Source: Paludibacteraceae bacterium (GTDB lineage: Bacteria > Bacteroidota > Bacteroidia > Bacteroidales > Paludibacteraceae). Taken from it: 64,000 nucleotides of DNA. This document shows positions 1 through 64,000 of the stretch, piece by piece. The notes under the pieces are model-generated. The model saw only the letters and a program-made list of their open reading frames with translations, made no database searches and was not told the origin of the DNA. Within the stretch, counting starts at the first letter, position 1. Each line of letters opens with the position of its first letter. The stretch covers positions 1-64,000 of the forward strand of contig JAKSNZ010000001.1 of assembly GCA_024405855.1 (NCBI GenBank), in the 5' to 3' direction. Both the position numbers and the translations under genes were made by a program.

Positions 1-2
1 CC

Positions 3-164
3 GATGCTATGAGTGCCACCGCTACAGGCACCCCTGATGCTGTGGGAGACTATACTGTAAAATTCTATGGAGTAAGTACTGATACTGAGGCTTGTGATTC
101 AGACACCCTCACCCTTAAAGTTTCTTCAATCCCCTCACCCGATGCACCAAAAGTTGATTGGTAA
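3..164 (+). CDS. C-terminal end of a secreted Ig/PKD-like protein (5' truncated by window edge)
   Basis: Only the last 53 codons are present, read in the frame beginning at base 3 and ending at TAA 162-164. The fragment looks like the final beta-sandwich (Ig/PKD-like) module of a surface protein: a GTPDAVGDYTVKFYG strand pair, one Cys, and a terminal tail APKVDW. The same module and tail layout closes the next gene (GTAPVVGEEKTYVIKVF, one Cys, PGVKY), so the two are probably paralogs. No T9SS sorting domain is present. The function is unknown; secretion is inferred from the paralogs. Confidence 0.6.
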   Translation, partial: DAMSATATGTPDAVGDYTVKFYGVSTDTEACDSDTLTLKVSSIPSPDAPKVDW

Positions 165-205
165 TACCACAGACCACAATTTTTTTTGAGATTTTAGTGA
201 AATAG

Positions 206-237
206 TTTGCATATTTTGTTTGGATTTGCTAAATTTG
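206..237 (+). promoter_or_regulatory. Promoter of the secreted-protein operon
   Basis: TTTG at 206-209 and TAAATTTG at 230-237 are separated by 20 bp, a full match to the Bacteroidota -33/-7 consensus (TTTG, TAnnTTTG). It lies upstream of ATG 268 and downstream of the in-frame start at 220, so it decides the start codon of the next gene. Confidence 0.75.
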
Positions 238-267
238 TATGCTTACAATGCCATAATTGGGCATACT

Positions 268-2772
268 ATGAATAAATTTATATGCAATACTGTATGTAAA
301 GTGTTGAGTGTGGTAGTGTTAACACTATGCTCAGTGGCGGTGTGGGGTGCTAACTGTAGTGGTAAGACTTTGTTCCTTTATACTGGTGGCAGCAGTTTGT
401 GGGAGCAAGGTGGTGCGTGGTTTCAAATTTATTATTATGGTTCAAGTGGAAATGGCTGGGTGACAATGGAGAGTGTGCCTGATGAATATGGAGTGTATGC
501 CGCTACCATACCATCAGGGAAAGATTATAATACAGTAATATTCTGCCGTACACAAGGCGGAAAGCCGTCAAAGGATTGGAATTATGTTTGGAATCAGACA
601 TACGATTTAGCATATCAGGAATCCTCAAATTACTATTCCATTACAAGTTGGGGACCGGATAAGAAATGTCCCGGAAAGTGGAACTCAAAACACGCCTTAA
701 TTCAGCAAGGCTCACGCATATACTTTAATAATGCCAAGACCAATTGGGAAAATGTCTATCTTCAGATTGTATGCTCAAACAATAATATGACGGCGGGAGT
801 GGATAATTATCATCCTATAAATGACTGTGGTGACGCTAATAAGGGGAATGCTTTTTATAAGATGAAAAAGTATTGTGGCTCAATTTACTATATTGACTTG
901 CCACGCAACGCATATAAGGGTCTTGTTACATTTGCTGACCAAGATTTGCATACATACGATGATTTGTATGCCTGTAGTTGTGTTTTGCATTATGGTTGGA
1001 CTAAAGACACTCCTTGCATAAATCCTACCGTTCGTAATATTGCAGGTACTGTACATGAGTGGTCTGGTGATTTAATGAAAAAACCAGGCGATGGATTGAA
1101 TGATGACCCAATGAACACGCTTTCTGTAACTCCAAATCCTGTAAATCCTGTGAAGCGTGATGACTATGTAACGCTAAAAGTTGAGAGTTCACAAACTTGG
1201 AAATGGTATTCATCAACAGATGGTAAAACGTGGACAGAATGCACATCGTCAGCATCGGGAACTGGTAAAAACACACTTACAGTAAGACCGGAGCTTTCAA
1301 CTTACTATCAGGTGCGTGATGCCGATAATATATGTAACGCAACTTACCGTGTTGAGGTTGATATTGCCTGTAAAGGTAACAGAACCACACTGCTGGATGT
1401 TGATTTTGACACAGATGCCTCTGGTAATTATTTTACAGCAGAGAGTAGCCGCCGTGCCGCCATCAGTTCTAAAGGAGAGTATATAAATACCAATACTTAT
1501 AGTTATTCTGGTGAGGGTAAGGAGATATTGGATGGTTTCTACACAATTCTTGCAAATCCAAAGTATGGCGGTTGTGGAATTCAACAGACAGCCAAAACTT
1601 GTGAGGAGACATCTTGTTTGCAAAATGTAAGAAGCGGGTGTTATGAAAATGAATATTGGTTTCTTGATATAAAAGACCACACACAACCTGCAGGAAAGAT
1701 TGGTGGAATGCTTATGGCTAACTGTAAGGAAAAGGGTGAGGTAATATTCTCATATTCAACAGGAAAACTTTGTTCCAAGAACCTGTATATGACATTTTCC
1801 GCTTGGTTTGCCAATGCTACAAGACCTAATAGTGAGGAGAAACCTATTCCAATCAATGCCAAGATATTTATCAGGAATAAAACAAGAACAGAAGATATTG
1901 CTCACGTAAACATTGTGAATGTAGAGCCTGACGGTAAGTGGGTTAATGGAAGAACAGCATTCTTCTCAGGTGATAATGATGAACTTATTGTTGAGGTTGT
2001 CAACTATGGAGAGTCTGGTACGGGTAATGATATTCTTATAGATGACATAAGTTTTACGGCTTGTGTGCCAGAGGTTAAATTTAATCCATATACCACTGTT
2101 GATTGTGGCGTTATTACCACTATAACGGTTGTTCCTACTGGAATTGATGAGATTTTCCAGACCACACCATACTATTTATGGCAGCGTTATAACTATACAA
2201 CTGATAAGTGGGAGAATATTCCAAATGACCCGACTCCAGGTTCTGGCTCATATAAGGGTAGTGGAATAGGTAAGACAAAGTATGAGTTTAATATTTTAAA
2301 GGAGGTTGGAGGAAAAGACCCTCTGTTCCGTGTAATTCTTGCAGGAACAGAGAATGCCGCTAAGGAAGTTGGTGCTGGGCTGCCTCATAATTGCCCCGAT
2401 TATGCTATGACAGATGAGATTAAAGTGGATTGCAAATGTTTGAATCAAAGTATAACAAAAAGTTCAGGCAGTAATGTTCAGTCTGTATGTGAGGGAAGTG
2501 CTATGAGTAATGTGGTTTATACGGCAGGTGGAACCACTTTGGGTGCTGATGTCAAGGATTTGCCAGATGGTTTTACAGCCGATAAGAGTGGTAATAGCGT
2601 AACAATTAAGGGTACGGCACCTGTAGTGGGTGAAGAAAAGACATACGTCATCAAGGTGTTTTCTGTTGAAAAACCGGGTGTATCTTGCCCGTCAGACACT
2701 GCTGAAGTAAAAATAACATCAAATCCTTTACCTGATGAACCAGGTGTTAAATATAAGAAATTAAATAATTAA
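268..2772 (+). CDS. Large secreted multi-domain beta-sandwich protein
   Basis: The protein has 834 aa. The start at ATG 268 (MNKFICNTV...) is preferred to the longer reading frame from 220 because the promoter lies between them and because it gives a clean Sec signal peptide ending near VWGA. After the signal come two modules of about 110 residues resembling starch-binding-like beta-sandwiches (WNYVWNQTYDL; IYFNNAKTNWENVYL), then an Ig-like stretch with TWKWYSSTDGKTW and YYQVRD, a Cys-rich jelly-roll-like region (about residues 385-640, with ILIDDISFTAC), and two Ig/PKD-like modules. It ends with the tail PGVKYKKLNN and has no type A or B sorting domain. It probably forms an operon with the next genes. 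The carbohydrate-binding resemblance is my inference from sequence pattern only. Confidence 0.8.
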   Translation: MNKFICNTVCKVLSVVVLTLCSVAVWGANCSGKTLFLYTGGSSLWEQGGAWFQIYYYGSSGNGWVTMESVPDEYGVYAATIPSGKDYNTVIFCRTQGGKPSKDWNYVWNQTYDLAYQESSNYYSITSWGPDKKCPGKWNSKHALIQQGSRIYFNNAKTNWENVYLQIVCSNNNMTAGVDNYHPINDCGDANKGNAFYKMKKYCGSIYYIDLPRNAYKGLVTFADQDLHTYDDLYACSCVLHYGWTKDTPCINPTVRNIAGTVHEWSGDLMKKPGDGLNDDPMNTLSVTPNPVNPVKRDDYVTLKVESSQTWKWYSSTDGKTWTECTSSASGTGKNTLTVRPELSTYYQVRDADNICNATYRVEVDIACKGNRTTLLDVDFDTDASGNYFTAESSRRAAISSKGEYINTNTYSYSGEGKEILDGFYTILANPKYGGCGIQQTAKTCEETSCLQNVRSGCYENEYWFLDIKDHTQPAGKIGGMLMANCKEKGEVIFSYSTGKLCSKNLYMTFSAWFANATRPNSEEKPIPINAKIFIRNKTRTEDIAHVNIVNVEPDGKWVNGRTAFFSGDNDELIVEVVNYGESGTGNDILIDDISFTACVPEVKFNPYTTVDCGVITTITVVPTGIDEIFQTTPYYLWQRYNYTTDKWENIPNDPTPGSGSYKGSGIGKTKYEFNILKEVGGKDPLFRVILAGTENAAKEVGAGLPHNCPDYAMTDEIKVDCKCLNQSITKSSGSNVQSVCEGSAMSNVVYTAGGTTLGADVKDLPDGFTADKSGNSVTIKGTAPVVGEEKTYVIKVFSVEKPGVSCPSDTAEVKITSNPLPDEPGVKYKKLNN

Positions 2773-2796
2773 AAAATAACTAAAAACTTTACAACT

Positions 2797-3516
2797 ATGA
2801 AAAAACTAATCTCTTTGGCTACATTAGCCGCAATGTCAGCGTTTGCAGTAAGTGCGTTTGCACAGGGTACAGACCTTCCTGATACACAGGGCGTTTGTCA
2901 ATCAAGTAAGTATCAGTATGATACAGACGGCTTGACGGGCTACACTTATTATTGGGATATTCAAGGAGGTACGGAAGGTACTGACTATACGATTACAAAA
3001 TCAGGTGCAGGAGATAAGACTGCGGTAGTGGAGTGGATTAATCCTACTCCAGACGGGACCACTTGGACATTTACACAGCAAGCCAAGTCAGATAAAGGCT
3101 GTATGGGTCCTATTAAAACAGTAAATGTCAGTGTAAATACATTCTCAGTGACGAGCCCAACAAGCAATATGTGTTCTGACATACCCGATTATAGTGCAAC
3201 TGTTAATGTAACATTGCCTACAGAAGGAGAGTGCGGTGGTGTTAAGACACATACTGTAAACAAGTGGAAGATTGTAAGTGTAGTACCTGATGCAAATGTA
3301 ACAGGAGCCGCCTCTAATCACAAGGCTAATGATGAACTTACAAGTGCAACGGATTTGAATACTGATAAGTTTACAAATGCAGGCACAACAGATGCTAATG
3401 TAGTCTATACTATTATCCCGTTTGCGGATAATGGTGCACAGGGTGCTTCATTTACAGTAACTATTACAGTTTATCCTGAGGTTAAAAAGCCTACAGTAAA
3501 ATATACTGCCTTGTAG
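2797..3516 (+). CDS. Small secreted Ig/PKD-like protein, paralog A
   Basis: The protein has 239 aa with a signal peptide (SAFAVSAFAQ) and about 215 mature residues. It aligns along its length with the next gene: DTxGxC near the N-terminus, Y-W-x-I-x-GG-x-EG, GCxGP, LPTEGxC, KWxI, and a final VTVYPxVKxPxxK strand. Four Cys occupy the same relative places in both. The C-terminus is PTVKYTAL. There is no sorting domain. It begins 24 bp after the previous gene with no promoter between, so it is likely co-transcribed. The function is unknown; an extracellular structural or adhesive subunit is the likeliest role. Confidence 0.85.
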   Translation: MKKLISLATLAAMSAFAVSAFAQGTDLPDTQGVCQSSKYQYDTDGLTGYTYYWDIQGGTEGTDYTITKSGAGDKTAVVEWINPTPDGTTWTFTQQAKSDKGCMGPIKTVNVSVNTFSVTSPTSNMCSDIPDYSATVNVTLPTEGECGGVKTHTVNKWKIVSVVPDANVTGAASNHKANDELTSATDLNTDKFTNAGTTDANVVYTIIPFADNGAQGASFTVTITVYPEVKKPTVKYTAL

Positions 3517-3539
3517 TATTATAGTAGATGTGATAAATA

Positions 3540-3568
3540 TTGTTTTTTGTAAATGTTTTGTATATTTG
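3540..3568 (+). promoter_or_regulatory. Promoter upstream of paralog B
   Basis: TATATTTG at 3561-3568 matches the TAnnTTTG -7 box; TTG at 3540-3542 sits 18 bp upstream. It would allow paralog B and the sorting-domain gene to be expressed separately from the upstream genes. Confidence 0.55.
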
Positions 3569-3623
3569 CAGGTGTAAATTATATAAAAATCAATAAAATA
3601 GTAACTAATAAAATTAAAAAATC

Positions 3624-4325
3624 ATGAAAAGAAAAGCGTTGATCGCCACAATGCTTACTGCTGTGGCAACATTGGCAAACATCAGTGCGTTTGCTCAGTC
3701 TCCTGATACTCACGGAGCATGTATTTCAACAGAAACCCCTTCTATTGACGGTGATATACCAGGTTCAACATACGAATGGGGAATTTTAGGTGGTTCAGAA
3801 GGTGACGATTGGACATTGACACCAACAACAGGAACCACCGTCACTATTGAATGGAAAACTCCAGGTGACTATACCTTGTGGTCACAAGAAACAAACCAAT
3901 GGGGCTGTATAGGACCAAAAACTGAAATAGCGGTTACTGTGGCTTCATTTACAGTTTTAGATGCTACAACAAGTATATGTTCCACTACTCAGCCTGGAGA
4001 ATCAGGTACTCCAAAAGATGTTGTAGGCATAACATTGCCAACAGAGGGCTCTTGTAATGCCACTCATACATATACTATTGATAAGTGGATTATTACAAGC
4101 ATTGATAATATTGACCAGGTTACACCTGGCGAAGACAATGCAGAGTTGAATGTTGATTTGACATCGGCTGATGCTATAGAAAACGATATCTATACCAATG
4201 AAACAGCGGCTCCTGTTACACTTACATATCATATAACACCATACGCAGGAACTGTTGAAGGTTCTGAGTTCCTTGTGTCTGTTACAGTTTATCCACAGGT
4301 TAAGGCTCCAAAGATTAAATGGTAA
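3624..4325 (+). CDS. Small secreted Ig/PKD-like protein, paralog B
   Basis: The protein has 233 aa with a signal peptide (ANISAFAQ). It is a tandem paralog of the preceding gene: the same DTHGAC opening, YEWGILGGSEG, GCIGP, LPTEGSC, DKWIITS, and the ending VTVYPQVKAPKIKW, with four conserved Cys. It stops 3 bp before the GTG start of the sorting-domain gene, so translation of the two may be coupled. The short C-terminal tail PKIKW matches the tails of the three preceding proteins. The role is unknown; it is possibly a subunit of a surface structure anchored by the next gene's product. Confidence 0.85.
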   Translation: MKRKALIATMLTAVATLANISAFAQSPDTHGACISTETPSIDGDIPGSTYEWGILGGSEGDDWTLTPTTGTTVTIEWKTPGDYTLWSQETNQWGCIGPKTEIAVTVASFTVLDATTSICSTTQPGESGTPKDVVGITLPTEGSCNATHTYTIDKWIITSIDNIDQVTPGEDNAELNVDLTSADAIENDIYTNETAAPVTLTYHITPYAGTVEGSEFLVSVTVYPQVKAPKIKW

Positions 4326-4328
4326 TAA

Positions 4329-4916
4329 GTGTTGTGCAATAGCAGATATATTAGAATTTCTGCATTGCTGTTGATGCTTGTCTCAACGGTGTTTGCATAT
4401 TCTATACCTGACGTTCAGTTAGGTATGGGAGAGGAGCATACATTTACTTTAGACCTTGATACAATATCAGGTGATATAGAATATTCTTGGTTTGTTGATG
4501 GGGTTGACCAAATGGTTAATGCACCTGAAATAACACTTAGTTGGGATGAGAGAGGCACTTATATTTTGTCAGCATCGTATGTGGTTAACGGTTGCAGTTC
4601 TCCAACTTCTCAAATTGAAATTGAGGTGACATTCGGAAGCAAATGTCCTGATATTATACCTGCCAAGTACTTTACGCCAAATGGCGATGGCGATAAAGAC
4701 ACTTGGGAGATTGAGAATATAGAGTGTTACCCCGATGCCCACATTGAAATATATGACCGTTTCTCAAGGTGCTTGATTAAGTACAGGGGAATAGATAAAG
4801 GTTGGGACGGTAACTACAACGGACACCCGATGCCGTCAGATGACTATTGGTACTACATCCGTGACATTCTGTTAGGACACCCAAGAAGCGGACACTTTAT
4901 ACTAAAAAGATACTAG
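4329..4916 (+). CDS. T9SS type B sorting-domain (gliding motility-associated C-terminal) protein
   Basis: The protein has 195 aa and starts at GTG 4329, directly after the previous stop (TAATAAGTG). The signal peptide ends near STVFA; one Ig/PKD-like domain follows (residues about 25-105), then a type B C-terminal domain of about 90 residues recognised by FTPNGDGDKDTW, ECYPDAHIEIYDRFSR, GWDGNYNGHPMPSDDYWY and a basic end GHFILKRY. Proteins with this domain are exported by the type IX system and fixed to the cell surface. It is the only protein of this run carrying the signal, so it may be the surface anchor for the tail-bearing neighbours (inference). The second type B protein, at 61890-63200, has a nearly identical PSDDYWY block. 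Confidence 0.9.
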   Translation: MLCNSRYIRISALLLMLVSTVFAYSIPDVQLGMGEEHTFTLDLDTISGDIEYSWFVDGVDQMVNAPEITLSWDERGTYILSASYVVNGCSSPTSQIEIEVTFGSKCPDIIPAKYFTPNGDGDKDTWEIENIECYPDAHIEIYDRFSRCLIKYRGIDKGWDGNYNGHPMPSDDYWYYIRDILLGHPRSGHFILKRY

Positions 4917-4933
4917 AGACAGGTGTGACTAAC

Positions 4934-4964
4934 TTAAAGAGTTATCTTACAGATAACTCTTTAA
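4934..4964. terminator. Bidirectional hairpin overlapping the rpoD stop codon
   Basis: A 14-bp perfect inverted repeat, TTAAAGAGTTATCT at 4934-4947 and its complement at 4951-4964, has a 3-nt loop. It separates two convergent genes. The last codons of rpoD form one arm and its stop codon begins in the loop. Confidence 0.7.
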
Positions 4965-5804
4965 TAAATTGCTTTTTGATTCTGTGCGAAGTTTGCGGAT
5001 AGCCTTCTCCTTTATTTGACGTACACGCTCACGTGTCAAATCACACTTGTCTCCAATTTCCTCAAGAGTCATTTCTTGACAGCCTATGCCAAAGAAGCAC
5101 TTGATAATCTCCTTTTCTCTTTCATTAAGAGTGTTTAACGCACGGTCAATCTCTTTTGATAGAGATTCGTTTAGAAGTTCATGGTCTGCAACAGGAGAAT
5201 CATCGTTAGGAAGAACGTCAAGCAAACTGTTGTCTTCACCCTCAACAAATGGTGCGTCAACTGAAATGTGTCTGCCTGATGCCTTTAGAGAATCGGTGAT
5301 TTTATCTACAGGAATATCAAGTTCTTCTGAAAGTTCTTCAGGTGAAGGTCTACGCTCATTCTCCTGCTCAAATTTGGCAAGAGCCTTGTTGATTCTGTTG
5401 ATAGAACCAACCTGGTTAAGAGGAAGCCTTACAATTCTTGACTGCTCAGCAAGGGCTTGAAGAATTGACTGGCGAATCCACCACACTGCGTATGAAATGA
5501 ACTTGAATCCACGTGTTTCATCAAATCTTTCTGCCGCCTTAATTAATCCAAGGTTGCCCTCATTAATAAGGTCGGGAAGGCTTAATCCCTGATTTTGATA
5601 TTGTTTGGCAACTGATACAACAAATCTAAGGTTGGCACGTGTAAGTTTTTCAAGTGCCACACGGTCCCCGTTTCTAATGCGTTGGGCAAGTTCAACTTCC
5701 TCTTCAACACTAATCAAATCCTCTCTACCAATCTCCTGCAAATACTTGTCAAGAGATGCACTTTCACGGTTTGTGATTGATTTTGTAATCTTTAATTGTC
5801 TCAT
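4947..5804 (-). CDS. rpoD: Primary RNA polymerase sigma factor (sigma-70)
   Basis: The protein has 285 aa, the compact form found across Bacteroidota, with no region 1.1. Region 1.2 begins near residue 17 ([11 protein letters not shown]), and region 2 carries the -10 recognition helix ([19 protein letters not shown], about residues 100-118). Region 3 covers about 130-200, and region 4 ends in the helix-turn-helix [20 protein letters not shown]. It directs housekeeping transcription from the TAnnTTTG promoters seen throughout the window. It is transcribed divergently from the RNase P RNA gene. Confidence 0.97.
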
Positions 5805-5832
5805 TTTATCTATAAGTAGGCATAATAGGGTG

Positions 5833-5840
5833 CAAAATTA
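5833..5840 (-). promoter_or_regulatory. -7 box of rpoD
   Basis: Minus-strand TAATTTTG lies 29 bp upstream of the rpoD ATG. No clear -33 motif is seen. Confidence 0.5.
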
Positions 5841-5883
5841 CCTTTTTTTTGTAATAAATAAAAATTTATTGGCATAAATTTAT

Positions 5884-5891
5884 TAATTTTG
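5884..5891 (+). promoter_or_regulatory. -7 box of the RNase P RNA gene
   Basis: TAATTTTG is placed so that transcription would start at about 5898-5902, matching the 5' end of RNase P helix P1. The -33 region is weak. Confidence 0.6.
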
Positions 5892-5901
5892 TGCACTCAA
5901 T

Positions 5902-6233
5902 GGAAAAGCAGGACGGTCTGTTGCTTGTATTATGCAAGAGGAAAGTCCGGGCAACACAGGGTAGTATATTCCTTAACGGGGAGCCATTGGTGACAGTGGG
6001 TATGCGTAACAGAAAATAACCGCCGATGAGGTAAGGGTGAAAAGGTGGGGTAAGAGCCTACCGCTCTCTTGGCAACAAGTGGAGGCAGTACGCACTATAC
6101 GTTGCAAGACCAAGTAAACCAACGCTATTAGGGTTACCCGCCCGATGTTGGAGGGTAGGTTGCGTTAGATAAATAACAGACGCCTGTATAACAATCTACA
6201 GGTACAAAACCCGGCTTATAGCCCTACTTTTCC
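5902..6233 (+). ncRNA. rnpB: RNase P RNA (bacterial type A)
   Basis: This is the catalytic RNA of RNase P, which removes tRNA 5' leaders. Hallmarks in order: the universally conserved GAGGAAAGTCCGGGC at 5938-5952, ACAGAAAATAACCGCC near 6009, GGTAAGGGTGAAAAGGTG near 6031, AAGAGCCTACCG, and the 3' conserved ACAAAACCCGGCTTA near 6204. Helix P1 pairs 5902-5912 with 6223-6233 with one mismatch. A T-rich stretch follows. The ends are set from the P1 pairing and are good to a few bases. Confidence 0.95.
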
Positions 6234-6247
6234 TTTTTTCTGATTTT

Positions 6248-7444
6248 TTATTTCAGGTTTGCAAGAGCATCCTTAATTCTTTGGGCTGCTTTGCGAATGT
6301 TGTCATCTGATGTTGCGTATGACATTCTTATGTATTCAGGAGCACCAAAAGATGCACCTCCAACGCATGCAACATGACCTTCTGTCAAAAGGTACATTGC
6401 CAAGTCAGCGGCACTGTTTATGGTATCTCCCTTTGGAGTCTTTTTGCCAAAGAATGAACTGCATTTAGGGAATATGTAGAAAGCACCTTCAGGTTTACTT
6501 AATTGTAGCCCTGGTATTTGGCTGAACAACTCAAATATAAGGTTACGGCGGCGTTCAAATGCCTGACGCATCTCCTCAACGCAATCTTGAGAACCTGTGT
6601 ATGCCGCTTCTGCCGCTTTTTGTGCAATTGAACTTGCACCTGAAGTGTATTGTCCTTGCAGTTTGTTGCAAGCCTTTGTAATCCAAAGTGGTGCGGCAAT
6701 CCAACCAAGTCTCCAACCTGTCATTGCGTATGCCTTTGATACACCGTTTACAATTACCACACGGTCCTTTATCTCAGGGAATTGTGCAATGCTCTGATGT
6801 TTGCCGACATAGTTGATATGTTCATAAATTTCATCAGAGATGACATAAATATTCGGATGCTTAGAAATTACATTTGCTAAAGCCTGCAATTCCTCTTTTG
6901 TATATACGCTGCCCGTTGGGTTTGATGGTGAACAGAGTATCAAAGCCTTTGTCTTAGGTGTAATGGCAGCCTCAAGTTGGGCGGCTGTCATTTTGAAGTT
7001 CTGTTCAATGCCTGTAGGTACAATAACATTCTTGCCTTCGGCAAGTTTTACCATTTCTGCGTAACTTACCCAATATGGGGCAGGTATTATAACCTCATCG
7101 CCGGCTCCTATCAAAGCAAGCAGCACATTGCAGACAGATTGTTTTGCGCCGTTTGAGCATATAATCTGTGCAGGCTCGTAGTCAAGTCCGTTCTCATTTT
7201 TCAGTTTGGCTGAAATAGCCTGACGTAGTGGCATATAACCTGGAACAGGAGAGTAGAATGAAAAATTATTGTCAACAGCCTGTTTAGCGGCATCTTTTAT
7301 GTGCTTAGGTGTAAAGAAATCAGGTTCTCCTACACTAAGGTTAACAATATCAATACCTTGTGCCTTCAATTCATTACTCTTCTGCGACATTGCAAGTGTT
7401 GCAGACTCTGAAAGCGACTCCAAACGTGGTGACAGTTGACTCAT
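6248..7444 (-). CDS. PLP-dependent aspartate aminotransferase-type enzyme (class I/II, Ib-like)
   Basis: The protein has 398 aa, usual for the family. It transfers amino groups between an amino acid, most likely aspartate, and 2-oxoglutarate in the cytosol. Visible motifs are NLSVGEPDF near the N-terminus, CSPSNPTGSVY in the cofactor domain, SDEIYEHINY, and GVSKAYAMTGWRLGW with the PLP lysine at residue 237. Aromatic or other amino acids could also be substrates; sequence alone does not settle it. It is a single gene, convergent with the RNase P RNA gene and divergent from the DUF2147 gene. Confidence 0.9.
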   Translation of the reverse strand: MSQLSPRLESLSESATLAMSQKSNELKAQGIDIVNLSVGEPDFFTPKHIKDAAKQAVDNNFSFYSPVPGYMPLRQAISAKLKNENGLDYEPAQIICSNGAKQSVCNVLLALIGAGDEVIIPAPYWVSYAEMVKLAEGKNVIVPTGIEQNFKMTAAQLEAAITPKTKALILCSPSNPTGSVYTKEELQALANVISKHPNIYVISDEIYEHINYVGKHQSIAQFPEIKDRVVIVNGVSKAYAMTGWRLGWIAAPLWITKACNKLQGQYTSGASSIAQKAAEAAYTGSQDCVEEMRQAFERRRNLIFELFSQIPGLQLSKPEGAFYIFPKCSSFFGKKTPKGDTINSAADLAMYLLTEGHVACVGGASFGAPEYIRMSYATSDDNIRKAAQRIKDALANLK

Positions 7445-7464
7445 ATCTTCAAATGTTAAAACTA

Positions 7465-7484
7465 CAAAATTAGGTGCAAAGTTA
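7465..7484 (-). promoter_or_regulatory. Two candidate -7 boxes for the aminotransferase gene
   Basis: Minus-strand TAATTTTG (7465-7472) and TAACTTTG (7477-7484) both lie just upstream of the ATG at 7444. One or both may be used. Confidence 0.5.
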
Positions 7485-7496
7485 ATGCTTTTTTAT

Positions 7497-7504
7497 TACA
7501 TTTG
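7497..7504 (+). promoter_or_regulatory. -7 box of the DUF2147 gene
   Basis: TACATTTG ends only 8 bp before ATG 7513. A leader this short suggests that either the mRNA is nearly leaderless or the in-frame ATG at 7525 is the real start. Confidence 0.5.
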
Positions 7505-7512
7505 CACTCATA

Positions 7513-7962
7513 ATGAAAAAAAGTATGAACAAATATATCATATTATTGTTATTATTTGCAATTCCTACACTCTGTTTTTCTGCTGCTGACGATATTATTG
7601 GGGAGTGGGTTGATGAAAATAATACAGGTACAACCATATTTTCAAAGGTAGGCGATGGTAAATATATAGGTACCTGCGGTTGGTTGAAGAAAAATGTGGA
7701 TAAGAACGGAGGTCCTGCCAAGGACAGAAAGAATCCTGATAAATCAAAACGTTCACAGGCTATTGTAGGCTCTCATGTGATGGATATATCTTACGATGCA
7801 AAAAACAAGCGATTCAACATGGATTGGGCATATGACCCGTCAATGGGAATCGCTCTTGATGATTGTGGCTACATTAAACAGCACGGCGATACCTTAATAG
7901 TCAAGGCTGGGTGGGCGTTCATTAAGGTTACAAAGAGGCTGTATAGAATAAAGGAGAAATGA
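7513..7962 (+). CDS. DUF2147 family exported protein
   Basis: The protein has 149 aa with a signal peptide (about residues 1-23, ending LCFSA). The mature part shows the family pattern: IIGEWVDENNTGTTIFSKV, KYIGTCGWLKKN and CGYIKQHGDTLIVKAGW. DUF2147 proteins are small periplasmic or exported beta-sandwich proteins of unknown function. The start could be ATG 7513 or 7525 (MNKYIILLLLF); the promoter position favours 7525. Its final codons belong to an inverted repeat shared with the convergent his genes. Confidence 0.88.
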   Translation: MKKSMNKYIILLLLFAIPTLCFSAADDIIGEWVDENNTGTTIFSKVGDGKYIGTCGWLKKNVDKNGGPAKDRKNPDKSKRSQAIVGSHVMDISYDAKNKRFNMDWAYDPSMGIALDDCGYIKQHGDTLIVKAGWAFIKVTKRLYRIKEK

Positions 7963-8000
7963 TAAATGAGATATATCTCTCCTTTCTCCTTTCTCCTTTA
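7950..8000. terminator. Inverted repeat between convergent genes, with period-7 units
   Basis: AAAGGAGAAA at 7950-7959 pairs with TTTCTCCTTT in the repeat tract 7981-8000 (CCTTTCT, CCTTTCT, CCTTTA), with GAGATATATCTC in the loop. It probably ends transcription from both sides. The right arm is built of 7-bp units. Confidence 0.5.
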
Positions 8001-8002
8001 AC

Positions 8003-9076
8003 TTACAGGCTTCCTTTAGTGCTTGGTAACTCGTAATTGTAGATGTCTCTCCTAATGGCACATTTCAGTGCTTTTGCAAAAGCCTTAAAGACTCCCTCTA
8101 TCTTATGATGTTCATTTTCTCCCTCTGCCTTTATGTTGAGATTCATTTTTGCATTGTCTGATAATGACTTAAAGAAATGAAGGAACATTTCAGTAGGAGT
8201 GTCGCCAATCATATCTCTGCTGAATTTTACATTCCATACAAGCCAAGGTCTGCCGCCTAAATCCATAGCAACAGAGCATAGACAATCATCCATTGGCAAA
8301 CAGAATCCGTAACGCTCAATCCCACGCTTTTCTCCAAGTGCCTTGTAGAGAGCCTCTCCAAGTGCAATGGCTGTGTCTTCCATTGTGTGATGCTCATCAA
8401 CATTAAGGTCTCCTTTAATATTTATTAACAAATCAATGCCTGAGTGTTTGCCTATCTGTTCAAGCATGTGGTCAAAAAATCCAAGACCTGTTGATATGTT
8501 TGTCTTACCGCATCCGTCAAGGTTTAATGATATGTTTATGTCGGTCTCTTTTGTCTTTCTTGAAATTGTTGCAGTACGCTCACCTGCAAAAATAACCTCT
8601 GTAATTTTATCCCAGGTAGGGTATTGCTCAGAACCAAGAATTATTGCCTTGCATCCAAGATTGGCGGCAAGTTGGGCATCAGTGGAACGGTCTCCAATGA
8701 CAAATGAGGCTGAAAGGTCATAATCACCTGTCATATAATCCTTTAGCATGCCTGTTCCAGGCTTGCGTGTAGGCAGATTATCCTCTTTGCGTGATTTATC
8801 AATAAGTATATTGTCAAATTCAATACCCTCATTTTTGAAAACCTGCAACATTTTTGACTGAACTTTGTCAAAGTTCTCTTGCGGATAGGCACTTGTTCCC
8901 AATCCGTCCTGATTGCTTACAATAACTAATTCAAAGTCAGTGTTTTGACGCAAAAAGTACAAGTTTCTTATTACGCCAGGAATAAATTCCAACTCTTCCA
9001 GGTTGTTGACTTGTTCTGTTACAGGTGGCTCTACAATTAAAGTTCCGTCACGGTCTATAAATAATGCTCTTTTCAT
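8003..9076 (-). CDS. hisB: Bifunctional histidinol-phosphatase / imidazoleglycerol-phosphate dehydratase
   Basis: The protein has 357 aa. It catalyses steps 7 and 9 of histidine synthesis. The N-terminal HAD domain (about residues 1-160) has the nucleophile motif FIDRDGTL with Asp8 and Asp10 and a GDRSTD motif. The C-terminal dehydratase domain (about 165-357) has the metal-binding repeats [10 protein letters not shown] and ENEHHKIEG. It follows hisC by 2 bp on the same strand, so the two are co-transcribed. The other his genes are not in this window. Confidence 0.97.
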
Positions 9077-9078
9077 AA

Positions 9079-10116
9079 TTATTCTTTATTAACCATTAAC
9101 TCTTTTATTAGAGTTTCATTCTCCTCCTTAGTTCCTATTGTTATTCTCAGACAGTTTCCGCAAAGAGTAACTGAATTTCTGTTTCTTACAACAACGCCAC
9201 GCTCTATCAGACTGCGATATGTGGCATTGGCGTCCTTTACACGTACAAGCAGGAAGTTGGCATCGGAAGGATAAATTTCATAAACAGTGCTTAATTTTCC
9301 TAACTCCGTAGCCATTCTTGACCTTTCAGCAAGTATTGATGCCACCCATTCCTCTTTTTCATCTATACATTTCAGCCTTTCACTGACAAATGTTTGTGTC
9401 AGCAAATTAATGTTGTACGGGTACTTGACATTATTGTAAAGTGATATTATCTCTTTTGAGGCAAATGCCATTCCACATCTTACAGAAGCCATGCCCCATG
9501 CTTTGGAGAATGTTTGCAGTATTATTAATTTTGGAAACTTGTCCAACTCCTTTAGCCATGACTCTCTGCCTGCAAAATCAATGTATGCTTCATCCAACAC
9601 TACAATTCCGTCAAACCAATTCAAGATATCAAGGATTCTGTCTCTTGACAAATCGTTTCCTGTAGGGTTGTTTGGAGAGCAAAGCCAAATGACCTTTGTG
9701 TTACTGTCAACCGCAGCCTTTATGGCATCTGTGTCAATGTCAAATTTTGAATCTAAATTAACCGGACGATACTCAACATTGTTTATGTCTGCCGCAACTC
9801 TGTACATGCCATACGTTGGCTCTATTGCCACCATATTGTCAATGCCTGGCTCGCAGAATATGCGTATAGTCAGGTCTATAGGCTCATCGGAACCGTTGCC
9901 AAGCAGAATCTGCTCAGCAGGCACGCCTTTTATTCTTGATATTTTGGATTTTAGAATTGTTTGACGAGGGTCAGGATAACGATTGTATGGGTATCCGAAA
10001 GGGTTCTCATTTGCATCAAGAAATACGGAAGCCTCTCCCTTAAACTCATCTCTGGCACAAGCGTATGGCTTAAGTGCCCAAATATTTTTACGTACTAAAT
10101 CCTGTAAAGTTCTCAT
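9079..10116 (-). CDS. hisC: Histidinol-phosphate aminotransferase
   Basis: The protein has 345 aa. This PLP enzyme converts imidazole-acetol phosphate to histidinol phosphate. Motifs are [44 protein letters not shown], and [14 protein letters not shown] with the PLP lysine at 205. Its start overlaps the stop of the upstream lipoprotein gene by 4 bp, and hisB follows after 2 bp: a three-gene unit. Confidence 0.97.
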
Positions 10117-10622
10117 TTCTGTTTCTCCTTATTCACTATCTTAAATCTGAAACCTTGTCTGAATGGATTAAACTCACTCTTAACATTGGCTGTACTCTTC
10201 AAAAGGAATTCAATGTTAACGTCATTGGTCTTTGTTTCAGGACTCTTGATTGCAATTGTTTTTATAACATTCAAGAGTAGGGCATCGCCGTTATTCATAT
10301 TCTTAAATACATAAAGCCCTTCTGACCTATCAGATGCGGCAGTGTCACAAAGTTGTTCAAAATCAGCATCGGTGAACACTGAATCAGACATAAGTGCTCT
10401 GTCAATCTTTAACTGAAAATACTCAAGTTTGTCATAATAAGGTAAAAGTGCCACATTGACAAACTGCAAAGTGTCTCCAACAAAAAGAGTGTCAGATTTA
10501 ATCATGTGACTGTTTATCAAAATTGTCTTGATTTCAATTTTAGGGCTTATAACATTTTCATTCCTACACGATGCCAAAATAACCGTGCAAAAGATTGAAA
10601 AAAACAGTAAAAAACGTTTCAT
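10113..10622 (-). CDS. Uncharacterised lipoprotein
   Basis: The protein has 169 aa. It has a lipoprotein signal with lipobox ILASC (Cys at 19), followed by a small, probably beta-rich domain (KIEIKTILINSHMI, LFVGDTLQFVNVALLPY). No family was recognised. It heads the hisC-hisB unit with a 4-bp overlap, although a periplasmic or outer-membrane lipoprotein has no obvious link to histidine synthesis. Confidence 0.8.
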   Translation of the reverse strand: MKRFLLFFSIFCTVILASCRNENVISPKIEIKTILINSHMIKSDTLFVGDTLQFVNVALLPYYDKLEYFQLKIDRALMSDSVFTDADFEQLCDTAASDRSEGLYVFKNMNNGDALLLNVIKTIAIKSPETKTNDVNIEFLLKSTANVKSEFNPFRQGFRFKIVNKEKQK

Positions 10623-10648
10623 GCTAATGATAATATCTATTTAACCTC

Positions 10649-10656
10649 CAAAGATA
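10649..10656 (-). promoter_or_regulatory. -7 box of the lipoprotein-hisC-hisB unit
   Basis: Minus-strand TATCTTTG, 27 bp upstream of the lipoprotein ATG. Confidence 0.55.
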
Positions 10657-10697
10657 ATGATTTTTTTTGTATTTTCGCAGAAAATTATTCAACCATA

Positions 10698-11366
10698 ATG
10701 ATACCTGAAAAAACTAAGGCGTTTTTATTTGATATGGACGGTGTTATTTTTGACTCGATGCCGTTCCATGCAAAGGCTTGGAGTGATGCGTTTAAGGAGT
10801 TTGGAATTGCTTTTTCTGAATATCAGGTTTATCTTCAGGAGGGGAGTACAGGATTCAAAACCGTCAACGATGTGTTTATGCAGCAAAAGGGAAGATGTGC
10901 CACAGAACAGGAGGTGGATGCCATTTATGGGCTGAAATGCAGGATTTTTGAGAAAATAGGTTGTAACAAGCCTATGGCATATATGGACAAACTGCTCTCT
11001 TACTTGAAAGGTAAGGGTTATATAATAGGTATTGTTACGGGTTCAGGACAAAAATCATTAATTGAAAAACTTGATGATGCATATCCCGGCATATTTTCAA
11101 AAGAGAGAATGGTTACTGCGTATGATGTTACAAAAGGCAAACCTGACCCTGAACCATACCTGAAAGGTCTTGTAAAGGTTGGAGTTAATGCTGATGAGGC
11201 TGTTGTAATAGAAAACGCTCCTTTGGGCATACAGGCGGCAAAGGCAGCAGGAATATATACCATTGGTATAAACACAGGGATTCTTGACATTCAATGCTTG
11301 AAGGAATCCGGAGCCGATGAGGTTTTTGGAAGTGTTAAGGAGTGGTATGAGAAGATAACCAAGTGA
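10698..11366 (+). CDS. HAD-superfamily phosphatase / beta-phosphoglucomutase-like
   Basis: The protein has 222 aa. HAD motif I is FDMDGVIFDSM (nucleophile and acid/base Asp), motif II is the T of GIVTGSGQKS, motif III is KGKPDPEPY, and motif IV is VIENAPLGIQAAKAAG. The cap and IENAPLG motif are typical of beta-phosphoglucomutase-like enzymes and sugar-phosphate phosphatases; the substrate cannot be told. It is a lone gene whose TGA stop shares a base triplet with the 3' end of the tRNA on the other strand. Confidence 0.9.
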   Translation: MIPEKTKAFLFDMDGVIFDSMPFHAKAWSDAFKEFGIAFSEYQVYLQEGSTGFKTVNDVFMQQKGRCATEQEVDAIYGLKCRIFEKIGCNKPMAYMDKLLSYLKGKGYIIGIVTGSGQKSLIEKLDDAYPGIFSKERMVTAYDVTKGKPDPEPYLKGLVKVGVNADEAVVIENAPLGIQAAKAAGIYTIGINTGILDIQCLKESGADEVFGSVKEWYEKITK

Positions 11367-11437
11367 TCCCGTCGGGATTCGAACCCGAGACCCACAGCTT
11401 AGAAGGCTGTTGCTCTATCCAACTGAGCTACGGAACC
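11364..11437 (-). tRNA. tRNA-Arg (anticodon TCT)
   Basis: A 74-nt cloverleaf on the minus strand: acceptor GGTTCCG pairs with CGGGATC (two G-U pairs), the D-arm is GCTCAGTTGGATAGAGC, the anticodon loop CTTCTAA is flanked by CAGC/GCTG-type pairing (anticodon TCT, reads AGA), and the T-loop is GGTTCGAATCC. The discriminator is A; CCA is not encoded. Its 3' end overlaps the stop codon of the HAD gene. Confidence 0.95.
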
Positions 11438-11486
11438 AAAAAATTCATTGCCTTTGCAAAAATTTTTGCAAAGGTAATAAATTTTT

Positions 11487-11521
11487 AATTGAAAATTGAA
11501 AATTGAATGTTGAAAATTTAA
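11487..11521. repeat. Period-7 tandem repeat (AATTGAA units)
   Basis: AATTGAA three times, then TGTTGAA and AATTTAA, in an exact 7-bp register between the tRNA and the tamL 3' end. Confidence 0.85.
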
Positions 11522-11545
11522 GTTTTGTACAAAATTTTAAGAAAG

Positions 11546-11580
11546 GTCAAGTCCTTGTCCCTTGTTCCTTGTCCCTTAGA
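11546..11580. repeat. Period-7 tandem repeat (CCTTGTC units) running into the tamL stop codon
   Basis: GTCAAGT, CCTTGTC, CCTTGTT, CCTTGTC, CCTTAGA in a 7-bp register. The last unit contains the tamL stop codon (11576-11578). Confidence 0.85.
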
Positions 11581-13852
11581 ATGGGAATCCTACTGCAAAA
11601 TGTAGTGCGGTATCCTTTGTGATATTCCAGCCTGGTACAAATCTCCATTGTTTTCCTTGTTCTTGGGCAGGGTCAAACGCTTTTAAACCCCAATCAAGGC
11701 GAACCACAAAGAAATCAAAGTTAAGCCTTAATCCAATTCCGTAACCAAAGGCAATCTGCTTATAGAAGCGGTCAAATTTGAATTGACCTTCCGCCTGACC
11801 TTCATCTTGCAGAGTCCAAATGTTTCCTGCATCAAGGAAAGCCGCAAGTTCAAGTTTCCAAAACAGTTTGGTTCTGTATTCAATATTCATGTTCAGGTTT
11901 ATATCGCCGCTCTGTTTCATGTAGTCAATATTGTCTGTTGCGGCATAGTTACCTGGACCAAGAGAGCGTGCAGACCAACCTCTTACGCTGTTTGCACCAC
12001 CACCATAGTACCTCTTTTCAAAAGGTAGTGTCTGTGAGTTCAAATAGGGAACACCCACGCCTAATCCAATGTGAAACGCCACGGTGTTTTTTTCATTGGC
12101 AACAAGCCTGTAGCAGTAGTCAAAATCAACTTTGGCATATTGGGCAAATGGTATTTTACCTGCCAAATATGAACCGCTCTCATTTTTAGGGGTGTTTGCC
12201 GCAACGCAAATTCCGTACATCAGGTTTCCACTGGTCTCCACAGCCGCTCTTACAGAGTAATTGTTTGTGTTTTCATTCAGTTTCTTGTTTGTATATGAAA
12301 TTGAATAGCCTGTTCTCATAATGAAGTGGTCTTCATAACTGTATTGGAGTATTGATGATTTAATAGTCTGCTTAAACTCATCGCTCATGAACGGCAGATA
12401 TACATAGTTAAAGTCAACAAGGTCAAACTGATGGCTTATGTTCTTCTTTCCTGTCCACAGATACCTGATACCTGTACCTACAATTATACGAGAATAGTCC
12501 TTACGGGTCTGATATGAAAAGTTCATATATATCTCTGTATTGGTGCTGTTGTTTCTTAAATAGTTGATATTTAGGAAAGGACACAGCAGAATAGGGAATT
12601 TTAGGGAAGCCTCCGTTGAAAAATCCCAAATGGAGCGTTTGGTTATCAAGGATTCATTACCTCCACGGATACTTAAACTGAATTGCTCCCCACCCTTAAA
12701 TAGGTTTCCGTGGGTGTATTTCACCATACCTGCAAGTCCAAAATCACCTTCATTGTTTGTTCCGTCAATTTGGGCACTTATTGATTGGAACTTGTCAGGG
12801 GTCAATATTATATTACAGTCAAGTTCATGCTTTGTGCTGTCATCAGTCCTTTTGAATATAATGTTTTGATACTTGTATGTGTTCAGACCTGATAATTTGG
12901 AGTAGGTTTTGTCAACCTTGCTTTCATTATAGAGTGAATTAGGCTCTATTTGTGAATTTCTGTATAATGCTTTTGGTCTGGTCAGACGTGTGTTTGTATA
13001 TACGTGTACGGTCTTGTATGAAGACTCCTTAAGTTTGCCTTGTAATGTTGAATCAGCAAGGTCTTCAATGTCAGACAGTTCATAAAACGTTACATTTCTT
13101 ATTGTATATGGCTGGTGTGGTTCTGTTTCATACTGGTTTTTGCCCACAATACGCTTGACAGGTTTTATAAGTAATGCCAAATTAACGGTATGGTTGCCAA
13201 GTGTGCTGTCAGCCATTATTGATATATAGTCTTTGTCAAATTCATAATAACCGTTGTTCTTCAATATCTTAGTAATTCTTACTCGCTCGCTTTCAAGAAC
13301 GTCGGCATCAAATTTTTTGCCTACACGAACAAGTGTTTTTGCACTGTCAGCAAGCACAAGTCTTAGAAGTGCAGTATCTTTAATGGCATATTTGTAGGAA
13401 TTGATTATGTAAGGTTCTCCTGCCTTTATCTTAAACTTAACATTCGCTTTTTTCTTTTTGTATGTGGTTTCTGATGAAACCTGTGCATTGAAGAATCCCT
13501 TATTACCCATATATTTTTTTAGTTCCTCCTCCGATGCGGTAGTCATTTCAGGGTCATAAATTACAGGCTCGTCTCCAATTTTGCGGAGAAAGCGGTTTAT
13601 CCATAATGCGGTATCGGGGCTGGAAAGACTGTACAGACCAAGATTGAAAGGTATGAAATCAAACAGTTTTGGGTTAGGATTTTGACGTAGGTATGTCTTC
13701 AGGTCATAGGCCTTAATGTCCTTTTGGTCACACTTTATTTCAAGTTTATTCAGAAGATAAGACCCGTCAGGCACATATTTTGTTGTTTGACACGATGTTA
13801 ATATTGTGCCAAACAATAGTATAAATGTGCGGATGAGAGCCTTTTTCTGCAT
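11576..13852 (-). CDS. tamL: TamL-like lipidated Omp85/BamA-TamA family outer-membrane protein
   Basis: The protein has 758 aa. It starts with a lipoprotein signal (lipobox ILTSC, Cys at 21), which separates the Bacteroidota TamL type from ordinary TamA. POTRA-like segments lie at about residues 30-270 (RITKILKNNGYYEFDKDYI), and a 16-strand-type beta-barrel at about 390-758, with the RRYYGGGANSVRGWSARSLGPG loop motif (here KRYYGGG) and a terminal Phe (FAVGFPF). Family members act in outer-membrane protein or envelope assembly. It is a single gene whose promoter region shares a palindrome with the DUF5686 gene at 46.7 kb. Confidence 0.9.
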   Translation of the reverse strand: MQKKALIRTFILLFGTILTSCQTTKYVPDGSYLLNKLEIKCDQKDIKAYDLKTYLRQNPNPKLFDFIPFNLGLYSLSSPDTALWINRFLRKIGDEPVIYDPEMTTASEEELKKYMGNKGFFNAQVSSETTYKKKKANVKFKIKAGEPYIINSYKYAIKDTALLRLVLADSAKTLVRVGKKFDADVLESERVRITKILKNNGYYEFDKDYISIMADSTLGNHTVNLALLIKPVKRIVGKNQYETEPHQPYTIRNVTFYELSDIEDLADSTLQGKLKESSYKTVHVYTNTRLTRPKALYRNSQIEPNSLYNESKVDKTYSKLSGLNTYKYQNIIFKRTDDSTKHELDCNIILTPDKFQSISAQIDGTNNEGDFGLAGMVKYTHGNLFKGGEQFSLSIRGGNESLITKRSIWDFSTEASLKFPILLCPFLNINYLRNNSTNTEIYMNFSYQTRKDYSRIIVGTGIRYLWTGKKNISHQFDLVDFNYVYLPFMSDEFKQTIKSSILQYSYEDHFIMRTGYSISYTNKKLNENTNNYSVRAAVETSGNLMYGICVAANTPKNESGSYLAGKIPFAQYAKVDFDYCYRLVANEKNTVAFHIGLGVGVPYLNSQTLPFEKRYYGGGANSVRGWSARSLGPGNYAATDNIDYMKQSGDINLNMNIEYRTKLFWKLELAAFLDAGNIWTLQDEGQAEGQFKFDRFYKQIAFGYGIGLRLNFDFFVVRLDWGLKAFDPAQEQGKQWRFVPGWNITKDTALHFAVGFPF

Positions 13853-13863
13853 ATTAATCCAAT

Positions 13864-13889
13864 ATAACTTGTAAAGTTACTAATTTTTT
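13864..13889 (-). promoter_or_regulatory. Palindromic promoter element upstream of tamL
   Basis: TAACTTGTAAAGTTA (13865-13879) is a 6-bp inverted repeat around a 3-nt centre. Read on the minus strand it includes TAACTTTA, one base off the TAnnTTTG -7 box. 25 of 26 bases match 46763-46788 upstream of the DUF5686 gene. Confidence 0.55.
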
Positions 13890-13918
13890 GCTAATTTAGA
13901 GGCTTAAAAATAAGCAAA

Positions 13919-14674
13919 ATGTTAAGCAAAAATAAAATTAAGTTAGTAGGACAGTTATCAAACAAGAAATTCCGCTATGAAAACTCCTTGTTTTTGGCTG
14001 AAGGTCATAAGTGTGTGAATGAACTGCTAAAGAGTTTTGAGTGTGTGTTTCTTGCCCATACAGAAGGGTATGAACTGCCTGATGGTGTGCGTAAACCAAA
14101 AGATATTGAGACGGTTACGTCTCAGGAATTAAAACAGGTAAGCCTGCTTGAAACACCGCAGAATGTGCTTGCAATATTTAGAATCAAGCCTAATGCAGGT
14201 AATGGTGTTAAACTTGAGGGCAAACTGACCATAGCAATTGACGGCGTGCAAGATGCCGGCAATATGGGAACAATAGTCAGAATTGCTGATTGGTTTGGGG
14301 TTGAAGACATAGTCTGCTCTTTTGGAACGGTTGATGTGTACAATCCAAAATGTGTGCAGGCAACTATGGGTGCACTTGCAAGGGTCAATGTACGCTACAC
14401 AGATTTGGCGGAGTTTCTTAAATCAGCATCGGAGAAAGTGAGTGTGTACACAACCACACTTGACGGCTCAAATATCTACGAATCAAAATTAGATAACAAT
14501 GCTGTTGTAGTGTTTGGAAATGAAGGTAACGGAATCAGCAGGGAGGTGCGTTCACTCTGTAACAGGTCCTTGATTATTCCGTCTTTTCCAAAAGAGAGGG
14601 TCACTTCTGAATCTTTGAATGTAGGAGTTGCCGCCGCCATTGTCATTGGCGAGTTCAGAAGACAATTCAAGTAG
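13919..14674 (+). CDS. TrmH/SpoU-family RNA 2'-O-methyltransferase
   Basis: The protein has 251 aa. It has an N-terminal substrate-binding domain (residues 1-100; RYENSLFLAEGHKCVNELL) and a C-terminal SPOUT knot domain with the three family motifs DGVQDAGNMGTIVRIADWFG, VVFGNEGNGISREVRSLC and IPSFPKERVTSESLNVGVAAAI. It methylates a tRNA or rRNA ribose with S-adenosylmethionine; the exact site is unknown. Its last 123 bp overlap the antisense 3' end of the DUF4296 gene. Confidence 0.93.
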   Translation: MLSKNKIKLVGQLSNKKFRYENSLFLAEGHKCVNELLKSFECVFLAHTEGYELPDGVRKPKDIETVTSQELKQVSLLETPQNVLAIFRIKPNAGNGVKLEGKLTIAIDGVQDAGNMGTIVRIADWFGVEDIVCSFGTVDVYNPKCVQATMGALARVNVRYTDLAEFLKSASEKVSVYTTTLDGSNIYESKLDNNAVVVFGNEGNGISREVRSLCNRSLIIPSFPKERVTSESLNVGVAAAIVIGEFRRQFK

Positions 14675-15016
14675 CAGACATTTCTTTTCCCCTTTAAGAA
14701 CACGTTTCTTCTCTTTTTCAAGTTTGGCTAAAACAATGTCATAGACCAATTTATATTCACCCTTGTTTTGGGTGTACCACGCTATGTAGTTGTTAAATTG
14801 TTCAGGGGTGATTTTATGGCTTTTCAGTATGTTGTCATAGACGTATGACTTTTCTGATGTGTTGCTTAAGTGATTGTAAACTGTAGCTGATTCAGTGATG
14901 TGAATGTCATACAGCAGGTCAGCCATCTCTTCATTGCTTATGGTGGCTTTATCATTATGGCATCCGGAAAGTATGAACCCTATGATAACTATTGATATGG
15001 CAACCCGATGCTTCAT
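14552..15016 (-). CDS. DUF4296 lipoprotein with a C-terminal extension antisense to trmH
   Basis: The protein has 154 aa. Lipobox ILSGC (Cys at 19), then the DUF4296 helical domain (MADLLYDIHITESATVY; TPEQFNNYIAWYTQNK). The last 40 residues are read from the complement of the trmH 3' end and look like random low-structure sequence, so the stop may have been lost and the frame extended. The function of DUF4296 is unknown. It overlaps the lspA stop by 4 bp and belongs to the ileS-dksA-lspA block. Confidence 0.88.
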   Translation of the reverse strand: MKHRVAISIVIIGFILSGCHNDKATISNEEMADLLYDIHITESATVYNHLSNTSEKSYVYDNILKSHKITPEQFNNYIAWYTQNKGEYKLVYDIVLAKLEKEKKRVLKGEKKCLLLELSSELANDNGGGNSYIQRFRSDPLFWKRRNNQGPVTE

Positions 15017-15558
15017 TTTGCACTTTCCTTAAAAATACTGCCGCTGAAAATCAGCAATATGAAAACTGCTACGGTTATAGCGGAATCGGCTATGTTGAAT
15101 ACAGGAGAGAAGAAAATGTAATGTTCTCCACCCATATTCCACTCAACAAGAGGGAAGTAGAGCATATCAATAACCCGTCCGTTAAACAGCGGAGCGTAGT
15201 CAAAGGCTATTCCGTAGAAAACGCAGTCAATAATATTGCCTGTGGCACCTGCAAATATAAGTGAAAGGCATATAATGAAAAGAGTGCTTTCCCCTTTCTT
15301 TATACAGTGGACTATGTACCATGCAATAAGTCCGCTGATAACTATTCTGAAAATGGTAAGTACTGTCTTGTTTATAAAAGTCAGACCAAATGCAATGCCG
15401 TTATTTTCAACATAGTGCAGGCGGAACCAATCAGTAATTACATATTCTTCTCCCAAATAGAAAGAACTATGCACCCATAATTTCAATGCCTGGTCAGCAA
15501 TGAGAATTATGAGTACAATAATTGAAGCTATTATGGATTGCTTTTGAATCTTTGACAT
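15013..15558 (-). CDS. lspA: Lipoprotein signal peptidase (signal peptidase II)
   Basis: The protein has 181 aa with four membrane helices. It cleaves prolipoproteins before the lipidated Cys. Catalytic aspartates sit in GNIIDCVFYG and FNIADSAI; other conserved blocks are ADQALKLWV and ENNGIAFGL. The gene abuts the dksA-like gene (1-bp overlap) and overlaps the DUF4296 lipoprotein gene, one of its likely substrates. The extended loop before FNIADS is usual in Bacteroidota. Confidence 0.96.
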   Translation of the reverse strand: MSKIQKQSIIASIIVLIILIADQALKLWVHSSFYLGEEYVITDWFRLHYVENNGIAFGLTFINKTVLTIFRIVISGLIAWYIVHCIKKGESTLFIICLSLIFAGATGNIIDCVFYGIAFDYAPLFNGRVIDMLYFPLVEWNMGGEHYIFFSPVFNIADSAITVAVFILLIFSGSIFKESAK

Positions 15559-15938
15559 CAGTGCTTCTTTTCACCCTTTGCCTCTATGCTAAGTGTAGCG
15601 TGAGGTACCGCTCTAAGACGCTCTTTAGGTATAAGTTTGCCTGTCTCACGGCATATACCGTATGTCTTGTTCTCAATTCTTATAAGTGCAGCCTGCAGAT
15701 GCTGTATAAACTTCATCTGACGTTGGGCAAGTCTGCCTGCCTCTTCCTTTGACATAGTGGTGGCACCCTCCTCCAACACCTTGAATGTAGGAGACGTGTC
15801 AGAAGTGTCATTGCCGTCAAGGTTATTGAGGGCATTCTTCAACTGCTCGTAATCTGCGTATGCCTGTTTGAGCTTTTCTTCTATAATGACTTTGAACTCA
15901 GCAAGTTCAGCATCTGAATAACGTGTTTTTTCTGCCAT
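15558..15938 (-). CDS. DksA/TraR-family regulator with reduced zinc finger
   Basis: The protein has 126 aa. It has an N-terminal coiled coil (residues about 8-75) and a C-terminal finger region YGICRETGKLIPKERLRAVPHA. Only one of the four finger Cys remains, as seen in Bacteroidota homologs, so zinc binding is doubtful. DksA proteins bind the RNA polymerase secondary channel. A strong Shine-Dalgarno sequence (AGGAGGG on the minus strand, ending about 8 nt before ATG) precedes it, rare in this phylum. It sits between ileS and lspA. Confidence 0.9.
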   Translation of the reverse strand: MAEKTRYSDAELAEFKVIIEEKLKQAYADYEQLKNALNNLDGNDTSDTSPTFKVLEEGATTMSKEEAGRLAQRQMKFIQHLQAALIRIENKTYGICRETGKLIPKERLRAVPHATLSIEAKGEKKH

Positions 15939-15997
15939 GGCTTTGCCCTCCTATAAAATTATTATTCTGCGAATTTAGCAAATTTTACAATAAAAAC

Positions 15998-18900
15998 CTA
16001 CGCTTTTGTAATTTTAATTGAAATAATTTTTCCGTCAATGTCAAAATCTTGAGCATCGGCTATATTTTCAGATGGCTTAATGCTTACAGCAAGCACTTGC
16101 TGCATAATGTAGTCAGCAAAAGTTTCAATTGCCTTAACATATTCATTGTCAGATTTACACTCTATGTTAATCTTGTCAGTGATGTTAAGTCCGTTGCCTT
16201 TACGCATATTTTGAATACGGTTTACAAGTTCACGTGCAAGCCCTTCCTGTTTAAGTTCTTCAGTAACGGTTATGTCAAGGGCAATGGTAAGGTTGCCGTC
16301 ATTGGCGACAAGCCATCCTGGAATGTCCTCAGAGAAAATCTCAACATCAGTTACAAGTACTTCAACATTCTGACCGTCAACACTTAACAAGTATTTGCCG
16401 TCCTCTTCAAACCTGCGGATTTCCGCTTGTGGAAGGTTTTGCAATGTTGCCGCCACACTCTTCATTATCTTGCCGCATTTAGGTCCAAGTTTCTTAAAGT
16501 CAGGCTTGATGCGTTTTACAAGAATGCCGTCAGAGCTTGCCACTATCTTAATATCCTTAACGTTAACCTCCGCCTTTATAAGGTCTTCCACCGCTTTCAG
16601 GTTCTTTTCAATATTGCTTGATGTTGAAGGAATCATTATATGACTGAGCGGTTGGCGAACCTTGATGTCCGCTTTCTTTCTTAGTGCAAGTGTCAGAGAT
16701 GTAAGTTTTTGCGCAAGTTCCATCTGCTCCTCAAGTTTCTTGTCTACAACTTCTGCATTGTATTTAGGGAAGTCAGCCAAATGCACCGATGCCGCCTTAT
16801 GTCGTCCTGTAACACCATTCAAATCACAGAACATTCTGTCAGCATAGAATGGGGCGATAGGCGCCATTAGTAGTGCCACTGTCTCAAGACAAGTGTAAAG
16901 TGTCTGATAGGCAGACAGTTTGTCTTTGTCCATCTTTCCTGCCCAGAAACGCTTACGGTTAAGACGAACATACCAGTTGCTGAGGTTCTCAGTAACAAAA
17001 TCCTGGATTGCACGTCCTGCACGGGTAGGCTCATAATCTTCAAGAGCCTCTGTAACATCCTTTATCAGAGTGTTTAGCAATGAAAGTATCCAGCGGTCAA
17101 TCTCCTGACGCTCATTTACAGGAACATCCTCTTCTGCGTATGTAAAGTTATCTACATTTGCATACAGTGCAAAGAATGAGTATGTATTGTAAAGTGTTCC
17201 AAAGAACTTACGCTGTATCTCCTCAACTCCCTCTTCATCAAATTTAAGGTTGTCCCAAGGTGCTGAGTTGGTCATCATATACCATCTGAGTGGGTCAGAA
17301 CCGTATTTCTCTATTGCTCCAAACGGGTCAACGGCATTGCCCAAACGCTTTGACATCTTGTTTCCGTTCTTGTCAAGTACAAGACCATTGGAAATTACAT
17401 TTTTGAATGCAACAGAGTCAAATACCATTGTGGCTATTGCGTGCAAGGTAAAGAACCAGCCTCTTGTTTGGTCAACTCCCTCACTTATAAAGTCAGCAGG
17501 GTAGTATGTACGCTTATCTACAAGTTCCTTGTTTTCAAACGGATAGTGCAGTTGTGCGTATGGCATTGAGCCAGAGTCAAACCAAACGTCAATAAGGTCA
17601 GACTCACGTTTCATTGGCTTGCCGTCCTTTGATACAAGAATTATGGCATCAATGTACGGACGATGCAAATCAATGTTTGCAGGTGCGTAGTTCTCTTTAG
17701 AGAAATCACCTACCTTAAAGTTCTTGTAAGGATTCTCTTTCATTACTCCTGCCTTAACTGATTTTTCAATCTCAGCACAAAGTTCCTCCATTGAGCCTAT
17801 GCAAATCTCCTCTGAACCGTCTTCTGTACGCCAAATAGGTAGTGGTGTACCCCAATAACGGCTACGTGACAGGTTCCAATCCTGCAGGTTTTCAAGCCAT
17901 TTGCCAAAACGTCCTGTTCCTGTTGATTCAGGCTTCCAATTTATAGTTTTGTTAAGTTCTATCATTCTATCCCTGCATTCAGTGGTCTTTATAAACCAAC
18001 TGTCAAGCGGGTAGTAGAGTACAGGTTTGTCAGTACGCCAGCAGTGTGGGTAGTTGTGAACGTGTTTCTCTATTTTGAATGCCTTGCCTTCAGCCTTTAG
18101 CATCATACAGATGCTTATGTCAAGGGTTTCATCCTTGTCTGTCAGATTAGGGTCGTATGCATTCTTTACAAATCTGCCCTCATACTGCTTGTAAAGGTCT
18201 GTGTTTATGCTTTTCTGTACAAAATCTGCATCCAAATCTGATAATAGGAAGAATTTTCCTGTCATGTCAACCATTGGACGCAACTCTCCTTTTTTAGTAA
18301 GGAATGTGAGACCTGGCACACCTGCCTTTTTTGCAACAAATGCGTCATCGGCACCAAAGGTAGGGGCAATGTGAACAATGCCTGTACCGTCTTCTGTGGT
18401 TACATAATCACCTGGAATTACGCGGAACGCACCTTCACCAGGATTTACCCAAGGTATAAGTTGTTCATATTCAATGCCTACAAGGTCTGTTCCCTTGCAC
18501 TCTCCAATTATTTCAAAAGGCTCCGCCTTCTTCTCTCCAAAGTAGTTTGAAACCAATGCTTTTGCCATAATATATGTGGCTTCAACCCCTGAGTATGGGT
18601 TAGCGGATTTTATTATGACATAATCTATTTTTGGACCTACGCAAAGAGCGGTGTTTGACGGCAATGTCCAAGGAGTGGTGGTCCACGCAAGGAAATATGC
18701 GTTAGAACCAAAACGGTCTCCCTTTATTTTGAACTGTGCTGTAACTGTGGTGTCCTTCACATCACGGTAACAGCCAGGTTGGTTCAGCTCATGTGATGAC
18801 AAACCTGTACCTGCGGCAGGAGAGTATGGTTGAATGGTGTAGCCTTTGTATAGCAATCCTTTATTATACAATTGTTTAAGTAACCACCAAAGGCTTTCAA

Positions 18901-19372
18901 TATATTTGTTGTCGTATGTTATGTATGGATTGTCCAAATCAACCCAATAACCCATTTTTTGAGTAAGTGAAGTCCACTCTTTTGTGTACTTCATAACTTC
19001 ACTGCGGCACTCTGCGTTGTAGTCATCAACACTTATTTTTTTGCCTATATCCTCTTTAGTGATTCCAAGTTTCTTTTCAACACCTAACTCAACAGGTAGT
19101 CCGTGTGTATCCCAACCTGCCTTACGCTTAACTTGAAAACCTTGCATTGTCTTGTATCGGCAGAAAGTGTCCTTAATGGTTCTTGCCATAACATGGTGAA
19201 TTCCAGGCATACCGTTAGCGGAAGGGGGACCTTCAAAAAATATGAAAGAAGGGGCTCCGTCACGTGTCTCTATACTCTGTCTAAACAAATCACTCTTATT
19301 CCACTCCTCACAAATATCCTTGTTTATTTGTGAAAGGTTGAATTTCTGATATTCAGCAAACTTTTTGCCCAT
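15998..19372 (-). CDS. ileS: Isoleucyl-tRNA synthetase
   Basis: The protein has 1124 aa. It charges tRNA-Ile and edits mischarged valine. It has the HIGH-type motif PSANGMPGIHHVMART near residue 55, the class I KMSKS-type motif NKMSKRLGNAVDP, a large CP1 editing domain (about residues 190-420; FLAWTTTPWTLPSNTALCVGP), and the long C-terminal region of the eukaryote-like IleS clade. It lies 12 bp downstream of the DUF4293 gene and upstream of the dksA-like gene. Confidence 0.98.
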   Translation of the reverse strand: MGKKFAEYQKFNLSQINKDICEEWNKSDLFRQSIETRDGAPSFIFFEGPPSANGMPGIHHVMARTIKDTFCRYKTMQGFQVKRKAGWDTHGLPVELGVEKKLGITKEDIGKKISVDDYNAECRSEVMKYTKEWTSLTQKMGYWVDLDNPYITYDNKYIESLWWLLKQLYNKGLLYKGYTIQPYSPAAGTGLSSHELNQPGCYRDVKDTTVTAQFKIKGDRFGSNAYFLAWTTTPWTLPSNTALCVGPKIDYVIIKSANPYSGVEATYIMAKALVSNYFGEKKAEPFEIIGECKGTDLVGIEYEQLIPWVNPGEGAFRVIPGDYVTTEDGTGIVHIAPTFGADDAFVAKKAGVPGLTFLTKKGELRPMVDMTGKFFLLSDLDADFVQKSINTDLYKQYEGRFVKNAYDPNLTDKDETLDISICMMLKAEGKAFKIEKHVHNYPHCWRTDKPVLYYPLDSWFIKTTECRDRMIELNKTINWKPESTGTGRFGKWLENLQDWNLSRSRYWGTPLPIWRTEDGSEEICIGSMEELCAEIEKSVKAGVMKENPYKNFKVGDFSKENYAPANIDLHRPYIDAIILVSKDGKPMKRESDLIDVWFDSGSMPYAQLHYPFENKELVDKRTYYPADFISEGVDQTRGWFFTLHAIATMVFDSVAFKNVISNGLVLDKNGNKMSKRLGNAVDPFGAIEKYGSDPLRWYMMTNSAPWDNLKFDEEGVEEIQRKFFGTLYNTYSFFALYANVDNFTYAEEDVPVNERQEIDRWILSLLNTLIKDVTEALEDYEPTRAGRAIQDFVTENLSNWYVRLNRKRFWAGKMDKDKLSAYQTLYTCLETVALLMAPIAPFYADRMFCDLNGVTGRHKAASVHLADFPKYNAEVVDKKLEEQMELAQKLTSLTLALRKKADIKVRQPLSHIMIPSTSSNIEKNLKAVEDLIKAEVNVKDIKIVASSDGILVKRIKPDFKKLGPKCGKIMKSVAATLQNLPQAEIRRFEEDGKYLLSVDGQNVEVLVTDVEIFSEDIPGWLVANDGNLTIALDITVTEELKQEGLARELVNRIQNMRKGNGLNITDKINIECKSDNEYVKAIETFADYIMQQVLAVSIKPSENIADAQDFDIDGKIISIKITKA

Positions 19373-19384
19373 ATATTATGTATT

Positions 19385-19792
19385 TTAACGCAATCTGTCA
19401 AGAGAACGGACCAAAACTTCGTCTTTCCCTATGGCTCTAATTGCAAGGTATGATAAAATAATGTTAATAGGTAGTATGACAGTAGGCAACAATAGTGAGA
19501 TTTCCGCCCCTGTAGCCTTACGTTGTATATAGAGGTAAAATGCGCACAGAAGTGCGGTAAGTACCATTATTATTATGTTGAAACTGTTGAATCTCATTTG
19601 CAGCACTCTCTTCTTATATAGGAATATAGAGGCAAAACTGACACATGGCATAAGCACAATAAGTACTGAATACGGAATAGTGCAACCCATCTTAAGTGTA
19701 AAGTCTCCGCACGATGCCATAGGAAAGCAACATAGCAATATTCCTAAGATTGTGACAATGAGAAGGTATATGGTTTGGATACGTTGAATCAT
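19385..19792 (-). CDS. DUF4293 membrane protein
   Basis: The protein has 135 aa with four predicted membrane helices (about residues 6-24, 40-58, 72-90, 98-118) and the family start MIQRIQTIYLL. It is a small Bacteroidota inner-membrane protein of unknown function. It lies immediately upstream of ileS in the same direction. The terminator of the next gene upstream ends just before it. Confidence 0.88.
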   Translation of the reverse strand: MIQRIQTIYLLIVTILGILLCCFPMASCGDFTLKMGCTIPYSVLIVLMPCVSFASIFLYKKRVLQMRFNSFNIIIMVLTALLCAFYLYIQRKATGAEISLLLPTVILPINIILSYLAIRAIGKDEVLVRSLDRLR

Positions 19793-19806
19793 AAAATTTC
19801 AGAGTT

Positions 19807-19842
19807 AAAAAAAACGGCGAAGTATGAAACTCCACCGTTTAC
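19807..19842 (-). terminator. Rho-independent terminator of the small lipoprotein gene
   Basis: Minus-strand AAACGGTGGAG, loop, CTTCGCCGTTTTTTTT: a stem with one mismatch followed by a run of eight T. Confidence 0.8.
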
Positions 19843-19864
19843 ATTTTAAAAAAGCTAAACTGAA

Positions 19865-20056
19865 TTATTCAGCTGGAGCCTCTTCTACAACAGCAACTGT
19901 ATCAGCAGCAACTGAGTCAGCAGCAACTTCTACTGGAGCCTCTTCAACGGCTTCAACTTCTACAGCTTCTTCTGTAGCTTCTTCCTCTGCTGCATTGTTG
20001 CAAGCAGCAAGAGCAACTGCAACCATAGTAGCAACAAGTAAAACTAATTTCTTCAT
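19865..20056 (-). CDS. Small Glu/Ala/Val-rich lipoprotein
   Basis: The protein has 63 aa. Lipobox ALAAC (Cys at 19) is followed directly by an acidic stretch (CNNAAEEEATEE) and then repeated VEAVEEAP / VEVAADSVAADT segments to the end. The acidic residues just after the Cys resemble the Bacteroidota surface lipoprotein export signal, so the product may be surface-exposed (inference). It has its own promoter and terminator. The function is unknown. Confidence 0.8.
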   Translation of the reverse strand: MKKLVLLVATMVAVALAACNNAAEEEATEEAVEVEAVEEAPVEVAADSVAADTVAVVEEAPAE

Positions 20057-20105
20057 TGTGGTAAAAATTTAAAATTAAATAACAATTGTTTTTTGATTTC
20101 GCTTG

Positions 20106-20113
20106 CAAAGGTA
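20106..20113 (-). promoter_or_regulatory. -7 box of the small lipoprotein gene
   Basis: Minus-strand TACCTTTG, 50 bp before the ATG. Confidence 0.55.
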
Positions 20114-20224
20114 TGTATAATTTTTTGAATTGTATCACTTTACTACCAATAAAATGTTATAAAATGTTAAAATTGTATCATTTTATTGTTTTTGGCTATT
20201 TTATATGCAAAAATTATACAAAAT

Positions 20225-21916
20225 TTATACATTTATATTGATATTAGTATATAAATAACGTCTGATATTACGCTTAGGAGTCTTTACAAACTCAGTAGGG
20301 TATAGTATTATTTTTGTAATATTTTCGTAACTTCCTACAATAGTATTTAATTGCTTTCTGTTCTCCTCCATTACAATGTCAAGGTCTGCATGTGATATTT
20401 CTGCGGCATCAACTGCTTCATAATCGGGATAAACCAGTGCAAAAAGTTTGTTGTCCTTCTCTATTACAAGACTTTCCATAACAAATGGCAGATTGTTCAG
20501 TTTCTCCTCTATTTCTTCAGGGTATATGTTTTGTCCGTTTGCCCCAAGAATCATGGTCTTGCATCTGCCTTTTATATATAGATTGCCGTTAGCATCCATA
20601 ACGCCAATGTCTCCAGTCCGCATCCAGCCGTCTTCTGTAAACGCATTTTTGGTTGCCTCTGCGTTTTTATAGTAACCGCTCATGACATTCTCTCCCTTTA
20701 CAAGTATCTCTCCTGCTATGTTAATAGGGTCAGATGAATCTATCTTAACCTCCATCAACGGTAGCGGTTTACCTACTGAATAAGGAACAAAATTACGCCA
20801 ATCTTCATAACAGACAAGTGGGGCACATTCAGTCATTCCATATCCTACAGTAAAACGGAACTTTATTTTTCTTAGGAAATCCTCAACCTCTTTGTTAAGA
20901 GGTGCACCGCCTATTATCACCTCCTTGAATTCCTCCCCAAGTGATTCATCAAGTTTCTTCTTAACGTTGGCGTATATTTTGTCATCCAAATAAGGAATGC
21001 TTAGTGCAAGCCTCATACTTCTCTTTGAAAGAGCAGGCTGAAGTTGCTTGCGGTAGATTTTCTCCAATATAAGCGGAACAGATATGATAAGAACAGGTCT
21101 TATCTCTTCAAATGCCTTGGTAAGCACCTTAGGACTTGGTATCTTGTTTAGAAAATAGACATGGGTGCCAACACAAGTTGCTGTAAGAAAATCAAATGCC
21201 ATGCCGTAAGCGTGGGCTAATGGTAAAAATGCAAGGACTCTGTCTCCTTTTTCAAGCAAATGTGTGTTAATGCCAAATGTAACATTACCTGCAAGAGCGT
21301 TGGCGCTTAGCATTACGCCTTTACTGAATCCTGTTGTGCCTGATGTGTAACTTATCATGGCAAGTTCAGAGTTGTCACGGTCAGCAAATTTGACATCGTC
21401 AATGTTATAGCCTTTAGGGTATTTTGTCTTGAATTTCTTGTCTAAATTCAGCATTAGTTTTTGTATGCCTTCTCCGTCACGCTGATGTATGCATCGGAAG
21501 TCATCAAGTGAAAAGACTGCAAGCAGATTATCCATCTTGTCCTCTTCAAGGCTATCCCAGTTTTTGTCACTGCAAAACAACATTATGGAATCAGAGTGAT
21601 TTACAATGTGATGTATGTCATTAGGATTGAAATCTTGAAGAATAGGAACAACCACTGCTCCGTAAGTTACAATGGCAATGTATGATATTGCCCAATTGGG
21701 CTTGTTCTTGCCAATAAGTGAAATCTTGTCTCCTTGCTGTACGTGGGCGTTTTTGAACAAAAGGTGCAGTTTTGCAACTTGTGCCGCAACTTCACCGTAG
21801 GAGTAGGTTTGTTTGTCGGAATAGTTTGTATATGCCGGCAAATCCCAATTCTCTTTGAAGCTCTTTTCTAAAAGTTTGATAAAGTTCTGTTCAATCATAG
21901 TGTCAGTATTAGGCAA
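20225..21916 (-). CDS. AMP-dependent long-chain acyl-CoA synthetase
   Basis: The protein has 563 aa. It activates fatty acids to acyl-CoA through an acyl-adenylate. The P-loop-like motif is MISYTSGTTGFSKGVML (about residue 190); others are GYGMTECAPLVCYED, GWMRTGDIGVMDANGNLYIKGR, and a C-terminal lid with the catalytic-type Lys in TPKRNIRRYL. Chain length preference is unknown. It is the last gene of a unit running galE, TPR, OmpA, nadE, then this gene, each separated by 0-3 bp. Confidence 0.93.
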   Translation of the reverse strand: MPNTDTMIEQNFIKLLEKSFKENWDLPAYTNYSDKQTYSYGEVAAQVAKLHLLFKNAHVQQGDKISLIGKNKPNWAISYIAIVTYGAVVVPILQDFNPNDIHHIVNHSDSIMLFCSDKNWDSLEEDKMDNLLAVFSLDDFRCIHQRDGEGIQKLMLNLDKKFKTKYPKGYNIDDVKFADRDNSELAMISYTSGTTGFSKGVMLSANALAGNVTFGINTHLLEKGDRVLAFLPLAHAYGMAFDFLTATCVGTHVYFLNKIPSPKVLTKAFEEIRPVLIISVPLILEKIYRKQLQPALSKRSMRLALSIPYLDDKIYANVKKKLDESLGEEFKEVIIGGAPLNKEVEDFLRKIKFRFTVGYGMTECAPLVCYEDWRNFVPYSVGKPLPLMEVKIDSSDPINIAGEILVKGENVMSGYYKNAEATKNAFTEDGWMRTGDIGVMDANGNLYIKGRCKTMILGANGQNIYPEEIEEKLNNLPFVMESLVIEKDNKLFALVYPDYEAVDAAEISHADLDIVMEENRKQLNTIVGSYENITKIILYPTEFVKTPKRNIRRYLYTNININV

Positions 21917-21918
21917 TG

Positions 21919-22704
21919 TTAAAAGTTATATGTCTCAAAAAAATAATCAGGAAGGTTTGGCTGGAACGCAGGTATGCGTACAATGTCCAACTTGAATTTC
22001 ATTCCGTTATATCTCTTTATTATGGCATCGTAGTGTTCCCCTTTTTCATTAAGGCGAATCACTTTGTTTATTTCAGAGTATTTCCAACCCAGGTTGTCCT
22101 CATCAGTCTTGCCGCACATTCCGTCAGATGGCACTTTGTGGGTGAGTGTAAATGGCATTCCTATATAATCTCCAATGGCAACCACCTCTTCTGTTGTCAG
22201 TTTGCTGAGCGGAGCAAAATCACCTGCACTGTCACCGTAATGGGTTGAGTATCCCTGAACATCCTCACTACGGTTACAGGTGTTTGCAATTCTGCAATTT
22301 CCAATGTTTGCCGCAATGCCGTAAAGTGTAGTCATTCTCAGCCTTGCAGGCGTGTTGGTTAAATATTGCGGAGTAAGGTCAAGTCCGGTCTGCTCCTTTA
22401 TTTCAGATGTAAGCCCTTTGTAGGCATTGTTTATGTTAACAACAAAATACTTGATACCCAAGTGCTTGACTACACTCAGTGAATCTTCAATGTCAGGTTG
22501 TTCTCCGTTAGGCATAAGTACCCCTATAACTCTCTCTTTGCCCAATGCTTTAACAAGCAAGCCAGCTACAACGGTTGAATCCTTGCCACCGCTAATGCCA
22601 AGCACCGCTTTTGTACAGGAGTTGCCGTTTTTAAGGAACCAATCCTTAATCCAGCAAATCAACGATTCAGTTATCTGTCCTACATTGAAATTATATGGTT
22701 CCAT
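21919..22704 (-). CDS. nadE: NH3-dependent NAD+ synthetase
   Basis: The protein has 261 aa, the short ammonia-using form without a glutaminase domain. It makes NAD+ from deamido-NAD+. The PP-loop is VLGISGGKDSTVVAGLL (about residue 34); others are NTPARLRMTTLYGIA, TCNRSEDVQGYSTHYGDSAGDF and PSDGMCGKTDEDNLGWKYSEI. It lies 2 bp from both neighbours. Confidence 0.96.
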   Translation of the reverse strand: MEPYNFNVGQITESLICWIKDWFLKNGNSCTKAVLGISGGKDSTVVAGLLVKALGKERVIGVLMPNGEQPDIEDSLSVVKHLGIKYFVVNINNAYKGLTSEIKEQTGLDLTPQYLTNTPARLRMTTLYGIAANIGNCRIANTCNRSEDVQGYSTHYGDSAGDFAPLSKLTTEEVVAIGDYIGMPFTLTHKVPSDGMCGKTDEDNLGWKYSEINKVIRLNEKGEHYDAIIKRYNGMKFKLDIVRIPAFQPNLPDYFFETYNF

Positions 22705-22706
22705 AA

Positions 22707-24260
22707 CTAAATTTTAGTTACAAGAAGTTCTGTTCTACGGTTTTCTGCACGTCCTTCAGGCGTTTTATTTGTGGCAACAGGCTTAGAGAATCCATATCCC
22801 TTTGATGTCAGCCTTTTTGCATCAATGCCATGCTCAACCAAATAATCAACCACCGCTTTGGCTCTTGCCTCAGACAACTTCTGATTGTGTGATTTTGAAC
22901 CTGTATTGTCAGTATGTCCTTCTATTTCAATATGAAGAGTAGGGTTCTCATTCAACAGTTTTATTACGTTGGCAAGTTCTACAATTGACTCGTCAGAAAG
23001 AGTGCTTTTATCTACTTCAAAGAAAAGATTTCTCAGAGCCACGTTCTTGCCTATGGCAATTTTCTTTAGTACAATATCCTTGTTAATCTCTTTATATTCA
23101 TTCTGTTCAGGCAGGTCAAAGTTTTCAGAGTGGAATAGGTAGCCCGGATAACTTACGGCGATACCATAGTTTGCACCACCTGGCAAAATAACCTTATAGG
23201 CACCTGATTCTTCCGCTTTTTGAGTTGCAATAACCTGCATCAGACCATTGTCAGAGAGTGCAACCTCCGCTTGAAGCGGTATAGAGTCATCGCCCATAAT
23301 AATACCGCTTAATAGTGTGATTTTTGTTGAATCAAGGTGGCTTGCCGCTTGAATATTAATGTTTGATAATAATTTATCTGTAATGGCACTAAGTGCGGGC
23401 GGCAGATTGTCTGCATAGTGTTTGTCTAAAATATAGGATATGGCATAAATGTCCAAGCCGCCTTTGCCACCCTCCCTGTTTGAAGATATAAACGCATCGC
23501 GTTCAGTTTTTGCCTTGTAGTAGAAGACATCATCAGATGTTGAGTTTATAGGTTCTCCAACATTTACAGCCTTGCTCCATTCTCCGTTAACAATTCTGCT
23601 GTAATATATATCATATCCTCCCAATCCGTCAGAGTGTCCGTCCGATGCAAAAAACAGTACGGAATCTCCAACAAGTGCAGGTGCTATTTCATTGCCTACG
23701 GTGTTTATGCTGTCACTTAGAATAACAGGCTTGCTCCATTTCCCATCAGAACCCAAGTGTGACATATAAATATCCTGCTTACCTTTCCCTCCCTTTTTTT
23801 CTGTTGAAAAATAGATGGATGTGGCAGAAGAGTTCATGCATGATTTTTTGATTTTGGAGGAGCATAACTTTATTTTTCCGCATTTTTTCCATTTGCCGTT
23901 ATTGTTGGAATAAATGCCGATAATACCTTTTTTACGTCCATCATATACAAATACGGTATCGTTGTTGACCCAACCTACAATGTCAATATGGGTTGCTTTT
24001 TTGTTAATTGACAACACTTGCCCTGAAGGTTGCCAATTTTTGCCTTCACCCGTTGCAAATAAAACATGCTCATTCCAATCTCCGTGTTTCAACTCTTTTG
24101 AAGATGAATAGGACATTATGGTCTCATCGGGATTCAGAACGGTGTTGAACTCATTTAAGCTTGTGTTAATACTGTCAATAGAAGTCAGATAGCATTGCCT
24201 TTGTTGTGCAAACAACATGGTGCAGCAGAAACAAAATAGAATAATGTAAATCTTTTTCAT
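22707..24260 (-). CDS. PD40 / carboxypeptidase-regulatory / OmpA-domain envelope protein (PorE-like)
   Basis: The protein has 517 aa. The start at 24260 gives a signal peptide (MKKIYIILFCFCC...FAQ); a longer frame reaches into the upstream TPR gene. Order: PD40 beta-propeller repeats (about residues 30-300; SIYFSTEKKGGKGKQDIYMS, LFFASDGHSDGLGGYDIYYS, AFISSNREGGKGGLDIYAI), a small beta-sandwich regulatory domain (about 320-395), and a C-terminal OmpA domain (LFFEVDKSTLSDES, EGHTDNTGSKSHNQKLSEARA) that binds peptidoglycan. This order matches the T9SS protein PorE except that the TPR part is in the next gene upstream. A structural envelope role is sure; a T9SS role is inference. Confidence 0.88.
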   Translation of the reverse strand: MKKIYIILFCFCCTMLFAQQRQCYLTSIDSINTSLNEFNTVLNPDETIMSYSSSKELKHGDWNEHVLFATGEGKNWQPSGQVLSINKKATHIDIVGWVNNDTVFVYDGRKKGIIGIYSNNNGKWKKCGKIKLCSSKIKKSCMNSSATSIYFSTEKKGGKGKQDIYMSHLGSDGKWSKPVILSDSINTVGNEIAPALVGDSVLFFASDGHSDGLGGYDIYYSRIVNGEWSKAVNVGEPINSTSDDVFYYKAKTERDAFISSNREGGKGGLDIYAISYILDKHYADNLPPALSAITDKLLSNINIQAASHLDSTKITLLSGIIMGDDSIPLQAEVALSDNGLMQVIATQKAEESGAYKVILPGGANYGIAVSYPGYLFHSENFDLPEQNEYKEINKDIVLKKIAIGKNVALRNLFFEVDKSTLSDESIVELANVIKLLNENPTLHIEIEGHTDNTGSKSHNQKLSEARAKAVVDYLVEHGIDAKRLTSKGYGFSKPVATNKTPEGRAENRRTELLVTKI

Positions 24261-24261
24261 A

Positions 24262-25323
24262 TTATTTGCATTGTTTGACAAAATACTCAGTTGCTTTATC
24301 GGCACCCAAAACGGATGCTTGGTTAAAATCCTCACAGGCACCGGTGTAGTCTCCAATCTTCTCTTTGACGATGCCTCTGTTCAGATAAGCGTCACCATAA
24401 TTTGTGTTTTCAGATATAGCCATATTAAATGCAGTCAGAGCATCTTCATACTCATTTCTGCTCAGATATACAACACCTCTGCCTAAATATGCCTTTGCCT
24501 TATCCTGTTTTTGCAACAGGGCAATGTCAAAGTTCTCCATTGCCTTATCCCATTGAGCTGTCTGGCAATAGATGAATCCTTTGGAAATATAGTATTGTGA
24601 ATTTGTAATGTCATTGGCTATCAGTGAATCAAGCATGGAAAGTGCGGTTGTGGAATCTTTCTGTACATTCCAAACAGAAACTGCCAAGTTAAACTTGGCA
24701 ACATTGTCGGCAGGGTCAGCCTTATGTGCCTTTCTATAAAACTCTAAAGCGGTAATCGTGTCTTTGCGTTTGTTATAACAGTTGCCTAATTCATTATATA
24801 TCATTGCAGAGCCACCGTTCAAATAATTCACCTTATTATATAGTTCAATGGCTTTGTCATATTGTTCAGTAACCTGATATAATGCAGCTTTGTCTATTTG
24901 TGCGTTAATATTTGTAGGGTCAATACTGATGGCGTAATCAATTTCAGAACTTGCGGCAGGTATGTTTCCTGAAGCGTACAGGATTTTACCTTTTAGCAAA
25001 TGAAAGTTGGATGATTCATTTTCAGGTACAAGTGCCAACGCTTCATCAACGTCATTCAAGGCTTTGGTAAGTTTGTCTTGGTCAAAATAAGCAACCGCTC
25101 TATTGTAATATGCCTTAGAGAATTTATTGTCAATGGCAATGGCGGCAGTAAATTTTTTTACAGCGTCATCGTACTCTGCATTACCTAAATGCTCAATTCC
25201 TTCATTGTAAAGAATCTCCTGTTCAGGCAGTCTGATAGTGCTTGCCACAATGGCCTTATTTGATTTGGCATTGCATGTTACAATAAATGTAACCGATAAG
25301 ATTAACAGTAGTGTCTTTTTCAT
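24262..25323 (-). CDS. Exported tetratricopeptide-repeat protein
   Basis: The protein has 353 aa. The start at ATG 25323 (MKKTLLLILSV) gives a signal peptide; a longer frame starts 27 bp upstream, inside galE. The rest is about eight or nine TPR units from residue 45 to the end (YYNRAVAYFDQDKLTKAL, YNELGNCYNKRKDTITALEF, AYLGRGVVYLSRNEYEDAL, AYLNRGIVKEKIGDYTGAC). It is a protein-protein scaffold, probably periplasmic. It ends 1 bp before the OmpA/PD40 gene, suggesting the two products work together. Confidence 0.88.
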   Translation of the reverse strand: MKKTLLLILSVTFIVTCNAKSNKAIVASTIRLPEQEILYNEGIEHLGNAEYDDAVKKFTAAIAIDNKFSKAYYNRAVAYFDQDKLTKALNDVDEALALVPENESSNFHLLKGKILYASGNIPAASSEIDYAISIDPTNINAQIDKAALYQVTEQYDKAIELYNKVNYLNGGSAMIYNELGNCYNKRKDTITALEFYRKAHKADPADNVAKFNLAVSVWNVQKDSTTALSMLDSLIANDITNSQYYISKGFIYCQTAQWDKAMENFDIALLQKQDKAKAYLGRGVVYLSRNEYEDALTAFNMAISENTNYGDAYLNRGIVKEKIGDYTGACEDFNQASVLGADKATEYFVKQCK

Positions 25324-26336
25324 TTTTTTAACGATTTTTGCCAATTCCATGCCGATGCTATGGTCTCGTCCAAACTCTTTTCCGCTTTCCAGCCAAGTTC
25401 ATTGTTTGCAAACGATGCGTCAGCCCATACCTTTTCAATGTCTCCCTCTCTGCGGGGACCTACTTTATAGTTCAGTTTTACACCTGTAACCCTCTCAAAT
25501 GAGTTTACAATCTCAAATACAGATGTTCCCTTGCCTGTTCCTATGTTGAACACCTCAACATTCTGTTTCTGCTTTCCGTTCTCCATTCTGCTTACTGCAA
25601 CTATGTGTGCTTTTGCAAGGTCAGTAACATTTATATAGTCTCTGATACAGGAGCCGTCAGGGGTGTCATAATCATTACCAAATATTGTCAGGCATTCCCT
25701 TATGCCGGCGGCTGTCTGTGTTACGTATGGTATAAGGTTTTGAGGAACGCCAAGCGGCAATTCTCCAATAAGAGCGGACGGATGAGCACCTATAGGGTTG
25801 AAGTATCTGAGCAGAATTGCGTGAATATTACTGTCAGAGACAACCGTATCACGTATAATCTCTTCACAAATCTGTTTTGTATTGCCATACGGCGATAGTG
25901 CAGGTTTAATAGGAGCCTCCTCTGTTACAGGCAGAACATCGGGCTGTCCGTATACTGTGCATGATGAAGAGAATACAAGAGAGGCTACCTTGAACTTCTT
26001 CATACATTTAAGTATGTTCATAAGTCCAACAAGGTTATTCCCGTAATACTTTAACGGTTCCTTTACAGATTCTCCAACCGCCTTGCTTGCCGCAAAGTGT
26101 ATTATTCCGTTTATGCCTTTGTTTTCACTAAAGACATTTTCAAGTGCGTCAAGGTCTGTTACATCAACCTGATAAAACGGCACTTGCTTGCCTGTAATGC
26201 CTTTTATGCCATTTAATACATTAATATTGGAGTTTGAAAGGTTATCTACAATAATAGGCTCGTTCCCAGCCTCAATCAGTTCTACAACTGTGTGAGAACC
26301 AATATATCCCGTTCCTCCTGTTACAAGAATCTTCAT
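25320..26336 (-). CDS. galE: UDP-glucose 4-epimerase
   Basis: The protein has 338 aa, typical length. It interconverts UDP-glucose and UDP-galactose. The NAD-binding motif is VTGGTGYIGSHT; the catalytic SSSCTVYG and YxxxK (YGNTKQICEEI) are present, as are RYFNPIGAHPSALIGE and RDYINVTDLAKAHI. It is the first gene of the unit; its stop overlaps the TPR gene start region. Confidence 0.96.
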   Translation of the reverse strand: MKILVTGGTGYIGSHTVVELIEAGNEPIIVDNLSNSNINVLNGIKGITGKQVPFYQVDVTDLDALENVFSENKGINGIIHFAASKAVGESVKEPLKYYGNNLVGLMNILKCMKKFKVASLVFSSSCTVYGQPDVLPVTEEAPIKPALSPYGNTKQICEEIIRDTVVSDSNIHAILLRYFNPIGAHPSALIGELPLGVPQNLIPYVTQTAAGIRECLTIFGNDYDTPDGSCIRDYINVTDLAKAHIVAVSRMENGKQKQNVEVFNIGTGKGTSVFEIVNSFERVTGVKLNYKVGPRREGDIEKVWADASFANNELGWKAEKSLDETIASAWNWQKSLKK

Positions 26337-26361
26337 AAGAATTTATGATGTTATAGAATTG

Positions 26362-26369
26362 CAAATATA
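26362..26369 (-). promoter_or_regulatory. -7 box of the galE unit
   Basis: Minus-strand TATATTTG, 26 bp before the galE ATG. Confidence 0.55.
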
Positions 26370-26394
26370 AGGATTTTTATTTGAATTTTCAACA

Positions 26395-26445
26395 TTATTT
26401 TCAATCAGTTTCACAGTTAACTTTATTTTCAATCAGTTTCACAGT
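26395..26445. repeat. Two direct repeats of 23 bp, 28-bp period
   Basis: TTTTCAATCAGTTTCACAGT occurs twice, within exact repeats 26395-26417 and 26423-26445, between divergent galE and ruvX. Confidence 0.85.
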
Positions 26446-26466
26446 CAAATTTCAATTAATTTGTTG

Positions 26467-26474
26467 TATTTTTG
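26467..26474 (+). promoter_or_regulatory. -7 box of ruvX
   Basis: TATTTTTG, 15 bp before ATG 26490. It overlaps the alternative upstream TTG start, so ATG 26490 is preferred. Confidence 0.5.
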
Positions 26475-26489
26475 CAGTTGATAAGAATT

Positions 26490-26903
26490 ATGGGACGCAT
26501 ACTTGCTGTAGATTATGGAAAGAAACGTGTGGGTTTGGCTGTAACTGACCCTGCAAAGATTATTGCCGGCGGTCTTACTACGGTTGAAACTCCAAAGATT
26601 CTTGATTATATATGCAGTTACGTGTCAGCCAACGATGTAGAGTGTATAGTAATAGGACTGCCAAGGCAGGTTAACGGGAATCCTTCAGAATCAATGAATT
26701 ACATAAACCCTTTTGTTGGTAATCTGAAAAAGAGGCTGCCAAACATGAAGATTGAGTTTTATGATGAACGGTTCACATCAGTGCTTGCCCATAAGACAAT
26801 GCTTGATGCAGGCCTAAAGAAAAAGGACAGAGCAAACAAGGCACTTGTAGACCAAATCAGTGCCACAATAATATTACAAGATTACTTAATGAGTGGACAA
26901 TGA
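26490..26903 (+). CDS. ruvX: Putative pre-16S rRNA nuclease / Holliday junction resolvase (YqgF/RuvX)
   Basis: The protein has 137 aa. It has an RNase H-like fold: MGRILAVDYGKKRVGLAVTD at the start (metal-binding Asp in VDYG), VIGLPRQVNGNPSE, FYDERFTSVLA and DQISATIILQDYL. The family was first called a Holliday junction resolvase; E. coli YqgF matures 16S rRNA. It is followed after 34 bp of period-7 repeat by def. Confidence 0.93.
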   Translation: MGRILAVDYGKKRVGLAVTDPAKIIAGGLTTVETPKILDYICSYVSANDVECIVIGLPRQVNGNPSESMNYINPFVGNLKKRLPNMKIEFYDERFTSVLAHKTMLDAGLKKKDRANKALVDQISATIILQDYLMSGQ

Positions 26904-26910
26904 ATTATCA

Positions 26911-26937
26911 CTGTCAACTATCAACTTTTAACTGAAT
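26911..26937. repeat. Period-7 repeat filling the ruvX-def gap
   Basis: CTGTCAA, CTATCAA, CTTTTAA, CTGAATA in a 7-bp register, ending at the def start codon. Confidence 0.75.
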
Positions 26938-27486
26938 ATGATTTATCCAATAGTAATTTACGGAAATCCGGTATTGAAGAAAGTAGCCGCTGAAGTAGAG
27001 CGGGATTATCCTGAACTTAAGCAACTTATTGATGATATGTTCAAAACCTTGCAGAAATCGGAAGGGGTGGGGCTTGCCGCTCCTCAGATTGGACTGTCCA
27101 AGAGGTTGTTTGTTATAGATTTGAATCCTATTGCAGAGGACAAACCTGAATTCAAGGGCTATAAAAAGGTTTTCATTAATCCTACAATAGTTGAGTTCAG
27201 CGATGAGGAAAAAGTGTATTCAGAAGGGTGTCTCAGTATTCCAGGATTGTCAGAGGACGTACGCCGCCCGTCAAAAATAAAGATGCACTACTTTGATGAG
27301 AATTGGGTGGAGCATACAGAGGAGTTCTCAGAGTTTCCTGCAAGAGCCATTCAGCATGAGTATGACCATTTGGAAGGTCATGTATACACTGACAGGATTT
27401 CACTTATCCGTAAGCAGCTTATATCCAAGAAACTTGCCGCCATTTCAAAAGGCAAGTTCACCTGTTCATATAAGTATAAAATGTAA
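26938..27486 (+). CDS. def: Peptide deformylase
   Basis: The protein has 182 aa. It removes the formyl group from new proteins. All three family motifs are present: EGVGLAAPQIG, EGCLSIPG (metal Cys) and QHEYDHLEGHVY (HExxH, two metal His). Its stop abuts that of the convergent coaE gene with no gap. Confidence 0.97.
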   Translation: MIYPIVIYGNPVLKKVAAEVERDYPELKQLIDDMFKTLQKSEGVGLAAPQIGLSKRLFVIDLNPIAEDKPEFKGYKKVFINPTIVEFSDEEKVYSEGCLSIPGLSEDVRRPSKIKMHYFDENWVEHTEEFSEFPARAIQHEYDHLEGHVYTDRISLIRKQLISKKLAAISKGKFTCSYKYKM

Positions 27487-28113
27487 TCAGTACAGATTTT
27501 CTTTGATAGAGTCAAGGAAAGAGAATATCTGACGGTTCACATCATCGTGTGGACCGTTTGCTATTATGTAGTCAGCCGATTTTTGTTTGTCAGTCTCTTT
27601 CATCTGACTTTCAATTCTCTTTTTGACCTGCTCTTTAGTAAGTCCGTCACGTTTCATGACGCGTTCAATTCTTACATCGGTAGGGGCGGTGACAACCAAC
27701 ACCTTATCAACAAATTTATTGTAACCGCTTTCAAACAGTATTGCACTCTCTATTATTACGGTTTTTGAATCTTGTCTCTGCTTCCACTCTTCAAAAGCCT
27801 TAATGACGGCAGGGTGAACAATGGCGTTCATCTTCTCACGTAGGGCAGGGTTGGAGAACACTTTATCTGCTACAAGTTTGCGGTCCAATGTATCGGTCTC
27901 TTGCTTTACCTTACCTTTTTCATCCATTGATTGCACACCTATGTAGGCGTTTTCTCCAAACAGTTCTATGATTGCCTTTTTGACATCGGGGTCAGTGTCA
28001 ATAATGCGTGAGGCTTCAGTATCGCTGTAGAAAACAGGGATTGAAGCAATTTCAAGCAGGTGACAAATATAGGTTTTGCCACTGCCAATTCCGCCTGTAA
28101 CACCAATAATCAT
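27487..28113 (-). CDS. coaE: Dephospho-CoA kinase
   Basis: The protein has 208 aa. It performs the last step of coenzyme A synthesis. The P-loop is GVTGGIGSGKTYI; DTEASRIID, the lid region VVVTAPTDVRIERVMKRDGLT and the YIIANG end match the family. It overlaps the ybbR-like gene by 1 bp and is the last gene of the nusB-yajC-ybbR-coaE unit. Confidence 0.96.
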   Translation of the reverse strand: MIIGVTGGIGSGKTYICHLLEIASIPVFYSDTEASRIIDTDPDVKKAIIELFGENAYIGVQSMDEKGKVKQETDTLDRKLVADKVFSNPALREKMNAIVHPAVIKAFEEWKQRQDSKTVIIESAILFESGYNKFVDKVLVVTAPTDVRIERVMKRDGLTKEQVKKRIESQMKETDKQKSADYIIANGPHDDVNRQIFSFLDSIKENLY

Positions 28114-29102
28114 TAATATACTATGTATTCAACGCTTTCAGGAGAAAGCTTGCAGTTCAGGACACTTTTGGGTGCCTTCTTTATTTCAACAAATTGTAAT
28201 TTTGAATGACTGTCAATTATGTCATTATAGTCAAGAGTCACTTTGAAGTCAGAAGGGGATACTTTATTGTACTTGCTTCTGCCTATGTTGTATTTTACGG
28301 TAACTTCTTGAGGTATGGTTTTAATGTGGTAGTGCGGGGGCACGTTTATAACGCTTACAGGCACTGTAGTAGAACCTTCAACAGTAATCTCTACAGGGAT
28401 AAACACCTCTACATCTTGCACGTTTGACTTACATTTTTCAGGCAGAATCAATCTGACCGTAGTTGTCAATGTATCTGTAAGGTTGTGTTTTTCAATAAGT
28501 TCAGTGTAAATTGTGTCAATGTCGTCAATGATGTCCTGATTGGCATATATTTTTGCTTTCTCAGGCCTTATTTGTATCTCTCCGCCTAAACAGAAACCGC
28601 CGTCGCATGTTATGTCTTCACTTAAGGCAATAGGTACGGTCTTTGATTTTAGCGCACCTTTTTCAATTATAATTTCAGACGGATAATACTCTATAATCTG
28701 TGTTGATGACGGAATAATGGCTTTAAGCTGTTTTTCAAAGGTGGTTGATGTAGGCAAAAGTATTTTGTCAGCCTTGCCAATTTCAGGATGTTTTGTAAAG
28801 TCAAAAATAAGAGAATCATGACGTGTGCCTACTTGTGTAAGCAAGACACCTCCCTTATCTTTAAGTTTGACATCAATGTCTGAAGTCATATCGGCAGAAT
28901 ACTCCATTCCCTCAGGAATGTGGCAGTATTTGATAGGGAAGTTGTAAATGTTTTCATATTGTCTGTTGAGCGATATCACTACCCAGAAGACGGTGGATAT
29001 CAAAAGGAAAATCAAGAAGGCAAAAATATCCACAGAGAATATGAATTCTTTCACCTTCTTGTTAATTGATTCCAATATTTCAACAAACTTTTTGTTACTC
29101 AT
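28113..29102 (-). CDS. YbbR-like domain protein
   Basis: The protein has 329 aa. It has one N-terminal membrane helix (about residues 22-42, FLIFLLISTVFWVVISL) and an extracytoplasmic region with YbbR-like beta repeats (FPIKYCHIPEGMEYSADM; VPVSVINVPPHYHIKTIPQEVTV). In Firmicutes YbbR/CdaR modulates the diadenylate cyclase; no cyclase gene is adjacent here, so the role is open. It overlaps yajC by 4 bp. Confidence 0.88.
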   Translation of the reverse strand: MSNKKFVEILESINKKVKEFIFSVDIFAFLIFLLISTVFWVVISLNRQYENIYNFPIKYCHIPEGMEYSADMTSDIDVKLKDKGGVLLTQVGTRHDSLIFDFTKHPEIGKADKILLPTSTTFEKQLKAIIPSSTQIIEYYPSEIIIEKGALKSKTVPIALSEDITCDGGFCLGGEIQIRPEKAKIYANQDIIDDIDTIYTELIEKHNLTDTLTTTVRLILPEKCKSNVQDVEVFIPVEITVEGSTTVPVSVINVPPHYHIKTIPQEVTVKYNIGRSKYNKVSPSDFKVTLDYNDIIDSHSKLQFVEIKKAPKSVLNCKLSPESVEYIVY

Positions 29103-29440
29103 TTTTTATCGTTTGCAACATTGTTGGCATCGGTGGCTGTATCAGAGGCTGAAGCGTAAACAGAACCTTTGTCAATGGTTATTTTTACACCTTCTGCAAT
29201 CTCAAGGATGATGGTTGTCTCCTTAACCTCTTTAACTTTTCCGTAGATGCCGCCAGCTGTAATGACTTTGTCACCATTCTTAATGCTGTCACGGAACTTC
29301 TTGATTTCCTTCTGCTTTTTCATCTGCGGACGAATCATGAAGAAATAGAATACCACAAAGATAAGCACCAACATTATTATTGTGCTGTATCCTGCACTTG
29401 CTCCTGCAGGAGCGGCTTGTAAAAGAATTGTACTGTTCAT
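29099..29440 (-). CDS. yajC: Preprotein translocase subunit YajC
   Basis: The protein has 113 aa. It has a single membrane helix (about residues 19-37, IIMLVLIFVVFYFFMIRPQ) followed by the conserved cytosolic part QMKKQKEIKKFRDSIKNGD and KVITAGGIYGKV. It is an accessory subunit of the SecDF-YajC complex. It lies between nusB and the YbbR gene. Confidence 0.95.
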   Translation of the reverse strand: MNSTILLQAAPAGASAGYSTIIMLVLIFVVFYFFMIRPQMKKQKEIKKFRDSIKNGDKVITAGGIYGKVKEVKETTIILEIAEGVKITIDKGSVYASASDTATDANNVANDKK

Positions 29441-29453
29441 AATTTTTTAGATA

Positions 29454-30404
29454 TTAGTTATTGTTTTTTATTACTGCAACTTTAATTAGTTTGCCCTCTT
29501 TTTTCAGTTTGTTTGCAACCGCATCAAGCACGCCGTTGACAAAAGTCTTGCTCTTGTCTCCGTTGCTGTATGATTTGGCTATTTCAAGATATTCATTTAT
29601 TGAAACACTTACAGGAATTGCAGGAAAGTTTGCAATTTCCGCTATGCCTACAGTAAGAATAGCCATTTCCATTGAGGCAATTCTCTCTATCTCCCAATTC
29701 TTTGCCGTGTCCGCTATGAGTTTTTCATACTCCGCTTTGTTTTCAACCGTTTTTGTAACAAGTTCAATAGCAAAATCCCTGTCTGTCTCATCACGGAACA
29801 TAGGAAGAAGTTCCTCATTCTCATCAGATTCAGGAGTAAAGTGCTTTATGGTCTTTTCAATGAAACTCAGTACCGTGTCAAGGTCATCGTTCCAATATAT
29901 GTCCATATCTTCAAGTTGTGACTGCAAAGCCTCCGATTCGGCAAAAATCTTTCTGTATATTTTTCTCCAAACCATTTTGTCGTCCTCATAAGAGGCTTTG
30001 GTGGCGGTCATATACTCCTTATATATGTCGCTCTCCAAAATGGCATCGTACATTGTCTTAATTATCTCATTATCATCGTCCCAGCCAAGTCCGTTCTGCC
30101 TTGCATATTCTGCAAGTTGCTTATTGGCAAGCAGTTGCTTGTAGAATTTATTGTTTATGAATCTTTTGTTTGGATTCAGCTCCTCTTCAGTTGGACGTAA
30201 CTTATTAAGTCCGAATTCTATCCTCTTTATTGCATATTTGGTTATCTCCACTGAGAGCAATAGCATCCAATGGTATAGTTCGTATGTTTTATTTAGGCTT
30301 AAATTCAACTGTTTGATGGCAAGTGCGGTGTCAGGTTGCGGATTGTTTTGCCACGAAAATACCAATTGAACTGTTTTTGTTCTGATAAGTGCTCTGTTAA
30401 TCAT
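29454..30404 (-). CDS. nusB: Transcription antitermination protein NusB (long form)
   Basis: The protein has 316 aa. The start at ATG 30404 (MINRALIRTKTVQLVFSW) is preferred to a frame beginning at 30464 because the -7 box lies at 30430-30437. The C-terminal half holds the NusB fold (DFAIELVTKTVENK, WEIERIASMEMAILTVGIAEI, SINEYLEIAKSYSNGDKSKT); the long N-terminal extension is normal in Bacteroidota. NusB acts with NusE in rRNA antitermination. Confidence 0.94.
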   Translation of the reverse strand: MINRALIRTKTVQLVFSWQNNPQPDTALAIKQLNLSLNKTYELYHWMLLLSVEITKYAIKRIEFGLNKLRPTEEELNPNKRFINNKFYKQLLANKQLAEYARQNGLGWDDDNEIIKTMYDAILESDIYKEYMTATKASYEDDKMVWRKIYRKIFAESEALQSQLEDMDIYWNDDLDTVLSFIEKTIKHFTPESDENEELLPMFRDETDRDFAIELVTKTVENKAEYEKLIADTAKNWEIERIASMEMAILTVGIAEIANFPAIPVSVSINEYLEIAKSYSNGDKSKTFVNGVLDAVANKLKKEGKLIKVAVIKNNN

Positions 30405-30429
30405 CGTTATGATTGTTAGTTTTCTACCA

Positions 30430-30437
30430 CAAAGGTA
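30430..30437 (-). promoter_or_regulatory. -7 box of the nusB unit
   Basis: Minus-strand TACCTTTG, 25 bp before the nusB ATG at 30404; it rules out the longer reading frame. Confidence 0.55.
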
Positions 30438-30570
30438 CTCTTTTTTTCTTACCCCGATGCCCATTTTTATAAAATTTATTTCAAAAATGTAAAATAATTG
30501 CCAATTTATTTTGAGTTTTGTATAAAATTTAAGATTTTTGTAATGTCAAATTAATAAAATATTGGGACAG

Positions 30571-30960
30571 ATGATTAGTTTTTTTAACAGAAATCAAAAG
30601 GAAGAGCCTCAAAGGGCTCCTAGAGAAGACAGGGAAGACAAAGAGATTGTGTTTTCCAAAGCGGTAAAAGCAGGAAAGCGTGTGTATTACCTTGATGTAA
30701 AGAAGGACCGCCGTTCTGATTTGTTTCTCTCAATTACAGAGAGCAAGCGTAAGTCAGTAACGGAAGACGGACAGTTTATATTTGAGAAGCACAAGATTTT
30801 CTTGTACAAAGAGGATTTTGACAAGTTTGAGGAAGCTATGAAGGAGGTTCTTGACTACATGCGTCAGGCTATGCCTGCTGTAGAACCTGCTGAGGCTGAT
30901 GCTCCTGCAGAGTCTGAAACCACAGAACCAGAGGCTCAGGCTCCAACTGAAGAGGCTTGA
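30571..30960 (+). CDS. DUF3276 / PUR-domain nucleic-acid-binding protein
   Basis: The protein has 129 aa, started at ATG 30571 rather than the in-frame TTG at 30562. The PUR-like domain occupies about residues 22-95: IVFSKAVKAGKRVYYLDVKK, DLFLSITESK and FEKHKIFLYKEDFDKF. The tail is acidic, rich in Pro, Ala and Glu. Bacteroidota PUR proteins resemble eukaryotic Pur-alpha and bind single-stranded nucleic acid. A strong terminator follows. Confidence 0.9.
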   Translation: MISFFNRNQKEEPQRAPREDREDKEIVFSKAVKAGKRVYYLDVKKDRRSDLFLSITESKRKSVTEDGQFIFEKHKIFLYKEDFDKFEEAMKEVLDYMRQAMPAVEPAEADAPAESETTEPEAQAPTEEA

Positions 30961-30981
30961 TTTACTTGCTACGTTCAAATT

Positions 30982-31018
30982 AAAAAATCCCGTAACCTGA
31001 GGTTGCGGGATTTTTTTT
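30982..31018. terminator. Bidirectional rho-independent terminator
   Basis: AAAAAATCCCGTAACC, loop TGA, GGTTGCGGGATTTTTTTT: a 12-bp GC-rich stem (one mismatch) flanked by A and T runs, placed between convergent PUR-domain and ferredoxin genes. Confidence 0.9.
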
Positions 31019-31033
31019 GCATTAGTGGATTAA

Positions 31034-31201
31034 TTAACCTTCTACAATAGACTCTGTAGGACATGCTGCCGCACATGTGCCGCAGTCAACGCACTTATCA
31101 GGGTCAATTTTGTAGATATCGCCTTCAGAGATAGCCTCTTGAGGGCACTCACCTATACAGGTTCCACAAGCAATACAAGTGTCTTTAATAACGTATGCCA
31201 T
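31034..31201 (-). CDS. 2[4Fe-4S] ferredoxin
   Basis: The protein has 55 aa. It has two CxxCxxCxxxCP clusters, CIACGTCIGECP (from residue 9) and CVDCGTCAAACP (from residue 37), which bind two [4Fe-4S] clusters. It starts MAYVIKDT, as clostridial-type ferredoxins do. It is a low-potential electron carrier, expected to serve anaerobic enzymes such as pyruvate:ferredoxin oxidoreductase. It has its own promoter and shares the bidirectional terminator. Confidence 0.97.
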   Translation of the reverse strand: MAYVIKDTCIACGTCIGECPQEAISEGDIYKIDPDKCVDCGTCAAACPTESIVEG

Positions 31202-31235
31202 AATGTTTAAATTTAATTGGTTTTATAATTTGTTG

Positions 31236-31243
31236 CAAAAGTA
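31236..31243 (-). promoter_or_regulatory. -7 box of the ferredoxin gene
   Basis: Minus-strand TACTTTTG, 34 bp before the ATG. Confidence 0.55.
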
Positions 31244-31251
31244 ATAAAAAA

Positions 31252-31279
31252 ATGAGAAATGAGAAATGAGAAATGAGAA
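31252..31279. repeat. Perfect period-7 repeat (ATGAGAA x4)
   Basis: Four identical copies of ATGAGAA between the ferredoxin promoter and the cassette 1 promoter. Confidence 0.95.
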
Positions 31280-31302
31280 ATTTTCAAATATTTATAAGTT
31301 TT

Positions 31303-31334
31303 TTTGCTTTTTTGCTCTCGATTGCGTAACTTTG
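31303..31334 (+). promoter_or_regulatory. Promoter of accessory cassette 1
   Basis: TTTG at 31303-31306, 20 bp, TAACTTTG at 31327-31334: a full consensus. It predicts a transcript starting near 31341 with a leader of about 355 nt before the peptide gene. Confidence 0.7.
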
Positions 31335-31353
31335 TCCCCGATATAAATAAAAA

Positions 31354-31395
31354 ATGACAAGACATAGAAGCCGAAAACGGCTTATATATAATTAG
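31354..31395 (+). CDS. Arg-rich leader ORF, copy 1 (MTRHRSRKRLIYN)
   Basis: A 13-codon ORF near the predicted 5' end of the cassette transcript. It recurs at 58092-58139 as MTRHRSRKRLTYKGW and at 55516-55518 onward as MLKHRSRKRPIYN. Between copies 1 and 2 the codons cga/cgg and ctt/ctc change silently, which favours translation. The segment also forms a small hairpin, AGCCG AAAA CGGCT. Five of 13 residues are Arg. It may be a regulatory leader peptide; no product has been shown. Confidence 0.5.
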   Translation: MTRHRSRKRLIYN

Positions 31396-31401
31396 GTGGT
31401 A

Positions 31402-31438
31402 AAATTACCCTCCTCGAGTGTATCGGGGGGGGTAATTT
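31402..31438 (+). promoter_or_regulatory. Leader hairpin, copy 1
   Basis: AAATTACCCTCC pairs with GGGGGGTAATTT around a short loop, 7 nt after the leader ORF stop. The equivalent hairpin is in cassette 2 at 58056-58091 with a different loop. No clean U-run follows, so it may be an attenuator, a pause site or a structural leader element. Confidence 0.6.
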
Positions 31439-31468
31439 GTTTATTATCAGCGAGTTATAATGTTTTTG

Positions 31469-31659
31469 TATTAAATTTAGTAAGTTATGACGTTCACAAA
31501 TTGCTCGCTGTTAACCCCTTCAAAACCACAGTTTTGTTCGGAGACTCACTAATGCGGAACTGACAAGTCAGTTCCCAGTTCGTGCCTCCAAAACTATGTG
31601 GTTTTGTGCGGCGGCTCGCAGTGTTCACTCTATAACTTACTAAATTTAACCGATTAACC
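31469..31659 (+). repeat. 191-bp palindromic element, copy 1 (identical inverted copy at 57837-58027)
   Basis: Within it, 31471-31488 (TTAAATTTAGTAAGTTAT) and 31632-31649 are perfect 18-bp terminal inverted repeats. The middle is the palindrome GGAACTGACAAGTCAGTTCC (31556-31575), and CAAAACCACA at 31521-31530 pairs with TGTGGTTTTG at 31597-31606. All 191 bases are identical to the reverse complement of 57837-58027, while the flanking leader and peptide genes differ. There is no coding potential and no transposase nearby. It could be a MITE-like element or a structured RNA element in the 5' leader. Confidence 0.9.
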
Positions 31660-31695
31660 GATTCACCAAAATATTAATTAAATAAATTTAAAATT

Positions 31696-31824
31696 ATGAA
31701 GAAAAATTATTCCGCTCCACATTTGGAGCAAGTAAAAATGGAGGCAGAGATGCCTGTAATGATAGGTTCTGCCGGTCCTTCCCCATCTAGAATGTCCAAA
31801 CTTTCAAGTTTCATTTGGGATTAA
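31696..31824 (+). CDS. 42-aa peptide with conserved N-terminal half (cassette 1)
   Basis: The product starts MKKNYSAPHLEQV, continues MEAEMPVMIGSAGP, and ends SKLSSFIWD. Its paralog at 57634-57771 shares the first 28 residues almost completely (NYSAPxxEQVxMEAEMPVMIGS), but the C-terminal parts differ entirely. This split looks like a leader plus variable core, as in secreted or modified peptide precursors. Short Bacteroidota proteins of a similar MKKxYxxPxxE...GS form exist but I know of no assigned function. It is followed after 15 bp by a lipoprotein gene with a strong AGGAGG. Confidence 0.75.
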   Translation: MKKNYSAPHLEQVKMEAEMPVMIGSAGPSPSRMSKLSSFIWD

Positions 31825-31839
31825 CAGGAGGCAGTGACA

Positions 31840-32907
31840 ATGAAAAAAATTACAGTTATAGTTACGGCACTTACTGTAGTGATGGCTGTGCTTGTTGGTT
31901 GTGAGAAGAAGAGCGTTGTCTCTGAATCAAAGCAATCAGCAGAGAAGGTGGCAATGACCTTCTACGCCTATCCGCAAGGAAGTGTGCGTACAGGATTGAT
32001 ACCTGATGATGTGCTTAAACTAAAGTCAGTGTGGACTGAGAATGATGAGATAGTCATATTCACAGCAAGTAACACTAAAGGTAGTGTTTTCTCACTTACA
32101 GATGGTGTTAATACAGACTACGGAACCTTTGAGGGAGAGGCGTTCAAGGCAGATTCATACGCCGCCGCATATCCAGTCTCTATGGTAAGCACCACAGACG
32201 GCAGCACTATGACGTTTGTATTGCCAAACAACCAAACCTATAAGGAAAACACTTATGAAACCAACACAGTGCCAGTGGTGGCATACACCAGCACAGACGA
32301 GTTGTATTTTGACAATGTTACAGGTATGCTGCGTGTGGGAATAAAGAGTGCTGAAGAGGCAACCATAACCAAGATGGTGCTGAAGGATAAAGTCAGCAGT
32401 TTTAAGTTGTGGGGTACATACAGATTTACGCCCACATCAACAAATGGTCTTGAGTATGTGTCAGGAGGCGACAACGCTATGGAACTAAAATTAGGTGCTG
32501 GCGTAAAACTTAAGTCATCAGACTACACATACTTCTATTTCTGTCTGCCAGTAGGAGCCATTGCAACGGGATTGACAGTTGATTTGGTGGATAGTAAAGG
32601 CAGAGTGGGAAAAATAGACTACGCAAAGACGGACAAGGTTATGGTTCTTAACGTGGGCAAGACCCTAATAGTGGAGAATGTGGAGTTTGTATCACCTACA
32701 AGCGTGCTTGACGGAGTGTCAAAAGAGGATGGCTCATGGTATGACCCAAGTACAAGCGTGCTTGACGGAGTGTCAAAAGAAGATGGGTTATGGTATGACC
32801 CAAGTGCAAGCGTGCTTGACGGAGTGTCAAAAGAAGATGGGTTATGGTATGACCCAAGTGCAAGCGTGCTTAACGGAGTAACAAAAGAGAATGGAGAATG
32901 GGAATAA
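31840..32907 (+). CDS. Fimbrillin-like lipoprotein with C-terminal 18-residue tandem repeats
   Basis: The protein has 355 aa. ATG 31840 is chosen over GTG 31834 because AGGAGG (31826-31831) sits 8 nt upstream of it. The lipobox is VLVGC (Cys near 21). Residues about 30-285 resemble the fimbrillin/Mfa-like fold of its neighbours (VWTENDEIVIFTA, AYPVSMVSTTDGSTMTFVLP, VPVVAYTSTDELYFDNVTGML). Instead of a FISUMP-like domain it ends with four 18-residue repeats (SVLDGVSKEDGLWYDPSA), the last one degenerate and ending NGEWE. It is probably a surface-exposed lipoprotein; its ligand is unknown. Confidence 0.88.
   Translation: MKKITVIVTALTVVMAVLVGCEKKSVVSESKQSAEKVAMTFYAYPQGSVRTGLIPDDVLKLKSVWTENDEIVIFTASNTKGSVFSLTDGVNTDYGTFEGEAFKADSYAAAYPVSMVSTTDGSTMTFVLPNNQTYKENTYETNTVPVVAYTSTDELYFDNVTGMLRVGIKSAEEATITKMVLKDKVSSFKLWGTYRFTPTSTNGLEYVSGGDNAMELKLGAGVKLKSSDYTYFYFCLPVGAIATGLTVDLVDSKGRVGKIDYAKTDKVMVLNVGKTLIVENVEFVSPTSVLDGVSKEDGSWYDPSTSVLDGVSKEDGLWYDPSASVLDGVSKEDGLWYDPSASVLNGVTKENGEWE
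32701..32907 (+). repeat. 54-bp coding tandem repeat (VNTR-like), four units
   Basis: Units begin at 32701, 32755, 32809 and 32863 (AGCGTGCTTGACGGAGTGTC). Units 2 and 3 are identical over 54 bp; unit 4 is diverged and truncated by the stop. Gain or loss of units keeps the reading frame. Confidence 0.95.
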
Positions 32908-32936
32908 TAAAACAATAACTAAAAAAATAAAAAACA

Positions 32937-34376
32937 ATGAAAAAGATTATTTACTTAACAGGAGCGGCATTGGTAATGCTGGCTTCAGTGTCTTGTGAAA
33001 AGAAAGAGACAGTAAAAGAGGCACAGTCATCAGTGGAGAAGACTGAAATGGTGTTTACAGCCACATCAGAAAAAGGTGGCTTAAAGACCACAATAAAGGA
33101 AGACGGCACTACAGCCGTATGGTCTGCAACAGACAATCTAAAGGTATTCACAGCAGAGGACACAAAGGGTAGTGTGTGCGATATAATAAGCGGAGCAGGC
33201 ACAACAGAAGCAGAGTTTGAAGGAATGTGTGCCAAGACAGGACCTTGGACGGCAATATACCCTGCATCATCTGCCAAGAGCTTTAGTGACGGAACCATAA
33301 CCCTCAAAATGCCTGAGATACAAACTTATGCGGAGAACACATTTGCACAGGGTGCAATGCCTTGTGTGGCATATTCATCTACTACAGAGTTTACATTCAA
33401 CCACTCATTTGGTGTGTTGAAAATTAACCTAAAGCTTAAGGAGGGCAAGACAGGTTCAGTTAAGAGTATAACGCTTACAACTAAGAGTTCAGAGAAACTT
33501 TGGGGTACATTTACAGTAAATCCGCAAAGCGGTCCGGCTGCTACAGAAAAGAGTGACTCAGAAGGTACAACATCAATAACCCTTGACTGTGGTGCTGGCG
33601 TGGCACTTAGCACAAGTGCAGCCACAGGTTTTTGGGTTGTAGTACCACAAGATGCGTTTGCAAGCGGATTTGACGTGACAGTAACATCAACAGATGATTT
33701 TCTGGCAACACTGTCAACATCAAAAGCCAACACCATTACAGCAGGCAAGGTTAAGGAGATGCCCATACATTTAATTGAGTTTAAGGATCCAACAAAGGGA
33801 GAGGCTATGATAGAAGACGGAACTATGGTTAAGTGGGTTCAGTTGTGGGAAGGTGGTCCTAAGTTTGCTGAGTACAATGTAGGTGCCAAATCTGTAGAAG
33901 AGTATGGCGACTACTTCCACTGGGGTGGCACGTATCGTATTAAAAGCGGAACAGTGTATACTGATGACCACTATACAGGAGAAGGTCCTCTTACAGGAGA
34001 TAATGATGCAGCCACCAAGTATTGGGGTTCCGACTGGCGTATGCCTAGATACGGTGAATGCGACTCTATAACTATATCCTGCGATCGAAAGTGGGTACAA
34101 AACTACAATAACACAAACGTTGCAGGAATGTTAATTACAGGCAAAGGAAAATACTCTGGTAACTCCTTGTTTTTTCCTGCTGGAGGTGACGGCTACAAAG
34201 CCACTTTCTCTAACAAGAATGTTGTAGGTAACTATTGGTCTTCGGATGGCAATGGTGCAGCCACTAATCCATTCGCTTGGTATTTTTGCGTAAGCAACAC
34301 CCCATACATTACCATGAAAACTCAAACCGCCCAACCCAACCGCGGGTACCTTGTGCGACCGGTTTTGGTGGAGTAA
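32937..34376 (+). CDS. Fimbrillin-like lipoprotein with FISUMP-like C-terminal domain (cassette 1)
   Basis: The protein has 479 aa. Lipobox SVSC (Cys at 21), then CEKKETVKEAQSSVEKT. Residues about 35-285 form a fimbrillin-like beta domain (AVWSATDNLKVFTAED, MPCVAYSSTTEFTFNHSFGVL). Residues about 295-479 resemble the Fibrobacter succinogenes major paralogous (FISUMP/DUF1566-like) domain: WGSDWRMPRYGECD, KYSGNSLFFPAGGDGY, NYWSSDGNG, RGYLVRPVL. It is closely related to the lipoprotein at 56180-57610. It is likely displayed on the surface; its function is not known. Confidence 0.88.
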   Translation: MKKIIYLTGAALVMLASVSCEKKETVKEAQSSVEKTEMVFTATSEKGGLKTTIKEDGTTAVWSATDNLKVFTAEDTKGSVCDIISGAGTTEAEFEGMCAKTGPWTAIYPASSAKSFSDGTITLKMPEIQTYAENTFAQGAMPCVAYSSTTEFTFNHSFGVLKINLKLKEGKTGSVKSITLTTKSSEKLWGTFTVNPQSGPAATEKSDSEGTTSITLDCGAGVALSTSAATGFWVVVPQDAFASGFDVTVTSTDDFLATLSTSKANTITAGKVKEMPIHLIEFKDPTKGEAMIEDGTMVKWVQLWEGGPKFAEYNVGAKSVEEYGDYFHWGGTYRIKSGTVYTDDHYTGEGPLTGDNDAATKYWGSDWRMPRYGECDSITISCDRKWVQNYNNTNVAGMLITGKGKYSGNSLFFPAGGDGYKATFSNKNVVGNYWSSDGNGAATNPFAWYFCVSNTPYITMKTQTAQPNRGYLVRPVLVE

Positions 34377-34407
34377 GTAGGCCACAGCTGTCATTATGAT
34401 ATTCAAA

Positions 34408-34435
34408 CGGGTCAAGGTTTCAAAATCTTGACCCG
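34408..34435 (+). terminator. Terminator hairpin of cassette 1
   Basis: CGGGTCAAG and CTTGACCCG form a 9-bp stem 32 bp after the lipoprotein stop. A related hairpin with the same CGGGTCAAGGTTTC arm closes cassette 2 (56073-56104). Confidence 0.65.
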
Positions 34436-34517
34436 CTGCTGTTTTCTATAAAAACATACAGAATCCCCAAATCATAGAAAATTACGTATAATTTAGTGGT
34501 ATGTGATAAAAATTTAC

Positions 34518-34573
34518 TATATTTGCAAATCAAAATATATAAATTTTAACAATGGGGGAGCGGAAGCGTCCCC
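34518..34573 (+). promoter_or_regulatory. purA promoter and leader hairpin
   Basis: The -7 box is TATATTTG (34518-34525). GGGGA at 34555-34559 pairs with TCCCC at 34569-34573, ending 6 bp before the purA start. An out-of-frame ATG at 34552 opens a 25-codon ORF that overlaps the purA start. Confidence 0.5.
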
Positions 34574-34579
34574 TTTATA

Positions 34580-35854
34580 ATGATGGCAAAAGCAGATGTT
34601 TTATTAGGGCTCCAATGGGGCGATGAAGGTAAGGGTAAGGTTATTGATGTGCTTACTCCTGATTATGATGCAGTTACAAGGTTTCAAGGCGGACCTAATG
34701 CAGGTCACACCCTTGAGTTTGACGGTCAAAAGTATGTTCTACGTTCAATACCGTCAGGTATTTTCCAAGGGAACAAGATTAACATCATAGGTAATGGTGT
34801 AGTGCTTGACCCTGCTCTGTTTAAGGCTGAGGCTGAGGCACTTGCAGCATCGGGGCATGACCTTACAAAAAGATTGTTCATATCAAAGAAGGCTCACCTT
34901 ATAATGCCTACACACCGTGTGCTTGATGCGGCAAATGAGGCTGCAAAGGGTGATTCAAAGGTTGGAACCACAGGTAAGGGCATTGGACCTACATACACTG
35001 ACAAAGTAAGCCGTAACGGACTGCGTGTAGGTGATATAAACAATAATTTTGAAGAGAAATATGCCAAGGCAAAGGCTCGCCATGATGCAATGCTTAAGGG
35101 TATGAATTTCTCATACGATGTAACCGCTGTTGAAAAAGAGTGGTTTGAGGGTATTGAGTACCTTAAGAAATTTACATTTATAGATAGTGAGCATTTTGTA
35201 AACGGACTGCTTGATGATGGCAAGTCAATTCTTTGTGAGGGTGCACAGGGCACAATGCTTGATGTTGACTTTGGCTCATATCCTTTTGTAACATCTTCAA
35301 ACACAATATGTGCAGGTGCATGCAGCGGTCTTGGAATCGCTCCTAATAAGATAGGTGATGTTTATGGTATCTTTAAGGCATATTGCACCAGAGTTGGTGG
35401 AGGTCCTTTCCCTACAGAGTTGTTTGATGAGGTAGGGGAGACGCTTTGTGATAAAGGTCATGAGTTTGGGGCGGTTACAGGTCGCCGCCGCCGTTGCGGT
35501 TGGATTGACCTTGTAGCACTTAAATATGCCGTTATGATAAACGGTGTAACCAAACTTATAATGATGAAGAGTGATGTTATGGACTCATTCCCAACCATTA
35601 AGGCTTGCGTGGCTTATAAGATAGACGGTGAGGAGATAGACTACTTCCCGTATGAGATTTGTGACAAGAAAATTGAGCCTGTATATACTGAACTTGACGG
35701 TTGGCAGACAGATATGACCAAGATGTCATCAGAAGATGAGTTTCCTGAGGAGTTCAACGCTTATCTTGATTTTCTTGAGGATTTCTTGGGTGTGCCTATT
35801 AAGATTGTTTCTGTAGGGCCTGACCGTCAGCAGACTATAATACGATACCAATAA
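34580..35854 (+). CDS. purA: Adenylosuccinate synthetase
   Basis: The protein has 424 aa (or 423 from the adjacent second ATG). It makes adenylosuccinate from IMP, aspartate and GTP, the first committed step to AMP. Motifs are VLLGLQWGDEGKGKVIDVLT, QGGPNAGHTLEFDGQKY, TGKGIGPTYTDKVSRNGLRV, EGAQGTMLDVDFGSYPFVTSSN and TGRRRRCGWIDLV. Its stop abuts the convergent Lrp-type regulator. Confidence 0.98.
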   Translation: MMAKADVLLGLQWGDEGKGKVIDVLTPDYDAVTRFQGGPNAGHTLEFDGQKYVLRSIPSGIFQGNKINIIGNGVVLDPALFKAEAEALAASGHDLTKRLFISKKAHLIMPTHRVLDAANEAAKGDSKVGTTGKGIGPTYTDKVSRNGLRVGDINNNFEEKYAKAKARHDAMLKGMNFSYDVTAVEKEWFEGIEYLKKFTFIDSEHFVNGLLDDGKSILCEGAQGTMLDVDFGSYPFVTSSNTICAGACSGLGIAPNKIGDVYGIFKAYCTRVGGGPFPTELFDEVGETLCDKGHEFGAVTGRRRRCGWIDLVALKYAVMINGVTKLIMMKSDVMDSFPTIKACVAYKIDGEEIDYFPYEICDKKIEPVYTELDGWQTDMTKMSSEDEFPEEFNAYLDFLEDFLGVPIKIVSVGPDRQQTIIRYQ

Positions 35855-36313
35855 TCAAAGTTGTACTTGGCGTGAAAACGACTCTTTGAGCGATATTGTT
35901 ATTTCTGCCGAGGCAACTCCTGATATTGTTTGAATCTTGTTGCTCAGCACATTCAAAAGAGAAGTGTTGTCAGAGGTATAGACCTTTAATAATATTGATG
36001 ATTTTCCCGAAGTAAGGTGACACTCCACCGCTTCGGGAATTTTTTTCAACTCTTCAGTAATTGTATTTATGTTGGCATCGGAGGTTGTATTCAGGCAAAT
36101 GAATGCACAAGTGTTGAACCCTATTAGGGTGGGCTCCAATACAAACACACTGCCTTTTATGACACCGTCCTGAGTGAGTTGCTGAATGTGTTGGTGTATG
36201 GCGGCACCTGATACATTGCAAATACGTGCTATCTCAAGAAACGGGGTTTTGGCGTTCTTTGAAAGAATCTCCAAAATCTTAATGTCAAGTGTGTCAAGTG
36301 TAACCTTTGCCAT
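35855..36313 (-). CDS. Lrp/AsnC-family transcriptional regulator
   Basis: The protein has 152 aa. It has an N-terminal winged helix (LDTLDIKILEILSKNAKTPF, IARICNVSGAAIHQHIQQL) and a C-terminal RAM ligand domain (TCAFICLNTTSDANINTI, PEAVECHLTSGKSSILLKVY). It probably senses an amino acid and regulates its own or metabolic genes; the effector is not known. It follows meaB by 3 bp. Confidence 0.94.
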   Translation of the reverse strand: MAKVTLDTLDIKILEILSKNAKTPFLEIARICNVSGAAIHQHIQQLTQDGVIKGSVFVLEPTLIGFNTCAFICLNTTSDANINTITEELKKIPEAVECHLTSGKSSILLKVYTSDNTSLLNVLSNKIQTISGVASAEITISLKESFSRQVQL

Positions 36314-36316
36314 AAT

Positions 36317-37405
36317 CTACTTTTTGCCGAAATAAATGTCAAGTAATTTGTGGGCTGCAACAAATGAGCTGATTTCATCATTTACAACCTTTTTTCTGTA
36401 CTCTTCAATAAGTTGCTCAATTTCAGGGTCTTGATAGAAACTGTTTCTAAGTTTCTCATCAATGGTCTCTGTCATCCAATATTGGGTTTGGCGGCGACGT
36501 TTTATGTCAAAGTAGCCATTGCCTTTGCAATGAGCAATATATCGCTCTATCATATCCCAAATTTCAGGAATGCCAACCTTATGAAACGCGGAACACAGAA
36601 GAACCTCAGGTACCCATCCGCTTTCATGGGCAGGAAACAGGTGCAGAGCATTCTTGAATTGGGCTTGTGCAAGTTTTGCCTTCTCCAAATTGTTGCCTTC
36701 TGCCTTGTTTATGATTATTGAATCAGCCATCTCCATTATGCCGCGTTTGATGCCTTGTAACTCATCGCCCGCACCTGTAATCTGAATAAGAAGGAAGAAA
36801 TCAACCATAGAGTGGACAGCGGTTTCTGATTGCCCCACGCCTACAGTCTCTATGAAAATATTGTTGTACCCGGCAGCCTCACATAAAACAATTGTTTCTC
36901 TTGTCTTGCGGGCAACACCGCCAAGTGAACCTGCTGACGGAGAAGGGCGTATGAAAGCCTTATCGCTTACTGACAACTCCTCCATACGTGTCTTGTCACC
37001 CAATATTGAGCCTTTTGAAAGTCCGCTGCTTGGGTCTATTGCAAGCACTGCAAGTTTTTCACCTTTGTTTACAAGGTGCATTCCAAGTGCCTCAATAAAA
37101 GTACTCTTACCTGCACCAGGCACACCTGTAATGCCAATTCTTACAGATTTTCCTGCAAGAGGAAGACATTTTTCAATAATCTCCTGTGCCGTTTGATAGT
37201 GTTCAGGATTTGTGCTTTCAACCATTGTTACGGCTTGAGACAGTAAGGATATGTTCCCTTTTTCTATTCCTTCCACATACTCCGATACAGAAAAAGTCTT
37301 TCTTTTAACCCTTTTTGCCAAATAAGGATTTACAGAAGGTGGTTGAATAATGCCTTTGTTTACGGTCAGCCCTTTGTATTCTTCATCATTCTCTACATGC
37401 TCCAT
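36317..37405 (-). CDS. meaB: Methylmalonyl-CoA mutase-associated GTPase MeaB
   Basis: The protein has 362 aa. It is a G3E-family GTPase chaperone that protects and loads cobalamin into methylmalonyl-CoA mutase. The P-loop is GITGVPGAGKSTFIEALG; switch motifs are AIDPSSGLSKGSILGDKTRM and VGVGQSETAVHSMVDFF; the base motif is NKAEGNN. The mutase genes are not in this window; the pathway fits propionate production in Bacteroidales. The gene is 1 bp after the DUF1573-like gene. Confidence 0.95.
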   Translation of the reverse strand: MEHVENDEEYKGLTVNKGIIQPPSVNPYLAKRVKRKTFSVSEYVEGIEKGNISLLSQAVTMVESTNPEHYQTAQEIIEKCLPLAGKSVRIGITGVPGAGKSTFIEALGMHLVNKGEKLAVLAIDPSSGLSKGSILGDKTRMEELSVSDKAFIRPSPSAGSLGGVARKTRETIVLCEAAGYNNIFIETVGVGQSETAVHSMVDFFLLIQITGAGDELQGIKRGIMEMADSIIINKAEGNNLEKAKLAQAQFKNALHLFPAHESGWVPEVLLCSAFHKVGIPEIWDMIERYIAHCKGNGYFDIKRRRQTQYWMTETIDEKLRNSFYQDPEIEQLIEEYRKKVVNDEISSFVAAHKLLDIYFGKK

Positions 37406-37406
37406 A

Positions 37407-37859
37407 TTACTTGCGTTTCTTTTTCTTTTTGGTTTTCTTGTCTTTTGATTTCAATGGTTTTGCCGTATAGTTTTCATCATCATTTGTTGCTGTTGCACCA
37501 CGGAATCCCGATATAAACAGTTTCATTGTAGGCATAGTTCCGTAAACATAAAAGTGCTGCTTAAAATCACCAAAAATGTTACTGGTGTTCAGCTCTACAG
37601 TAATGTTACCTGTCATGTCAGGTGCTATGCCATTTTTAGGCCATTCTTTAATAATGAAATTACAGGTAGGCTCCACTCTATTTATATACATTGTGTCTGT
37701 ACTTTCATTACACAGTACAAATGTATGCTCGGTAGCGGTATCTTCCTGAAGAAGTATTCCCACATTGAAATTCTCATTGTCAACAGAGCATTTGCTTTGT
37801 TGTGCAATAGCGGTGGATGCTAATGACAGTAGAAATATTATGTAAGCAACTCTTTTCAT
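37407..37859 (-). CDS. Divergent DUF1573-like exported protein with Lys-rich tail
   Basis: The protein has 150 aa. The signal peptide ends near STAIAQ. The middle keeps the layout of DUF1573 (FNVGILLQEDTATEHTFVLCN, INRVEPTCNFIIKEWP, ITVELNTSN) but lacks the CGC motif of the neighbour at 37933. The last 17 residues are a basic run, KSKDKKTKKKKKRK. It follows a terminator and has no clear promoter, so expression may depend on readthrough. Confidence 0.8.
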   Translation of the reverse strand: MKRVAYIIFLLSLASTAIAQQSKCSVDNENFNVGILLQEDTATEHTFVLCNESTDTMYINRVEPTCNFIIKEWPKNGIAPDMTGNITVELNTSNIFGDFKQHFYVYGTMPTMKLFISGFRGATATNDDENYTAKPLKSKDKKTKKKKKRK

Positions 37860-37875
37860 TGACTGATTATATTAA

Positions 37876-37920
37876 AAAAGGCTGGCTGCCTTTTGTAAGT
37901 AGCAGTCAGCCTCTTTTTTG
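37876..37920. terminator. Terminator between the two DUF1573-type genes
   Basis: GGCTGGCTGC (37880-37889) pairs with GCAGTCAGCC (37902-37911), flanked by an A-run on one side and a T-run on the other. On the minus strand it ends the 37933-38340 gene. Confidence 0.8.
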
Positions 37921-37932
37921 TTAAACTGCTGA

Positions 37933-38340
37933 TTAGTTAGCAGGTTTTGCCTTAGGAATAACCTCTCCCTTTATGTTCAGTACAACAACTTTAGCCTCAT
38001 CAGAAGCATCGTGGTACTTAACTGTAATGCTCTTGGAAAAGTTACCTGGACGGCCTGCAGGATTGTATGTTACATTAATGAATCCTTTTTTCTTAGGAGC
38101 AACAGGGTCTTTTGTCCATTCTGGGGTTGTGCAACCGCAAGATGCTTGAACGTTATCAAGAGTAACAGCCTTCTTGCTGATGTTCTTAAACTCAAAAGTG
38201 GTGGTGACTTTACCGCCATCCTCTTGAATCTGACCAAAGTCATGTACTCTTTCCACAAACTCAATACTCTGGTTATCTTCTGCAAATACTGATGCTGAAA
38301 TAGCCAATAAAATGCCTAAAAATAAAACTTTTGCTTTCAT
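37933..38340 (-). CDS. DUF1573 exported protein
   Basis: The protein has 135 aa with signal peptide (ASVFAE). It has the clear DUF1573 pattern VHDFGQIQEDGG, FEFKNISKKAV, VQASCGCTTPEW and KGFINVTYNPAGRPG. It is a periplasmic Ig-like (ASPM/SPD2/hydin type) domain, common in Bacteroidota, function unknown. It has its own promoter and terminator. Confidence 0.92.
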   Translation of the reverse strand: MKAKVLFLGILLAISASVFAEDNQSIEFVERVHDFGQIQEDGGKVTTTFEFKNISKKAVTLDNVQASCGCTTPEWTKDPVAPKKKGFINVTYNPAGRPGNFSKSITVKYHDASDEAKVVVLNIKGEVIPKAKPAN

Positions 38341-38390
38341 TTTGATAAATTTATTAAAGATTTGATTTTGTTTTTTCAGTTATTTAGACG

Positions 38391-38398
38391 CAAAGGTA
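38391..38398 (-). promoter_or_regulatory. -7 box of the DUF1573 gene
   Basis: Minus-strand TACCTTTG, 50 bp before the ATG. Confidence 0.55.
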
Positions 38399-38463
38399 AT
38401 AAAAAAGTTTAATAGTTGTTGCTCTTATTGTAAAATAAGTAGTATCTTTTTTAAGGTATACTA

Positions 38464-38640
38464 CTCGTTACTTCGTAACTCGTATCGCTTTCACTACTCG
38501 TGGCTTCGCCACTCGTGAAGAGTCTTCGCTCCTCGGCTAAAATAAGCAAGCTTATTTTATATTTTTAGTTCCGTTCGGATAAACGTGAATAAATTCACTT
38601 TATCCTACCGTAACTAAAAGAAACTAAGTTCCTTAGTTTC
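38464..38640. repeat. Cluster of at least six stem-loops, several with TTC loops
   Basis: This 317-bp gap between guaA and the DUF1573 gene has no gene. It holds GTTAC-TTC-GTAAC (38467-38479), GTGGC-TTC-GCCAC (38500-38512), GAAG-AGT-CTTC (38517-38527), TAAAATAAGC-AA-complement (38538-38559), a nested 8-bp plus 13-bp stem (38563-38619), and GAAACTAAG-TTC-CTTAGTTTC (38620-38640). ACTCGT flanks the first two. No direct-repeat/spacer pattern of a CRISPR is present. Confidence 0.85.
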
Positions 38641-38657
38641 AGCTCTCGTCGCTTGCC

Positions 38658-40451
38658 TCATTCCCACTCTATAGTCCCCGGAGGTTTGTGGGTGATGTCA
38701 TACCACAAGGCACCGGCACCGGCGTTCTTCAGTTCACTCCAAAGTTTTTGGAGTAGGGCAGGGTCAATGGTTGCAAAGTTTGCAGTCATAGCCTCATTGC
38801 TGTTTACAGGACGCATTACAACACATGGCTTGTTTCCAACGGTAAGCGGAACCAAAACCACAGGCATCTGCCATATTGATTGATATAGGTTGTTCTCCTG
38901 AATGAATTTTGTACATATATTGTCAAAAGTACGCAGTTTGTCAAAATTCTCACGTACAGCATATTGTGCAATAGGTTTAGGCATATCATCGCTTACTGCT
39001 CCAATTTGCCATACGGCACGGTTAATCTCCTTAAAGTGGTTTGTTATCTCAGTGCTGAACTTTTCACAATCCTTCCAAGTTACATTTGCACTCTTTAGCA
39101 GGAACGGCTGTGCGTATGTACGTCCGTCACCTTGAACGCCTACACTCTTTATAGGAAGTGCAACGCCTGAAATGCCGTTGTCAGAAAGGTATTTGTCAAG
39201 ACCTGCTATATCACTATTAGATGCGTATGTGCCGTTTCCGTCACTGCATAGCATTCTTACGCCAAGTCCCGGACCTGGGAAAGGGTGCCTCCAAACAAGT
39301 TCTTTTGGAATGCCAAGTTCCTCTCCAAGCATACGTACCTCATCTTTGTAAAGGTCTGCAAGTGGTTCAAGAAGCATTCCAGCCGCCATTAAATCCATAA
39401 CCTCTTTAACGCGGTTGTGGTGAGTCTTTATAAGGTCTGCATTTTTTGTTCCGCCACTCTCTATGGTATCGGGGTAGATAGTGCCTTGAGCCATCATCCA
39501 TTCATTAGGGTCAAGGTTCAGTTTCTGCATCTCCTCATCCTTTACCTTAATGAAACGGGCACCAATAAGTTTTCGTTTCTGTTCAGGAGCGGTAATGCCT
39601 TTTAAATCAGAAAGAAACTCCTCCGATGCGTCAACAACCCTCAAATTGTTCATTCCTTCAGCCTTGAGGAACTCCATAATCTGACTGCTCTCTCCAAGAC
39701 GCATCATACCATTGTCAATATGAAGTCCAAGAACTTTGTCTGCACCTAAAACTCTGTTCAACAGTACAAATGCAACAGTGCTGTCTACACCGCCTGACAC
39801 CAGTAGGAACACCTTTCGGTTTTTTACCTCGTTGCGTATCTTATTGGAAATCAGTGGTAAATAACTCTTCATATCCCATTCACGCTTGCAACCGCAAATG
39901 TTTATGAAGTTATCAAGCAGTTTCATTCCAAACTTGCTGTGAGTAACTTCAGGGTGGAACTGAATGCCATAAATTTTCTCACTGTCAAGTGCTACGGCAG
40001 CGGTAGGACAATCTTTTGTAGAGGCAATTATTCTGTAGCCTGACGGCAGGTTCTCAACCACATCACCATGGCTCATCCACATTTGAGACTCAGCAGGAAT
40101 GTCCTTTAGCAGTGGGTGCGATTGCTCTGCAACTTTTAGCATTGCAATGCCATACTCCTTAACCTTGCCAGCCTTTACAGTGCCGCCTTTCTGAGATGCA
40201 AGCAGCTGATGTCCATAGCATATACCTAATTTAGGTACAGGAATGTTTATTATTTCAGGATTGTACTCAGGGGCATTTTCATCATAGACACTTGAAGGTC
40301 CTCCACTGTAAATTATACCACTTGCTCCCTGTAACTCCTCAATAGGGGCTGCAGGTGAGTGTATCTCTGTAAAAACGCCTAATCTACGCACTCTGTTTGC
40401 AATAAGGTGGGCGTACTGTCCGCCAAAATCAAGAACAATTATTTTCTGCAT
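38658..40451 (-). CDS. guaA: GMP synthase (glutamine-hydrolysing)
   Basis: The protein has 597 aa. The start at ATG 40451 (MQKIIVLDFGGQ) is the family start; 12 extra codons upstream are unlikely. The class I glutaminase domain has nucleophile Cys78 in GICYGHQ and His/Glu in FHPEVTHS. The ATP pyrophosphatase domain has SGGVDSTVAF. The C-terminal dimerisation domain ends GTIEWE. It converts XMP to GMP. It overlaps the 3' end of the flippase-like gene by 23 bp. Confidence 0.97.
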   Translation of the reverse strand: MQKIIVLDFGGQYAHLIANRVRRLGVFTEIHSPAAPIEELQGASGIIYSGGPSSVYDENAPEYNPEIINIPVPKLGICYGHQLLASQKGGTVKAGKVKEYGIAMLKVAEQSHPLLKDIPAESQMWMSHGDVVENLPSGYRIIASTKDCPTAAVALDSEKIYGIQFHPEVTHSKFGMKLLDNFINICGCKREWDMKSYLPLISNKIRNEVKNRKVFLLVSGGVDSTVAFVLLNRVLGADKVLGLHIDNGMMRLGESSQIMEFLKAEGMNNLRVVDASEEFLSDLKGITAPEQKRKLIGARFIKVKDEEMQKLNLDPNEWMMAQGTIYPDTIESGGTKNADLIKTHHNRVKEVMDLMAAGMLLEPLADLYKDEVRMLGEELGIPKELVWRHPFPGPGLGVRMLCSDGNGTYASNSDIAGLDKYLSDNGISGVALPIKSVGVQGDGRTYAQPFLLKSANVTWKDCEKFSTEITNHFKEINRAVWQIGAVSDDMPKPIAQYAVRENFDKLRTFDNICTKFIQENNLYQSIWQMPVVLVPLTVGNKPCVVMRPVNSNEAMTANFATIDPALLQKLWSELKNAGAGALWYDITHKPPGTIEWE

Positions 40452-41529
40452 TGTTAATATGTTTAGTTTTTGTAAAGTTTTTTGCAATCCATTTAGGGGC
40501 TATTATGGTACCTACAATCAAGTAGTAATAATATGTAAGGAATCGCCAGATAGTTGTAATAAGTACAAGTACGATACCTGTTGCAGGAACATAGTCACCA
40601 AGATAATTTTCAAACAGAACCTCAATAAATCCACTGCCTCCAGGCGTTGGGGCTATCATCATTACAACCATTGTTATGATTTGACGGCAAACCACTATTA
40701 TGTTATCACGGAAAGATAGGAAGTCCGCTCCTTCTCCTGTGCTGAATGCCATAATAAGAAAGTTGACTATCATGAATCTTGCCAACCACATTAAAACACT
40801 AAGTGCTGAGGCGGTAATCCAAAACCTGATAGGCTTGACCTTCATCTTCTTTGAGCAGATTCTGATATCGGCGGCAGTACGCATGGCATCGTAGCGCCAT
40901 TTTTTAAGGAATTTAATCTTAAATATCTGTTTAATAATCCACGCAAGAGCCTTTGGCTTAATAAAAATCCCGACAAAAAGTATGCCTACCCAAATTGCTT
41001 TAAGAACATATCCTATCATAAACAATGAGAGAATGGCAGCAACGCCTCCGGAAATGGCAAATAAATCTTGTATAGGGAGTATCATCAGCATTACGGGGAA
41101 TGACAATACAAAGAAAAGTTCATCTAAAAACAGGGATATTATGCAAATGGCTGTGCTTTCGCCAAATCTGATTCCCTCTTTATTTATGAAAAGCATTTCA
41201 AGAGTGGAACCGCCTGCTGCAGAAGGAGTTACAGCCGATGTAAACTCATACAGCATTCTAACTCTGAATAGTCCCTTGAATGAAATTTGTTTGTTGCTAA
41301 GCAAATATAGCCTCCACATTCCAGCCCCGTCCTTTATCATGACCATTAATATGGCACACAATATAAATAATGAAGCGTATCCGTTTATGTAGTCAGGCAG
41401 CCATACCTCTCCAAAAGATTTGAACTCCGATACAAACATCCAACATATACCAATCAGTCCAAACACAATAGGAAGTATTATGTGTTTGGTTTTCAGCCTT
41501 GATTGTACTATGTTCTCTGTCTCGCTCAT
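40429..41529 (-). CDS. Flippase-like / lysylphosphatidylglycerol synthase-type membrane protein (UPF0104)
   Basis: The protein has 366 aa with about eight membrane helices. Family landmarks are RVRMLYEFTSAVTPSAAGGS, a middle helix pair, and MMIAPTPGGSGFIEVLFENYL. There is no catalytic LPG synthase domain, so it is probably a lipid or lipid-linked transporter. It lies downstream of a glycosyltransferase in an envelope operon, which suits a role with a glycolipid (inference). Confidence 0.88.
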   Translation of the reverse strand: MSETENIVQSRLKTKHIILPIVFGLIGICWMFVSEFKSFGEVWLPDYINGYASLFILCAILMVMIKDGAGMWRLYLLSNKQISFKGLFRVRMLYEFTSAVTPSAAGGSTLEMLFINKEGIRFGESTAICIISLFLDELFFVLSFPVMLMILPIQDLFAISGGVAAILSLFMIGYVLKAIWVGILFVGIFIKPKALAWIIKQIFKIKFLKKWRYDAMRTAADIRICSKKMKVKPIRFWITASALSVLMWLARFMIVNFLIMAFSTGEGADFLSFRDNIIVVCRQIITMVVMMIAPTPGGSGFIEVLFENYLGDYVPATGIVLVLITTIWRFLTYYYYLIVGTIIAPKWIAKNFTKTKHINNAENNCS

Positions 41530-41546
41530 AATTAATTAGTCAAGTT

Positions 41547-41604
41547 CGTCATATCGAACGAAGTGAGATATCTTTTAAGATCTCTCGCTAACGCTCGAGA
41601 TGAC
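41547..41604. repeat. REP-like palindromic element, copy A
   Basis: It is bounded by CGTCAT (41547-41552) and ATGACG, with internal near-palindrome GAGATATCTTTTAAGATCTC. The first 29 bp (41547-41575) are identical to 56134-56162. It lies between the glycosyltransferase and flippase-like genes. Confidence 0.8.
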
Positions 41605-41613
41605 GTAGGAAAA

Positions 41614-42798
41614 TCATTTCTCATTTCTCCTTTGAATCAAGTGTCTATACCTATCCTCCACCTCCGGCATCAGTTGTTTCCATGTAAGACCTAGTGTTGA
41701 GGCGGCACCTGCCGATACCCTTTCAAGTCTTTCCTTGTCAGAAAATATGTTTATTATTGTCTCAGCAAACTCCTCCGTTGTCCTGTTTGGTGCAAGGAAT
41801 CCGTTGACATCGTGGTCAATAACCTCGGCACTTGTACAGCCTTCTGTAAGTATTGACGCCGTATGATGAACAGCCGCCTCCCGCACTACAAGCGGAGCGT
41901 TGTCATAAAGTGAAGGGAACAGGAACAGGTCTGATGCCGCATAGTATAGTTGCAGTGCTGACCTATCATGTAATTGTCCCTTATACTCCACGCAGTCTTT
42001 TAGTCGCTTTGTTATTATTCCAAGCCTCAATTCTTCTGTCCAGTATCCTTTCCCTATGAAGAAGGCACGGAATTTGACCCCTTTTTTCTTAAGTAATTGC
42101 AACGATTCCAGAATAAAGTCCACACGCTTCTCTTTTATTATCTGTCCTACAAATAGTAGGCAGGGAACATCGTCAGTAATGCCTATCATGTGTCTTGCCT
42201 GAGCCCTAAGTCCTGGTAAATCAAAGTCTGTAAGGTCATAATCAACAGCATTCGGCACTATTTCCGCCTTACCTTTATATCCGTAGCTTCTCATTACCTC
42301 AAGCACAGACTTTTGTGGAACCCACACCTCATCAGCCGCTTCAAAAACCTCCATAATGTGTCTCACCATAAAATCAGCCGCCCAGTCAAATTTAACAGAG
42401 CGTATGAAATCATCACGAAATTTGGAATGGAATGTGGCTATTACGGGTGTGTGGTTTTTCTTGCCAAGTTTCAGGGCTATTCTGCCGGCTGTAAATGGGG
42501 AGTGCAAGTGAAGTATGTCACATTTATACTTCATAATAGGTTGTAAAGGAACCATCCAAGTAGGGAGCCCTACCCTGTATGGAAGACGGAAAATCATAGG
42601 AACTGATGCAATGTTTTTGACATCGTATGTTTGCGGATAGTCAAAGAATGGAACTTTGGCTGTTGCAACCGTAACATCATTACCTCTCTCCGTCAACAAA
42701 CGTGCGTAGTTCTCAACTACTTGAGACACCCCGTCTTGAATTGGCGGGAAGCACTCATTAAACAATCCTATTTTCAGTGGTCTATTTTCCAATCTCAT
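41614..42798 (-). CDS. Glycosyltransferase family 4
   Basis: The protein has 394 aa. GT-B fold: N-terminal FNECFPPIQDGVSQVVENYARLL, FHSKFRDDF, and C-terminal donor site IPNAVDY-like (VPNAVDYDL), LLFVGQIIKEKRVDFILESL, and LYDNAPLVVREAAVHHT (acidic EX7E-like motif). It probably acts on a lipid-linked acceptor such as a diacylglycerol or phosphatidylinositol. The C-terminal RRNEK is encoded by a period-7 repeat (41615-41635). It overlaps the thioredoxin-like gene by 17 bp. Confidence 0.92.
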   Translation of the reverse strand: MRLENRPLKIGLFNECFPPIQDGVSQVVENYARLLTERGNDVTVATAKVPFFDYPQTYDVKNIASVPMIFRLPYRVGLPTWMVPLQPIMKYKCDILHLHSPFTAGRIALKLGKKNHTPVIATFHSKFRDDFIRSVKFDWAADFMVRHIMEVFEAADEVWVPQKSVLEVMRSYGYKGKAEIVPNAVDYDLTDFDLPGLRAQARHMIGITDDVPCLLFVGQIIKEKRVDFILESLQLLKKKGVKFRAFFIGKGYWTEELRLGIITKRLKDCVEYKGQLHDRSALQLYYAASDLFLFPSLYDNAPLVVREAAVHHTASILTEGCTSAEVIDHDVNGFLAPNRTTEEFAETIINIFSDKERLERVSAGAASTLGLTWKQLMPEVEDRYRHLIQRRNEK

Positions 42799-44203
42799 TT
42801 TTCATTTTATACGCCGCTACGCTGTATAGTTGCTCCGGTTCAAGGTTTTTAGCCTCTATGCGGCGGTCAGCGTCAAGAATGTAAATCATTGGGGTCTCTG
42901 ATGTGTCAAAGTTTGTCCAATAATTTGACTTGCGTTCAGGGTCCCAAACATTTATAAGATTACCTGTGTTGTATGTCTTAATGAAATCAAGCCATTCATT
43001 TTTTGTGTCCTTCATGCAGAATGCAATTACATTTACACGCTCATCATCTTCATACTGCTTGTAAAAATCTGCAATAATAGGAAGCCTTTTCTGACAATGT
43101 CCGCAATCAGGCTCATAGAATACAAGTACGGTGAAAACCGTTCCGCATTTGTTGTATAAGGAATCATATTCGCCCGCAATATTGGCTATTGGAATATTTA
43201 TGGCTGGTTTTCCTATCTGACAGTAGCGTATTTTGTCCGCTTTTTTCTTCAGCGATGCTATTTGAGTGGAATCAGCCCAAAAGGCCTTGCCGTTAAGATA
43301 GTATCTGTCAGCAAGTTCCACTATAAGATTGTCAATTCCCATAATATGACGCATGTCTAAAAATCCTGGTATGTCATAGTTTGTGGCATATCGGAGCATA
43401 TAACTTGTCATAATCTTAAATGCGGAATCGTTGGCGGCACTTGCATCACAAAGTCTTATGGCATTAGGAATAATGGAATCGTATGTTTGTACAAGAACCT
43501 TATTAAGGTAAGTGTCAATTCTTTGTCTTATATACGGAGTGTGATATGAACGTTCATCAGCCAAATCAATGTTGTCAAAGAAATGGTCTCTGTAAAAGGC
43601 GTAATAAGCATCAGATGTCAGATTTTCAGGAGGTGTCACCATATTATAACCCTTTAGGAATACGGCTGTCATTTCTCCGTCATATACTTTGACAAGTGAA
43701 TCCTTTACGTCTTGCACCTTTTTTGTAATGGCTTCTATTTCTGACATAATTTCATTACGCTCCTCTTCTGTTGCTGTTTGAGCCTGTTCTCCAAGTTTCT
43801 GTACCTTGCTTTTGTTCCTGAAAAACAGCATTGAGTAGTCATAGAAATCCTCTGTCTGTTTTGCTCCTTTAAAGCGCACATTGTAAGGCATGTCAAGAGT
43901 ATCAAGTTGCACGCTGAAACGCTGGTCTGTACCAATTATGACATCGGTGTAGGTTCCGTCTGAAAGATAAAGCACATAGTTGCCTTGTTTCAGAGGCTCC
44001 TTGCCTTTCAAAACACCTATGCCTTTTGAATCCAGAATAACGGAATCCTTGTTCGTCAGACTGCCCATAGTGTACAGAGCAAGGCGTAATGTGTCATTCT
44101 TTACATTTGGTGAAGTAACCTTAATCTCATAACCCCTTCCGGCGTTACACGATGCTAACACCACAATGGATGCAATTGCTAAAAGAATCAGTTTTGTTTT
44201 CAT
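42782..44203 (-). CDS. Thioredoxin-like (TlpA-type) lipoprotein with DUF4369/DUF5106 layout
   Basis: The protein has 473 aa. ATG 44203 is chosen because it gives a lipoprotein signal (VLASC, Cys near 19); a longer frame runs into the upstream gene. The N-terminal domain (about 25-120) is DUF4369-like, the middle is helical (DUF5106-like), and the C-terminal thioredoxin fold has the redox motif CGHC (FYEPDCGHCQKRLP). It is probably a periplasmic disulfide or redox protein. Its operon neighbours are envelope genes. Confidence 0.88.
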   Translation of the reverse strand: MKTKLILLAIASIVVLASCNAGRGYEIKVTSPNVKNDTLRLALYTMGSLTNKDSVILDSKGIGVLKGKEPLKQGNYVLYLSDGTYTDVIIGTDQRFSVQLDTLDMPYNVRFKGAKQTEDFYDYSMLFFRNKSKVQKLGEQAQTATEEERNEIMSEIEAITKKVQDVKDSLVKVYDGEMTAVFLKGYNMVTPPENLTSDAYYAFYRDHFFDNIDLADERSYHTPYIRQRIDTYLNKVLVQTYDSIIPNAIRLCDASAANDSAFKIMTSYMLRYATNYDIPGFLDMRHIMGIDNLIVELADRYYLNGKAFWADSTQIASLKKKADKIRYCQIGKPAINIPIANIAGEYDSLYNKCGTVFTVLVFYEPDCGHCQKRLPIIADFYKQYEDDERVNVIAFCMKDTKNEWLDFIKTYNTGNLINVWDPERKSNYWTNFDTSETPMIYILDADRRIEAKNLEPEQLYSVAAYKMKNEIGK

Positions 44204-44211
44204 GTTTGTAA

Positions 44212-46746
44212 TTAAAATTGGAAATTTAATGAAACTCTGACACCGTTTGCCCATATATTAGGATGGTTTAGGTAATTTATTCTTCGTACGTAATCAATTC
44301 TCAAAACCTTTAGAATATTGTCAATGCCTACGCTGAATTCCATATAAGGCTCATGCCAATCCATTGCGTAGGTGCCTTCAGGAAACAACAGTAGATTTGA
44401 ATTGTATGCAGGGTTGTTCTTGTTGGACAAGTGACCCCAATATAGTTTGAATCCGACAACCTCTCTCAACAGCAGTTTCTTTACACCCGGTATGGAATTG
44501 AACAGCAGGTTTGTATTTATGCTTATGTCAAGCGATGCATAATTGTCCGCCACAAACTCAAGAGGATTGACCTGACTGAATGATTCCTCCATTATGGTGA
44601 ATGAGGTGTTTGCGTTTGGCATCATAAGGTACGGGTAAGGAACGTTGCCTGTCCATACTTTTCCTGCCTTGACAAGCAGGTCAATTCTGCCGTAGGCATT
44701 CAGGAAAAATCTCTGCAAGTATTTGAGTTCAGTTGTCTGGTATCCGTATTCGCAGTTCAGTATGCCTGGAAAACTTGCTTTGTGAGTAAGTTCAAACACA
44801 GGGTGCGGGTTTTTTAGGTTAAAACGGTAGATACGTCCTTGAACTATTTTCTCTTTTGGTGCAAATCTGAGCTTTATGCCTAACTCATTATTGTGCAGAT
44901 ATTGCAGGTTCTCAAATTCTCCAGGTTTGTAAGCAATAGGTCTTTTGAATGAAAGAATGCCTGCACTTTCATCAATTTCATAGTGAATCCATGGCTGTAC
45001 GGAGAATCCGCTTCTGCTCTCAAACGTGTATGTAAGTTTGCCTTTTTTGTAATACATTACCGTTCTTACAGCCATACGCTTAATGGAGTAGAAAAGGTTG
45101 TCTGCCAAAGTTCCGGCAGGTTGCTCTCCTATGGTCTTTATGTCATCCTCTCCTGATAATGCCAAAGAATGTACGGGGAATTCTCTTGGGTGATATTTCT
45201 TTTCATTGAATGAATATTCCAATGTGCCTCCGTATTTTATTCTGTTGTCTCCAAATCCCATAGCCATATATCCGCTTGCAAAGAAATTAGGGAACAGATT
45301 TGCGGTTGTTTCTCCACACACCTTAAGTCTGAATCCTTCAACAGCACTTGTACTGAACATTGAATATACGGGACCAATATCAAATTTGCTTACTTTGTCT
45401 GTTCGTATATATCCTTTTATAAGTGTTTCAGCAATCCACATTATTCCCTTTACAACAGGGTTTTTCTGAAGTTTTGTTATCAATGCCGCCATTTTTGATT
45501 CATTGAATGACAAGGAATCGGAGCGTTGTGATTGCCAGAAAGTACTATCCCTTGTTTCTGCATCTCTGAGTACAAGCTCTTCTCCTGAAAAACTACGTAA
45601 TATGGAATCGTTAGGCTCATTGAAAATATAGTTTGAGAAAGTCCTCTTTCTTTCAACATACACACTTTGTGTGCCCTGTATAACGGCAAGTTCTGAAACA
45701 AGACGGTCATCGGTCAATTCCATAATACCTTTGTCGTTCTTGTTGAAATTCTGCTCAATATGTAGTCCGTCAATAAAGTTTATGTTTGTCTTTTTAGGAA
45801 CATCAATACTTACATTCTTTATGGCAAGAGTTGCTGAATCTACGGTAATGAATCCCATAAAGCCGTAATTGGCGGAGTTGAACGGCGTGAATCCTAACCT
45901 AATGTATTTTGTGGAATCAACTGCAATAGTATCTTTGATGAAGAATTTATAGAAATCAGGTGCCATTGATGATAGCGGTCCCACAAATGGTTTGAATCCA
46001 ATCATGATACTTCCGCTATAAATGTCTACATCCTTAAATAGTTCTGTCAAATAGGAATTTAGCCAGTCTTCTCCAAAAATTTCATCATCAATACCCTGAC
46101 TTGATTTTCCTTTGACAATCTGTTTGTGGGTTTTAGGATTCTGCCTGTAGTATTGTGTCATGCTCTTCTCCTTCAATGTCATAAGCAAAGTGGTCTTTCC
46201 GCTGACTATTGAAGTGTCCGATTGTTTTGTTATGTCATTTATACCTAATGTGTTGGATATTTTTTCAGAGAAATCAGTAAATCCCGTCACCATTTTTTCA
46301 TACGCATCACGTTGGTAGTATTTGCAGTTTTCAAGCGTATTCTCCTTTTTTTCAGATATGATTCTCTTTATTAAATCAACAGCAGGATTGTTTTTCTTTG
46401 AGTATGAGTTTTTTGCTGTTACCTGAACCTCTGCCAACTGATAGTCAGTAGGTCTTAATTTGACGTTGATTTTTTTACCCATAGGGTAGTTTCTTAGGGC
46501 AATGGTCTTGGTATTGTATCCTAAGAATGTGAAAATAAGTTTTTGTGAAGGTTCCGCCTTTATTGTAAAATTTCCGTCAATGTCAGTCTCATCACCAAAC
46601 ATAGTTCCTTCTATCTGAATTGATATGAACGGAAGAATCTCACCCGTAATAGAGTCTGTAACAAGTCCTGTGTATGTTTCAGCATAGATGGAAATGCTTG
46701 AAATACACAAAACAAATGAAAGTATGAGAAATTTTAAGTGTTTCAA
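44212..46746 (-). CDS. DUF5686 outer-membrane protein with N-terminal carboxypeptidase-regulatory-like domain
   Basis: The protein has 844 aa from a TTG start at 46746, which gives a normal signal peptide (MKHLKFLILSF...YAE); no in-frame ATG is nearby and an in-frame stop lies just upstream. Residues about 23-110 are a CarboxypepD_reg-like beta-sandwich (TGLVTDSITGEILPFISIQI, LRPTDYQLAEVQVTA). The rest is the DUF5686 region ending in beta-barrel-like strands and LNFQF. It is probably an outer-membrane protein of unknown function. It heads the operon leading to guaA and shares a promoter palindrome with tamL. Confidence 0.88.
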   Translation of the reverse strand: MKHLKFLILSFVLCISSISIYAETYTGLVTDSITGEILPFISIQIEGTMFGDETDIDGNFTIKAEPSQKLIFTFLGYNTKTIALRNYPMGKKINVKLRPTDYQLAEVQVTAKNSYSKKNNPAVDLIKRIISEKKENTLENCKYYQRDAYEKMVTGFTDFSEKISNTLGINDITKQSDTSIVSGKTTLLMTLKEKSMTQYYRQNPKTHKQIVKGKSSQGIDDEIFGEDWLNSYLTELFKDVDIYSGSIMIGFKPFVGPLSSMAPDFYKFFIKDTIAVDSTKYIRLGFTPFNSANYGFMGFITVDSATLAIKNVSIDVPKKTNINFIDGLHIEQNFNKNDKGIMELTDDRLVSELAVIQGTQSVYVERKRTFSNYIFNEPNDSILRSFSGEELVLRDAETRDSTFWQSQRSDSLSFNESKMAALITKLQKNPVVKGIMWIAETLIKGYIRTDKVSKFDIGPVYSMFSTSAVEGFRLKVCGETTANLFPNFFASGYMAMGFGDNRIKYGGTLEYSFNEKKYHPREFPVHSLALSGEDDIKTIGEQPAGTLADNLFYSIKRMAVRTVMYYKKGKLTYTFESRSGFSVQPWIHYEIDESAGILSFKRPIAYKPGEFENLQYLHNNELGIKLRFAPKEKIVQGRIYRFNLKNPHPVFELTHKASFPGILNCEYGYQTTELKYLQRFFLNAYGRIDLLVKAGKVWTGNVPYPYLMMPNANTSFTIMEESFSQVNPLEFVADNYASLDISINTNLLFNSIPGVKKLLLREVVGFKLYWGHLSNKNNPAYNSNLLLFPEGTYAMDWHEPYMEFSVGIDNILKVLRIDYVRRINYLNHPNIWANGVRVSLNFQF

Positions 46747-46762
46747 TTCACCTTATTGCATA

Positions 46763-46799
46763 ATAACTTGTAAAGTTACTGATTTTTTTCATAATTTTG
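46763..46799. promoter_or_regulatory. Shared palindrome and divergent promoter region, DUF5686 gene / transporter
   Basis: TAACTTGTAAAGTTA (46764-46778) repeats the tamL element (25 of 26 bases over 46763-46788). On the plus strand TTG 46768-46770 and TAATTTTG 46792-46799 (21 bp apart) form a promoter for the transporter, so a regulator at the palindrome could affect both genes. Confidence 0.55.
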
Positions 46800-46818
46800 T
46801 AGTACTTTTGATTTAATA

Positions 46819-47793
46819 GTGACACATTTTGATAAAATATTACAATTTGTTAAAAATTGGACGCTTCCAATAGCAATATTGGTGGGTTTCAATGCCTATA
46901 TTATTTTTCATTACGGTGGTTTCAGCCCCGATGCCCATGTTGCGGTAAATGCCGTAGTTGCTGTGTTGCAGCCGGTACTGATTTTTATTATGCTCTTCCT
47001 TACTTTCTGTAATGTGGCTGTTTCAGACTTAAGATTACAGAAGTGGCATATATGGTTGCTCCTGATTCAGATAATTGTATCATCAGTGTTTGCATGTATC
47101 GCATTGTACATTGGCGGTGATTGGAAGGTGTTTGCTGAGGCTGCTTTCTGTTGTTTTGTATGTCCTACAGCAACTGCCGCTGGAATAATTACGTACAAAC
47201 TTGGCGGAAGCATACCAAAATGCTCAACATACGTCATATTAAGCAATCTGATGGCGGCAATAGTAATACCTTTGTTTGTGCCACTGCTTAATCCTGCGGA
47301 GCAGTCAACATTCCTCAGTATGTTTTTGTCATTGACATCAAAGATGTTTCCGCTATTGATAGGGCCTCTGTTTTTGGCATGGATAGTGCGATACACAATG
47401 CCTAAGTTTCATAAGTGGCTGCTGCAGCAGAATGATTGGGCATTTTATATATGGATTGTATTGCTGCCGTTAGCTATAGCCATAGCCACAAAAGCGTTTT
47501 TTCACAGTGATGTAACTCTAATTACCTTTATTGGAATCGCTGTTGCAACATTGCTAAGTTGTATAGCACAATTTTGGTTTGGATGGAAAGTAGGGGATTT
47601 CTATGATGAGAGAGTTACGGCAGGACAGGCATTGGGGCAAAAGAACACTGCCTACATAATTTGGGTTGCATATACATTCCTTGCTCCTATAAATGCAATT
47701 GCAGGAGGTTTATATTGTGTATTCCACAATAATTTAAACTCCCTGCAATTATATTTGAAAAAGCGTGCTGATAAAAAGAATCACTTGAAATAG
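46819..47793 (+). CDS. Bile acid:sodium symporter-like (SBF/BASS-type) membrane transporter
   Basis: The protein has 324 aa from GTG 46819; about nine or ten membrane helices. The pattern of discontinuous helices ([40 protein letters not shown]) resembles the BASS/SBF family. Substrate unknown; a sodium-coupled organic anion carrier is the best guess. The basic C-terminus overlaps the convergent trpS gene by 13 bp. Confidence 0.78.
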
Positions 47794-48827
47794 TTGATTC
47801 TCATTGCATCTTTAACTTCATCAAGTGTCTTTGCTGCAATTTCCCTGGCTGAAATGCTACCTTTTCTTAAGATTTCATAAACTGCAGCAGGGTCTTTTGC
47901 AAACTCTTTTCTGCGTTCCCTGATAGGGGCAAGTTCCTCTTCAAGAATCTGACCCAAGAATTTCTTAACCTTCATGTCTCCAAGTCCGCCACGTGTGTAG
48001 TGGTCTTTTAATTCCTGTAGGTTTTGATATTCAGGTAAGAATTCTGTGAAGTGTTCTGTCTTACAAAAAGCGTCAAGATATGTAAATACTACATTCCCTT
48101 CAAGTTTTCCAGGGTCTGTAACTTTTATGTGCGTAGGGTCTGTATACATTGAACGCACCTTTTGAGTAAGTGAATCCGCTTCTTCGCTAAGGTATATGCA
48201 GTTTCCAAGAGATTTGCTCATCTTTGCTTTGCCGTCAATGCCAGGTAGTCGCATACAAGCCTGATTATCAGGTAATAATATCTTTGGCTCAACAAGGGTT
48301 TCTCCGTAGGCATTATTAAAACGGCGTACAATCTCCACGCACTGCTCAATCATAGGTGCTTGGTCTATTCCAACAGGAACAGTGGTTGCTTTGAATGCAG
48401 TTATATCTGCGGCTTGGGAAATAGGGTAGGTGAAGAAACCTACAGGTATGCTCTCATCAGCAAATCCGCGCATCTTTATCTCTGTCTTGACAGTGGGGTT
48501 ACGCTGAAGGCGTGCCACTGAAACAAGGTTCATATAGTAGAATGTGAGTTCGCAAAGTTCAGGTATCATTGACTGTATGAACAGTGTGCTTTTGTTTGGG
48601 TCAAGTCCGCAGGCAAGATAGTCAAGAGCAACTTCAATAATGTTATCCCTTACTTTGCCAGGATTGTCAGCATTGTCAGTAAGTGCCTGTGCATCAGCAA
48701 TCATAATAAGCACTTTATCATACTCTCCTGAATTTTGCAGAGTCACTCTACGGCGTAGAGAACCCACATAATGCCCTATATGTAACTTGCCGGTAGGGCG
48801 GTCACCGGTTAATATAATCTTATTCAT
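47781..48827 (-). CDS. trpS: Tryptophanyl-tRNA synthetase
   Basis: The protein has 348 aa. It is class I: HIGH-type motif [19 protein letters not shown] motif [10 protein letters not shown], and the specificity segment [14 protein letters not shown]. It overlaps the pullulanase gene stop by 8 bp and is probably co-transcribed with it. Confidence 0.97.
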
Positions 48828-51486
48828 AAATGAAAATATACAATCCCTTGCCTTCCACCATTACGCTTCCGGTCTCGGCAAAATCTTTTAATGTCTTATT
48901 CTTTGACTTAACACCATCAAGGTTAATTTCATCCATAGTGCCTACAAGTTTCCAATTACCTTGAGGCAGATTAATGTTGAAGGTGTAACCGAAATCTCCA
49001 CCATTTATAAGTACAAGTACTTTGTTGTCAACCATATAACCAAGTACACTCTCCTTATCTTCAGGTGCATACCATTTATAATAACCTTCAGGTAGGACAT
49101 CACATGTGCGGAACACTTTGCCGTACTCAGAAGAACGCAATCTGTTCAAGCCTTTCCAAAATGCCAGCATGTTTGCATAGTCATTTTTGTTCTCCTTGTT
49201 TGGTTTCTGTCCTACTTGCTCCCATTGGTAATCGTTAGCCTCACGGCAATTGTATGAATCGCGATATCCGTGGAAATATACATTATAGTTTGGTGTATGC
49301 TTTACAATCTCCTGCATTGGAGCATGAGCCTTGCTTCTCATAATTTCAGAACCGCCATGACATACAATAGGTCCTACTGTGGTGTACATAAGAGTTGCGG
49401 CTATTTTGTACTCCTTTTGGTCAACATGGGTTCTGCCGTCAAAGTCAGCACCTCCAAATTGGTCTGCAAGTGCAAAATTATCATGAATGTCAAGATATGT
49501 AATGCCACTGCAAGGGTTCTTGTCCTCCTTATATGTGCAAGTCAAGCCCTTCATTACATTGGCTCTTTCAGAGAACTTGCCACCTGCCCATCCACGGTCT
49601 GTTTTTGGGTCTTTAAGGTCAAATGTGGCACCCTTGTAAGCGTTACGGCTCTCATCTTGGAAGTAGCATATAGGAGCATCTTCCTTATACCAATCCCAAT
49701 CAGGATTGTTCTCATATTCGGGGTCATTTGAACCAATCCAAGGCTCTCCGTAAAGAATCTTGTCATAGCCTATTGTCTCTTTTAGTTTCAAAAGAGTCTG
49801 TTGGTCCATCTGTCCTGCAAGGTCAATGCGGAAACCGTCAATACCAAATTCATTAATGAAATACATACATTGGTCAATAAGCCAGCGTTGTGTCATAGGA
49901 CGGTTTTCTGTCTTTATTTCATTGCCGTAGCCGCCTATATGCTCAAAATTCTTTGTTCTGTAATAATATTGTTTGTCAAAACCGTTGAAATTGAAGTTCC
50001 AATTATGTCCCTCCATATCTTCTGCTGTATGGTTTGGAACCAAGTCAATTATTACGGCGATACCTTTATCGTGGAACGCCTGAACCAAATCACGGAATTG
50101 GTCACGTTCACTTCCATTATCAGAACCCTTTACTCTGTAACGGCTCTCAACCGCCATTGCAAATGAAGTTCTGTATCCCCACTGATAATTCTCATTTGCA
50201 ATGCCTTGGGCAATCATAAATGAGTCATCCTTAAATGCCTCTTGCCATTCTGCATCGGGGATATGAAGATACTCCTGCATTGGCTGGAGGTGAATGGTAT
50301 TTATACCTAAATCAATAAGATAATCAAATCCAATAGGCTCTCCCTTCTTGTTCTTGAGTCCAGGGGTAATCATTCCTTTCATAGTTCCCTTAAGACTGTC
50401 AGGAAGTGGAAGTTTGTCTGTAAAGTCTTGTACATGAACCTCGTATGAGATTACATCTTTCATTGCAGGAATGCCGTTTGCAAGTGGTGTGGCAGGTACG
50501 GTACGATGCCAAACCCTACACTTTCCAAAAGTGTCATCACTTACGCGGGCGTATGGGTCATTTATATGAACTGGATGGGTCTCATAGAACCTGTTTCCCG
50601 GGTCTTTGAATCCGTGAACGGTAAAATCATACCATACACCAGCAAGGTCTTTGTTAAAAGAATACTCCCAAACGCCATCTTTGTCCTTTGCCATTTCAAA
50701 CTCTCCAAGTGTTGGAATAGAGTCATTCTTGTCATTATAAAGATAAAGAACCACATTTGTTGCACGTGGTGCAAATACACGGAAAACAGTTGTGTTGTCA
50801 TCTACATTGGCACCCAATTCCTTGGTGGAGTAAATTTCACGGAACCAACCGTCGTATGAGCAGAAAGCCTTTTGTTTAAGTGGTAAAAATTCAAGGTAAT
50901 AGACTCTTCTTATATCAATAGGTTTAGCAGGCGTGATAAGTGTGGTGCGAGCACCGTTTGGCATTACTCCTGCTATCTTAATCTCTTTACCTTGTGCATC
51001 GGTCAATCTGTAGTCCTCTACTTTTGTAGTTCTGCCGTCTCCAATTTCAGCCCAAATATTGCCTGATAACTTTAATTCCGCTCTCATTTGGAACACTTCA
51101 GCCTGTGGCTTAAATACAAGATTGCCGTTCTTTTGGTTAGGTGCACCGCTCCATGGGTCAATCCAGTCTCCGTCATTTGTACGGAACTTGAATTGTGAGT
51201 TTGACTTTATTACAGCCTCATCTGTGTTGTCAAAAGATAGAACCCATTGGTTCCCAACCTTTTTTAGTTCCCAAGGTCCAACTTCCGTTGAGGAATCCCA
51301 ATTGCGGAATTCGCCTGTAACGTATACTCTTTGTGGTTGCATGCCATACAGGCCTTCATCAAAGATAAAGGTTACGTTATCTCCAAAATCACTGTAGCAT
51401 TGATTCACTTGGTCAGGAGTGAAAGACTGTGCAAACATGGTTAGTGTTGCAGAAATAAAAGATAGAAGTAAAGCTGTTTTTTTCAT
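48820..51486 (-). CDS. Exported pullulanase-type GH13 glycoside hydrolase
   Basis: The protein has 888 aa with a signal peptide (TLTMFAQ). N-terminal starch-binding-like modules (about 25-200) are followed by a CBM48-type domain ([21 protein letters not shown]) and the GH13 barrel. Catalytic residues are seen in GFRIDLAGQ (nucleophile Asp) and [10 protein letters not shown] (acid/base Glu), with YLDIHDNF as the third acid region; VIIDLVPNH is conserved region I. It debranches alpha-1,6 links in pullulan, glycogen or starch, probably in the periplasm. A perfect palindrome follows its -7 box. Confidence 0.92.
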
Positions 51487-51505
51487 AATATATATTTTAC
51501 GTTAT

Positions 51506-51536
51506 TAGTTTTATGATTCATAAAACTACAAAATTA
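51506..51536 (-). promoter_or_regulatory. Pullulanase promoter with adjoining 23-bp palindrome
   Basis: Minus-strand -7 box TAATTTTG at 51529-51536. It is directly followed by TAGTTTTATGA, one T, and its perfect complement (51506-51528), covering the expected transcription start. This is an operator or a 5' mRNA hairpin. Confidence 0.6.
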
Positions 51537-51547
51537 AGAATTTTTTT

Positions 51548-53326
51548 CTAAATATCAATCTTTTTGCCCTGAGAGTTTTTCACTTCTGACGAAACATCCT
51601 GCACCATAGTCTTCAGTTCTCCCATAAATGTTTCCATAGAGTAGTTGCCATGCTCAATATCCCGCATCTTCTTTTCCCACATACCTGTAAGCGTTGCACT
51701 CTTAAGCAGTTCATTTTCAATGGTGTCAATAAGTGCTATTCCTGTTTTTGTGGCTACAATGCGTTTTTTGTCTCTAACAATATAGTTTCTCTTGAACAAA
51801 GTTTCAATAATGGCGGCACGTGTTGAGGGGCGTCCTATGCCGTTCTCTTTCATAAGGTCACGCAACTCCTCATCATCAACGGTCTTGCCTGCCGTCTCCA
51901 TTGCCCTTAACAGACTTGCCTCAGAATAGTACTTTGGCGGTTGTGTCATTTTCTCTGCCAAAGATGGGGTGTGAGGACCTTTCTCTCCTTCTGTAAAATC
52001 AGGCAACACTTCCGCTTCATCGTCCTTTTTCTCTGCCTTGTCATTTGGAAACAGGACTCTCCATCCAGGTTCAAGTATCACCTTGCCCGATACTCGGAAC
52101 TCCACATCGGCGCTTTTGCCTTCAACCACAGTGTTTGCAACTTTACAGTCAGGGTAGAAAACGGCAATGAACCTGCGTACAATAAGGTCATACACCCATT
52201 TCTCATCAGGCGTGAAATTGTTAAAGAACTTGCCAGTTGGTATTATGGCATGGTGGTCAGTAACCTTCTTGTCATTAAAGACGGTGGAGTCCTTTCTGAG
52301 TTTAACTCCTTTTAACGGCTCTGTAAATTTCTGATATGGGGTTATACCTGCAAGTATCTGAGGTACTTTAGGATAAATATCGTTTGGAAGATATGTAGTG
52401 TCCACTCTTGGGTATGTGGCAAGTTTCTTTTCATAGAGGCTTTGTATTATCTGTAATGTCTTTTCTGCACTGTAGCCAAAACGCTTGTTGCACTCAACTT
52501 GCAGTGATGTAAGGTCAAACAGACGCGGGGCAAGTTCCTTTCCGTTCTTTTTCTCCACCGATGTAACCTCAAACTCCTTTCCCTCAATATCTTGCAAAGC
52601 CTTTTCAGCATCCTCTTTTTTGTCAAACCTGCCTTGTTTTACACTGAATGTGGCATTGCGGTAAACAGTTTTAAGTTCCCAATATGGCTGAGGCACAAAG
52701 TTGTCTATCTCCTTTTGTCTTTTTACAACAAGAGCAAGGGTAGGGGTTTGCACTCTGCCAACGCTCAAAACTCCTTTGCCATTTCCGTATTTAATTGTAT
52801 ATAAGCGTGTTGCATTTATGCCAAGTAGCCAATCACCAATTGCTCTTGCACAACCTGCCGCAAACAGGGTATCAAATTTAGAAGAATCATAAAGATTGTT
52901 GAACCCCTCTTTTATTGCCTCTTCTGTAAGAGATGAAATCCAAAGGCGTTTTACAGGTTTCCTGCATTTGGCACACTGCATAACCCATCGTTGTATAACC
53001 TCACCCTCCTGTCCGGCATCGCCGCAGTTTATAATTTCATCAGCCTCATTAAAGAGTTTCTCTATTACCTTGAACTGCTTTTGCACCCCTTCATCATCCA
53101 TAACCCTTATGCCAAATTTTTCAGGTATCATTGGAATCTCACTCATTCGCCACGCCTTCCAACGCTCATTATATTCGTGAGGCTCCTTAAGTGTGCACAG
53201 ATGTCCGTATGTCCAAGTAACCTGATACCCGTTCCCCTCCATATAGCCGTCATGCCTTTGGGTTGCCCCCAAGACCGCCGCTATCTCCCTTGCCACCGAT
53301 GGCTTTTCTGCAATGCAAACTTTCAT
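51548..53326 (-). CDS. topB: DNA topoisomerase III
   Basis: The protein has 592 aa. It is a type IA topoisomerase: Toprim domain with CIAEKPSVAREIAAVLG and CGDAGQEGEVIQR, central SVGRVQTPTLALVV, active-site region KLATYPRVDTTYLPNDI, and ENGIGRPSTRAAIIETL. There are no C-terminal zinc fingers, so it is shorter than many TopB proteins. It decatenates replication intermediates. It lies 15 bp downstream of recR. Confidence 0.95.
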   Translation of the reverse strand: MKVCIAEKPSVAREIAAVLGATQRHDGYMEGNGYQVTWTYGHLCTLKEPHEYNERWKAWRMSEIPMIPEKFGIRVMDDEGVQKQFKVIEKLFNEADEIINCGDAGQEGEVIQRWVMQCAKCRKPVKRLWISSLTEEAIKEGFNNLYDSSKFDTLFAAGCARAIGDWLLGINATRLYTIKYGNGKGVLSVGRVQTPTLALVVKRQKEIDNFVPQPYWELKTVYRNATFSVKQGRFDKKEDAEKALQDIEGKEFEVTSVEKKNGKELAPRLFDLTSLQVECNKRFGYSAEKTLQIIQSLYEKKLATYPRVDTTYLPNDIYPKVPQILAGITPYQKFTEPLKGVKLRKDSTVFNDKKVTDHHAIIPTGKFFNNFTPDEKWVYDLIVRRFIAVFYPDCKVANTVVEGKSADVEFRVSGKVILEPGWRVLFPNDKAEKKDDEAEVLPDFTEGEKGPHTPSLAEKMTQPPKYYSEASLLRAMETAGKTVDDEELRDLMKENGIGRPSTRAAIIETLFKRNYIVRDKKRIVATKTGIALIDTIENELLKSATLTGMWEKKMRDIEHGNYSMETFMGELKTMVQDVSSEVKNSQGKKIDI

Positions 53327-53341
53327 AAAAAATTAAAAATA

Positions 53342-53950
53342 TTACATCTTGTACTCCTGCCTGTCAAGAATTGACCTGCCAAGGGTTACTGAATCTGAGT
53401 ATTGTAGTTCATCGCCAACAGAGATTCCACGTGCTATAGTTGTCATTTTAACGTTAGAGCCTTGTAGTTTACGTGCTATGTAGTATGCTGTGGTGTCTCC
53501 CTCCATTGTAGGACTTAATGCAAACACAATTTCCTTTATCTCTCCTTTTGACACTCTGTCAACAAGACTTTCTATTTCAAGGTCAGAAGGCTTGATGCCG
53601 TCCATCGGGCTTATCACTCCGCCAAGTACATGATACAAGCCCTTGTATTGTTCCGTCTCTTCAATAAGCATAACCTCCTTTATGGTTTCAACCACACAAA
53701 CTGTTGTGGCATCGCGTTTTGGGTCAGAACAGATACTGCATACATCGCTGTCTGAAATGTTACGGCACACTTTACAGTACTTGACCTCATTCTTAAGAAG
53801 AAGTATTGATTGTGCAAAATCATTCACCTGCTGTGAATCCTGCCTTAGCAGATGCAGGGCAAGCCTCAATGCAGACTTTCTGCCCACTCCAGGCAGTTTT
53901 GAAAGCTGATTTACGGCATTTTCAAGCAGATATGACGGATATGACTGCAT
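53342..53950 (-). CDS. recR: Recombination mediator RecR
   Basis: The protein has 202 aa. N-terminal helix-hairpin-helix ([20 protein letters not shown]), zinc finger [16 protein letters not shown], Toprim domain ([31 protein letters not shown]) and a C-terminal Walker-B-like ending. It loads RecA at gaps with RecF and RecO. It is transcribed divergently from engB through overlapping promoters. Confidence 0.97.
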
Positions 53951-53956
53951 TTTTAC

Positions 53957-53978
53957 TATCTTTGCAGTTGCAAAGATA
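53957..53978. promoter_or_regulatory. Face-to-face overlapping -7 boxes of recR and engB
   Basis: TATCTTTGCA (53957-53966), GT, then its exact complement (53969-53978). Each arm is a TAnnTTTG box: plus strand for engB, minus strand for recR. For recR, TTG at 53999-54001 (minus) lies 20 bp upstream. The expected start of each transcript falls in the other's -7 box. Confidence 0.65.
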
Positions 53979-53987
53979 ATAAAAATA

Positions 53988-54022
53988 GGTTAAAGGGACA
54001 AGGGTCAAGGATAAAGGTTTTA
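53988..54022. repeat. Period-7 repeat ending at the engB start codon
   Basis: GGTTAAA, GGGACAA, GGGTCAA, GGATAAA, GGTTTTA in exact 7-bp register; the last A is the A of ATG. Confidence 0.85.
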
Positions 54023-54615
54023 TGATTATTAAAAGTGCTATATTTATAAAGAGTAGTCCTAAGGTGGGTGATTGCCCAAAATCAAACCTGCCTGAATATG
54101 CTTTTATAGGCAGGTCAAATGTGGGCAAGTCATCTCTAATAAATATGCTTGTAGGTAAAAAGGGGCTTGCACTTACGGGCTCCACACCTGGTAAAACTTT
54201 ATTAATAAATCATTTTCTTGTAAATGACAATTGGCATTTGGTTGATTTGCCAGGATACGGATTTGCTCAAAGAGGCAAACGGCAGCGTGAAGAGTTACGT
54301 CGTATGATTGAGGGCTATATTATGGAAAGAGAGCAACTTGCAAATCTTTTTGTGCTTGTTGACAGTCGTCTTGAACCTCAGAAAATTGATATTGAGTTTA
54401 TTACTTGGCTTGGAGAGAACGGCATTCCGTTTTCCATAGTTTTTACAAAAACAGATAAACTTACAAAAACCGCACTCAATACCAATATTGGGAATTACAA
54501 GGAGAGATTAAAAGAAGATTGGGAGACACTTCCCCCAATCTTTTTATCGTCATCCGTCACAACTGATGGCAGAGATGAAATTTTGGACTACATTGAAAAA
54601 GTCAATACCTTATGA
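54022..54615 (+). CDS. engB: Ribosome biogenesis GTPase EngB (YihA/YsxC)
   Basis: The protein has 197 aa. G1 [15 protein letters not shown]2 STPGKT, G3 [13 protein letters not shown]4 [10 protein letters not shown]5 SSSVTTDG. This essential GTPase acts in 50S subunit assembly. Its start codon follows the period-7 repeat directly, leaving no recognisable ribosome-binding site. Confidence 0.97.
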
Positions 54616-54620
54616 TGATA

Positions 54621-55478
54621 TTAATCCTTTAGGCAACGCACAGTCCGACCGACATTCTTAGCAATGTAACCACTATCCAAAATGTCAGTATTATAAAAGA
54701 GGTTGCGACAGTAAGCGTTATAATCATCGTCATTAAATGGAGTAGCTGTCCAAAAAGTGATATAGTTACCAACGTAACTGACTACACAACCCATTGAACT
54801 GCCCGCAGGCAGAGCCGCAAAACCATAGGTGTCAAGCCCAAGTTTATAGATGTCATCACCATTATACCAACCTGATGTTGTCTTTAGATGCTTGCCTGCA
54901 GTACGTTTGCCTTTCTCATCTGTCTTTTCAATATAATCATTTAGAGTCTGCCATTCAGCATCTGTTGGTATATGCCATCCGTTAGGGCATATACCCTGTC
55001 TGCTGCCTGTGAAGGCAGTTGTTTGTTGCTGACCGTCAGCAACACCAACCGCCGCCGCCCAATTATATAGGTATCCTAATTGGGCAACCTGTTCATCAGT
55101 AAGGTTATCTCCATATTGTTGACTATATTGATCCCATTTACTCCTTTCTGAGGCATCGGTATAGTATGGGGTATTCACAAAATTTTCTGATGTTGTTAGA
55201 ATAGTGTATCTGCCCTCCTTGTATGCCTCTGACTGAGTGTCATACTTACTACAGCGGTAGTTCTCAGCCATCCATACCTGTGTACCAATGGTCACCTGCG
55301 GGTAGTCTGATGCCTTGCACTTCTCTTTTAATGACGGCTTGGTAAAACTGATACTGTCAACTTCTGATATAATGTACTCAATTTGTGTGCCATTATTGTT
55401 ATACACCCAAAACTTTGTCTGTGCCACCACCATAATTGGCAATAGCAGAAACATTGTAAAGCAAGTCAGTTTTCTCAT
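54621..55478 (-). CDS. Exported FISUMP-domain protein
   Basis: The protein has 285 aa with signal peptide (IMVVAQ). After a short N-terminal segment (FWVYNNNGTQIEYIISEVDS), a complete FISUMP domain fills residues about 55-285: VTIGTQVWMAENYRC, LGYLYNWAAAVG, ICPNGWHIPTDAEWQTLN, AGKHLKTTSGWY, GFAALPAGSS, FWTATP and GRTVRCLKD. The domain has a C-type-lectin-like fold in related families; its function here is unknown. Its start codon is overlapped by an Arg-rich upstream ORF homologous to the leaders of the two accessory cassettes. Confidence 0.9.
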   Translation of the reverse strand: MRKLTCFTMFLLLPIMVVAQTKFWVYNNNGTQIEYIISEVDSISFTKPSLKEKCKASDYPQVTIGTQVWMAENYRCSKYDTQSEAYKEGRYTILTTSENFVNTPYYTDASERSKWDQYSQQYGDNLTDEQVAQLGYLYNWAAAVGVADGQQQTTAFTGSRQGICPNGWHIPTDAEWQTLNDYIEKTDEKGKRTAGKHLKTTSGWYNGDDIYKLGLDTYGFAALPAGSSMGCVVSYVGNYITFWTATPFNDDDYNAYCRNLFYNTDILDSGYIAKNVGRTVRCLKD

Positions 55479-55518
55479 AATTATATATAGGTCGTTTCCG
55501 GCTTCTGTGTTTTAACAT
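55399..55518 (-). CDS. Arg-rich leader ORF, copy 3, overlapping the FISUMP gene start
   Basis: From ATG 55518 it reads MLKHRSRKRPIYNYEKTDLL and continues out of frame across the FISUMP start (55478) to TAA at 55399-55401, 39 codons. The first 13 residues match the leader ORFs of cassettes 1 and 2 (MTRHRSRKRLIYN), and the DNA is alignable from the ATG onward. Here there is no hairpin or palindromic element between leader and gene. Translation is plausible but unproven. Confidence 0.4.
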   Translation of the reverse strand: MLKHRSRKRPIYNYEKTDLLYNVSAIANYGGGTDKVLGV

Positions 55519-55542
55519 TCGTTGTTCAAAATATATGTAAAA

Positions 55543-55836
55543 TCAGTTCAACAATTCTATAAGGTCAAAATACATCAACCTAGTATTAAGCGGTCTTTCT
55601 GGTCTTAAATCACGGAACTCACGCTCTTGTTCTTCTGAGCTGAAGAGAAATTTAAATCCATTTCGTTCGTAGAAACTGAAATTTTCCCGTTGATTATATG
55701 AGTCAACCAACACGAATCTACAACCTGTCTTATTCATAGGGTCAACAAGCCATGCCTTGATAAAATCCAAAACTTCTGTTCCCAATTTCTTTCCTTGCAT
55801 AGATTGACTAATACCAAGATCGGAAAGATAGGACAT
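55543..55836 (-). pseudogene. Truncated GNAT acetyltransferase (toxin-type), N-terminal half missing
   Basis: 97 residues begin MSYLSDLGISQSMQGKKLGTE, which is the acetyl-CoA-binding motif (Q-x-x-G-x-G/K) normally found near residue 80 of a protein about 170 aa long. The rest, GCRFVLVDSYNQRENFSFYERNGFKFLF and RLMYFDLIELL, is a normal C-terminal half. An in-frame stop lies just upstream, and the small partner gene ends 9 bp away, so the N-terminal half has been deleted. It is most likely inactive. Confidence 0.7.
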
Positions 55837-55845
55837 GGTCTGTTA

Positions 55846-56004
55846 TTATATAAACTCAGCCTTTACCAATATCCTTCTTGCATTTTCAATGGACTTTGTA
55901 AAATCTACCGAACCTCTACGACTCTCACTTTCCATCATTTGTTTTTCGAATCTATCTGCTGCCGCACCTTTTAGTACAGGAACTGATGCTATTGCTATTG
56001 CCAT
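55846..56004 (-). CDS. Small antitoxin-like partner of the GNAT remnant
   Basis: The protein has 52 aa. The start at ATG 56004 (MAIAIASVPVLKGAAADRFE) is preferred over 56043 because the -7 box (56041-56048) overlaps the upstream start. The product is amphipathic and charged (ADRFEKQMMESESRRGSVDF; ENARRILVKAE). Small proteins of this type sit before GNAT toxins in Bacteroidota; an antitoxin role is inference from position and look. The toxin beside it is broken. Confidence 0.6.
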   Translation of the reverse strand: MAIAIASVPVLKGAAADRFEKQMMESESRRGSVDFTKSIENARRILVKAEFI

Positions 56005-56040
56005 AATTATTGTATCAGAGCAATTAGTACTCTTTGAGTG

Positions 56041-56048
56041 CAAAGTTA
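56041..56048 (-). promoter_or_regulatory. -7 box of the antitoxin-like gene
   Basis: Minus-strand TAACTTTG, 36 bp before ATG 56004. Confidence 0.55.
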
Positions 56049-56072
56049 GTCAATTTTTCCCAAAAACCAAAA

Positions 56073-56104
56073 CGGGTCAAAGTTTCCAATGAAACCTTGA
56101 CCCG
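56073..56104 (-). terminator. Terminator hairpin of cassette 2
   Basis: A stem of 13 bp with one mismatch (CGGGTCAAGGTTTC arm on the minus strand) followed by TTTTGG TTTTT. It is homologous to the cassette 1 terminator. Confidence 0.75.
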
Positions 56105-56133
56105 CCTGATTCAATTCGCCTCGTCATTCCTCA

Positions 56134-56168
56134 CGTCATATCGAACGAAGTGAGATATCTTTAATGAC
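56134..56168. repeat. REP-like palindromic element, copy B
   Basis: Bases 56134-56162 are identical to 41547-41575 (CGTCATATCGAACGAAGTGA and on), closed by ATGACG. It sits between the cassette 2 lipoprotein gene and its terminator, a place where cassette 1 has no such insert. Confidence 0.8.
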
Positions 56169-56179
56169 GGAGCTGTGGC

Positions 56180-57610
56180 TTAGTTACTCTCATTCAAAAC
56201 CGCACGAACAGATAGTCCTTCGCTGCGGTACCTATCGTACTCCTTCAAAGTGCCAGTCATACTAAACAGGCATTTGGCTAGTGTATAATCGTAATACATA
56301 GGGAGAGTAGAGTCCCAATAAAACACTGCTTGATCAATACCTTTGATTTCATCTTCGAAGTATAAGCCCGCTGCATGAAAAAAGACAGAGTTTCTTGAGT
56401 AGTCATCCTTACCTGTAAATAATACGCCATTCTTACCATCGTATTTATTATCACTATAATACTCTGTAACAGTGCAGTTGCTAATAAGATTGTTAATGTC
56501 TGTATCTGTTGGCATCTTCCAATTGTCACCCCACAAGTTTTTTGCTGTGTCATAGTCGCTAGGAAGATTTACTCCACAATATCCTTCAAAGTAATCATCA
56601 CCTTTGTCTATAAGTCCACCCCAGCAGTAATAGCCACCATACTCTTCTACAGATGTTGCACCAACATTGTACTCAGCCCACTTAGGTCCATCTTCCCATA
56701 GTTGCACCCATTTAACCTTATTACCAGGAATACCAGCTTCAGCATTAACTGTGGCATAGCCTGCAGTAAACTTAATCTCCCTCTCAGGCATTGGTTTAAT
56801 TTCTCCCACCTTTATAGTGTTATCATTCTCTGTTGACAATGTTGCAATCTTGTCATCTATTGTCGTAATCTCAACATCAAATCCGCTTGCAAACGCACCT
56901 GCAGGAACCACTATCCAGAAATCTGTAGCAATTGTGCTCAGTGCAACACCACTACCACAATTAAGGGTTATTGCATTGGTTCCGTCTGTACCGCTCTTTG
57001 CTGCAGTAGCACTTGTTTTAGGAGTAACGGTAAATGTTCCGTTAAGTTTCTCTGTGCCTTTATTTGTAACGGTTATGCTTTTTACTGAGCCTGTCTTGCC
57101 TGATGCAAGTTTAAGACTAAGCTTCAACACACCAAATGAGTGATTGAAGGCAAACTCTGTAGTCTCTGAATATGCTACACACGGCATAGCTCCCTTTGCA
57201 AATGTATTCTCTGCATAATTCTGCTCAGCAGGCATTGTAAATGTTATTGCACCGTCAGAATATGTTGCACCCTCAAACGCAGGGCATATTGCTGTCCAAG
57301 GGCCTTGTGCGGCACACTTTCCACTGAACTCAGCATAAGATGTCCCCACCCATTTAGGGTCTGTCATCTCACAAACATCACCTGTTGTGGCTCCATCGGC
57401 AAACACTTTAATGGCATCGCCCTCTGACCATACCACTGTGGTGCCATCTGACAGCACTGTGGTTCTTGCCGCTCCCGTTGGTACGGCTTTAAAGGTCATA
57501 TCAGTCTTCTCTACAGATGACTGTGCCTCTTTTACTGTCTCTTTTTTCTCACAAGATGCAGAGGCTAACATTACCAATGCCGCTCCAAATGTGTAAATAA
57601 GTTTCTTCAT
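56180..57610 (-). CDS. Fimbrillin-like lipoprotein with FISUMP-like C-terminal domain (cassette 2)
   Basis: The protein has 476 aa; ATG 57610 gives lipobox SASC (Cys near 21). It is a close paralog of 32937-34376: the same CEKKETVKEAQSSVEKT start, the same fimbrillin-like domain (VVWSEGDAIKVFAD, MPCVAYSETTEFAFNHSFGVL) and a FISUMP-like C-terminal domain (GDNWKMPTDTDINNLI, VLFTGKDDYSRNSVFFHAAG, GLSVRAVLN). The C-terminal domains have diverged more than the N-terminal ones. It lies 23 bp after the 45-aa peptide gene. Confidence 0.88.
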   Translation of the reverse strand: MKKLIYTFGAALVMLASASCEKKETVKEAQSSVEKTDMTFKAVPTGAARTTVLSDGTTVVWSEGDAIKVFADGATTGDVCEMTDPKWVGTSYAEFSGKCAAQGPWTAICPAFEGATYSDGAITFTMPAEQNYAENTFAKGAMPCVAYSETTEFAFNHSFGVLKLSLKLASGKTGSVKSITVTNKGTEKLNGTFTVTPKTSATAAKSGTDGTNAITLNCGSGVALSTIATDFWIVVPAGAFASGFDVEITTIDDKIATLSTENDNTIKVGEIKPMPEREIKFTAGYATVNAEAGIPGNKVKWVQLWEDGPKWAEYNVGATSVEEYGGYYCWGGLIDKGDDYFEGYCGVNLPSDYDTAKNLWGDNWKMPTDTDINNLISNCTVTEYYSDNKYDGKNGVLFTGKDDYSRNSVFFHAAGLYFEDEIKGIDQAVFYWDSTLPMYYDYTLAKCLFSMTGTLKEYDRYRSEGLSVRAVLNESN

Positions 57611-57633
57611 TGTTCTAATAATTTTAAGATTAA

Positions 57634-57771
57634 TTACCAAGTACCTGTAGCACCTACACTCATTGCGGCTACATTACTTTTTGATACAGGAGCACCAGAG
57701 CCTATCATTACGGGCATCTCCGCCTCCATACTTACTTGCTCCATTTTAGGAGCGGAATAGTTGTTCTTCAT
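57634..57771 (-). CDS. 45-aa peptide with conserved N-terminal half (cassette 2)
   Basis: It starts MKNNYSAPKMEQV, then MEAEMPVMIGSGAP, and ends SVGATGTW. Compared with the cassette 1 peptide, 24 of the first 28 residues match or nearly match, while the remaining 14-17 residues share nothing clear beyond small residues and a Trp near the end. It has the same position in the cassette: after the palindromic element, before the lipoprotein gene. It is a possible precursor peptide; function unknown. Confidence 0.75.
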   Translation of the reverse strand: MKNNYSAPKMEQVSMEAEMPVMIGSGAPVSKSNVAAMSVGATGTW

Positions 57772-57806
57772 AGTTGAAAGTTGAAAGTTGAAAATTGAAA
57801 GTTAAT
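57772..57806. repeat. Period-7 repeat ending at the peptide start codon
   Basis: On the plus strand AGTTGAA three times, AATTGAA, AGTTAAT. It fills the space directly before the cassette 2 peptide ATG; cassette 1 lacks it. Confidence 0.9.
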
Positions 57807-57836
57807 AATTATGTTAGTTAATCTCGTTTCTCTATT

Positions 57837-58027
57837 GGTTAATCGGTTAAATTTAGTAAGTTATAGAGTGAACACTGCGAGCCGCCGCACAAAACCACAT
57901 AGTTTTGGAGGCACGAACTGGGAACTGACTTGTCAGTTCCGCATTAGTGAGTCTCCGAACAAAACTGTGGTTTTGAAGGGGTTAACAGCGAGCAATTTGT
58001 GAACGTCATAACTTACTAAATTTAATA
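57837..58027 (-). repeat. 191-bp palindromic element, copy 2
   Basis: The reverse complement is identical at all 191 positions to 31469-31659. It has the same 18-bp terminal inverted repeats and central palindrome. It lies in the presumed 5' leader of cassette 2. Confidence 0.9.
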
Positions 58028-58055
58028 TAATCATTATAATTAACTGATATTAAGC

Positions 58056-58091
58056 AAATTACCCCCCCCGTTTGCACGGGGAGGGTAATTT
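58056..58091 (-). promoter_or_regulatory. Leader hairpin, copy 2
   Basis: Minus-strand AAATTACCCTCCCCG, loop, CGGGGGGGGTAATTT. The stem is conserved with 31402-31438 but loop and length differ, which suggests that pairing is maintained. It begins right after the leader ORF stop. Confidence 0.6.
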
Positions 58092-58139
58092 CTACCAACC
58101 TTTATATGTGAGCCGTTTCCGGCTTCTATGTCTTGTCAT
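58092..58139 (-). CDS. Arg-rich leader ORF, copy 2 (MTRHRSRKRLTYKGW)
   Basis: 15 codons, starting 4 nt after the stop of the MFS gene, so here the cassette seems to be the tail of the MFS transcript or to use a promoter inside that gene. The first ten residues are identical to copy 1 with silent codon changes. The internal hairpin AGCCG GAAA CGGCT is kept. Confidence 0.5.
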   Translation of the reverse strand: MTRHRSRKRLTYKGW

Positions 58140-58143
58140 TATT

Positions 58144-59598
58144 TTACTTCTTCTCCTTAACAAATATCCAAAGGATACCTGAGATAAGAAGGCAGATTGC
58201 ACAAATTGCAAAAATTATTGACTTATCTTCAGCGGCATCAATAACCTCACCCATCTTGAATGAAGCAACAAGTTGTGGAAGCACAACTGAAAGGTTGAAG
58301 ATTCCCATATACAATCCCATTTGAGATTGGTCAACACGTGAACTCATAATGGCAAACGGAAGAGAAACCAACGATGCCCAACCTATACCTACAATTACAA
58401 GAGCCACAAAGAAAGTGTAAATGTTTGCTCCGCAGAAATAGATGATTGCATAACCTAACGCCATTGCAAGAATGGCACCTGTGTGAGTGTGAGCCATACC
58501 TTTCTTGGCGGCAATTACATTAAGTACAAGAACAGGCAGCAAGGCACCAATAAGGTCACGTACAAGGAATGCCATTGAGTTTACTGTTTGAGCGGAACCT
58601 GCATCTATGCCTGAAATCACATTTGCAACATAGAAGAACATATAGACATTCATAGTCTGTACACCCCACCATGTAAATGAGTGTGCAAGCAGGATTTTTT
58701 GGAACTCATGCATATCTTCCTTTACCTTAAATGTGTTGGTAAGCACTAACAGAAGTGCGACTATTTCAATTGCAACACATGCAAGTTCAATTGCGTTCAA
58801 ACCTAAATAATGAGGCATCGATGCTATTACATCAGCAGGAATAAAGAGTTTTGCAACTATTACATAAATGCCATATACAAGGAAACCGTAAAGAGGAAGA
58901 ATGGCATTGTTCATATCCTTAAGATAAGAACCACCCTTTGCCTGAGTCTTTGTTTCACTCTTGTTTTCTTCCGCTTCAAGGGTGCGAGGCTCTTCAATAA
59001 AGAAGATAGGCAGTATTGTAAATAGAACGGCAATTATCATGCCCACATATATAAGTGTTTCATTGCCCCAAAGCACTGCTACAAGATACGCAAGCACGCC
59101 AAATGTGCCTGATACGGTCTGCATCCAAGTATAACCTTTACTACGTTGTTCCTGTGTAGTACAGTCAGCAACAAGAGAACGGGTAGGGTTAAAACTTACA
59201 TTTATTGAAAGGTCAAGAGTTAGTGCCACGCAAACAGCTATAGGAAGCAGACCTGCGGCACCCTCCATGCCAAACATTTTTTGTACAATTTCAAGATTAG
59301 GCAGAGCAAGAAGCATTAAGCCGGTAAGCAGACCACCAAGAATAATCCAAGGACGGCGGCGTCCACCCAAGAACCATAGTTTGTCACTTACGGCACCAAC
59401 TATAGGTTGTGCAATGATACCTGCAATTGGACCTGCCGCCCAAACAATACCTATATCACCAATACTAAGACCATACTTTGTGGAAAGAATCCAACTCAAC
59501 GCAGAAATCTGCACCGATAGGCCGAAACCCATGGCGGTAGCAGGCAAACTGAGCAAGGCGTAGAACCAAGTGCTCATATTCTTTTGACCTTGTAACAT
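58144..59598 (-). CDS. MFS transporter, SLC45 / sugar (GPH-like) type
   Basis: The protein has 484 aa (477 if ATG at codon 8, MSTWFYALLSLP, is used) with 12 membrane helices. It has the motif GAVSDKLWFLGGRRRPWIILGG between helices 2 and 3 and NPTRSLVADCTTQEQRSKGY, both typical of SLC45-like disaccharide carriers. It probably takes up a sugar such as maltose or sucrose with protons. No sugar enzyme is adjacent. Cassette 2 follows 4 nt after its stop. Confidence 0.88.
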   Translation of the reverse strand: MLQGQKNMSTWFYALLSLPATAMGFGLSVQISALSWILSTKYGLSIGDIGIVWAAGPIAGIIAQPIVGAVSDKLWFLGGRRRPWIILGGLLTGLMLLALPNLEIVQKMFGMEGAAGLLPIAVCVALTLDLSINVSFNPTRSLVADCTTQEQRSKGYTWMQTVSGTFGVLAYLVAVLWGNETLIYVGMIIAVLFTILPIFFIEEPRTLEAEENKSETKTQAKGGSYLKDMNNAILPLYGFLVYGIYVIVAKLFIPADVIASMPHYLGLNAIELACVAIEIVALLLVLTNTFKVKEDMHEFQKILLAHSFTWWGVQTMNVYMFFYVANVISGIDAGSAQTVNSMAFLVRDLIGALLPVLVLNVIAAKKGMAHTHTGAILAMALGYAIIYFCGANIYTFFVALVIVGIGWASLVSLPFAIMSSRVDQSQMGLYMGIFNLSVVLPQLVASFKMGEVIDAAEDKSIIFAICAICLLISGILWIFVKEKK

Positions 59599-59643
59599 AA
59601 TAAAGACTTTAAGATTTGTATTTGATATTTAATAAACAATTTG

Positions 59644-59651
59644 CAAATATA
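59644..59651 (-). promoter_or_regulatory. -7 box of the MFS gene
   Basis: Minus-strand TATATTTG, 45 bp before the ATG. Confidence 0.5.
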
Positions 59652-59676
59652 ATAAAATTTTGTAAAAACAGTGTAA

Positions 59677-61893
59677 TTAATAACTGTTTTTTACACATCT
59701 GACAGGGCGTCCATAATATTTTTCATTGTTTGTACGCTCCAAAATATCAGTGGTGTAAAAAGTGAACCAGTCGTATGCGGCCTCAAAATTACCAGACATA
59801 GGAGTTGAGGTCCAGAAAGAACCGTTGGCTCCAAGATAACTCATTAGGTTACCCACTGAAAAACCTGCAGGCAACATAGTAAAGTTGTATTCATCAGTGC
59901 CAGCCATATAATCCCGTCCCTTTTTATACCAACCGTCTTTTGACTTTAATTTTTTACCTGCAACATAAGACCCACCTATAGTATTGCATAAAGTATTAAC
60001 TTCATTTGTAGTAGGAACATGCCAACCGTTTGGACATATACCCTGTCTGCTGTCTGCAAAAGGTGTTGTTTGATTCAGTGCATCATCTGCACTTGGCAAA
60101 GCCACAGCACCTGCCCAACTGTACAGATACCCTAATTTTTGTCTGTGTGCGGAAGTCAAATCGTCATCATACTCAGAAGTGCTGTTTTTAGGGTCAAAAT
60201 AGTATGGACCAAAATCTTCAGCATATCTGGTGGCTGGCATTAAATAGTATCCTGCAAGTTCACTTTCAGTATCAAAAGTCTTGCACTTCAGGTTCTCTGC
60301 CATCCAACACTGCTCACCTATTTTTACGGCAGGGTATGAGTGCCCTTCACAGTCAGTGAGTGTGGCAGGACAATTCTCCTCATTCTTTGAATAAAGTATG
60401 TAACTTGTTGTGGTTGCAGGAGACAGAGTTAAGGTTTCACCTGTGCCTATTATGTTTCTGTCAGCATCAAGCCATGTATATTTGTTTCCGCCCGATGCGT
60501 ACAAAGTTGTGCTTTCTCCTGAACAGATGTCAAGTTTGCCGTCAACATGTAAATCAAGACCATCTTGAACAGTAAGATTAAGAGTTACAATGCTGTCACA
60601 ACCAAGTGCGGTTTTGAAAGTCTTTTTATATGTGCCTGCCTTGGAAACGGAAAATCCGTTTAGTTCATAAGATTCCCCGTTACATATTGCTGCGTTCAGA
60701 AAGAACTCCTTATAAGGTAACACCTTCAAACTTAACTCTACGGTGCTGTCACAGCCTGCCGCTGATGAAAGATGCAGATAGTGCTTGCCTTGAGTGTTTA
60801 CATTAAATCCGTTTTTTGTGTATCGCTCACAGGCATAAATTGAATCTGAAAGGTATGTGAACATAGGTTCTTGAACCGTCAGACTTAACACTACAATGGA
60901 ATCCTTACCCGTAGGTCCTACAAGAGTTTGCCTATAAACACCTGGTTCACTTACATCAAAACCATGTTTTTTATATCGCTCGCCTTTACATATTATATCT
61001 TCAATAAATGTCTGAGGTGTCTCAACTCCTTCTCCTGCCGATATGGTATAATCACAAACATCTCCTGCATAACCGTCAATCATAAGATAGTAGCGTTGTC
61101 CAGGGGTAAGTCCTGTAGCGGTAACTACACCATTAGTTTCAATGGCAGGGTTCCAACAATTTGAATAAGGAATAAAATAGTTGCAGTCTGTTGTCTCATA
61201 AATCCTCATTTGCACTCCAATTCCATTCTTACAGTTTTTTACAAATATATTCAGACTTGCTTTTTCAGCCGATGCCACAAACTGAATCCAAGAGTTGTTC
61301 TCTATAGAACCGCAAAATTCATTTTGCAGATTTCCCGGAGTCTCTGCACTGTAATCAGAACTTGTATTGCCGCAATAACCGTTGGGAGTCTGTATCAGTG
61401 TGGCTTCTGAACAATGGTTTGCGGCTATTGTGGAGGTTGTGCATTTTGGATATTCAATTTTCTCCATCTCCTGAAGGCATACTCCTACAGAATTCTCTTC
61501 CACCAAACCTATTCTTATGAATAAGGTTGTACCCGGAGTAACTTCTGTAATTTCCAACACTTCAGGCAATCTGCCGTTATTTGAACATTTTATTGGATTT
61601 AGAGCATTGCAAGAGCCTGAATATACAGCCATAAATCCGTCAATGTAGTGTCCGTCAGTGCCAATTGACAATCTGCCCGATTTTGGCATCTGCGTCTCTA
61701 ACCAAACCTCATTATATCTTAACGCACACCAACCGCAATCCCTGTCACTCACTGTTCCCACACCTGTACTTAGACTGTACTTTTTGTAGTTGCATTCTGA
61801 CTCTGCCTTTACCTTTATGGCAGATTCACACCCCGATGCCAATATTTGCAGCGGAATAATAAATAAAGACAATATGAACGCTATTCTTTTCAC
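59677..61893 (-). CDS. Secreted repeat protein with C-terminal FISUMP domain
   Basis: The protein has 738 aa with signal peptide (LQILAS). Two N-terminal beta-sandwich domains rich in Cys (about 20-145 and 155-290) are followed by three repeats of about 70 residues with the signature GCDSTVELSLKV (295-500), an Ig-like segment (GGNKYTWLDADRNIIG), and a complete FISUMP domain (about 515-738; VKIGEQCWMAENLKC, GICPNGWHVPTTNEV, GRPVRCVKN). It has no sorting domain. Its start overlaps the stop of the T9SS type B gene by 4 bp, and the two share the GCDST repeat, so they probably form one surface unit. Confidence 0.88.
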   Translation of the reverse strand: MKRIAFILSLFIIPLQILASGCESAIKVKAESECNYKKYSLSTGVGTVSDRDCGWCALRYNEVWLETQMPKSGRLSIGTDGHYIDGFMAVYSGSCNALNPIKCSNNGRLPEVLEITEVTPGTTLFIRIGLVEENSVGVCLQEMEKIEYPKCTTSTIAANHCSEATLIQTPNGYCGNTSSDYSAETPGNLQNEFCGSIENNSWIQFVASAEKASLNIFVKNCKNGIGVQMRIYETTDCNYFIPYSNCWNPAIETNGVVTATGLTPGQRYYLMIDGYAGDVCDYTISAGEGVETPQTFIEDIICKGERYKKHGFDVSEPGVYRQTLVGPTGKDSIVVLSLTVQEPMFTYLSDSIYACERYTKNGFNVNTQGKHYLHLSSAAGCDSTVELSLKVLPYKEFFLNAAICNGESYELNGFSVSKAGTYKKTFKTALGCDSIVTLNLTVQDGLDLHVDGKLDICSGESTTLYASGGNKYTWLDADRNIIGTGETLTLSPATTTSYILYSKNEENCPATLTDCEGHSYPAVKIGEQCWMAENLKCKTFDTESELAGYYLMPATRYAEDFGPYYFDPKNSTSEYDDDLTSAHRQKLGYLYSWAGAVALPSADDALNQTTPFADSRQGICPNGWHVPTTNEVNTLCNTIGGSYVAGKKLKSKDGWYKKGRDYMAGTDEYNFTMLPAGFSVGNLMSYLGANGSFWTSTPMSGNFEAAYDWFTFYTTDILERTNNEKYYGRPVRCVKNSY

Positions 61894-63200
61894 TGATGCT
61901 TGCCTCTTTTCAAAATGAAATGCCCTGAATGTTTTATACCCGTATCAGCCATACGTATCACATACCAATAGTCATCGCTTGGCAAAGGATGTCCATTATA
62001 TAATCCGTCCCAACTGTTGACATCATCTTTATAAAATGCCACCCGTCTGTTGTATCTGTCAAAAATCTCAACTGTAGAACCAGGATAACATTCAAGGTTT
62101 TTAATGACCCAAGTGTCATTTAATCCGTCTCCGTCAGGGGTAAAGAACGGCGGTATTACAATCTCATATTTTAATGCCACTGTCAAATGATGAATGCTGT
62201 CACATCCGTTTACTGTCTTAAGTGAGTCATAGTACTCTCCGGCATCAGAAATCTCCCTCCCATGCCACATAAATGAAGTACCTTGATTTACATACCTGTA
62301 TTCTTCAATAAAGTAGTCTGGGTCATAACTTAAGTGCAAGACATATACGCTGTCCATCTTATATATGCTCTTGTATCTTGCCTCATAATCACCCTCATTT
62401 TTGTAGTACTTGTTTTGCCAAAATAGGCTGTCTCCCCTGCAAATTGACTTGTTCTCTTCAAAAAGATAGTCATGATATACCAATAAGGATAGCGTTACCG
62501 TACTGTCACAACCTTGCACTGTCTTAAGGTTTTGCACGGCTATAGTATCAGAGTAGGTGTAGAGGTCAAAATTGTATTTGGTGTAATGAACACCTCTTTG
62601 TACGGTGTCTGCTAAAGATGTGGTCTCAGGATAACAGGCGGTAAGGAATAACTGTACATGGCTTGGACATCCCTGTTTCATCTCTTCCCTTTGCAAAACA
62701 GTGTCTTTTTTTGCATAAATGTCAGTAAAACCTCTACCGTTATACCCTTCATTAACGCAAAATTTGTCAAAAAGGGTGGTGGTTGCATTTGAAATGACAT
62801 CCAAATGTAAGGTTACGGTACTGTCACAACCGCATGTTGTCTGTTTGTTTTGGGTGTATATGCCGCCTTTTGACTCACTGAAACCGTATTTTGTAAATGT
62901 GGAGCCCTCACAGATTGATTCAAACAGATTTGTCTGCTTTTGCTCACAAACCGTCAGGTGTAGGGTATAGGTATTGCAATCCTCCTCTCTATGGCAAATT
63001 GTATCTTTTTGAAGGTTTTTTATGTCAAATCCGTATTTTGAGTAGTCAGAACCTTTACATACGGCATCGGTGTAATTTTCAGTAATTGACTGCGTTACAT
63101 TTATTGTAAAACTGTACTCTGATTCACATGTAATTGCAAAAGCATACATAGATGCAATCAGTATGGACAATATTACTAATATTTTGCGTAAAAATTCCAT
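61890..63200 (-). CDS. T9SS type B sorting-domain protein with GCDST repeats
   Basis: The protein has 436 aa with signal peptide (ASMYAFA). About five or six repeats of 55-70 residues (C-x-G-x-x-Y-x-K-Y-G-F, then GCDSTVTLxLxV; degenerate in places) cover residues 30-345. A type B C-terminal domain follows: FFTPDGDGLNDTW, ECYPGSTVEIFDRYNRR, SWDGLYNGHPLPSDDYWY, HSGHFILKRGKHQ. It is exported by the type IX system and attached to the surface. It precedes the FISUMP repeat protein in one transcript. The -7 box lies only 7 bp before the ATG. Confidence 0.92.
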   Translation of the reverse strand: MEFLRKILVILSILIASMYAFAITCESEYSFTINVTQSITENYTDAVCKGSDYSKYGFDIKNLQKDTICHREEDCNTYTLHLTVCEQKQTNLFESICEGSTFTKYGFSESKGGIYTQNKQTTCGCDSTVTLHLDVISNATTTLFDKFCVNEGYNGRGFTDIYAKKDTVLQREEMKQGCPSHVQLFLTACYPETTSLADTVQRGVHYTKYNFDLYTYSDTIAVQNLKTVQGCDSTVTLSLLVYHDYLFEENKSICRGDSLFWQNKYYKNEGDYEARYKSIYKMDSVYVLHLSYDPDYFIEEYRYVNQGTSFMWHGREISDAGEYYDSLKTVNGCDSIHHLTVALKYEIVIPPFFTPDGDGLNDTWVIKNLECYPGSTVEIFDRYNRRVAFYKDDVNSWDGLYNGHPLPSDDYWYVIRMADTGIKHSGHFILKRGKHQ

Positions 63201-63207
63201 TAGCGTA

Positions 63208-63215
63208 CAAAGTTA
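63208..63215 (-). promoter_or_regulatory. -7 box of the second T9SS unit
   Basis: Minus-strand TAACTTTG, 7 bp before the ATG at 63200; implies an almost leaderless mRNA or a start further inside. Confidence 0.5.
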
Positions 63216-63264
63216 ATTATTTTTTTTGTATCTTTACACCCCGAAACATAAAACTAAAAAAATT

Positions 63265-64000
63265 ATGACTAATAAAAGTGCGTTGCAAATTGCAAGGGCT
63301 GCATATCAGCCTAAGCTTCCAAAGGCATTGAAAGGTGCCGTTGCCATTAAAGAGGGTGAGGCTACAGAGTCTGTAGCAGACCAAGTGGAAATCAAAAAAT
63401 TATTCCCTAATACATACGGAATGCCTGTAGTAACATTTGAGAAGACAATAAGTCTTAAATCAAAACCTGCAATGAACGTGGGTGTTATTCTTTCAGGTGG
63501 TCAGGCTCCTGGCGGTCACAATGTTATTTCAGGTTTGTTTGATGGTCTTAAGGCTTTGAACAAGAACAACAAACTTTACGGTTTTCTTGGTGGTCCAAGC
63601 GGACTTATAGAGCATAAATACATTGAACTTACATCAGATATTATTGACGATTACCGTAATACAGGCGGTTTTGACATTATTGGTTCAGGCAGAACAAAAC
63701 TTGAAAAACAAGACCAGTTTGACAGCGGTATTGAGATTTGTAACCAATTGGGAATCAAGGCTCTTGTTATTATAGGCGGCGATGACTCAAACACAAACGC
63801 ATGCGTGCTTGCTGAGTACTACTTGCAGAAACAGTGTGGTATTCAAGTGATAGGTTGCCCTAAGACTATTGACGGAGACCTTAAGAACAGCCAGATTGAG
63901 ACATCGTTTGGTTTTGATACAGCATGTAAGGTTTATTCAGAGGTTATTGGTAACATTATGCGTGATGCCAACTCTGCAAAAAAATATTGGCACTTCATTA
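63265..64000 (+). CDS. Diphosphate-fructose-6-phosphate 1-phosphotransferase (3' end beyond window)
   Basis: The first 245 residues are present. PPi-dependent phosphofructokinase uses pyrophosphate for the reversible F6P/F1,6BP step of glycolysis. Motifs are GVILSGGQAPGGHNVISG, GGPSGLIEHKY, IGGDDSNTNACVLAEYY (the GGDD Asp marks the PPi-using type) and GCPKTIDGDLKN (PKTIDGD catalytic motif). The N-terminal extension of about 70 residues fits the long PFP form. It is probably the main phosphofructokinase of an anaerobe saving ATP. Confidence 0.95.
   Translation, partial: MTNKSALQIARAAYQPKLPKALKGAVAIKEGEATESVADQVEIKKLFPNTYGMPVVTFEKTISLKSKPAMNVGVILSGGQAPGGHNVISGLFDGLKALNKNNKLYGFLGGPSGLIEHKYIELTSDIIDDYRNTGGFDIIGSGRTKLEKQDQFDSGIEICNQLGIKALVIIGGDDSNTNACVLAEYYLQKQCGIQVIGCPKTIDGDLKNSQIETSFGFDTACKVYSEVIGNIMRDANSAKKYWHFI

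Follow-up and report, generated by a model that had tools for sequence, protein, structure and literature searches.

Paired lipoprotein cassettes in a Paludibacteraceae genome: a conserved leader, a companion peptide and a kinship with targets of diversity-generating retroelements

Described systems and the two cassettes

Few mutation systems of gut bacteria are as striking as the pilin tips diversified by diversity-generating retroelements (DGRs). A lipoprotein combining Mfa2 and Fib_succ_major has been described as a DGR target in gut Bacteroidota (PMC4159848), and PMC12632263, citing Macadangdang et al., speaks of tip pilins diversified by DGR. We found no published account of the expression of DGR target genes, or of selection among many paralogues. 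Also relevant here are the type V pili (Fim/Mfa; structures BF1861 and BACOVA_04982), ribosome-mediated attenuators of the thr/his leader type, and the UpxY/UpxZ-controlled capsule leaders of Bacteroides.

The window (the whole stretch of 64,000 nucleotides analysed here) holds two cassettes on opposite strands, cassette 1 at 31.35–34.44 kb (+) and cassette 2 at 58.14–56.07 kb (−), with an identical order of parts: promoter, Arg-rich leader ORF, GC hairpin, a gene for a peptide of 42–45 aa, lipoprotein and terminator. Sequence and repeat comparison thus bear out a preliminary description of this DNA, which had claimed matching parts, order and related terminators. In cassette 1 a Bacteroidota −7 promoter box (TAACTTTG; 31,327–31,334, +), of TAnnTTTG type, stands ~20 nt before the start of the leader ORF (MTRHRSRKRLIYN and stop; 31,354–31,395, +), which itself contains hairpin 1 (AAGCCG-AAAA-CGGCTT; 31,368–31,383, +). 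There follow hairpin 2 (AAATTACCCTCC..GGGGGGGGTAATTT; 31,402–31,438, +; CM R2, 78 bits), the box TTATTATCAGCGAGTTATAA on its 3' side (31,442–31,461, +), the small peptide gene (MKKNYSAPHLEQVKMEAEMPVMIGSAGPSPSRMSKLSSFIWD; 31,696–31,824, +), a first lipoprotein of 355 aa (31,840–32,907, +; lipobox VLVGC), the fimbrillin-like/Lcl_C (FISUMP-type) lipoprotein (32,937–34,376, +) and a terminator hairpin (CGGGTCAAG..CTTGACCCG; 34,408–34,435, +; terminator-like by scan). The first lipoprotein is the extra, repeat-bearing one already pointed out in that description, with 54-nt tandem repeats near its C-terminus (32,699–32,901), and has relatives in L138, L139, L124 and C50; contig C50, of the same Paludibacteraceae MAG, carries a third copy of the cassette.

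The leader ORF of cassette 2 (MTRHRSRKRLTYKGW and stop; 58,092–58,139, −; CM R1, 120.6 bits) directly follows an MFS gene (59,598–58,144), again as first described, and hairpin 2 (58,056–58,091, −; CM R2, 78.6 bits) begins directly after the leader stop codon; the peptide gene (MKNNYSAPKMEQVSMEAEMPVMIGSGAPVSKSNVAAMSVGATGTW; 57,634–57,771, −), the fimbrillin-like/FISUMP lipoprotein (56,180–57,610, −) and a terminator hairpin read from sequence (56,073–56,104, −) complete the unit. Between the two cassettes the leaders are 91% identical over 43 nt, the peptide genes 81% over 95 nt of DNA and the lipoprotein genes 75–82% in blocks, and the terminators are related. The one listed part that fell away is the ‘identical palindromic element’ of the spacer (31,471–31,649, +; 57,847–58,025, −): whilst it is shared at 99% over 197 nt and folds strongly as DNA in cassette 1 (z −6.2), it is a dispersed repeat with nine matching places in the genome, is absent from the C50 cassette and is carried by no cassette beyond the window's two, and was therefore ruled out as a functional part. 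In two copies from the congener G011 a diverged relative occupies the corresponding position.

In both cassettes the lipoprotein joins a fimbrillin-like N-terminus to a FISUMP/Lcl_C C-terminus. For that of cassette 1 (Mfa_like_1, E 4.7e-7) a sequence search of solved structures gave no match, and the AF2 model (pLDDT 84) matched BF1861 (3sy6) by Foldseek at E 7e-9, with 4eps also matched; the cassette 2 protein, 52% identical to it, gives weak Mfa_like_1 and Fib_succ_major matches. Two features of a type V tip pilin, a fimbrillin fold and a C-terminal ligand domain, are present on a lipoprotein. On sequence and predicted structure these proteins are type V tip-pilin-like and relatives of DGR-diversified proteins, and they probably act as adhesins. 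They resemble type V pili in the N-terminal fold and lipoprotein signal but differ in that no stalk or anchor pilin genes were seen in the cassettes.

Synthesising these findings with those set out below, we favour, with rather more belief than doubt, a model in which each cassette would form a single operon within a dispersed family whose products are lipid-anchored adhesins resembling type V tip pilins, with a fimbrillin-fold N-terminus and a FISUMP/Lcl_C C-terminus that is C-type-lectin-like; just upstream of the adhesin, behind a common, attenuating 5' leader, would lie the gene for a cognate small peptide, and in the same genus a DGR would rewrite the lectin end of paralogous cassettes. 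The data show the recurrence and order of the parts, the hairpin, the conservation of the ORF, the cognate pairing of peptide and adhesin, the fold, and the DGR of a congener, with adenine bias both there and at other genes of the window's genome.

Recurrence of the unit and its small peptide

Leader plus hairpin was found in 23 distinct copies across four congeneric genomes (four species). The leader core has four perfect copies in 1.76 Mb (in a search allowing two mismatches), and the hairpin pattern CCCTCCN{5,22}GGGGGGGGTAA gives six matches in its own genome, none with a reversed control and one among 392 other Bacteroidales genomes; the resemblance between cassettes is therefore far above chance. 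Genome-wide, hairpin 2 occurs seven times in 1.76 Mb, one of these being cut by a contig end, and each of the six complete ones lies in the 5' leader of a gene for a secreted or surface protein.

The first description had inferred one functional unit, and had allowed that peptide, leader and lipoprotein might instead co-occur at random. They do not, which answers that objection; the unit is recurrent and its order conserved: a peptide gene follows leader and hairpin in 17 of 20 evaluable elements, with the lipoprotein 3' of the peptide wherever the contig continues. As it had also suggested, the layout looks regulatory.

Conceivably, leader and hairpin play no part in regulation and are just a repeat that spreads passively or is carried along by recent duplications. 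The cassettes are indeed multi-copy, the copies sit in spacers that are rich in repeats and hold many REP-like inserts, and no clear correlation links the leader sequence to the fimbrillin domain of the lipoprotein (p 0.08). That said, every complete copy in the genome has a TAnnTTTG-like promoter before it and a gene for a secreted protein after it, and in other genera a hairpin of diverged sequence is found at the same position; we consider passive spread very improbable.

The peptide family is present in G000, G011, G012 and G013, with weak matches in G014, G015 and three more genomes. Searches gave nothing above cut-off in Pfam, which rules out a known family there, and only spurious weak matches in NCBIfam. 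The variable C-terminus of the peptide tracks the N-terminal fimbrillin domain of the neighbouring lipoprotein (Mantel r 0.55, p 2e-4), a correlation of a kind that can also arise from linked duplication. Peptide and adhesin form a cognate pair in the cassettes, and we infer that the peptide acts on the pilin; an unannotated small-protein family thereby gains a specific hypothesis, as a partner of the fimbrillin domain.

Relation to a diversity-generating retroelement

In the congener G011 one cassette runs on into a complete DGR, with a variable region and, directly behind the cassette, a MutS_I-like accessory gene (E 0.0018), an AAC-rich template and a reverse transcriptase (L215:8161–9369; RVT_1, E 3e-14; motifs IGNLTSQ and YVDD). 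A further match from the pattern scan, outside this genuine reverse transcriptase, was false. Six variable regions differ from the G011 template mainly at adenines: mismatches fall at 14 of 36 A and 4 of 70 other sites in the region adjoining the template, and at 17 of 37 and 2 of 77 in that of L120 (p 2e-8). Against the same template, the genome that contains the window has three or more FISUMP genes with adenine bias (C12:121456, p 2e-5; C6, p 8e-5; C12:122940, p 4e-4), and is marginal at C1:117054 (p 0.05). Within the sequence covered by the search, no second template for variable regions of SVRCLRN type was found. The template would be reverse-transcribed with errors at A and then copied into the variable region.

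Measured against the G011 template, which may differ from their own, the window's two cassettes have no adenine bias (cassette 2, 23 of 41 against 28 of 76, p 0.05; cassette 1, p 0.55), and no reverse transcriptase, template or accessory gene was found in their genome (reverse transcriptase and accessory by tblastn; MAG 95.65% complete). They are thus paralogues of DGR targets. The preliminary description had not brought in a DGR.

The cassettes share with DGR-diversified fimbrial lipoproteins (PMC4159848; PMC12632263) the fimbrillin-like N-terminus, the C-type-lectin-like FISUMP/DUF1566 C-terminus and the lipobox, and G011 adds the reverse transcriptase, template, accessory gene and A-specific variation. 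Unlike those systems, each genome here holds many remote target paralogues, a conserved peptide gene and a shared leader and hairpin precede the target, and the window copies are without reverse transcriptase, template or adenine bias.

The same leader stands ahead of target, accessory, template and reverse transcriptase in G011. A single type of leader, together with a cognate small protein, precedes DGR-type targets both genus-wide and at a complete DGR. We raise, as a tentative and rather unlikely extension, that entire DGR operons are gated by a leader that is translated and senses amino acids; if so, nutrient state would control both how surface adhesins are displayed and how they are retro-mutated, and each fimbrillin type would have its own matching mini-protein. 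The recurrence of leader and peptide makes the control of targeted hypermutation testable.

The leader and its possible mode of action

All 23 distinct copies of the leader keep an indel-free ORF of 13–15 codons with an ATG or GTG start, nearly all behind a TAnnTTTG motif, and the stop codon lies 0–1 nt before hairpin 2 in 20 of them. Expression is most likely set here, by ribosome-controlled attenuation: a ribosome on the short Arg/His-rich ORF would end or stall beside the stable hairpin, and would thereby decide if RNA polymerase continues into the genes for peptide and adhesin.

The main rival, to which we give a real but clearly lesser chance, is that the leader acts through RNA structure alone: the box and the two hairpins would stabilise, process or pause the transcript, and the ORF would be incidental. 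The hairpin 1 stem is intact (6/6) in 19 of 23 copies, whereas its loop varies, making codon 8 K, L, E or R; given that loop changes alter amino acids so freely, the stem alone could account for a good part of the conservation seen in the leader. Hairpin 2 and the box, at fixed spacing, are also kept across genera, some of them without a clear leader ORF, and one pair of hairpin 2 occurs as both U-G and U-A. Structure alone fits less well with the invariant start, the lack of indels and the placing of the stop, or with genus g21, where the nucleotides ahead of the same hairpin are unrelated and yet encode, once more, a peptide rich in R and H (MTHSLRTHRRRHNK). Moreover, alternative leader ORFs serve the same cassettes: three peptide-plus-lipoprotein cassettes have instead a MIN(TH)n leader, together with a terminator whose U-tract is canonical, in what looks to be a textbook attenuator layout.

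Attenuation by the ribosome would have its closest parallel in the thr/his leaders, likewise short ORFs biased to one or two amino acids and followed by hairpins; the (TH)n variant of the cassettes ends in a canonical terminator. The cassettes differ in that the downstream genes here encode surface adhesins, not biosynthesis, and in the Arg-leader form itself: hairpin 2 is only a putative terminator, terminator-like by scan with a weak U-tract, and by eye the only competing antiterminators are alternatives of 4–5 bp, too weak to claim.

Hairpin-aided loading of UpxY reportedly occurs at Bacteroides capsule loci (Saba et al. 2024). Hairpin 2 and the box might likewise recruit a NusG paralogue (UpxY/LoaP type) to take polymerase the length of the operon; in capsule loci too, an operon for a surface structure has a hairpin in its 5' leader, and two genomes of genus g14 have this hairpin and box ahead of UpxY-type genes. 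Yet the hairpin is missing at 28 of 30 UpxY loci tested in the family, the single NusG detected in G000 is the housekeeping copy next to secE and tuf, and a UpxY query found no match in 16 congeners; we reject such recruitment for the window's genus and give it almost no weight.

No Rfam family scored above its gathering score at the leader, the best, sRNA41 (33.5 bits against 45), being a chance match. Hairpin 1 constrains the same bases as the leader coding sequence. Elsewhere in the window, and without hairpin 2, a degenerate leader ORF (from 55,520; leader core match, R1 33 bits) is fused upstream of a FISUMP gene (54,621–55,520, −; ORF 54,621–55,478; TIGR02145, 2.6e-32).

Composition and recurrence of the cassettes

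The cassettes are fimbrial lipoprotein operons of the diversity-generating retroelement (DGR) family, whose leader element is undescribed and which also encode a cognate small protein; both their unity as one operon family and its kinship with DGRs seem to us very probable. The two in the window, at 31.35-34.44 kb (plus strand) and 58.14-56.07 kb (minus strand), are present as the preliminary description had them, as judged by window sequence and repeat analysis. A third lies in the same 1.76-Mb MAG, with its leader at C50:2880 followed by the peptide gene and two lipoprotein genes. The palindromic element previously counted as a cassette part does not belong there, as it matches nine places in the genome and is absent from the third cassette. 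It is a dispersed element of 179-197 nt, with a conserved core and self-complementary outer arms that differ by copy, found at 31471-31649 and 57847-58025 of the window and on contigs C56, C23, C5, C4 and C45. A diverged relative sits at the identical position in two cassettes (L043, L075) of the congeneric genome G011.

Pattern and covariance-model searches recovered 23 distinct copies of the Arg-rich leader with its hairpin (hairpin 2) from four congeneric genomes; the relatives identified by name are horse-faecal MAGs of the Paludibacteraceae. Across these copies the leader ORF spans 13-15 codons, starts with ATG or GTG and carries no indels; its stop codon precedes hairpin 2 by 0-1 nt in 20 copies and by 7 nt in three, with a TAnnTTTG promoter box ~20 nt upstream of the leader in nearly all. 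Twenty copies have sufficient sequence beyond the hairpin; in 17 of them the peptide gene comes next, and then a lipoprotein gene in every case where the contig extends; in the other three (L045, L037, L063) the leader leads directly to a lipoprotein or FISUMP gene. The hairpin-peptide spacer accumulates repeats of many kinds.

Elsewhere in the window, the minus-strand interval 55520-54621 has a degenerate leader ORF that lacks hairpin 2 and reads into the next start codon, immediately 5' of a FISUMP gene, and a tandem pair of near-identical 28-nt direct repeats (26391-26446) precedes an ORF at 26472.

Leader modules and the reach of hairpin 2

Hairpin 2 occurs seven times in the window's own genome, and each of the six complete copies sits in the 5' leader of a secreted or surface gene. 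The seventh (C21:22632-22709) is cut by a contig end, which suggests that assembly fails at these repeats, leaving the true number of cassettes above the assembled number.

Of 300 sampled genomes from the family, 16, belonging to six genera, had a match to hairpin 2 together with the conserved box just after it; the exact hairpin pattern was essentially absent from an order-wide genome sample. Genus g21 has a different R/H-rich ORF, unrelated in nucleotides, before the hairpin. In two genomes of genus g14 (L141 in G131, L142 in G117) hairpin and box stand 5' of UpxY-type NusG paralogue genes, one of them at the head of a sugar-transferase locus; of 30 UpxY loci examined in the family, 28 lack the hairpin, and no UpxY locus was found in the window organism's genus.

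A second leader type, a MIN(TH)nT... ORF arising from a CA microsatellite and followed by a U-tract terminator, serves three peptide-lipoprotein cassettes of G011 and G013, with two more copies before other genes (L178, L179, L181, L182 and L183 in all). Every frame of the CA repeat encodes Thr/His, such that slippage alters only the leader's end. The strongest pointer to a role for leader translation is the use of unrelated leader-ORF modules in front of the same cassettes, and we tentatively infer that ribosome-controlled attenuation may act at the leader. Within the open-licence literature, the only part searchable, no publication on the leader/hairpin element or on the peptide family was found.

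Lipoproteins, small peptide and DGR kinship

The cassette lipoproteins carry a lipobox and match Mfa_like_1 and Lcl_C/Fib_succ_major weakly; a confident structure model (pLDDT 84) matches the fimbrillin fold (BF1861, E 7e-9; also 4eps). The small peptide has a conserved N-terminal half and a variable C-terminal half, the latter correlating with the adjacent fimbrillin domain (r 0.55, p 2e-4); linked duplication could be an alternative source of this correlation. Leader sequence and fimbrillin domain show no clear correlation (r 0.14, p 0.08).

In human metagenomes, a lipoprotein combining Mfa2 and Fib_succ_major domains has been reported as a DGR target, along with DUF1566 targets structurally like 4EPS (PMC4159848); DUF1566 is the commonest DGR target domain and A-to-N substitution the DGR hallmark (PMC6642488), and type V tip pilins diversified by DGR have been reviewed (PMC12632263). 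Here, paralogue C-termini vary at NNC codons, and a cassette on contig C6 of G011 (L215:5457) runs through leader, peptide, lipoprotein with variable region, MutS_I-like accessory, AAC-rich template (L215 7955-8085) and reverse transcriptase (L215 8161-9369). Mismatches between template and variable regions cluster at template adenines (17/37 vs 2/77 elsewhere, p 2e-8; further 14/36 vs 4/70, 17/40 vs 5/76, 18/38 vs 6/71 and 19/37 vs 9/70), and likewise in a variable region of the congeneric G012 (20/41 vs 11/77).

The window's own genome, covered in stretches, yielded no reverse transcriptase; three of its FISUMP genes (two on C12, one on C6) have clear adenine bias, and a fourth, at C1:117054, is marginal. 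In neither of the two window cassettes is adenine bias significant, so that they count as paralogues of DGR targets rather than as proven targets.

In G011, five or more FISUMP lipoprotein genes lie in tandem (L126, C6:35493-47573); SVRCLRN-type variable regions probably use a second template, which was looked for and not found. G011 also holds a second, decayed DGR, with a broken reverse transcriptase behind another cassette (L120:7681-8460, equivalent to L354:10797-11576, C6).

Follow-up and report, generated by a model that had tools for sequence, protein, structure and literature searches.

A dispersed hairpin repeat found in one genus of Paludibacteraceae, with copy-specific arms that are probably maintained at the DNA level

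How can two copies of a 191-bp sequence be identical when their surroundings have diverged? The question arises in a window of 64,000 nucleotides from the 1.76-Mb, 70-contig draft genome of a member of a Paludibacteraceae genus (G000). The window contains two cassettes, in each of which a copy of the element has a conserved leader on one side, a short peptide ORF on the other, and genes for fimbrillin-like lipoproteins beyond (Table 1). A first-pass annotation had described the copies as inverted and identical at every base within diverged flanks, and direct comparison confirms this. The two are exact reverse complements over 191 of 191 bp, and the identity stops sharply on both sides, with 0 further matching bases. 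The aligned leader-side flank is 70-84% identical per 50 columns, the right flank 52-64%, and the downstream genes about 35-55%. By simple arithmetic the chance of 191 identical bases at the flanks' identity of ~83% is ~0.83^191, or <1e-15, so the identity is not a matter of chance.

The perfect 18-bp terminal inverted repeats of the same annotation are present in both copies, with 100% complementary arms. The identical block extends beyond the arms, by 2 bp on the left and 10 bp on the right. The central palindrome, reported as 20 bp, is really a pair of 9-bp arms, GGAACTGAC and GTCAGTTCC, around a 2-nt centre AA, and is not perfect over 20 bp. Other full copies with the window type of core in the same genome have a shorter apical form, GGAACTTCGTTCC. 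The core motifs of the window subfamily follow the order CCCTTCAAAAC... CGGAGACTCAC ... TTCGTGCCTCC ... TTTTGTGCGG, inside an AT-rich outer stem. Both strands fold much more stably than shuffled controls, with z = -6.95 and -7.04 for the RNA of the two strands and z = -6.40 as DNA.

Table 1. Positions of the repeat copies and cassette features in the window
Feature	Position	Strand	Basis or remark
Cassette 1 leader, containing a GC-rich hairpin; outside the repeat, itself multi-copy	31354..31440	+	sequence search
Hairpin repeat copy 1, with the cassette 1 leader on one side and the short peptide ORF on the other	31469..31659	+	identity to copy 2; covariance model R2, 155.6 bits
Left outer arm of copy 1, TTAAATTTAGTAAGTTAT, 'A-type'	31471..31488	+	100% complementary to 31632-31649
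Core, GCTCGC...GGCTCGCAG	31502..31620	+	common to the G000:C56 and G000:C23 copies with unrelated arms, except for a 7-nt longer apical loop
Apical hairpin, GGAACTGAC-AA-GTCAGTTCC	31556..31575	+	sequence comparison
Right outer arm of copy 1	31632..31649	+	pairs with 31471-31488
Short peptide ORF of cassette 1, MKKNYSAPHLEQVKMEAEMPVMIGS..., 42 aa	31696..31824	+	sequence; start common to other cassettes, end different
Short peptide ORF of cassette 2, MKNNYSAPKMEQVSMEAEMPVMIGS..., 45 aa	57634..57771	-	sequence
Hairpin repeat copy 2, equivalent place in cassette 2	57837..58027	-	identity to copy 1; covariance model R2
Right outer arm of copy 2	57847..57864	-	18-bp perfect arm
Left outer arm of copy 2	58008..58025	-	18-bp perfect arm
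Leader of cassette 2	58060..58139	-	sequence search

The element is not restricted to these two sites. DNA searches gave nine matches in the window's own genome, representing 7-9 places, some of them truncated or with internal deletions; in G010 they gave three. Covariance models (from 7 copies, then 15) extended the family to distant copies in G002, G003, G010 and G012. Its members are ~160-190 bp long and non-coding, with nested hairpins and no conserved ORF, and each genome holds several subfamilies. Among 150 Paludibacteraceae genomes of 33 genera, copies occur in five, all of one genus (G000, G002, G003, G010 and G012), and the other family members sampled have none. Viral contigs gave no match to the core pattern. 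GTDB records the relatives with copies as Paludibacteraceae MAGs from horse faeces. All examined copies are intergenic, about half sense and half antisense to their neighbours, and they lie between unrelated genes (lplA-lpd, nrnA-apgM, ygiQ-like, argG, trkA-smpB and others, named by eye from translations). Conversely, most related cassettes (e.g. L036, L037, L039, L045 and L047) have different repeats in the equivalent spacer and lack this one. The repeat is therefore neither confined to the cassette nor required by it. Copies away from the cassette genes, which the first-pass annotation had said would count against its reading, occur in its own genome and in four other species. Two copies in G002 (L053 and L070) have further palindromic insertions inside the core, and a copy in G003 (C1:58448-58621, L071) sits beside topB at a breakpoint of gene order relative to the window.

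Comparison of the copies separates the question of how symmetry is kept from that of how the repeat spreads: within one genome the cores are made alike, whereas the arms are copy-specific and nevertheless mirror images. Identical or near-identical cores are found on unrelated arms in three genomes (L002 versus L003 and L004 in G000, L009 versus L011 in G010, and L072 versus L073 in G003), and the L002 core has a 7-nt loop insertion relative to the others. L009 and L010 have a common inner arm and different outermost arms, each self-complementary. Between species, divergence of a given core is about 20-60%, so it is not strongly constrained. Local identity inside diverged duplicates recurs elsewhere. 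In G003, tandem RhuM-type units with a patchwork profile match at 82% along 1.57 kb, and their repeat is 100% identical; the G002 cassettes L042 and L053 have the repeat's arms in common, a second case of this kind. Homogenisation within a genome is well supported by these comparisons. Core sharing and local identity, together with the leader relationships given below, would be better explained by within-genome recombination or gene conversion than by constraint. Gene conversion had been one of the options offered at the outset, and for homogenisation within a genome it is the best of them. The RhuM locus itself (L085, G003:C18, 893-4048) consists of tandem ORF6N/RhuM genes with blocks of 50-70% and 90-100% identity, the repeat upstream of each gene, and an adjoining methylase-like gene.

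The outer stems are very different between copies, yet within each they are perfectly or almost perfectly self-complementary. In 25 aligned copies all 10 outer pairs have two-sided changes and 96.8% of cells are paired, and the covariation score of 0.592 across the alignment is reached by 0 of 500 shuffles. Covariation of this strength alone is no proof of an RNA; it was the near-lack of one-sided (G-U) changes that pointed to an origin at the DNA level. The outer helix has 116 two-sided versus 1 one-sided changes and 0.4% G-U, and helix 5 has 72 versus 1. RNase P RNA of the same genus has 169 versus 78 and 10.7% G-U, ratios that rest on its predicted consensus structure. The outer helix differs from it with Fisher values of 2.6e-14 for the change ratio and 1e-9 for G-U. 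The comparison uses structure-fitted alignments, and such fitting cannot create an absence of G-U. Because the G-U intermediates expected under RNA selection are nearly absent from the two main stems, the inverted repeats are probably kept at the DNA level. That the palindrome would be maintained in this way rather than by RNA selection is well supported by the counts. The remaining pairs have 54 two-sided versus 26 one-sided changes, and one-sided changes are thus as frequent there as in a real RNA, so a transcribed core might have some role. A host function, such as an mRNA hairpin between genes, is possible and is unnecessary to explain the data.

Some sites are occupied in more than one species. 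Three loci are each occupied in two, namely lplA-lpd (G000 and G003), the ygiQ-like gene (G000 and G002) and an HTH gene (G010 and G003), versus about 0.26 expected (P about 0.002, a rough estimate). Instead of inserting at random, the repeat may prefer certain sites, or the shared copies may have been inherited vertically. At lpd and ygiQ-like the orientation is opposite between the species. G002 has just an arm remnant at lpd, next to another hairpin. The lplA-lpd gap (L076-L081) holds an inverted repeat or remnant in all six genus members compared, with several unrelated sequences among them. A probable loss can also be discerned. G010 has a full copy at L068, and the orthologous site of G002 has near-identical flanks and one arm, with no core or second arm, and short direct repeats GTGTGA/TGACAG at the junction. 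This would fit slippage deletion across the hairpin, on our reading of the direction of change. We also considered the arm as native target sequence and rejected this, as the same arms occur at other loci; a deletion remnant is therefore the better reading.

Inverted copies could in principle allow inversion of the 26 kb between them, as had been proposed. We found no evidence for this, since purA and its left-hand neighbours are in the same order in G002 and G003. In G003 the genes from purA to topB are collinear beside the same left-hand neighbours as in the window; in G002 the left-hand genes and purA keep the window order and collinearity ends after purA. The comparison rests on the left junction, right-side synteny not having been recovered.

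MITE-like mobility was another of the proposals. The dispersal just described is consistent with it, but the signs of classical transposition are lacking. No target-site duplication was detected at the repeat copies, the mean adjacent direct repeat being 0.56 bp versus 0.49 bp in shuffles, and the arms are unrelated between many copies even where the cores are identical, so that no terminal repeat is common to them. Nor was an empty/filled pair with a target-site duplication found, and transposition is therefore itself something that we only infer. No long, ORF-bearing version emerged from DNA and model searches with the whole element, although the ends are too variable for a good search, and no mobilising enzyme or autonomous partner was found. 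The Y1 transposase (PF01797) was not found in the draft genomes of the five carriers, and mobilisation by Y1/RAYT was dropped on that account. Support is thus lacking for classical MITE transposition and for RAYT mobilisation alike.

SbcCD is a palindrome-cleaving nuclease. SbcD was above the cut-off in none of the five carriers, whose drafts are 78-96% complete, an absence common to most non-carriers. On this evidence carriers should tolerate long hairpins, and the idea that breakage by SbcCD drives conversion was dropped. Two of 16 genomes of the genus have SbcD above the cut-off, both non-carriers, which is too few for an association.

We consider it probable that the 191 bp are a member of a genus-specific, non-coding hairpin repeat family of MITE/ERIC-like type, with arms maintained at the DNA level and copies homogenised within each genome. 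The arms would stay complementary through hairpin template switching (quasi-palindrome correction) during replication. Copies within a genome would be homogenised by recombination or gene conversion, as would the cassettes, themselves rich in repeats, in which two of the copies lie, and it is proposed that this is why the window copies are identical despite their diverged surroundings. The hairpins would persist because SbcCD appears to be missing, and occasional enzyme-driven mobilisation would take the repeat to new sites. Homogenisation and DNA-level symmetry are well supported; the enzymology we infer. A further suggestion is more tentative. Core and arms might be separable modules, with a mobile core that enters or is exchanged between existing AT-rich palindromes such as gene-end hairpins, or with locus-specific arms built from the flanks by replication fold-back. 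The terminal repeats of such an element would be made on site and not be recognised by a transposase. An exact-pattern search of 16 genomes gave no core-free A-type palindrome that might be an empty target, so that insertion into an already existing palindrome stays unproven.

Other explanations have to be weighed against this one. An ordinary IS-mobilised MITE, inserted recently into both cassettes by a transposase acting in trans, would account for the size, inverted ends, AT-rich arms, intergenic position and several subfamilies. We nevertheless consider it unlikely, given the missing target-site duplications and the terminal repeats that differ even around identical cores. Moreover, both window copies are at the equivalent point of homologous cassettes, which makes two independent insertions unlikely. 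Selection on a structured RNA, whether a cis-acting 5'-UTR element or an RNA with a functional core and a merely pairing outer stem, had also been put forward. The covariation, the conserved apical motif and the transcribed-sense position in both window cassettes are as it would predict, yet the outer stem is nearly devoid of G-U or one-sided changes, orientation is mixed and flips between species at two loci, most cassettes have no repeat, and no Rfam family matches at gathering score. This explanation therefore loses support, and we judge it quite improbable. A low-threshold Rfam scan gave weak matches only, mostly on the leader, and a known Rfam RNA as the identity of the repeat was rejected.

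The equivalent position in both cassettes might instead reflect a simple recent duplication of cassette plus repeat, after which the flanks diverged fast and the repeat stayed unchanged by chance or constraint. This is very improbable, because leader 1 is nearest to that of a third cassette without the repeat, two other duplicated units have the same local identity, and the core is not strongly constrained. Collapse of two diverged copies during assembly is conceivable in a 70-contig draft, but the two copies have unique flanks and lie within a single 127-kb contig, and on other contigs there are near-identical cores, each enclosed by arms of its own; we give this practically no weight.

In known quasi-palindromes, held perfect by replication template switching, both arms change together without G-U intermediates. 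As far as sequence alone can tell, the arms of the hairpin repeat do likewise. The architecture also resembles that of ERIC/IRU, Correia/NEMIS and RUP, which are non-coding, mainly intergenic elements of ~100-200 bp with terminal inverted repeats and long stem-loop transcripts (PMC2229807). The hairpin repeat is similarly an intergenic imperfect palindrome in the 100-200 bp range with a long stem-loop. However, in ERIC, Correia and RUP the terminal repeats are common to the whole family and target-site duplications are mostly present (PMC2229807), whereas here the arms are copy-specific and no target duplication was detected. IS-derived prokaryotic MITEs are 50-500 bp long, lack a transposase and have inverted ends, subfamilies and truncated copies (PMC10969869). 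Our repeat is likewise short (160-190 bp), non-coding and without transposase, and has subfamilies and truncated copies, but it has no IS partner that we could find and its terminal repeats are not common to the copies. REP/BIME/REPIN sequences with RAYT (TnpA-REP) are extragenic palindromes spread in the genome, and REPs are 20-40 bp (PMC3733652, PMC3116915, PMC8266576); the hairpin repeat, at 160-190 bp, is far longer than such GTAG/CGTC-tagged palindromes, and no Y1 transposase was found in any carrier. The kind of element is thus already known (ERIC, Correia and MITE-like; PMC2229807, PMC10969869), while copy-specific perfect arms on a shared core without target duplications are unusual, and a narrow literature search found no description of such arms around a shared core. 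Many bacteria have small palindromic repeats, yet little is understood of what preserves their symmetry or of how they spread when no enzyme is known. The family offers natural tests for template switching and for how well long palindromes are tolerated by cells that lack SbcCD.

The cassettes around the window copies have a history of their own. Ferredoxin and purA, which flank cassette 1, adjoin directly in G002 and G003, which suggests that cassette 1 was inserted. Leader 1 has 97% identity with a repeat-free leader on contig C50 and 83% with leader 2; judged from this, parts of the cassettes are evidently shuffled. The leader has the pattern AGACATAGAAGCCG....CGGCTT followed by AATTACCCTCCCC...GGGGGGGTAATTTGCTTA and is a multi-copy element (L032-L060), matched 7 times in the window's own genome, 17 times in G002, 4 times in G003 and once in G010, lying upstream of cassettes and of other surface-protein genes. 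Its best Rfam match, sRNA41, is sub-threshold (33.5 of 45 bits). The short peptides of the cassettes (the window pair and L036, L037, L042, L047 and L049) share the conserved start MKKxYSAPxxEQVxMEAEMPVMxxS but differ greatly at the end, where W is often the last residue. They have no Pfam match and could be a family of precursor peptides. A leader-like stretch without the GC-rich hairpin, AGAAGCCGGAAACG, lies on the minus strand of the window at 55478-55515, ahead of a Fib_succ_major gene at 54621-55478.
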